Both the position numbers and the translations under genes were made by a program. The notes below the pieces were generated by a model, which saw only the letters and a program-made list of their open reading frames with translations, was not told the DNA's origin and made no database searches. This document shows positions 1 to 32,393 of a stretch of DNA of 32,393 nucleotides, piece by piece. The stretch covers positions 1-32,393 of the forward strand of contig JANYIT010000207.1 of the NCBI GenBank assembly GCA_025358725.1. The letters are read 5' to 3'. Numbering within the stretch: the first letter of the stretch is position 1; each line of letters begins with the position of its first letter. Source of the stretch: Chamaesiphon sp. GL140_3_metabinner_129_sub (lineage in GTDB: Bacteria; Cyanobacteriota; Cyanobacteriia; Cyanobacteriales; Chamaesiphonaceae).

Positions 1-28
1 TTTCCCACCTATTTTCGTGTCGTTATAA

Positions 29-142
29 TTAGATAAAATTATATTTGGAGAAATTGTCTTAATGAAAACTAATTACCCAGACTTTTTCCATGACCAATTA
101 AGTTTTGGAAGACTATTCTCCTACTTTTTCAGCAAGCCCTAG
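29..142 (+). pseudogene. Possible C-terminal remnant of an IS transposase (…MKTNYPDFFHDQLSFGRLFSYFFSKP*) ending in an IS-end-like sequence
   Basis: Reading frame 29-142 is open only from 29 (in-frame stop at 26-28). It ends ...FFSKP-TAG, with the stop inside TTCAGCAAGCCCTAG (128-142), whose reverse complement recurs at 32298-32312. No full transposase in window. Confidence 0.3.
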
Positions 143-272
143 CTAGGTGTAGGGGTGCATCCTAGTGTTCATTGTGTAAGTAGAAGATAAAATCTCAAGT
201 CCAATCGTAGATCTGGGCTAAAAATTACTATGTTCATCCCAGTTAAGCAAGTGGGATGCTACCGGAGCTAAT

Positions 273-2834
273 GTGAATTTAAGTCAGTTTCAAAATAAGT
301 TATGGCTAATCGGACTAATAGCTGTTACTTGCTGGTTATGGCTGATGGCAGTCGCTAATGCCCAAAGCAATTTGGAGCCAATCCCCAATTCTCCACCAAA
401 AGTTACTCAACAGTTAGCTGATCCAGTTGTTCCAGTTTCCAAAACAAAACTAACCCAACAGTTATCATCGCCAGTTGTGCCTGCACCGATTAAAGTTGGG
501 GCACCACCACTATCAGTAGGCTTGATTTTAGATGGACAAAGTGTACTTGAGGGTATCAATGTTCGCGGTTATGAGGATGGTGAAAAAGCGATCAATTTCG
601 AGCGATGGCTAGTCCCTTTTGATGAGGTGATCAAGAGACTTGGCATCAAGATTAAGGATGTAGGTAAAGGCGATACCATTGAGTTAAGTTCAGCAAGTTT
701 TCGAGTAAATTTTGATACTCGTAAATTAATCGACGATCCGGCTTTAGGTCGATCGATTTCAATTACCAATTTACAATCGATCGGTGGTATCAAAGCTAAA
801 TTTGATCTGTATAAGTATGCGATCGCGGTTACTATGCCGAAGCGATCTTCTACAGATGCTAGTATTGCTAGTGACATCCCGATCGATTTAGATGGTTTAC
901 AAACTATCACCTCGGGTAAAATCGGCATTAACGCGATTCAGCAACAATCAAATGTATCGGGATCGAGTAGTGATACTACTCGGACATCAGGCGAACTCCG
1001 GGCGATTGGAAATATTGGGACTGGGAGTTGGCAAGTCCGAATCGATCAACCTACTTTAGATGGATTAAGTAGCTGGAATCTCAATTCAGCTACCGTTTTA
1101 TTTCAAGGGCATTCAACTGATTGGGCGATTGGTGCTCAGCAACCATTTTGGGGGCAATCGTTCAATCAAACTGGATCGTATTGGGGCGTGACAACGATCT
1201 CTCGATCTGGCTTTGTTACTCCAGTATCAACCACTAGCGATTTTAGCGTATCCGATCGATTGCTGTCGAGCCGAGTTTGGCGGAGTATTATCGGGCAAGC
1301 CACCCCAGGGACTGTAGTTCAACTAGTTCGCAACCTCAATACCGAAGTAATCAAAGAAGTTTTAGTCGATAGTAGCGGCACCTATCGGTTCGAGAATATT
1401 GTCGTGGGTAGTGTTGGCGAAGAGACTCTGGGGCAAGATTATCGGCTATTGCTCTATCCACGCGGTCAATTGACAGCTAGTCCCGAAACTCGTGATGTTC
1501 AGTTTACGACGCTGCTGGGACAATTACCTAGTGGAGCCTCAGCTTGGGTAGCTTCTGCTGGTGGCAATCGAGTTACTTCGGGGCAGTTTGGCAATTTTGA
1601 TGCAGCTCAAGGCGGAGTTTTGTACCGTCGGGGCTTGAATGAATCCCTAACGGTCGGCGTGGGGTCGGTTTATGCTGGAGAGGTGCGCGGAGTCGGAGAG
1701 GTGTTGTTTCAGCCCACAGGAGTCCCGCTAGAGCTGGCTGGATCGATCGTTACGGGGACGAATTCAGTTCTGTTGGGACGGTTGAGCTATCAGCCATCCA
1801 CTCAATTTAGTTTGAGTGCAAATATTGACAAGCTATCAACTCGGAGCGATCTAAGCTGGCGGCTTTCGCCAGGATTTGCCGCGACTGCTAGCTATGATAG
1901 TCAGAGTACCACAAAAATTGGTGGTGAATTTACTGCTCGCGATCGCCGAAATACTAGTTCAATCAAAGCCTCAATCGATGCGCGCGATCGACTCAGCGTC
2001 ACTGCTAGACAAGCTTTTGACAAGTTGCAATTTGGATATCAAAAGAATGACGTATCCAGTCTAGCGGAAATTAGCTACCGGATGCCGATCAATCGTGAAG
2101 AGAAGGGCGAACACCAAATCACGGCAGCTTACCAGACAAACTCTTCGGGCACAACTACCACATTCGGGAGTTTGAGCTGGAAATATCGCTCTCCCGCGCG
2201 GAATAGTGTTGGGAGTTATTTATGGCAGAGCGAAATTGGCTATGGACAAGGTTTATTTGGCAGTGGAGTCATCGCCGGAATCGATTATAGTGTTGCACCT
2301 GGTTGGCAAGTGAAAGGACGCTATCGTGGGGCAACAGAATCTAGTAGTGGCAACGATTTTTCGGTAGAGTTGACCACAACTATCCAAACTCAAGGGGAAA
2401 TTAAAGGCACCGATAAATCGATCCAGGATCTAGCTGCTTTTGGTCAAGTAAAAATTGTCCCATTTTTCGATCGCAATGGGAATAACCGTCAAGATTCAGG
2501 CGAAGAGGGCTATTTCGATCCGCTATTAGTAGAAATCAATCGCAAATCGCTACGGAATTATTCTGCTCAAACTGACAATACGATTTCTACGCTCCAACTG
2601 TCTCCAGGTAGCTATCGTCTCGATCTCAATCCGGCTGGATATCCAATTAGTTATCGCAGTAAATCTGCCGCATTAAAAATTGACATAGTTGCTGGAACTA
2701 TGACCGAAATTCCCATTCCACTAATTCCGGCTTATGCAATCACTGGAACAGCAAAAAATAGCACTGGTGAACCCATTATCGGCGGGCGGGTTGAAGCAGT
2801 TTCGATCGCTAATGGTGAAAATATACCTCAGTGA
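273..2834 (+). CDS. Large secreted/outer-membrane-like protein (usher-like beta-rich body, SdrD-B/carboxypeptidase-regulatory-like domains at C-terminus); reading frame apparently interrupted
   Basis: GTG start; N-terminal signal-like segment (WLIGLIAVTCWLWLMAVANAQ); long beta-rich region; FDRNGNNRQDSGEEGYFDP Ca-binding-like motif; terminal TGTAKNSTGEPIIGGRVEAVSIANGENIPQ truncated mid-domain. Confidence 0.55.
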   Translation: MNLSQFQNKLWLIGLIAVTCWLWLMAVANAQSNLEPIPNSPPKVTQQLADPVVPVSKTKLTQQLSSPVVPAPIKVGAPPLSVGLILDGQSVLEGINVRGYEDGEKAINFERWLVPFDEVIKRLGIKIKDVGKGDTIELSSASFRVNFDTRKLIDDPALGRSISITNLQSIGGIKAKFDLYKYAIAVTMPKRSSTDASIASDIPIDLDGLQTITSGKIGINAIQQQSNVSGSSSDTTRTSGELRAIGNIGTGSWQVRIDQPTLDGLSSWNLNSATVLFQGHSTDWAIGAQQPFWGQSFNQTGSYWGVTTISRSGFVTPVSTTSDFSVSDRLLSSRVWRSIIGQATPGTVVQLVRNLNTEVIKEVLVDSSGTYRFENIVVGSVGEETLGQDYRLLLYPRGQLTASPETRDVQFTTLLGQLPSGASAWVASAGGNRVTSGQFGNFDAAQGGVLYRRGLNESLTVGVGSVYAGEVRGVGEVLFQPTGVPLELAGSIVTGTNSVLLGRLSYQPSTQFSLSANIDKLSTRSDLSWRLSPGFAATASYDSQSTTKIGGEFTARDRRNTSSIKASIDARDRLSVTARQAFDKLQFGYQKNDVSSLAEISYRMPINREEKGEHQITAAYQTNSSGTTTTFGSLSWKYRSPARNSVGSYLWQSEIGYGQGLFGSGVIAGIDYSVAPGWQVKGRYRGATESSSGNDFSVELTTTIQTQGEIKGTDKSIQDLAAFGQVKIVPFFDRNGNNRQDSGEEGYFDPLLVEINRKSLRNYSAQTDNTISTLQLSPGSYRLDLNPAGYPISYRSKSAALKIDIVAGTMTEIPIPLIPAYAITGTAKNSTGEPIIGGRVEAVSIANGENIPQ

Positions 2835-3121
2835 CTAATGATAGTGGTATTTATTACTTGGAAGGACTAGAACAGGGTGAATATCGGATTAATGTCAGTG
2901 GTTTAGCGACAAAGAGCGCGGATTGTAAATCAGCTTGTGACGATCGAGTGCGGATTACGCCTACGACTAATCCGGTGATCGAAAGAAATCTGATTGTCCC
3001 ACAACAGCCAACTAGTCCACCTAAATCTACTACTAGTTTTAACCGAGGATACGTTCATCGGGCATTAGCCTCGCTGAATCACTCATTGGGCGTGAATATC
3101 AATATCCAGCTTAATTATTAG
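2831..3121 (+). CDS. C-terminal continuation (-1 frame) of the preceding protein: rest of the carboxypeptidase-regulatory-like domain
   Basis: Overlaps the upstream stop by 4 nt (GTGA). (S)VTNDSGIYYLEGLEQGEYRINVSG is the expected continuation of the domain started in 273..2834. Confidence 0.6.
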   Translation: MTNDSGIYYLEGLEQGEYRINVSGLATKSADCKSACDDRVRITPTTNPVIERNLIVPQQPTSPPKSTTSFNRGYVHRALASLNHSLGVNINIQLNY

Positions 3122-3280
3122 CTAATTCGCTCGCCTCGAAGTGTTTCTAACATGATGCAGCGGGTAGAGTCTTGACTACTCGCCAAGCTAGAACGATCAA
3201 TTCTCAACCTAACGATGCCGAAATTATCCAATATTTTGGACGTATATAGGCAAAATATTTATCTTTATGTATGCTACTTT

Positions 3281-3784
3281 TTATTGCAAAATGGAGCATA
3301 CATGAAGATCCTTGAGGTATACTCGATCGCATCGAAGTGTTTCTACTCCTGTCGCAGGTTGATATCCATTCGTCTCATATAGCTTCACCGCTGCGGTTAA
3401 AACACTAGCAGTTTCGATCCAGATTTCCTGGTAGCCATGTGCAAGGATCGATCGTTCTAATTCCGCTAATAAATACTTACCCAAACCTTGTCCTCTGACT
3501 TTGGACTCTAAGTACATTTTCCGAATTTCCACGGCCTTCTTGCCGCGATGAGGATAAGGATAGTATGCGCTCGTACCTACAATCTTCCCTCGATCTTCAA
3601 CTACCCAAAATTCACCGCCACGCGCAAAATAATAATCCTCTACTTCTAACACATCTCGATCCGCGCCATCAGGTTCCCATCCAAGTCCGTATTCCGCCAA
3701 CGCATTCCTAATTACAGCCGCCGCAGCTTGTCGATCGTCTGATTGCCACGATCGAATCGTATAATTTCGATATTGTTCATGCAT
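3281..3784 (-). CDS. GNAT family N-acetyltransferase
   Basis: 167 aa with GNAT acetyl-CoA motif (MYLESKVRGQGLGKYLLAELE) and C-terminal LYETNGYQPATG. Confidence 0.85.
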   Translation of the reverse strand: MHEQYRNYTIRSWQSDDRQAAAAVIRNALAEYGLGWEPDGADRDVLEVEDYYFARGGEFWVVEDRGKIVGTSAYYPYPHRGKKAVEIRKMYLESKVRGQGLGKYLLAELERSILAHGYQEIWIETASVLTAAVKLYETNGYQPATGVETLRCDRVYLKDLHVCSILQ

Positions 3785-3815
3785 CGTTAAAATTAGTGGT
3801 GTAGTGGTTTGGTAG

Positions 3816-4475
3816 TTAGCTATGAATTCTTGGTTCGGGATGGAGGGTAGAGAGGATTTGGCTTTCGACGATGGCGAGTTCGGCTAGACGAGATTGGACA
3901 ATTGATCGCTCTGAATAAGTATCCGCCAATAGCCAATAAATCCCAAAGTGACGAGCTTCGGAAGCCATTAAACTGCGGTAAAATGCGGCTAACTTTTTGT
4001 CGGGAAGATGTGCGCCGAGCAATCCTAGCCGTTCGTGGGAACGTGCTTCAATTAAGCCAGAAATTAGTAGTGTATCTAGTAGGCGGTGTGGTTCTTGATG
4101 ACGAATTTGGTTCATCAATTCTTTGCCATAAGGTGGCGCACTCAATGCTGTCATGGATATACCACGTTGTTCGAGGATTTGATTTACTTGCTCAAAATGC
4201 TCTAATTCTTCACGGGCGATCGCCGTCACCTGTCGGACTAATTTATGATTGGACGGATAGCGAAACATCATATTCACCGCAGTTCCGACGGCTTTGCGTT
4301 CGCAATGAGAGTGATCTAGCAGAATTGTATCCATATTCCCTAGAGCTTGTTCTAGCCAAGCGGTGGAAGTAGGTTGACACAAAATATTCATCGTCGTCGT
4401 TGCGATCTCAGTCATTTCGATTTTGGATTGATTATGGAGAAAAATTTTAGTGCTGAATTTGACAGTAATCATCAA
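3816..4475 (-). CDS. miaE: tRNA-(ms2io6A)-hydroxylase (MiaE-like diiron protein)
   Basis: DHSHCERKAVGTAVNMMFRYP, REELEHFEQV and ASEARHFGIYW di-iron ligand motifs characteristic of MiaE. Real start may be the internal Met at MTEIATTTMNI. Confidence 0.85.
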   Translation of the reverse strand: MMITVKFSTKIFLHNQSKIEMTEIATTTMNILCQPTSTAWLEQALGNMDTILLDHSHCERKAVGTAVNMMFRYPSNHKLVRQVTAIAREELEHFEQVNQILEQRGISMTALSAPPYGKELMNQIRHQEPHRLLDTLLISGLIEARSHERLGLLGAHLPDKKLAAFYRSLMASEARHFGIYWLLADTYSERSIVQSRLAELAIVESQILSTLHPEPRIHS

Positions 4476-4582
4476 CTCGCATCAACTACGCTGTACCTAA
4501 GTAGCCACGCCTCTAGCGAATGAGCATCTTAACATCCATCCAATCTTAATTTGTCTGCTAACAAATTGCCGTAATTGATAAG

Positions 4583-4942
4583 ATGAATACAGATCGAATA
4601 TTCAATAGTTCTAAATTTTTTCAACCGACTGATGGAGAACCGATTCGTTCCGTGATTACAGAATCTCCTGAAGCCACAATTGTTGCTTGGTACATCCAAC
4701 CCCAACAGGAAATTCCCGCACATCTACATCCACACGGGCAAGATACCTGGACTATTTTAGCTGGACAGGGTAAATACTTTATAGATCGATCGGGTACGAC
4801 AAGATCGATCGTTAGAGGAGATATAGTCATCGCGCCAACTGGCTCTGTACATGGAGTATTCAATCACGGCGACGAACCTCTAATTTTTATCTCAGTCGTA
4901 GCACCCTCAACGGCTGGATACGAACTTGTTTTCAAGGAGTAG
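4583..4942 (+). CDS. Cupin domain-containing protein
   Basis: 119 aa; PAHLHPHGQDTWTILAGQGKYFID ... GDIVIAPTGSVHGVFNHGDEPLIFISVVAP cupin motifs 1 and 2. Confidence 0.85.
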   Translation: MNTDRIFNSSKFFQPTDGEPIRSVITESPEATIVAWYIQPQQEIPAHLHPHGQDTWTILAGQGKYFIDRSGTTRSIVRGDIVIAPTGSVHGVFNHGDEPLIFISVVAPSTAGYELVFKE

Positions 4943-5409
4943 AAGATCGGGGACAGGGATTGAAAAAATTTGCTGAGTCTCCCCTCCCCCTCTCATCCTC
5001 TGTAACAAAAATTATCTTTTTTCTAATATTTGCACCTCAATCCTCTAGGATCTTTGTCAGACCATTCTAAAATTTTATTTCTACACACTTCTTCATAAAC
5101 AAGCTACAGACGAGCGAAACGTTTTAATCTGAAAGCTGTCCTGGTTTTGCTAGTGACAATTTTCATCTATAGGGAAAACGAGACTAAACACCTCGATAGA
5201 CCCAATTATTCAAACTTCGATCGAGTTAGTGAGTGATAAGTAAGTTCGCCATCACCCTCTGGGTAGACGATACGAGCGAGACTGATGTTTGGCTGAAGAT
5301 CTTTAGAGATTGACAACCGATCCCCAGACTTTACATCTTCACACGGGTCAGGCGAAAACCTTGGCCCAACTCGATTAGGCTTAACAAAATATTCGGTTGG
5401 GAGATTTAA

Positions 5410-8721
<3,312 letters not shown>

Positions 8722-8730
8722 CTTGAGACA

Positions 8731-8761
8731 GAAACCTGACTTCTTGGAGAAGTCGGGTTTC
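8731..8761. repeat. Hairpin repeat GAAACCTGACTTCT-TGG-AGAAGTCGGGTTTC downstream of apcE
   Basis: 14-bp stem with one G-T wobble; core CGACTTCTTGGAGAAGTCGG recurs at 9241 and 24481. Confidence 0.8.
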
Positions 8762-8776
8762 TTGGGAAAATGCTTG

Positions 8777-8815
8777 AAAGGACAGGTGAGATTAATTTTT
8801 CACCTGTCCTTTTTT
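8777..8815 (+). terminator. Rho-independent terminator of apcE
   Basis: AAAGGACAGGTGA ... TCACCTGTCCTTT 13-bp perfect stem followed by a T tract. Confidence 0.85.
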
Positions 8816-8955
8816 AGGCTAAATCTGCCAAAGCAGTGATTGCTACAGGATAAATTTCAAAATCTGTCGAGAATAATCCCATCATAAGGGCTAGATCTTC
8901 CTGATTTGCTAGATCGATCGCAGAATCAATAAATGATGTTCTCGTGATATCTAGA

Positions 8956-9195
8956 ATGAAGTATCTTGTTTTTTGCCTAATCGGGATTTCTATTACTCTG
9001 AATGCTTGTTCGTCAGTTTCTACAAAGACAAATGACTCCATTACAAGAGAGATCAGACCAGAATGTACCTTCATTCATCAATCCTTAGAAGATAAAAGAG
9101 CTAAACTTTCTACGGCTGCTCCTGCTGATAAAGAACGCATTAGTTCTGAACTGGTTAAGGAGGATCTTCAGTTCGCCCAGTGGTGCCCTAAGTGA
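8956..9195 (+). CDS. Small putative lipoprotein
   Basis: MKYLVFCLIGISITLNACSS: signal peptide with lipobox LNAC; start set to the internal Met of ORF 8944..9195. Confidence 0.55.
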   Translation: MKYLVFCLIGISITLNACSSVSTKTNDSITREIRPECTFIHQSLEDKRAKLSTAAPADKERISSELVKEDLQFAQWCPK

Positions 9196-9240
9196 AGAAA
9201 TTAGATCTATAGCAACCGCCATAGTAGTTAGGACATATCA

Positions 9241-9271
9241 GATCCCCGACTTCTCGGAGAAGTCGGAGATC
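9241..9271. repeat. Hairpin repeat GATCCCCGACTTCT-CGG-AGAAGTCGGAGATC
   Basis: 14-bp stem with one mismatch; paralogue of hairpins at 8731 and 24481. Confidence 0.8.
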
Positions 9272-9305
9272 TAGCCTCAGGGCAATTCATGAATTGTCCC
9301 TACTC

Positions 9306-9406
9306 ATACCAAATTAATTTTAGTAAACGACAGATTAGCTCCTCCCCTTGGAAAGGGGAGGTTGGGTGGGGTAAACATCTGTCGTGTTAATTCTTTAAAT
9401 TGGTAT
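9306..9406. repeat. 101-bp inverted-repeat element, copy 1 (ATACCAAATTAA...TTTAAATTGGTAT)
   Basis: Near-identical to 24233-24333; internal inverted repeats ACGACAGAT/ATCTGTCGT and CCTCCCCTT-GGA-AAGGGGAGG. Confidence 0.9.
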
Positions 9407-9435
9407 CATTTAGGATTGCGATAGCAGTAATGGTC

Positions 9436-9474
9436 GATAAAAAATCCCCAATAATTAATCAGGGATTTTTTATC
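9436..9474 (-). terminator. Terminator (possibly bidirectional) for the DAHP synthase gene
   Basis: GATAAAAAATCCC ... GGGATTTTTTATC perfect 13-bp stem immediately 3' of the minus-strand CDS. Confidence 0.8.
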
Positions 9475-9489
9475 ATGCAAAATCTGAAT

Positions 9490-10593
9490 TTAACCGATCG
9501 ATAGTCGATCGTAAGCGGCGAGAATAATTCGTTCAGTTTCGTCCCAATTAATACATTTATCAGTCACAGACACGCCATATTTGAGCTGACTGAGATCTGC
9601 GGGAATGGATTGTCCACCTTCGTGAAGATTGGACTCTAGCATCATCCCTACCATTGAGGTATTACCATTAATAATCTGTTGAATCGCGCTTTCAAAGACG
9701 ATCGGTTGGAGGCGATAATCTTTATTAGAATTCCCGTGACTGCAATCAACCACAATTCGCGGTGGTAAGTTGGCTTTTTTCAGTTCGGTTTCTGCTTGTT
9801 GGACGCTGATCGGATCGTAGTTGGGTTTACCCTCACCACCCCGCAAAATAATGTGTCCATAGGCATTGCCTCTGGTTTGAAAAACGCTAACTTGTCCCTG
9901 CTTATTGATACCCAGGAAATTGTGTGGTTGTTTTGCTGATTGGAGTGCGTTTAAAGCGACCTTAACGCTGCCATCGGTACCATTCTTGAAACCGACAGGC
10001 ATTGATAAGCCACTAGCCATCTCGCGGTGGGTTTGAGATTCAGTAGTGCGGGCACCAATTGCCGCCCAAGAAATTAATTCATCTAGGTACTGGGGGATAA
10101 TTGGATCGAGAGCTTCTGTTGCAGTTGGTAAGCCAATTTCAGTAATTTTAATCAGTAAATTTCTGCCAGTATGCAAGCCTTTTTCGACATCAAAAGACTC
10201 ATCCATATTTGGGTCATTAATCAACCCTTTCCAGCCAACAGTAGTGCGAGGTTTCTCGAAGTAAACCCGCATGATCAATAAAAATTTGGACTGAACTCGA
10301 TCGGCTAAAGCTTTTAATTTGTGTGCATACTCTTGCGCTGCGTCTACATCATGGATCGAACAAGGCCCGACGTCGATGAATTTACGATTGTCTTGGAAAT
10401 CTAATATTTTTTGAATCTGTTGGCGATAATCAACAATTCGTTGTTCCAATTCCGGCGATAGTGGTAACTTTTCCTTGAGTTCTTTGGGCGTAATCAAGAT
10501 TTTCGAGTAGTTGATATTCGTATCGCCGAGGACATTAGCATCCATAATATTTTCAAGGTTATGGATATCTAGATCAGATGTCTGTTTTTGCAT
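9490..10593 (-). CDS. aroF: 3-deoxy-7-phosphoheptulonate (DAHP) synthase, class I AroF/G/H-type
   Basis: RKFIDVGPCSIHD, MRVYFEKPRTTVGWKGLINDP, WAAIGARTTESQTHREMASGLSMPVGFKNGTDG, DCSHGNSNKDY, GVSVTDKCINWDETE. Confidence 0.95.
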   Translation of the reverse strand: MQKQTSDLDIHNLENIMDANVLGDTNINYSKILITPKELKEKLPLSPELEQRIVDYRQQIQKILDFQDNRKFIDVGPCSIHDVDAAQEYAHKLKALADRVQSKFLLIMRVYFEKPRTTVGWKGLINDPNMDESFDVEKGLHTGRNLLIKITEIGLPTATEALDPIIPQYLDELISWAAIGARTTESQTHREMASGLSMPVGFKNGTDGSVKVALNALQSAKQPHNFLGINKQGQVSVFQTRGNAYGHIILRGGEGKPNYDPISVQQAETELKKANLPPRIVVDCSHGNSNKDYRLQPIVFESAIQQIINGNTSMVGMMLESNLHEGGQSIPADLSQLKYGVSVTDKCINWDETERIILAAYDRLSIG

Positions 10594-11100
10594 GACTGGA
10601 AATATTGAGATTATTTCGGTGCGTAATTATTGAAGCGATGAAAAAAGCTGAACGTGCTGACTTTTGAGATTGCAGCTTACTCTCTTTTTACTTTCATACT
10701 GCCAATCTCGATCCTAGCGATCGCTAGTGAGATACTGTGGTAATTTCAGAGTGGGAAGGAAGTAAGCATCAACCGATCTATTACCCTCAACTGGGCATAA
10801 TTAATTGCTAGATTCTAAATCGATGCCAACTGGATAAATACATGAGCTTCTAAATATTTTGGTTAGCCTTGGCAAATTATGGTCTGTCCCACAATTCGGA
10901 TCATTTTGCTGAGATCTACGACCTGCTTTCGCTTATTATATCTAAAATTTGTTCATTGGCGCAGGATCCTGCTTGGAAAATAGCGACGATAACTGCTATC
11001 AGCCCAATCCCATACTTCGATCTGCCATGCCAAAATATCGCAGGCGATTGAATCTAGCCACCTCCGTCTGCATCTTGCTGCTATTGACCAAAATCAAAAA

Positions 11101-11790
11101 TTATTTATCGTCCGAGATCACTAAACCATCCTGAAGTCGAATCATCCGATTGGTTTGAGCTGCAACCTCTCGATCGTGTGTAACGATGATAATCGTAATC
11201 CCATTGCGATTTAGCTCAGTTAATAAATCCATTATTTCCCGAGAAGTTTCGCTATCTAGTGCGCCAGTTGGTTCATCTGCGAGCACCAGAGCTGGGTTAT
11301 TGACTAGCGCACGGGCAACTGCCACCCGCTGCTGTTGTCCACCCGAAAGTTGGGTCGGACGATTGTGAAGATAATTACCCAATCCAACTTGAGTCAAAGC
11401 TTGAATCGCGCGTTGACGACGTTTTTGCTTGGTAATATTGGCGTAAACCATTGGTAGCATCACATTTTCTAGCGCGGTAGAACGTGGCAACAAATTAAAT
11501 TGTTGAAACACGAAGCCAATCCGCTGATTCCGCACATAAGCTAATTGTTCGTCATCTAGATTCATTAAATTTCTGCCTTCCAATGAATAATCTCCCGCCG
11601 TCGATCGATCGAGACAGCCGATAATATTCATTAAAGTAGATTTTCCCGAACCAGATGCCCCCATGATGGCAACATACTCACCTTGCTCGATCTCGATATC
11701 AATTCCCTTGAGTACAGTTACTTTAACCTCACTCAAACGATAGACTTTGGTAATACCCTGCATCAAAATCATTGTTCTATTTTTAACCAA
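11101..11790 (-). CDS. ABC transporter ATP-binding protein, MacB/LolD/DevA-like
   Basis: Walker [11 protein letters not shown]-loop [17 protein letters not shown], signature [15 protein letters not shown], Walker [15 protein letters not shown]-loop ITIIIVTHD. Confidence 0.95.
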
Positions 11791-11805
11791 TACAGCAGAA
11801 TTAGA

Positions 11806-12891
11806 TTACTTCTTGGGGGAGTCTGTGAATCCTGGACGATCTAACAAACTCCGGTCAGTCGGGCTATTATTGCCTGGAGACATCTGGTTGCGTGGGGGTC
11901 TCTGGCTACCTGGAGACATCTGGCTGCGAGGCGTTCCTCTAATCGCCCGGACATCACTTCTTTTGTATGTACCACGCATACAACCAATGGTATAGGGAAA
12001 GTCCCAAGTTGCATGGTAATGATACATACTTACGTTTTTACCATTCCAATCAATGTTGTGACTATGCCCATGACATTGGTCTAGATCGGCACTTGCGAGG
12101 ATCTTACCACCGCTGCCATGCCGACCATAAATTCCAAAACCATCGAGACTATAACCCATAATTTCTGAGTGACCATCGCGCGTAGTCTTGTCAGGGAGAC
12201 AGGTACTGATGCTGTGATAATGATAAACTCCAGACGGTTCGGGATGTCCTTGGCAGGAGTCTTGGACTTCGTGAGCTAAAGCATCTCGACCTGGGTCGTC
12301 AAGCGCATTGAATAATACCGCACCTGTATTGAGTATCCCAATTGCGCCTGGTGTACAAGTAGCTTCTGCGGCTAAAATTGGATTGATTGGTAGCTCAACC
12401 AGCATTTTTTGGGCAGTGATACTATTTGGATTAGTATCATATTTATAAGCCTCTGCACTATTTTTGGGGTCAATCGGGTAGATCCCTGTGGGGTGATTGG
12501 GGAGGTCATTGGTGCTAAAGACTCGTTTGTCGTCTTTGACGGTCATTTTAAAGCGTTGTGGCCATGTCACGATACCATTAACCATCGCTTTGGCTGTCAA
12601 ATCATAAGTACCATCGCCCTTGATCCAGGTACCTTTGCGGGAGGCACCTCTACCATTTGCATTGACTCGACAGGGCCAAATCCAGCCGACTTTGGGACTG
12701 CTGGACAGTTTCCCGTCACCAATGGGCAAATGCTTGAGATTCATCGACCCAGATGGCATTTTGCTCAAGGGCAAATCGCTGTGATATACATTTGCAATGC
12801 TGGGGATATTAATTAAGCTCCCGCCCAGAAAGTTCACTGTGGCAATTAAGATCAATACCGCAACCGCCAGTTGAATGAAACGCCTCTTCAT
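11806..12891 (-). CDS. YHYH-motif secreted protein with Pro/Ser-rich C-terminal tail
   Basis: N-terminal signal/TM (FIQLAVAVLILIATVNFLGG); two YHYH motifs (GVYHYHSIST, SMYHYHATWDFPYTIGCMRG); C-terminal repeats (R)NQMSPG/RSQMSPG. Confidence 0.8.
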   Translation of the reverse strand: MKRRFIQLAVAVLILIATVNFLGGSLINIPSIANVYHSDLPLSKMPSGSMNLKHLPIGDGKLSSSPKVGWIWPCRVNANGRGASRKGTWIKGDGTYDLTAKAMVNGIVTWPQRFKMTVKDDKRVFSTNDLPNHPTGIYPIDPKNSAEAYKYDTNPNSITAQKMLVELPINPILAAEATCTPGAIGILNTGAVLFNALDDPGRDALAHEVQDSCQGHPEPSGVYHYHSISTCLPDKTTRDGHSEIMGYSLDGFGIYGRHGSGGKILASADLDQCHGHSHNIDWNGKNVSMYHYHATWDFPYTIGCMRGTYKRSDVRAIRGTPRSQMSPGSQRPPRNQMSPGNNSPTDRSLLDRPGFTDSPKK

Positions 12892-12995
12892 ATCCTAGTT
12901 CTACCTTGAGTAAGCTCGCCACACGCCAAAAAATTAAAGCCGAGTATCCTCAGCACAGCACCGACAAGTGCTGAGGATCGTGTTTGTCTTGAGAT

Positions 12996-14594
12996 TTAGC
13001 CTGGAGGCCCACCGCCACCGCCTGGAGGCCCACTGCCCCCACCACCACCAGCACCTGGAGGCCCACCACCACCAGCACCGGGTGGCGGCCCTTTTGGTTG
13101 TTCGTCAGAACCACCAAATAAACTTTTCCACGAAAACCCGGATGGTGGTGGTTGGGTTGAGGGATTATTAACTAATATGTGTTCTGAACCATCCAGTCCA
13201 GTTTTAACTTCTGTCCGATTGTCGATCGTCACACCAGTAGTAATCGGGACGAATCTAGGTGGTTGATTAGGCGCACCAGTAAATACGCCTGTTTGATTTT
13301 TTTGACGGGTAATCGCGATCGTCGGGACTGTAATTACATTCTCCAATTTACCAACTTGGAATTCTGCGGAAATGTTCATTCCGGCTTTGAGTTCTTCGGC
13401 AGCATTTCCTTCGAGTGAAACCTTCACACCAAAACTGGTGACATTTTGTTCTACAGTCGATCGATTGGCGATTTGGGTGACTTTGCCCCGATAAGTTTTG
13501 GTAGGGTTGGCATCTGCTTTAATGGTGACTTCTTGCCCAACCTTCATTTTCGCAATATTTTTTTCAGCGACATTACAAACTGCTCGATTGGCAGAAACGA
13601 TCGATAGAATTGAGGAGGAAGTTGCTGAAGAAACGGAACTACCTGATGTCGTCGGCGTTACAAATGCACCTGGATCGGCATACTTAAAAGAGACGATCCC
13701 AGTAAAAGGAGCTTTGATAATCGTATCTTCCATCTGAGTCATCACATTTTGCAGTGAGCCACGCGCCGACATCACCGTAGCCCGAGCTTTTTCAATTTCT
13801 TCTGGTCGCGATCCTGCTTTTAATAAAGATAATGTTTGCTGTTGAGTTCTAATTCCAGCTTTGGCTTGGAGGATCTCTTCTTTTCTAGTTCCCTCTTGGA
13901 TCAACGATAATTTTTCTTGTGCTGCAACTACATTAGCTTTGGCACTATCGCGAATAGATAGTTTTTCATTCAGAGCTTGTAATGAAATTGCGCCTTGAGT
14001 TAAGAGCATTTGATTGCGACGAAATTCATCCTCCGCTTTTTTAGAAATCGCCACAGCACTGTCTAGTTGAGCCTTAGCTTGACCGATATCTTGAGGACGA
14101 TTACCAGCTACTAACTTGTTCAGGTTTACCTGGAGTTCTTCCAGGGCAGATTGTGCGCGGGCAATTTCTTGGGGTCTACTGCCAGAGATTAGTTGACGAA
14201 GATTTGCCTCAGATTCTGCTAATTTTCCTTTTGCTTCAATCAATTGGCCTTGGATGTTGGCATTGTCCATTGTGGCAATTACTTGCCCTTGGGTGACTTT
14301 ATCACCTTGATCGACCATCAGTTCTTTGAGAATTCCAGATGTTTTCGGACTGACATTTACGACCTTAATTGGCTCAACTGTGCCATTTGCTGAGACAGTA
14401 ATTGGTAAATTAGCCCGCTCTGCGGAGACTGGAACTGGTCGTTGTTGGTCTGTTTCTTTCGATCCAGAAAACTGGTTGTAAACGATCCAACCACCGCTCA
14501 GAATTAAAAATAAGCTGCCTAGCCCAAAACCCCAGCTAACGATCGACTGTTTACTGATATTTTTGAATGGAGATATATCTGACATAATTGGCAC
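12996..14594 (-). CDS. HlyD/DevB/MacA-like periplasmic adaptor (efflux RND/ABC membrane-fusion protein) with Gly/Pro-rich C-terminal tail
   Basis: One N-terminal TM; lipoyl-like halves (PKTSGILKELMVDQGDKVTQGQVIATMD, IIKAPFTGIVSFKYADPGAFV); repeated coiled-coil motif GxRPxEIxxAxA; tail GGGGPPGAGGGGGSGPPGGGGGPPG. Confidence 0.92.
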   Translation of the reverse strand: MPIMSDISPFKNISKQSIVSWGFGLGSLFLILSGGWIVYNQFSGSKETDQQRPVPVSAERANLPITVSANGTVEPIKVVNVSPKTSGILKELMVDQGDKVTQGQVIATMDNANIQGQLIEAKGKLAESEANLRQLISGSRPQEIARAQSALEELQVNLNKLVAGNRPQDIGQAKAQLDSAVAISKKAEDEFRRNQMLLTQGAISLQALNEKLSIRDSAKANVVAAQEKLSLIQEGTRKEEILQAKAGIRTQQQTLSLLKAGSRPEEIEKARATVMSARGSLQNVMTQMEDTIIKAPFTGIVSFKYADPGAFVTPTTSGSSVSSATSSSILSIVSANRAVCNVAEKNIAKMKVGQEVTIKADANPTKTYRGKVTQIANRSTVEQNVTSFGVKVSLEGNAAEELKAGMNISAEFQVGKLENVITVPTIAITRQKNQTGVFTGAPNQPPRFVPITTGVTIDNRTEVKTGLDGSEHILVNNPSTQPPPSGFSWKSLFGGSDEQPKGPPPGAGGGGPPGAGGGGGSGPPGGGGGPPG

Positions 14595-14759
14595 TGTGTA
14601 AGAAGTGATTCGGCGATCAGAGCACTGACGAATCGATAGTCGAAGTAAGCAAGAGCTGGTTTGAAATTCTGGACATGTAGTAACCGCAAGTAAATAAACC
14701 TCTAGCTGGAAAACATTGATGTGTCTAGATGAGTGATACTTCCCAAATGAATTAAGGAT

Positions 14760-14782
14760 GCCTACTAATGCTATTAGTAGGC
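14760..14782. promoter_or_regulatory. Intercistronic hairpin GCCTACTAA-TGCTA-TTAGTAGGC between ABC exporter and HlyD genes
   Basis: Perfect 9-bp stem; no following T tract on the minus strand. Confidence 0.5.
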
Positions 14783-14807
14783 CAATCTTGATCGTGGCAA
14801 GCGTGAG

Positions 14808-16745
14808 TTATGCTTGAGCAACACGATCAAATTCAATTTTGCCATAATCAAGCTTGATCACATGATCGGCCAGATGGAAGTATCGATCGTCATGAGTGAT
14901 GACGATGACTATTTTATTTTCCTGCTTTAAGTTGAGTAACATCTCCTTATAGAATAGTTCCCGAAATTTAGGCTCTTGATCGGATGCCCATTCATCAAAC
15001 ACATAAATTGGCCGATCTTCCAGATAAGTTTCTAGTAGTGCTAGACGTTTGCGTTGACCTTGTGACAGGTTGGTAGTCGATAGCACACCATCCTTGACAC
15101 TTACTTTGTGCGATAACTGAAGTTGTCGGAGGTAGCCGTTTACTTCTTGGTCGAGCGTATCACGCTCGAATCCTAGATAACTATCAAATAGGTAAAAGTC
15201 CGAAAATACCGCAGAAAAATGTTGACGATACCACTCGACATTATCGTCAGTAACGGGTTTTCCATTTAGCTCGATCGATCCTGATTGGGGAAGATATAAG
15301 CCGGTAATTAGTTTGGCTAAAGTTGATTTACCACTACCATTACCACCAATAATAAATAGCAATTCACCTGGTTGCAAAGATAGATTAATCGGGCCGAGCA
15401 TAAATCCATTTTCATCTGGTCTAGGCGGTGGCATAAATGAACCTGAACCAGTTCTACCCGGCTGATTGGGTAAACCTCTCTGTTCTTGCGGTGAAGAGCC
15501 AGGTCGGGCATTTGCAGTTAGACCTTCAGGATGAGCTGGTGGATGTCCATTTTCGCCAAATCCTTCTGGATGAGCTGGTGGATGTCCATTTTCGCCAAAC
15601 CCTTCAGGATGAGCTGGTGGATGTCCATTTTCGCCAAATCCTTCTGGATGAGCTGGTGGATGTCCATTTTCGCCAAACCCTTCAGGATGGGCTGGCGGAT
15701 GTCCATTTTTACCAAATCCTTCTGGAGGAAGTTCTGGTAATTCAGGTTGATATGTATAGACAACATCTTTGAATTCCAGCTTACAAGATGGACTCACCTT
15801 CAAGGGAATTGTTTCAGATTCACCAAGGCTCATCAAAGACAGTTCCATGCGTTCGATCTTTCTGAGCGAGATATTTCCACGCACTAACTCAGGAATTTTA
15901 CTTAAAAGATTTTGCATCGGCAATGCCAAGAATGTCCCGATCAAAACATAAGTTGCTAATGTGCCGGGTTGGAATGCTAAAAAGAAAGGCAATCCAAATA
16001 GAATAAAGCCCATACTGGCAAACTGAGACATTTGACCAAAACCATTGGCGACAGCAAAACTCTTCATCGCCTTGGTATTCAAACTACGCAGTTTCGATAC
16101 AGTTCCTTTGAGGTCTTTTTCAAGAAATGCTGCTCTCTTCGATCGATTGAGTTTGAGTTCTTTAGTTCCATTCATCATGGCTCGATAATGCTTGAAGAGA
16201 GTGTCTTCTTCTTCACGAGAACTAAAGAATAATATTTGTGCTTTGTTCAAGATCGCCTGAACAAACAACATTGTTACAACACTAGAAACAACCGTAAGTG
16301 TAAACAGTTCGGGAGATAAAAGTGCAAAGAAAACAAAGCAGCCAACTACTGTCGCAAAATCAGTACACAACCCTGGTACTGACGATACAGCATGAGTTAG
16401 GTTGCGAACATCTTCTGTCAATGTAACAATCAGTCTATTTTCTTTTAGTCTTTCTAAATGTTCTAGTGGTGAAGATAAAATATTTTGGCTTAACTTTAAT
16501 CGCAGCGAATAGATGGCATTCTGCGACAGGAAAATCAGCATATATTGAGAGACTATACTTGTAGCTATAATAAAAACAGCTACTACAGCAAAGAATAGTA
16601 AATCATTTGGCGTACGACCTTCCCGAACAGCCCTATTAATTAAGGAAATCATCAGCGCATTACCACCACCACTGACTAAGCCAGCGATGACAGCAATGGC
16701 CATCTGTTTCCAAGATATTTCTAATAGAAATTTAATAATTTCCAT
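14808..16745 (-). CDS. SyrD/PvdE-type (cyclic-peptide-exporter-like) ABC transporter, fused TMD-NBD, with repeat insertion in the NBD
   Basis: About six hydrophobic segments; A-loop VVYTY; Walker A GGNGSGKST; signature LSQGQRKRLAL; Walker B IYVFDEWASDQEP; VITHDD. Insert of (HPEGFGENGHPPA)n between A-loop and Walker A. Confidence 0.9.
   Translation of the reverse strand: MEIIKFLLEISWKQMAIAVIAGLVSGGGNALMISLINRAVREGRTPNDLLFFAVVAVFIIATSIVSQYMLIFLSQNAIYSLRLKLSQNILSSPLEHLERLKENRLIVTLTEDVRNLTHAVSSVPGLCTDFATVVGCFVFFALLSPELFTLTVVSSVVTMLFVQAILNKAQILFFSSREEEDTLFKHYRAMMNGTKELKLNRSKRAAFLEKDLKGTVSKLRSLNTKAMKSFAVANGFGQMSQFASMGFILFGLPFFLAFQPGTLATYVLIGTFLALPMQNLLSKIPELVRGNISLRKIERMELSLMSLGESETIPLKVSPSCKLEFKDVVYTYQPELPELPPEGFGKNGHPPAHPEGFGENGHPPAHPEGFGENGHPPAHPEGFGENGHPPAHPEGFGENGHPPAHPEGLTANARPGSSPQEQRGLPNQPGRTGSGSFMPPPRPDENGFMLGPINLSLQPGELLFIIGGNGSGKSTLAKLITGLYLPQSGSIELNGKPVTDDNVEWYRQHFSAVFSDFYLFDSYLGFERDTLDQEVNGYLRQLQLSHKVSVKDGVLSTTNLSQGQRKRLALLETYLEDRPIYVFDEWASDQEPKFRELFYKEMLLNLKQENKIVIVITHDDRYFHLADHVIKLDYGKIEFDRVAQA
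15529..15723. repeat. Coding tandem repeat, 5 x 39 bp (13 aa), alternating A/B variants
   Basis: Units at 15529, 15568, 15607, 15646, 15685. Units end ...AAATCCTTCT (1,3,5) or ...AAACCCTTCA (2,4); unit 5 is diverged. Confidence 0.95.
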
Positions 16746-16801
16746 AAAATTGCAATTTTTCTGAAGATAATAAAGTGAATGTCTTGCTGGTATCAGTTGC
16801 T

Positions 16802-17971
16802 CTAAATCTTCTCAAACAGAATTCCTTCAATCCCAACCCCTGGAGAAAAAGAAAATGCAATTCCATTTACAGGTGGAGGGTTCTCGATCGAGTTATCTCC
16901 CCTACCAGCTACTGTACCTTGACTACTTGAATGCTCATTCAGTCTCAACATCATTCGCTCCATCACAAACAAAATCGAACAACTTAGCATATTGCCATAT
17001 TGACGGAGAATCTCCCAACTATCTGCGACTTGCTCGTCATTTAAGCCCAATGAAAGCTGCGATCTTTCAATAATTCGTGTCCCACCAGGATGAATTGCCC
17101 ATAGATCGATATTCTCTTTAGTCAGTTGATGGCTAGCTAGAAAATCCTTGACGATTGGTCCTACATCAGACTGAATATAATCAGGTAATTGGCGAGAAAG
17201 TAGGCAAGTAATACCATTATCTTTAACACCTAAAGTAATACCATCTTCAGTGTTTTTTGCTAGGTAACTAAAGTTATCTCTAATTACAAATTTGCCTCGT
17301 CCGATCAATTTATCTTCGACATCAGCTCCGATCACCGCAGCAGCACACCCATCCCCAAAAATGCTATGGATGATAATGTCATTAAGATTGTCATTAAATA
17401 CTGCATTAACAGAACTCAACTCTAAACAAACAATTAGAGCTTTACTTTCAGGATTGGCCCGCACATGATCGCTACAAACTCTCAATCCAGTCATGGCAGC
17501 AGCACATCCCATAAAGTTAATCGGAATGCGCGCGATATTTCGTTTGAGACCCAAACTGTCAATCAGTTTAGTATCGATTCCAGGCGCAATAAAGCCAGTA
17601 CTAGTCACAAAAACAATCAGACCAATTTGATCTTCAATCTTGCCTTCCTGTGGATCTGTAGCGGCAAACAAAGCCTTGCTAGCAACCTCATTGGCGAGCG
17701 AAAATGCATATTCTTCATACATTTGCATCCGCTTCTCGATCGTGTTTTTTTCTTGACTAAAGGCAACCGTCTCCTCTGTGAGCAAGTTGATCGCCAGATG
17801 TCTGGTATGAATTCGGGTATTTTCATAAATCTTTTCGATTCGATGCTTATTGCGTTCCAAACAACTAAGACTAGCTAAAAATTTAGCAGCATCAGATTGC
17901 AGTAATACGTTGTTCGGTGTGCCAGTAGCAAAACCTTCAATGACAGGTAAGAATGGGCTAGAACTAGTCAT
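16802..17971 (-). CDS. Type III polyketide synthase (chalcone/stilbene synthase-like)
   Basis: 389 aa; active-site Cys in INFMGCAAAMTGLRV, His in WAIHPGGTRIIE, Asn in YGNMLSCSILFV; TSTGFIAPGID; C-terminal FSFSPGVGIEGILFE. Confidence 0.93.
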   Translation of the reverse strand: MTSSSPFLPVIEGFATGTPNNVLLQSDAAKFLASLSCLERNKHRIEKIYENTRIHTRHLAINLLTEETVAFSQEKNTIEKRMQMYEEYAFSLANEVASKALFAATDPQEGKIEDQIGLIVFVTSTGFIAPGIDTKLIDSLGLKRNIARIPINFMGCAAAMTGLRVCSDHVRANPESKALIVCLELSSVNAVFNDNLNDIIIHSIFGDGCAAAVIGADVEDKLIGRGKFVIRDNFSYLAKNTEDGITLGVKDNGITCLLSRQLPDYIQSDVGPIVKDFLASHQLTKENIDLWAIHPGGTRIIERSQLSLGLNDEQVADSWEILRQYGNMLSCSILFVMERMMLRLNEHSSSQGTVAGRGDNSIENPPPVNGIAFSFSPGVGIEGILFEKI

Positions 17972-18092
17972 GGCTTAATCCAAATAGGTTAATGTTAATA
18001 GTAATTTTGCTAATGATTAGCCATTTTAATCCTATAACTTAGTAGTTTCCGATCCTAAAAGTAGCTAATATTTGGACTGTTAGATGAGGAAT

Positions 18093-18165
18093 ACACTCCC
18101 TCTGTAGGACTATGCTAAAAGTCATGAGAACTCTTAATTCTCCATTGAGAGTCCAGAGGAAGTGT
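18093..18165 (-). promoter_or_regulatory. Structured 73-nt intergenic element upstream of the type III PKS gene
   Basis: Minus-strand ACACTTCCTCTGGACT ... AGTCCTACAGAGGGAGTGT pairs over about 16 bp with a 3-nt bulge and one wobble; inner hairpin GAGAA-TTAAGAG-TTCTC. Confidence 0.5.
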
Positions 18166-18192
18166 ACATAATTATCTGACAATTACCAATGA

Positions 18193-19887
18193 TTAGATCG
18201 AACCGATTCCAATCCAACCTGAGATCACGTATTGCATCGTTATCTGTAACGCACGAGGATGAAAATGTTCTTTGAAGAAACCATAATTCTCTCGTTGTGC
18301 CATTCTTGATGGATTACCCAAGTAATATTTCATTAAAATTGGTAATCGATCGACAAAGAAGTTCTGTGAATCTGCCCACTCGACATCAAATTTTGCAGAT
18401 TCCTCTCTCACAATATCTTCACTAATAATATTGGCAAAACCACTTTTTTGTTGTGGCAATACATGATGCACCCGATGGGGTCCCAAACCTGCGGTCAGGA
18501 AGCTATCAATATATTTATTGCCAATCATCGTTAGATCGTAAGAATTCTGAAGCTGAAAGACAGCCCAATCAGGAGCTTTTTCTACCCCGGCATCAGCATC
18601 ATGATCTGCCTGTGGTACTGTTTCCAGCTTTGGTAAATCTGTTTCAAAATCATGACTAGCAACAATCATGAAAGTACTAATCCAGACAGTAACAAAGAAC
18701 TGTGCAAACCAGGCCAGGAATTCACCTCGAACTGCGAATAAAATCAGTTCCCCCAATAGCAATGCATGAATGCCAAAACTACCGATAAAATGAGGCAAAG
18801 CTAGTCTCCAAGAACCATACATGTCTGAGACACCAGTTCTAGCTGCCATAAATACTAGTTCGACAATTCGAGCAAACATCCCTGTGGAGATATGCCCAAT
18901 TTTCTGAGCGGTATGCACCGGAATTCGATAAAACCGTGGAACTTCCAGCATGAATGTAAACACATTCTTCTTGATATCAACCTCTGTTTGGGTAAAAGGA
19001 TGATGCAGTAATGTATGACCATCAGTGACCACTAATGCCAGTGGGACATAGTTAATATCAAAAACGTTGGCAATTGCTTTATTCAGGCCGACTTGAGGTC
19101 GATGAATCAAATAATGTCCGACTCCTGCGAGAGAAATTCTGAACATCGACATTAAGACTACAAACAGATATATTGGCATATACTGTTGGTAATCTAAATA
19201 CAACCACTGAACCGCAAAATATAGTATCAAAATCATGATACTTACGGCATTAAAGAGAGAATCCATTTTAGCAACTTTTTGCTTGAAGTCTTTCTCGTAT
19301 ACTCTGTCTTTTATTTTAAAGAGTAGCTGATCTTTATTTCTGAAGTCATATCTCGGTGTATCTCTCCAACCATTAAAATCTTGTTTGAATAGAAATGGTG
19401 GGGCGTTATATTTAGGATGAATATGCTCTGGTCTTGCCGATTTACCTAGAGAATATTTCTCAATAATTTTTTTTACTTTCGCAGGATTGGGATGAAAGAT
19501 ATTCACAATTGTGGTGATATCTCTGTTTTTGGTGCGCCCAATAAAGAATTGTCCACCTGGATGCTTAGCAATAAATGGGGTCAAATCATAAGCTTCGCCA
19601 TCGTAAATCCACACGTTTGGCAACGGTTCGCCATCGACAGGATGAGGTGGTGGCTCTGTCTTGTCATCGTCTAGTGGACGAATTAATGGAATCATCCCCG
19701 TCTGATTTCGAGGCACCTGATTAGAAGGAGGTGCTTCTACAGTTGGTGGCGTTTCTACTCCACTCAACATTTCGGCAGGCTGACTAGTTTCGTCCGATTT
19801 ATTTTGTGGTGTTGTTTCGGCTGGGTTGGTTAACAATATTACTCCATCTATATTGTTAGCAGCATTTGGTTCATTGCTTGAACTCAT
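18193..19887 (-). CDS. Cytochrome b5-domain / membrane fatty-acid desaturase fusion with Pro-rich N-terminus
   Basis: Cyt b5 motif YDLTPFIAKHPGGQFFIG; His boxes HYLIH, HTLLHHP and HRVHH; several TM segments. Confidence 0.85.
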   Translation of the reverse strand: MSSSNEPNAANNIDGVILLTNPAETTPQNKSDETSQPAEMLSGVETPPTVEAPPSNQVPRNQTGMIPLIRPLDDDKTEPPPHPVDGEPLPNVWIYDGEAYDLTPFIAKHPGGQFFIGRTKNRDITTIVNIFHPNPAKVKKIIEKYSLGKSARPEHIHPKYNAPPFLFKQDFNGWRDTPRYDFRNKDQLLFKIKDRVYEKDFKQKVAKMDSLFNAVSIMILILYFAVQWLYLDYQQYMPIYLFVVLMSMFRISLAGVGHYLIHRPQVGLNKAIANVFDINYVPLALVVTDGHTLLHHPFTQTEVDIKKNVFTFMLEVPRFYRIPVHTAQKIGHISTGMFARIVELVFMAARTGVSDMYGSWRLALPHFIGSFGIHALLLGELILFAVRGEFLAWFAQFFVTVWISTFMIVASHDFETDLPKLETVPQADHDADAGVEKAPDWAVFQLQNSYDLTMIGNKYIDSFLTAGLGPHRVHHVLPQQKSGFANIISEDIVREESAKFDVEWADSQNFFVDRLPILMKYYLGNPSRMAQRENYGFFKEHFHPRALQITMQYVISGWIGIGSI

Positions 19888-20223
19888 ATAATTTCTTTCT
19901 CTCTGTGCTCGTAATGTATTAACACCGCTTTTGTAAAGTTATAAAACTGCCACAAAACCATCGAACGTTTTTCACAGTACATTTGCTGTTCAAATTAAGC
20001 AAAGCTAGTCTTGCGTTCTTTCTACAATTGCTGATCGACAATTTCCCGAAAGTTGTGTAATTTAATCTGGATCAGAACTAGGCACTGGGTTTCGATCGAC
20101 AGATCGATTACCTGAAGGCTGCTACTATTTCAATCTAGTATTAAGATACCCAGAAATTAATTAGTAGCAACATTGTAAAACTAGATCTCCAGTGCCACTA
20201 CAGTCAGTGCCAGATACTACGCG

Positions 20224-20499
20224 TTATTTAGTCCGTTCAAAAACTCTCAACAGCAGAAAACCAATCGCTGCTAATTCTGGGGGAGCATTTTGTAACGTTC
20301 CAAACAAGGCTTGGGCTTGTTCGTCATTATTGAGCAACTCACCTAATAATTGTCGATCGTGCTCAGTTAAGAGTGGTGGCTGGTTGTTACGCTCTCCTTG
20401 AGGGTTTCCTTGCTGGTTGCCTTGAGGGTGTGGCGGACGCTCTTGATTAGGATGTGGTGGTCGCTCTTGATTGGAATGCGGGGGTCTCGATCCAAACAT
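20224..20499 (-). CDS. Small Pro/His/Gln-rich protein of unknown function
   Basis: 91 aa; repeats (NQERPPHP)n and QGNQQGNPQG followed by helical LTEHDRQLLGELLNNDEQAQALFGTLQ. Confidence 0.6.
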   Translation of the reverse strand: MFGSRPPHSNQERPPHPNQERPPHPQGNQQGNPQGERNNQPPLLTEHDRQLLGELLNNDEQAQALFGTLQNAPPELAAIGFLLLRVFERTK

Positions 20500-20749
20500 T
20501 GGTTTTCCTCAATATGATTGTTGATGCTGACAGTAGCACATGGCTATAGTATAGTATTTCCTCGAAAACAAACTATTTTTCGGAATAAATGCACAAACTT
20601 TAACAAAAATTTATAAATCCTGAATACCAATCTCAGTAATGGCTAAAGCATTTTGGTAACAATATTTACATATTGTTGTTTGCACAATTGGGATTTACCA
20701 GTCATGATAATTGCGGACTAGATTAGGTAACAACTTGGATTAATCTAAC

Positions 20750-20890
20750 TATCGCAATCCTATTTGAGTTTCTATCAGTAACATGAACTCGTAGGGGCGG
20801 TGCTTGACTCGTGCTAAGCGTCTTGCACTATTGGCGTAGGCACAGTGAGCCGAAGTATGCCCGCCCTCTAGGGGCTTTAGGATTGCTATA
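20750..20890. mobile_element. MITE-like element with TIRs TATCGCAATCCTA / TAGGATTGCTATA
   Basis: 12/13 matching terminal inverted repeats; GC-rich interior with GGGGCGG / CCGCCC inverted segments; no ORF of its own. Confidence 0.65.
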
Positions 20891-21277
20891 TTAGCTCCGC
20901 ACAACCGGACTTTTGAATGGCTTCCGTTCTGGTTTTGGCTCAAAAACGATCGGGCAAGACCAATCAACATCCCACCATTTACATTGCTGCACAGAATCAT
21001 GGGGATCGGGTACCAACCCAAGCAAATCTTCACGAACAGTATCTAGAAATGCGCCAGTTCCAACATCCATGAAAACTGTATTTAACAACTTAAAATGTTG
21101 TTTAATCTTAATTTTGTCACCAGTCGATGTGTGATACACCCTACTTTCAAAAAATTTGTTTACCTTACCGCCATCCCTAGACCATTGGTTGGTACTACCC
21201 GACTTCACCCATTGAACGGTACCATTCGCAAAATAAACTATCACCAATTTAGGATCTTCTACTTTTTTTTCGTTCAT
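20891..21277 (-). CDS. Hypothetical protein
   Basis: 128 aa complete ORF (MNEKKVEDPKLVIVYFANGTVQWVKSGSTNQWSRDGGK...), coding-like composition; stop codon abuts the MITE-like element. Confidence 0.55.
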   Translation of the reverse strand: MNEKKVEDPKLVIVYFANGTVQWVKSGSTNQWSRDGGKVNKFFESRVYHTSTGDKIKIKQHFKLLNTVFMDVGTGAFLDTVREDLLGLVPDPHDSVQQCKWWDVDWSCPIVFEPKPERKPFKSPVVRS

Positions 21278-21624
21278 AAGAATTTTATGCAGTGAGAAAT
21301 TGTGTTTGATGACAGATTATCTGGCCTAAGTCAGGCGATCTTGTTGACCGCTAACTTGAGTCTTTTGGGGAAAGGTGCTGTTGACGATGGTTGGCAACCT
21401 AGCGCACCATATTATATCCTGTTGTTCTACCTGCGAAAAGTTAATTGTAATATCAACTAGCAATTTCAATCTGAACAAGTCCGAGGATTCAAAATCAATA
21501 GCCACATTTTTGATACTTTAGACACTTTCGGCTCGTACTTATCAGTATAACAGTGGTGAATTTTTGATCGCAAAGTTTCTTATACTGGAGCAGGTCTCAA
21601 GCAGTTATTATAATTGGTGATTTT

Positions 21625-22650
21625 GTGCTAGCAGCCCTCCTTTATGGTCAAGAAGATCTCCGTCTGGAAACTGTCGATCCGCCTTTAGCCGCAGAGGGTG
21701 AGGTGACGATCGAGGTAGTTGCCGCGACTACCTGCGGCACAGATCTCAAAGTCTGGCGACGCGGCGGGCACGCAAAAATGCTCAAGTTGCCAACTAGATT
21801 TGGACATGAAGCCGCCGGGAAAATTGTTGCATTAGGTGCTGGTGTTACCGATTGGCAAATTGGAGATCGAGTGGTAGCGAACAATTCGGCACCATGCATG
21901 AATTGTTTTTTTTGTCAATGCCATGAATATTCGCTCTGTCCCAATTTAACTTGGAATAATGGTACCTTTGCTCAGTATCTCAACATTCCTGCCTCGATCG
22001 TGCAACACAATCTCCTGTCAATTCCTGACGATCTCGATGCCGAGCTAGCCGCGATGACAGAACCTTTGGCTTGTGTTTTGCATGGAGTGGCGCGAAGTAA
22101 TTTTACGCCTGATTCTAGAGTAGTCGTGATTGGTGACGGCGCGATCGGGTTGATGTTTGTGGCAGTAATGGCTAGTCAATGCCAATCAGTCTGGCTATTT
22201 GGCGGTAATGATTCCCGTTTGGCAGTCGGTGAAAAATTAGGAGCCACACGGACGTGGAATTACCATCAGTCAGATATTCCTACCACGGTGAGAGATTTAA
22301 CCCAGGGGTGGGGTGCAGATATTGTGATCGAAGCGACGGGTGTACCGAGTGTCTGGGAAACGGCGATCGCCTGTGGTCGTCCAGGTGCGACAATTAATCT
22401 ATTCGGTGGTTGTCCCAAGGATACGACGATTAGCGTCAATACTGACAGGCTGCACTATAGTGAACTCACGCTCAAAGGTGTTTTTCACAATACACCCCAG
22501 TACGTTCGGGCTGCGCTAGCACTGCTGGCTAGCAAACAAATTCCCTTTGAATTATTAATTAGCGATCGTCGTCCGCTGGCAGATTTAGCCCAGACTTTCG
22601 AGGACATGAAAAACCGTCAGGTAATTAAGGTTGCAATGATTCCTAATTAA
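21625..22650 (+). CDS. Zinc-dependent medium-chain alcohol dehydrogenase
   Basis: GTG start; TTCGTDLKVW, RFGHEAAGKIVALG, structural-Zn Cys cluster CMNCFFCQCHEYSLC, GDGAIGLMFV cofactor motif. Confidence 0.9.
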   Translation: MLAALLYGQEDLRLETVDPPLAAEGEVTIEVVAATTCGTDLKVWRRGGHAKMLKLPTRFGHEAAGKIVALGAGVTDWQIGDRVVANNSAPCMNCFFCQCHEYSLCPNLTWNNGTFAQYLNIPASIVQHNLLSIPDDLDAELAAMTEPLACVLHGVARSNFTPDSRVVVIGDGAIGLMFVAVMASQCQSVWLFGGNDSRLAVGEKLGATRTWNYHQSDIPTTVRDLTQGWGADIVIEATGVPSVWETAIACGRPGATINLFGGCPKDTTISVNTDRLHYSELTLKGVFHNTPQYVRAALALLASKQIPFELLISDRRPLADLAQTFEDMKNRQVIKVAMIPN

Positions 22651-22776
22651 TAATAGACACATCTGAAATTCAGGGTATGGGCATGAATTTTCCCTGCGCT
22701 GAATTTCAGTCAAAATCTAATATACAATTAGGTGCGCGATCGCTTGTAGACCTACCCCCAAATTCTCAAAAATATA

Positions 22777-23640
22777 GTGAAGATCGGTATTGTTGGTATC
22801 GGATTAATTGGCGCGTCTCTAGGATGGGATTTTCGACAGATGGGGCATCAGGTGATTGGTGTCAGTCGTCAGCTAGCTACCTGTGAAACAGCAGAACGAG
22901 AGGGGATTTGCGATCGAGCCAGTTGCGATTTGGCTAGCTTGCGAGCTACCGAAATAATCTTTATTTGTACACCAATTGCGGCAATTGTGCCAACAATTGA
23001 GCTACTAATTCCCCATCTTGATCCAGCGACAATTATCACCGACGCTGGTTCGGTGAAAGGTGCGATCGTCGATCGAGCTACCGAATTGTGGCCAAATTTT
23101 GTCGGTGGACACCCGATGGCGGGGAACTCTGAGAGCGGAATTGCTGCCTTTGAGAAGGGGCTATTTGCTGATCGACCTTATGTTTTAACTCCCATACTTC
23201 AAACTGCACCTGTAGCCCTAGAAAGAGTGGCTGAATTAGTTCGATCCCTCAACTGTATGATCCATTATGCTACCCCAGTCCAACACGATCTCGCCGTAGC
23301 CTGGATTTCGCATTTACCGATTATGGTGAGTGCTAGTTTGATTGATGCTTGTTTACATGAAGCCGATCCGACGATTCTCGACTTTGCCAAGAAATTTGCC
23401 AGTACTGGATTTAAAGATACTAGTCGCGTCGGTGGCGGTAATCCTGAAATGGGGATGATGATGGCAGAACATAATCGAGATGCTTTATTGCGATCGTTGT
23501 ATCAATATCGCGATCGATTGGACATGGTAATTGATTCGATCGAAACTAAACAATGGACGGAAATCAAGGACTTATTATCCACAAACCAAGCTATTCGTCC
23601 TGACTTTATCAACTGCTCCGCGCTAGAGCAAGACGCGTAA
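22777..23640 (+). CDS. tyrA: Prephenate/arogenate dehydrogenase
   Basis: MKIGIVGIGLIGASLGWDFR Rossmann motif; TDAGSVKGAIVD; GGHPMAGNSESGIAAFEKGLFADRPYVLTP. Confidence 0.93.
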   Translation: MKIGIVGIGLIGASLGWDFRQMGHQVIGVSRQLATCETAEREGICDRASCDLASLRATEIIFICTPIAAIVPTIELLIPHLDPATIITDAGSVKGAIVDRATELWPNFVGGHPMAGNSESGIAAFEKGLFADRPYVLTPILQTAPVALERVAELVRSLNCMIHYATPVQHDLAVAWISHLPIMVSASLIDACLHEADPTILDFAKKFASTGFKDTSRVGGGNPEMGMMMAEHNRDALLRSLYQYRDRLDMVIDSIETKQWTEIKDLLSTNQAIRPDFINCSALEQDA

Positions 23641-23653
23641 ATAATTGTACTCT

Positions 23654-24121
23654 TTAAACCCCATAAAAATCCTCATCTAAAATCTGTTCGATCTCAAAAG
23701 GACAGATCGTCGGATACTCACTCTCCGCTGGCACCCGTACCCCAAATTTTGCCAAACGCCCCTCCTTAACTGCCAACTTGCGACTACTCTGATAAGCCTT
23801 TGCCACCGTTTCTACTAGCAAACTTTTGAGCGAAGGTGTATCTACCAAATTATCCAGAACTCGCTGTCGATGCTCTAGCACCGAACTATACCAGCTTCCC
23901 TTCATCAGTTCGGGGGCATCAGATTGCACCCGTAGTTTGAGCAAATGTGCCAACAAAATCATCAGATTACTCTTCAGAGCATTCCGTTCCGCCCTCCCCA
24001 AATCTACCAACTCCTCAATCAAATGCTCCACATCCAAAGAACTAAACTCATGATTTTTCAACTGCTGAATCGTTTGATCTAGCCACAACTGTAAGTCACG
24101 ATCGTATAGTGTGTTAGTCAT
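23654..24121 (-). CDS. DUF29 family protein
   Basis: LYDRDLQLWLDQTIQQLKNHEFSSLDVEHLIEELVDLGRAERNALKSNLMILLAHLLKL pattern typical of DUF29. Confidence 0.9.
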   Translation of the reverse strand: MTNTLYDRDLQLWLDQTIQQLKNHEFSSLDVEHLIEELVDLGRAERNALKSNLMILLAHLLKLRVQSDAPELMKGSWYSSVLEHRQRVLDNLVDTPSLKSLLVETVAKAYQSSRKLAVKEGRLAKFGVRVPAESEYPTICPFEIEQILDEDFYGV

Positions 24122-24162
24122 TTTTCAGATCCTTGCTCAGTTCGATAGATTAGCCCTGATAG

Positions 24163-24234
24163 ATAACCCAAGTTACTACCTATAGAATGCCTACGATTGA
24201 AACCACTTTGAGCATAGGTAGCAACTTGGGTTAT
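24163..24234. repeat. 72-bp inverted-repeat element ATAACCCAAGTTACTACCTAT ... ATAGGTAGCAACTTGGGTTAT
   Basis: 21-bp arms with a single mismatch. Confidence 0.85.
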
Positions 24235-24333
24235 ACCAAATTAATTTTAGTAAACGACAGATTAGCTCCTCCCCTTTCCAAGGGGAGGTTGGGTGGGGTA
24301 AACATCTGTCGCGTTAATTCTTTAAATTGGTAT
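24233..24333. repeat. 101-bp inverted-repeat element, copy 2 (loop inverted relative to copy 1)
   Basis: Near-identical to 9306-9406; CCTCCCCTT-TCC-AAGGGGAGG vs CCTCCCCTT-GGA-AAGGGGAGG. Confidence 0.9.
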
Positions 24334-24387
24334 TAGATACTCACTAAATTTACTCTAGTTTACCAATTCTGGGCAAGCTGTAGCTCT

Positions 24388-24433
24388 GATACTAAATACC
24401 TTCTTCCACACAAGGAAGAAGGTATTTAGTATC
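24388..24433. repeat. Perfect 20-bp-stem hairpin GATACTAAATACCTTCTTCC-ACACAA-GGAAGAAGGTATTTAGTATC
   Basis: Direct reading; 20/20 paired, 6-nt loop. Confidence 0.95.
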
Positions 24434-24452
24434 CTGCGCTTGTTCCCGCTGA

Positions 24453-24557
24453 TATAGCAGCCGCCAAGCTTGTTAGGACATACCCCCGACTTCTTGGAGA
24501 AGTCGGGGGTATTGCAGTAATGGTAGAGATGTCCTAATCGCCCTAGCGGTTGCTATA
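24453..24557. mobile_element. MITE-like element with TIRs TATAGCAGCCGC / GCGGTTGCTATA and internal perfect hairpin
   Basis: Imperfect TIRs extending to TTAGGACAT / ATGTCCTAA; internal TACCCCCGACTTCT-TGG-AGAAGTCGGGGGTA (24481-24511, 14-bp perfect stem). Confidence 0.75.
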
Positions 24558-24580
24558 GATGCAGAGGACTTGTTAGGAGG

Positions 24581-25297
24581 TTATTCCGCCGTAGCTAGTT
24601 CGTTATCATTCCGATTGCGTTTGCGAGTCAATAGGTTGAATAATTGAATACCGATCGCTTTAATCAGATTACCTTCTAATTCATTGAACATAATCATGTT
24701 CATATCAAAAGCAGCATTAGCCTCATTGACAACCTCATCAGCTTTCGCTTCATCGATGGGTAAATCGTTCATTACTTGACGATAATTGTTTTTAAATACT
24801 TTTTCATCAGGAATTTGCTCAAACTCATAAAACGCAGTTCCTTCACCATCGGTGAGATTCATTGCATTTTGAGCAATTTTCTTGAGAATTTGACCACCAG
24901 AGAGATCGCCGAGGTAGCGAGTGTAGAGATGTGCTACCATCAGCGCAGGGTCTCGATCGGCAACTTCATGAATCCGTGCGATATACTTTTTGGTAGCTTC
25001 AGAGGGAGCTACTTGCTCTTTCCAGTTGGCACCATAATAAAAGGCTAAATCTTGCTCTAAAGCCGCCTTACGATCGAGTTCGGGAAAAAATACTTTAGAT
25101 AAAATCGGATCGCTCGTATGTTTGTGCATTTCCTCTTCCATCGCCGAGTAGACAAAGTAGAGATTATTGACTAGCTTGCGATAGGATTTTTTTTCAACGG
25201 TTCCTTTGAGGAAGCAGGCGATGAAACCTGTACTCTCTGCCATACTATGAGATTTTTTCGTACCTTCACGAAGTTTAGTAGCTAGATTAGAAGTCAT
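24581..25297 (-). CDS. ho1: Heme oxygenase (biliverdin-producing, HO-1 type)
   Basis: LREGTKKSHSMAESTGFIACFLKG, HLYTRYLGDLSGGQILKKIAQ, NEANAAFDMNMIMFNELE. Confidence 0.97.
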   Translation of the reverse strand: MTSNLATKLREGTKKSHSMAESTGFIACFLKGTVEKKSYRKLVNNLYFVYSAMEEEMHKHTSDPILSKVFFPELDRKAALEQDLAFYYGANWKEQVAPSEATKKYIARIHEVADRDPALMVAHLYTRYLGDLSGGQILKKIAQNAMNLTDGEGTAFYEFEQIPDEKVFKNNYRQVMNDLPIDEAKADEVVNEANAAFDMNMIMFNELEGNLIKAIGIQLFNLLTRKRNRNDNELATAE

Positions 25298-25471
25298 GTT
25301 AAAAATTTCCGAATATATATACCGACTAATCTGTTAGCTTAGGATAATTTACTGAGAATTTCTATTAAGATTTGTGACTAGCACTACAGATCTGCTTGGC
25401 TCAATCCCCAAGCGGAGTTTTGGAGAAATGCTTTCACCACACAGCATCTTCTGATAATTTGGAGCAATTTT

Positions 25472-26845
25472 ATGATGACATCTATTCCTCGATCGACTCA
25501 AACGTTAGCTAAAAAATTTAATACACCACAAATTTTACGCAGTGGTTGGTATCTGACCTGGGGTGTAAGTTTATTACTATTGATTGTGAGCATCTATGGG
25601 GTTAATTCCCAACGACAGGCAATCAAGACAGTCGGAAAGGATGCAGCCCCAAGTATTTTAACTGCACAACAATTGCAAGATTCTTTTGCTGATATGGATG
25701 CAAGTCTGGCAAATGAATTATTACTAAAGCCAGGAGCAGATCGACAGGTATTAGTAGACTTTGATAAGAATCGTAAGAAAATTGCCGATCGATTGGTAGC
25801 TGCGGCAAAAAATATTACTTATCCAGCCGAAGAAGAAATAATTCAAAGTTTACAACTAAATAACAGTGCTTACTTATTAAAATTGCAGGAAGCGCGTGAT
25901 GCTCACCAACGAGGTGATGGTTTAAATGCCTTGAATATTTATCGAACTGCGGCTAATTTAATGGATCGAGAAATTATCCCAAAGGCAGAACAACTCAGTT
26001 TAGTAAATTCTCAAGAGTTGGAAAATATTTATGCTCGACAAAGTTTTGCAAATGGAGGAATTTCTTTACTGATTGCGATTGTGGGATTGGTGCAGATTGG
26101 TATTTTAGTGATGATCCAGATCTTCTTGTATCAACGAATGCGCCGGATTCTCAATCTATCATTGCTTGGGGCTACGGCGATCGCGATTATTTTTACAGGG
26201 TATACGCTTAACTCCTTTCTTGCGGCAAGATCTAGTCTGAAAATTGCCAAGCAAGATGCATTTGACTCCTTATATGCCTTACGCCAAATGCGCTCTCTAT
26301 CTTATAAAGCTAATGCTGATGAAAGTCGTTATTTATTAGACAAAGCTAATGCCACTCAACATGAGCGATCGTTTAATGAAAAAGTTGGCAAAATGATCAC
26401 TATTGCCCCGAATCAATCAATCGATAGTATTATCGCTAACACCACTCAAGGAAGAGCGACTCAAGGGCTAACTGGATTGTTTGCAGATGAATTGAATAAT
26501 ATTACTTTTGATGGTGAACGAAAGTTGGCGATCGATACATTGAAATCATTTAATGATTATCTCCTAATCGACAAACAGATTCGACAATTTTACCAGAGTG
26601 GTAGGATTGCTGAAGCGATCGCTTTATGTGTTGGAACAAAACCAGGTGAATCAAATTGGGCATTCGATCGATACAAGAATATTCATACTGAGTTGATGGA
26701 GCTAAATAAGAAAGAATTTGAGCAGAATATTGAAATTGGGGAATCAAAATTAGCCTATTTTGAGATAATTGCCGCGATCTCCCTGGGTAGTGTCGCAATC
26801 CTCACTTTAGTTGGACTCAGACCCAGATTGATAGAGTATCTATAA
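25472..26845 (+). CDS. Membrane protein with two four-helix-bundle-sensor-like extracytoplasmic segments and no recognisable output domain
   Basis: 457 aa; TM-like segments near residues 25-45, 195-220, 228-250 and the C-terminus, separated by helical regions. Confidence 0.7.
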   Translation: MMTSIPRSTQTLAKKFNTPQILRSGWYLTWGVSLLLLIVSIYGVNSQRQAIKTVGKDAAPSILTAQQLQDSFADMDASLANELLLKPGADRQVLVDFDKNRKKIADRLVAAAKNITYPAEEEIIQSLQLNNSAYLLKLQEARDAHQRGDGLNALNIYRTAANLMDREIIPKAEQLSLVNSQELENIYARQSFANGGISLLIAIVGLVQIGILVMIQIFLYQRMRRILNLSLLGATAIAIIFTGYTLNSFLAARSSLKIAKQDAFDSLYALRQMRSLSYKANADESRYLLDKANATQHERSFNEKVGKMITIAPNQSIDSIIANTTQGRATQGLTGLFADELNNITFDGERKLAIDTLKSFNDYLLIDKQIRQFYQSGRIAEAIALCVGTKPGESNWAFDRYKNIHTELMELNKKEFEQNIEIGESKLAYFEIIAAISLGSVAILTLVGLRPRLIEYL

Positions 26846-26939
26846 AGGGGTAAAGGGTCGAGCGGATGATGTCGATAGCTGTCAATTGGCTGATATAATT
26901 GGGTTTGAGCCTTAGGCACCTAAATATAAAAAAATATCT

Positions 26940-28313
26940 ATGAAAATTTTATTTGTCGCAGCAGAAGCTGCACCCATTGCCAAAGTCGGGGGGATGGCTG
27001 ATGTTGTGGGTGCTTTGCCCAAATTTCTTCGCAAAATGGGACATGATGTGCGGATCTTCATGCCTTATTATGGTTCGATCATTGGTAAATTAGATATTCC
27101 GATCGAGCCTGTGTGGAATGGATATGCGATGTTCAATCACTTCGCGGTGTATGAGACAGTGCTGCCCGGTACGGATGTCCCCTTGTACTTATTTGGGCAT
27201 CCAGTCTTTGATCCACAGCGGATTTATGGGGGTGAGGATGAAGATTGGCGATTTACATTTTTCGCGAATGGTGCAGCGGAGTTTTGTTGGAACTATTGGA
27301 AACCAGAGATACTTCATTGCCATGACTGGCACACAGGAATGTTACCCGTTTGGATGCACCAAGATCCAGATATTAGCACTGTATTTACTATTCATAACCT
27401 AGCCTATCAGGGGCCGTGGCGGTGGTATCTAGAGAAAATTACCTGGTGTCCTTGGTACATGCAGGGACATAATACGATGGCTGCTGCGGTTCAATATGCC
27501 GATCGAGTCAATACGGTTTCGCCTACTTATGCCGCTCAGATTCAGACGATCGAGTATGGTGAAAAAATTGAGGGATTACTATCCTTTATTAGTGCTAATT
27601 TATCGGGAATTGTGAATGGGATCGATACGGAAGTTTACGATCCAGCCAATGACAAAGCTCTAGTCCAACCTTTTACTGCCAAAACGATCGCAGATCGCCG
27701 CAAAAATAAAGCTGCACTCCAGCAAGAAGTCGGTTTAGCGATCAATCCCGATACTTTTTTGGTGGGAATGGTATCCCGATTAGTAGAGCAAAAAGGATTG
27801 GATCTGATGCTTCAGACACTCGATCGATTTTTGGCATATACTACTGCTCAGTTCGTCGTATTAGGGACAGGCGACCGCAATTATGAGACGCAATTGTGGC
27901 AATTAGCCTCGCGTTATCCTGGTCGGATGGCTACTTATCTGATGTACAATGAATCGCTCTCGCGGCGGATTTATGCAGGCTCAGATGCCTTTCTGATGCC
28001 AAGTCGATTTGAACCATGTGGGATCTCGCAGATGTTGGCGATGCGCTATGGTTGTGTACCCATCGTCCGCCGCACAGGTGGATTGGTAGATACGGTGATG
28101 CATCACGATCCACAACACCAAAAGGGTACAGGGTATTGTTTCGATCGCTATGAAGCACTGGATCTCTTCACTTGTATGGTTCGGGCTGAGGAAAGTTTTC
28201 ATTATCAACCCCAATGGCAAGCACTCCAACAACGAGGAATGGAAACTGATTTCAGTTGGGATAAATCGGCGCAAGCATACGATGCGCTCTATAAATCGAT
28301 CATCGCTGAATAA
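26940..28313 (+). CDS. glgA: Glycogen synthase (ADP-glucose starch synthase, GT5)
   Basis: [95 protein letters not shown]. Confidence 0.95.
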
Positions 28314-28372
28314 TTTGTCTTCACAGGGTTGAATGCTAGCTAACTCAGCCAGCTTTTAACCCTTGCCGCACC

Positions 28373-28954
28373 CTACAACATTCCCGAAGCCCAACTATCC
28401 CCACCGCTAATTTTATTGATTGATTTCATCGTACTATGGTATTTTTGCATATTACCTTGTTCCTTGAATAACTTGGCGGCAAATCTCAAATCGATTACGG
28501 CTTCTTGGTCGCCATATAAATCTCGATAGGCATAGCTCCGATTGGAATAAGCTAGTGCAAACTTGGGGTTGAGTTCGATCGATTTATTGTAGTCATTAAT
28601 CGCACTCAGATAATCTTTCGCGACGTAGTGCAAAAAGCCCCGTCTGTAATAAGCAACTTCTAAAGTAGGGTCGAGGGCGATCGATCTGGTGTAATCAATC
28701 ATAGCCTTCTGGTGCTCACCCAGCCGATAGTAAGCAACCCCTCGACAACAAAAAGCTAGTGCATCACTAGGATTGATCTCAATTGCTTTTGTGTATTCAA
28801 TTAGTGCGCCTAGATAATCTTGCTCTTGATACTTTGCCTTAGCTGAAGATAAGACATCACTATTTGTTGTGATTTCAGTTGGAGAAGAAGTATAAGACAT
28901 ATTTGTATGAATTTTGCTAGGTAATTGTAACTTGAGAAACAGAGTTACTAGCAA
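28373..28954 (-). CDS. Tetratricopeptide-repeat protein
   Basis: Three consecutive TPRs (DYLGALIEYTKAIEINPSDALAFCCRGVAYYRLGEHQKAMIDYTRSIALDP...). Confidence 0.9.
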   Translation of the reverse strand: MLVTLFLKLQLPSKIHTNMSYTSSPTEITTNSDVLSSAKAKYQEQDYLGALIEYTKAIEINPSDALAFCCRGVAYYRLGEHQKAMIDYTRSIALDPTLEVAYYRRGFLHYVAKDYLSAINDYNKSIELNPKFALAYSNRSYAYRDLYGDQEAVIDLRFAAKLFKEQGNMQKYHSTMKSINKISGGDSWASGML

Positions 28955-29218
28955 CTATAACTTTTAAAATTTAATTGAACAGGGAGTTAAATCACATCAA
29001 TTGATCTTAGAACTTCTGACCATCAAACTGCTGGGATCTGCCCAGATAACTTTGAGATCCTCGCCCAGATCTATCCTTTACCTAAGTTATCGCAATCTCT
29101 AGCCACTTCCTACTGCCTAATGACGATACTCCAGAGCAGAGGCTTTGCCAACGAGAAGTCGATCGATCTGTAAAACAGTGATAATCTAAACTATCGACAC
29201 CAGATTAATGATCCAACC

Positions 29219-29653
29219 GTGACTTACCGCAACCCCACACCCACTGTAGATATTATTATCGAACTGATCGATAGAATCCACCGCCCCATCATCTTGATCG
29301 AACGTCTCAATCCCCCTCACGGCTGGGCATTACCTGGGGGTTTTGTAGATTATGGGGAATCCTTAGAAACAGCCGCAGTGCGGGAAGCAAAAGAAGAAAT
29401 CGGGCTGGATGTACAACTGCTAGAACAATTTCACGTTTATTCAGCACCCGATCGCGATCCCAGACAGCATACTATTAGTATTGTATTTATTGCCACTGCG
29501 ACAGGCGTACCGATCGCCCAAGATGATGCCAAAAGTGTTGGCATCTTTGCCCCGTGGGAAATTCCCCCACAACTATGTTTCGATCATGGGCAAATAGTTC
29601 AAGATTATTTACAATATCGAAATTACCATCATCGTCCAGGAATTAGGCTTTAG
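29219..29653 (+). CDS. NUDIX hydrolase
   Basis: GTG start; Nudix box [26 protein letters not shown]. Confidence 0.93.
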
Positions 29654-29684
29654 GCTTTAGGCTTTAGGCTTTAGGTTTTAGGGG
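29643..29684. repeat. Heptanucleotide tandem repeat (TTAGGCT)4-TTAGGTT-TTAGGGG
   Basis: Direct reading; overlaps the 3' end of the NUDIX gene. Confidence 0.95.
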
Positions 29685-29729
29685 TTTGCAAAATGCTCCC
29701 ATCTCCCCCCTCCCATCTCCCCCCTTCAA

Positions 29730-31178
29730 ATGATTACCACCCCTACTCTTCAACTCAGTGACTTGCTAGACTGCATCGATCTACCTGTCGATTGGGTGGG
29801 ATTGAGAAAAGTGCGGGAAGTAGCGATCGGCCGATCGGCACGGGACGGAATACCGCAAAATAATGGGACGACGATTAGTGAAGGTGTGATGGTCGAAGTC
29901 TTAATTAATGGACAAATCGGCTATGGTGCAACAAATATCCTCACGCCTAAAGGAATTCAATCCGCCGCTACCGCAGCATATCATCAAGCGATCGCCGCTA
30001 GTGAATATCGAATCTATCCCATCACGACAGTCCAGCGACCCAAGGTAGTCGGGCAATATGTTTCCCCGACACTCCAGCCATTTAATACCCTGACTCCTAG
30101 TGAAATTAGCGAGCAATTAGGCAAGATTTGTCATAGTCTAAAAGTCGGCGAAAAAATCGTTCAGACTAGTGCCACAATTATTACCCGCGAACTAGAAACT
30201 TGGTTTGTCAGTAGTAATGGTTCCGATGTCTATCAGAAATTTTTGCTGATGACGACAGATTATGCCGCTACTGCCCAGGATGGAGCTAGTATCCAACATC
30301 GGAGCGATCGCGGCGGATTAGCCAGATGTTATCAAGGGGGAATGGAATATTTTCTCACGCCGGACTTGTGGGCGCGGGTGCAGCAGGTGGGGGAACAGGC
30401 GATCGAATTGTTGACAGCAATGGAATGTCCAATCGAGACGACTAATCTCGTCCTTGCACCAGATCAACTGCTATTGCAAATCCATGAAAGTGTCGGACAT
30501 CCACTAGAATTAGACCGAATTTTGGGTGATGAGCGCAATTATGCGGGGGGAAGTTTTGTCAAGCCGTCAGATTTTGGCAACCTCGTTTATGGTTCACCGT
30601 TGATGAATATTACCTTTGATCCTACTGTTGCCGGCGAATTTGCTAGCTATAGTTTTGATGATACTGGCGCGACAGCAACGCGAGAATATATCATTCGCGA
30701 TGGCATCTTGGAGCGGGGACTAGGTAGTTTGGAAAGTCAAGCACGATTGGATCTGCCAGGAGTAGCTTGTAGCCGTGCTTGTAGCTGGAATCGTCCGCCG
30801 ATCGATCGAATGGCAAATATTAATCTCGAACCTGGTGATCAAAGTTTTGATCAAATCATCGGCGGGATCGATCGAGGCATATATATGGAATCCAATCGTT
30901 CTTGGTCGATCGACGACCAACGGCACAAATTCCAGTTTAGCTGTGAATACGCCAAACTAATCGAAAATGGCAAATTGACGAGAACTGTCCGCAACCCCAA
31001 TTATCGTGGTATCACACCCCAATTTTGGGGTAATCTTGCTCAAGTGGGTAATGCCAATACCTGGGAAATGTATGGCTCTCCCTTCTGTGGTAAAGGCGAA
31101 CCCAATCAAATCGTCTGGGTAGGACATGGCGCGCCTGTAGCAGCATTTACCGATATTGAAATCTTCGGTGGAGATTAA
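29730..31178 (+). CDS. tldD: TldD/PmbA family (metallopeptidase-like) protein
   Basis: LLLQIHESVGHPLELDRILGDERNYAGGSF HExxxH-like motif; GAPVAAFTDIEIFGG C-terminus. Confidence 0.88.
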   Translation: MITTPTLQLSDLLDCIDLPVDWVGLRKVREVAIGRSARDGIPQNNGTTISEGVMVEVLINGQIGYGATNILTPKGIQSAATAAYHQAIAASEYRIYPITTVQRPKVVGQYVSPTLQPFNTLTPSEISEQLGKICHSLKVGEKIVQTSATIITRELETWFVSSNGSDVYQKFLLMTTDYAATAQDGASIQHRSDRGGLARCYQGGMEYFLTPDLWARVQQVGEQAIELLTAMECPIETTNLVLAPDQLLLQIHESVGHPLELDRILGDERNYAGGSFVKPSDFGNLVYGSPLMNITFDPTVAGEFASYSFDDTGATATREYIIRDGILERGLGSLESQARLDLPGVACSRACSWNRPPIDRMANINLEPGDQSFDQIIGGIDRGIYMESNRSWSIDDQRHKFQFSCEYAKLIENGKLTRTVRNPNYRGITPQFWGNLAQVGNANTWEMYGSPFCGKGEPNQIVWVGHGAPVAAFTDIEIFGGD

Positions 31179-31278
31179 ATATACCTAAAACCCTTTCAGG
31201 GATTGAAACACTGCCGAAAACTGGAATCTGAGTTGAGCAACACCTAAAATATATGTAAAGGAATATTTAGAGTAAGTT

Positions 31279-32172
31279 ATGACCGATCGACTGATTCGAG
31301 CAACAGCAGCAGGTGGAGGAATTCGAGCAGTAGGCGCAATTACCACCAGTCTTACCGAAACAGCCAGAGTGCGGCATCGACTCTCGGCGGTTGCTACCGA
31401 TGCATTGGGGCGGGCGATGACTGCCGGATTATTGCTGACATCGGGGATGAAAACCAAGTTTGCACGAGTCAATCTCCGCATCAAAGGAGATGGCCCAATG
31501 GGTGGTTTAATGGTGGATGCCGGAGTAGATGGGACTGTCAGGGGCTACGTGAATCATCCCCAGATCGAAGTACCACTCAATGCCGCTGGTAAACCAGATG
31601 TCGGTGGGGCAATTGGGAAAGAAGGGTTTGTCTATATCTTTCGGGATCTAGGCTATGGTCGCCCCTATTCTAGTACGGTGGAGTTAGTTTCTGGAGAAGT
31701 TGGGGATGATGTTGCTCATTATCTGTTTAGCTCCGAGCAAACTCCTTCGGCATTGGTATTAGGCGTATCAATGAATAGTCAGAGTGTGCAAGCTGCTGGG
31801 GGCATATTGATCCAAGTTTTGCCAAAAGCTGCACGAGATGAGTCATTGGTAACACTATTGGAGTCAAGAGTCAGCGGTTTACAAGGATTTACATCATTAT
31901 TAGCCGCAGGTAAAGATCTCCCAGATATTCTTGAAGAACTATTAGGTGATTTGGGATTGACGATTTTTCCTGAGGAAAAGGAACTAAAATTTGATTGTCC
32001 TTGTTCCGAACAACGGATGCTAGACGCACTAAAACTGTTGGGCAAAGATGAACTTGAGGATATGATTGCTACAGACAAAGGTGCTGAAGCTACCTGTGAT
32101 TTTTGTGGAGAAATCTATCACGTTAGCGAAGACAAACTCACTCAATTAGTAGGCGAATTGCAAGTTCACTAA
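31279..32172 (+). CDS. hslO: Hsp33 family redox-regulated chaperone
   Basis: DRLIRATAAGGGIRAVGA; C-terminal redox Cys FDCPCSEQRM ... TCDFCGEIYHV. Confidence 0.96.
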   Translation: MTDRLIRATAAGGGIRAVGAITTSLTETARVRHRLSAVATDALGRAMTAGLLLTSGMKTKFARVNLRIKGDGPMGGLMVDAGVDGTVRGYVNHPQIEVPLNAAGKPDVGGAIGKEGFVYIFRDLGYGRPYSSTVELVSGEVGDDVAHYLFSSEQTPSALVLGVSMNSQSVQAAGGILIQVLPKAARDESLVTLLESRVSGLQGFTSLLAAGKDLPDILEELLGDLGLTIFPEEKELKFDCPCSEQRMLDALKLLGKDELEDMIATDKGAEATCDFCGEIYHVSEDKLTQLVGELQVH

Positions 32173-32249
32173 AAGTTTGAATTAAGCAGATAATTAGTCT
32201 ACTTACAGCTTGAATCAATGCATATTTTACTATTACTGCCCTAAAAGTC

Positions 32250-32286
32250 CGCCCGACACAATCGATTGTGTCGGGCGACTCTTTTT
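32250..32286 (+). terminator. Rho-independent terminator downstream of hslO
   Basis: 28-bp perfect palindrome CGCCCGACACAATC|GATTGTGTCGGGCG followed by ACTCTTTTT. Confidence 0.85.
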
Positions 32287-32297
32287 GCTTACCCTAT

Positions 32298-32393
32298 CTA
32301 GGGCTTGCTGAATTAGTCCATGGTGTTGCTCTAAAGGCTGAAATCCTTGCTAAAGGATGGTTCTGTTGCAAAGATTTTCGCTCGATCGAGGGA
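32298..32393. mobile_element. Possible IS/MITE terminus continuing beyond the window (CTAGGGCTTGCTGAA...AAGGCTGAAATCCTTGC...)
   Basis: 15-bp CTAGGGCTTGCTGAA is the exact reverse complement of 128-142; no ORF visible before the window end. Confidence 0.35.

Follow-up and report, generated by a model that had tools for sequence, protein, structure and literature searches.

A long Pro/His/Gly-rich loop, predicted to be disordered, follows the A-loop of the ATPase domain in a clade of TIGR01194 ABC exporters

The ABC exporter encoded in the window, a 32,393-nt stretch of a Chamaesiphon draft genome, carries a long Pro/His/Gly-rich loop at the turn between strands β1 and β2 of its nucleotide-binding domain (NBD), and a 39-bp tandem repeat lies inside this loop. 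The insert had been taken as the peculiarity of one repeat; instead, it marks a whole exporter clade in two phyla, and the repeat units differ between lineages. The best explanation, to which we give slightly better than even odds (about 0.55), is that the loop may be a disordered appendage resembling the regulatory insertion (RI) of CFTR, grown by in-frame slippage and selected on its composition. The coordinates of the features are collected in Table 1.

Table 1. Features of the exporter gene and its surroundings in the window
Feature	Coordinates	Strand	Basis
ABC exporter (TMD+NBD), TIGR01194 subfamily, 645 aa	14808..16745	-	NCBIfam, Pfam ABC_membrane and ABC_tran, Foldseek
β1 strand ending in A-loop Tyr332 (LEFKDVVYTY)	15750..15779	-	Y332 invariant in 57 exporters; AF2 strand 323–332
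Walker A GGNGSGKST, residues 467–475	15321..15347	-	G467, N469, G470, S471, G472, K473 invariant in 57 exporters
Pro/His/Gly-rich loop, residues 333–447, between NBD β1 and β2	15405..15749	-	AF2 and comparison with related exporters
39-bp/78-bp tandem array (5.2/2.6 copies)	15523..15726	-	TRF, unit comparison, shuffles, uniqueness in genome
Type III polyketide synthase (PKS), adjoining exporter	16802..17971	-	Pfam Chal_sti_synt_N/C; same neighbour in nearly all operon loci examined
Cytochrome b5 + membrane desaturase/hydroxylase-like protein, Pro-rich N-terminus	18193..19887	-	Pfam Cyt-b5; conserved neighbour; His boxes read from sequence
HlyD/MacA-type adaptor, Pro/Gly-rich C-terminus (24-bp repeat 13038–13086)	12996..14594	-	TRF, profile matches; relatives' C-termini compared
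YHYH-domain protein	11806..12891	-	Pfam YHYH 66.4 bits; homologue near operon in Nostoc L064
MacB/LolD-type ATPase	11101..11790	-	Profile match; conserved in several cyanobacterial operons
91-aa protein, His/Pro-rich repeat N-terminus, conserved ~49-aa C-terminus	20224..20499	-	Homologues upstream of same operon, Microcystis L063 and L143

The exporter is a TMD–NBD half-transporter in which the Walker A, signature, Walker B and H-loop motifs are present, and it scores 418.6 bits against the NCBIfam model TIGR01194, above the curated cut-off of 286.2; its relatives score 398–454 bits. In an alignment of 57 exporters, G467–K473, L560–Q564, I580–E585 and H618 are invariant or nearly so, and the A-loop residue Y332 is invariant. 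Furthermore, Foldseek matches the fold to MsbA, PCAT1 and TM287/288, which corresponds to a type IV exporter fold. In its whole-protein score and its conserved NBD motifs, the protein therefore resembles the TIGR01194 exporters (SyrD/PvdE/YojI type), but it differs from them in a loop of ~110 aa at the β1–β2 turn. Its neighbours also differ, being a type III PKS and a desaturase, with no NRPS or peptide-precursor gene noted in the window; these neighbours argue for a substrate other than a (cyclic) peptide.

AlphaFold2, run on the 57-sequence alignment (mean pLDDT 80.3), predicts a strand at residues 323–332 and another at 448–457, followed by the Walker A strand, and leaves residues 348–444 without structure at a pLDDT below 50. 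Since the two strands flank the predicted disorder, the insert would fill the β1–β2 turn, directly after the A-loop residue. The array is thus situated between the A-loop strand (VVYTY, residues 328–332) and β2, ahead of Walker A. The sequence-only reading had placed the repeat inside the NBD β-subdomain and had named an AlphaFold model and an alignment of homologues as checks on this position; all three agree, the repeat region forming an unstructured loop between β1 and β2 in the model and the long inserts of the clade all lying at the same turn in the alignment.

Tandem Repeats Finder (TRF) detects the array at a period of 39 bp (5.2 copies, score 345) and at a period of 78 bp (2.6 copies, score 380), with copy numbers that rest on a 4.39-Mb draft assembly of 408 contigs, whereas the top score among 200 codon-shuffled versions of the gene is 47. 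In codon register on the minus strand, residues 340–404 consist of PPEGFGKNGHPPA followed by 4 × HPEGFGENGHPPA, after which a degenerate sixth unit begins as HPEGLTANARP. At the DNA level, unit 2 equals unit 4 and unit 3 equals unit 5; the two types alternate and differ at 2 synonymous positions only, and the terminal units of the array are diverged variants. Units 2–3 match units 4–5 at every one of their 78 bp, and at period 78 the exact run extends to 89 bp; hence, the most recent step of array growth is a 78-bp duplication. The earlier claims of a 39-bp repeat at 15529–15723 (this array, in a phase shifted by a few bases), of A–B alternation, of expansion by a 78-bp higher-order unit and of a preserved reading frame all hold, the array lying in frame within the exporter ORF and 39 being a multiple of 3. 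A search of the source genome returned no second occurrence of the 39-bp unit, which rules out a genome-wide repeat or mobile element.

Homologues were gathered by whole-genome searches and from GTDB contigs, and the residues between the two strands were counted. In the first survey, about two dozen exporters had 17–108 extra residues, against 0–6 in almost all others; the exception outside the clade is one Alteromonas protein with 21 residues at the turn, which are not Pro-rich. After further members were added, the loop of the operon exporters ranged from 4 to 172 aa, and a Pro/His/Gly-rich insert of 19–172 aa is located at the same turn in all exporters of the operon clade except three basal ones. 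The long-loop exporters share one operon type, consisting of a cytochrome-b5 desaturase, a type III PKS and the exporter, which is found in cyanobacteria, Nocardia, Williamsia and Kitasatospora. In Nocardia, the exporter is present in 62 of the 150 sampled genomes. TIGR01194 paralogues that share a genome and genus with operon exporters (L034, L035 and L036) keep the short turn, and a genome-wide low-complexity bias is thereby ruled out.

In the phylogenetic tree, the operon exporters form a single clade (100/100), within which the long loops form a single clade (96/87), and its sister group is composed of three operon members from cyanobacteria in which the turn is 4 residues long (HPEG, HPDG or QPEG). 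On the 96/87 support, the long loop would have a single origin. The three basal operon members have the 4-aa turn only, so transport as such can probably do without the loop. The actinobacterial exporters are nested within the cyanobacterial ones, which suggests that they were exchanged between phyla. Meanwhile, the window exporter groups with Microcystis and not with its own congeners (G004 and G006), suggesting that the operon was transferred horizontally.

Across the clade, the membrane domain measures 332–338 aa, whereas the loop measures 4–172 aa. Between relatives whose TM identity is 95% or more (95–98.5%), the loops differ by up to 28 aa: 103 versus 75 aa in Microcystis L143 and L063 (TM identity 95%), and 172 versus 146 aa in Nocardia L202 and L204 (TM identity 98.5%). 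Copy number thus differs between close relatives in both genera, as in a VNTR; the length variability proposed earlier is found between close species. In Nocardia, the loop reaches 163–172 aa (L202, L233 and other loci). The repeat units are 39/78 bp in the window, 36 bp × 4.3 in Microcystis L143, a 2.5 × 24 bp pattern in L063, and 78, 33, 24 and 21 bp in Nocardia, with few exceptions multiples of 3 over the lineages; the repeats have separate origins in different lineages. In-frame intragenic minisatellites likewise have units that are a multiple of 3, recent perfect duplications and length variation, but the window array is located inside an ATPase catalytic domain, not in a surface protein or at a terminus.

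Compared with its length, the make-up of the loop is steady. Pro and His amount to 27.5% and 12.0% of the loop in cyanobacteria and to 29.6% and 6.9% in actinobacteria (ranges over both groups 27–30% and 7–12%), whereas the other parts of these proteins have ~3% and 2.3%. At aligned loop sites between relatives, Pro is kept at 91%, Gly at 85% and His at 78%. The Nocardia loops share a conserved C-terminal element, PDVNG..DHGG.D.RPVPLGPPP. Selection was assessed by Nei–Gojobori counts on close pairs, which are simple pairwise counts with lineages shared between pairs. The pooled pN/pS of the loop is 0.27 and that of the core 0.105, and gap-free pairs give 0.10–0.29 for the loop, dN/dS on repeats being open to bias from alignment and gene conversion that gap-free pairs lessen but do not remove. 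These ratios indicate that the loop is under purifying selection, and a free contingency locus is thereby rejected. With a constant composition, a low pN/pS and a variable length, the loop is neither fixed nor free: its length is loose within wide limits, and its make-up is constrained.

Clusters with a type III PKS and cytochrome b5 have already been described in cyanobacteria, with their product unknown (PMC8086630). The window has the same arrangement, a cytochrome b5 gene beside the type III PKS together with an ABC transporter, and the Chamaesiphon minutus PCC 6605 cluster of that paper, with its cytochrome b5 gene downstream of the PKS, matches locus L151. The difference is that no transporter loop is mentioned in the part of the paper that describes the clusters. 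Between 11101 and 12996, no FtsX/MacB-type permease is found beside the MacB-type ATPase, where other cyanobacterial operons have one; the YHYH-domain gene sits between the adaptor and this ATPase, and a 75%-identical permease is located on another contig (G000:C141). The 91-aa protein has an N-terminal repeat with a period of 24 bp and no Pfam match, and a survey of 21 genomes recovered its core from the window and two Microcystis only. Beside the operon in Microcystis L143 (3386–4090), a 235-aa protein contains HPPHPAGIQPPHPEGMQPP-type repeats and has only a sub-threshold Pfam match to YflT. Further short tandem repeats in the window are located in the Pro/Gly-rich C-terminus of the adaptor (13038–13086) and the C-terminus of the YHYH protein (11873–11925), and a TTAGGCT heptamer repeated 5.7 times (29643–29682) spans the end of a NUDIX-like ORF (29219–29653).

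The known precedent for such an insert is CFTR NBD1, in which ATP is bound by W401 and residues 403/405–436, right behind it, form the disordered RI; removal of the RI increases NBD1 stability and rescues the trafficking of the F508del protein. The RI is described as absent from the NBDs of other ABC transporters (PMC7350234). In the AF2 prediction of the window exporter, a disordered insert likewise lies between the A-loop residue and β2, the CFTR side of this comparison being taken from papers; both inserts come right after an ATP-stacking aromatic residue and before Walker A. However, the RI of CFTR is one segment of ~32 aa with a PKA site, whereas the bacterial loop is tandem-repetitive, Pro/His/Gly-rich and hypervariable. 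Because composition and repeats differ, the likeness to the RI is drawn for the way of working only. CFTR is not among the top 50 Foldseek matches listed for the exporter, and the proposed equivalence is one of topology and literature rather than of superposition.

In the favoured explanation, a short turn resembling the Y-HPEG-E of the basal members would have been replaced, once only, by a long disordered Pro/His/Gly-rich loop, which would grow and shrink through in-frame slippage or unequal recombination, the window repeat being its latest growth. Such a loop would work like the CFTR RI, as a flexible cytosolic appendage that is exposed to solvent next to the ATP site and may tune NBD dimerisation and ATPase activity or dock a partner. 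What selection would maintain is the composition, chiefly Pro, together with some minimal reach; neither sequence nor length would be held fixed. By analogy, we infer that the loop may have a regulatory or docking function. A bolder version, in which the insert would be a composition-coded, hypervariable docking hub or rheostat acting with Pro/His-rich partner tails and the repeat number would tune export, is unlikely.

The loop may, on the other hand, merely do no harm, the β1–β2 turn tolerating inserts and replication slippage in Pro/Gly codons filling it. The large and rapid length changes, the recent perfect duplications, the lineage-specific repeat units and the existence of operon members with a short loop are all consistent with this, but it remains rather unlikely in view of the pN/pS of the loop, both pooled and gap-free, the similar loop composition in cyanobacterial and GC-rich actinobacterial hosts, the 0–6 aa at which other exporters with the same turn remain, and the C-terminal element conserved in the Nocardia loops. 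Recruitment of the Pro-rich N-terminus of the desaturase or of the small His/Pro protein, so that a hydrophobic product would be handed to the exporter, is decidedly doubtful. Pro/His/Gly-rich segments do occur on several cluster proteins (the desaturase N-terminus, the 91-aa protein and the HlyD C-terminus), and in cyanobacteria longer loops go with desaturases whose N-terminus is richer in Pro (rho 0.76, n = 13, without phylogenetic correction); yet the sample is small and phylogenetically non-independent, and rho falls to 0.48 over all members. Furthermore, the Pro/Gly tail of HlyD should be periplasmic, judging from the topology of its family, and thus would not contact the NBD. The small His/Pro protein is missing from most long-loop genomes and is rejected as an obligatory partner.

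The repeat had also been read as His-rich and possibly metal-binding. A loop that senses metal and gates the ATPase by Zn, Cu or Ni would suit the 10 His in the window loop and the up to ~20% His in some relatives, but it is highly improbable: the core operon has no metal gene, His is less conserved than Pro, and because several members have 0–1 His, metal sensing is unlikely as a general function of the loop. The constant is Pro, which makes the earlier metal proposal a weak one. Finally, a mis-assembled copy number is hardly credible as an account of the loop. Exact 78-bp repeats in a draft of 408 contigs invite the suspicion, but a Microcystis genome of 2 contigs has 4.3 near-perfect 36-bp units in a loop of 103 aa, and long loops are present in many independent assemblies; the loop region is certain, and the exact copy number alone is in question.

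Searches of the literature turned up nothing relevant on tandem repeats, His-rich or Pro-rich, inserted in NBDs. The type of gene cluster is thus known, and what is new is a TIGR01194 exporter subclade with a hypervariable NBD insert, predicted to be disordered, for which no report was found. A clade of bacterial exporters in which the turn that carries the RI in CFTR holds a disordered insert, large and evolvable, is a tractable system, in which natural variants with 4 to 172 aa at this turn offer a route to the effects of inserts beside the ATP site on NBD dimerisation and transport. The loop also serves to recognise the transporter of a type III polyketide pathway, uncharacterised so far, which cyanobacteria and Nocardia have in common.
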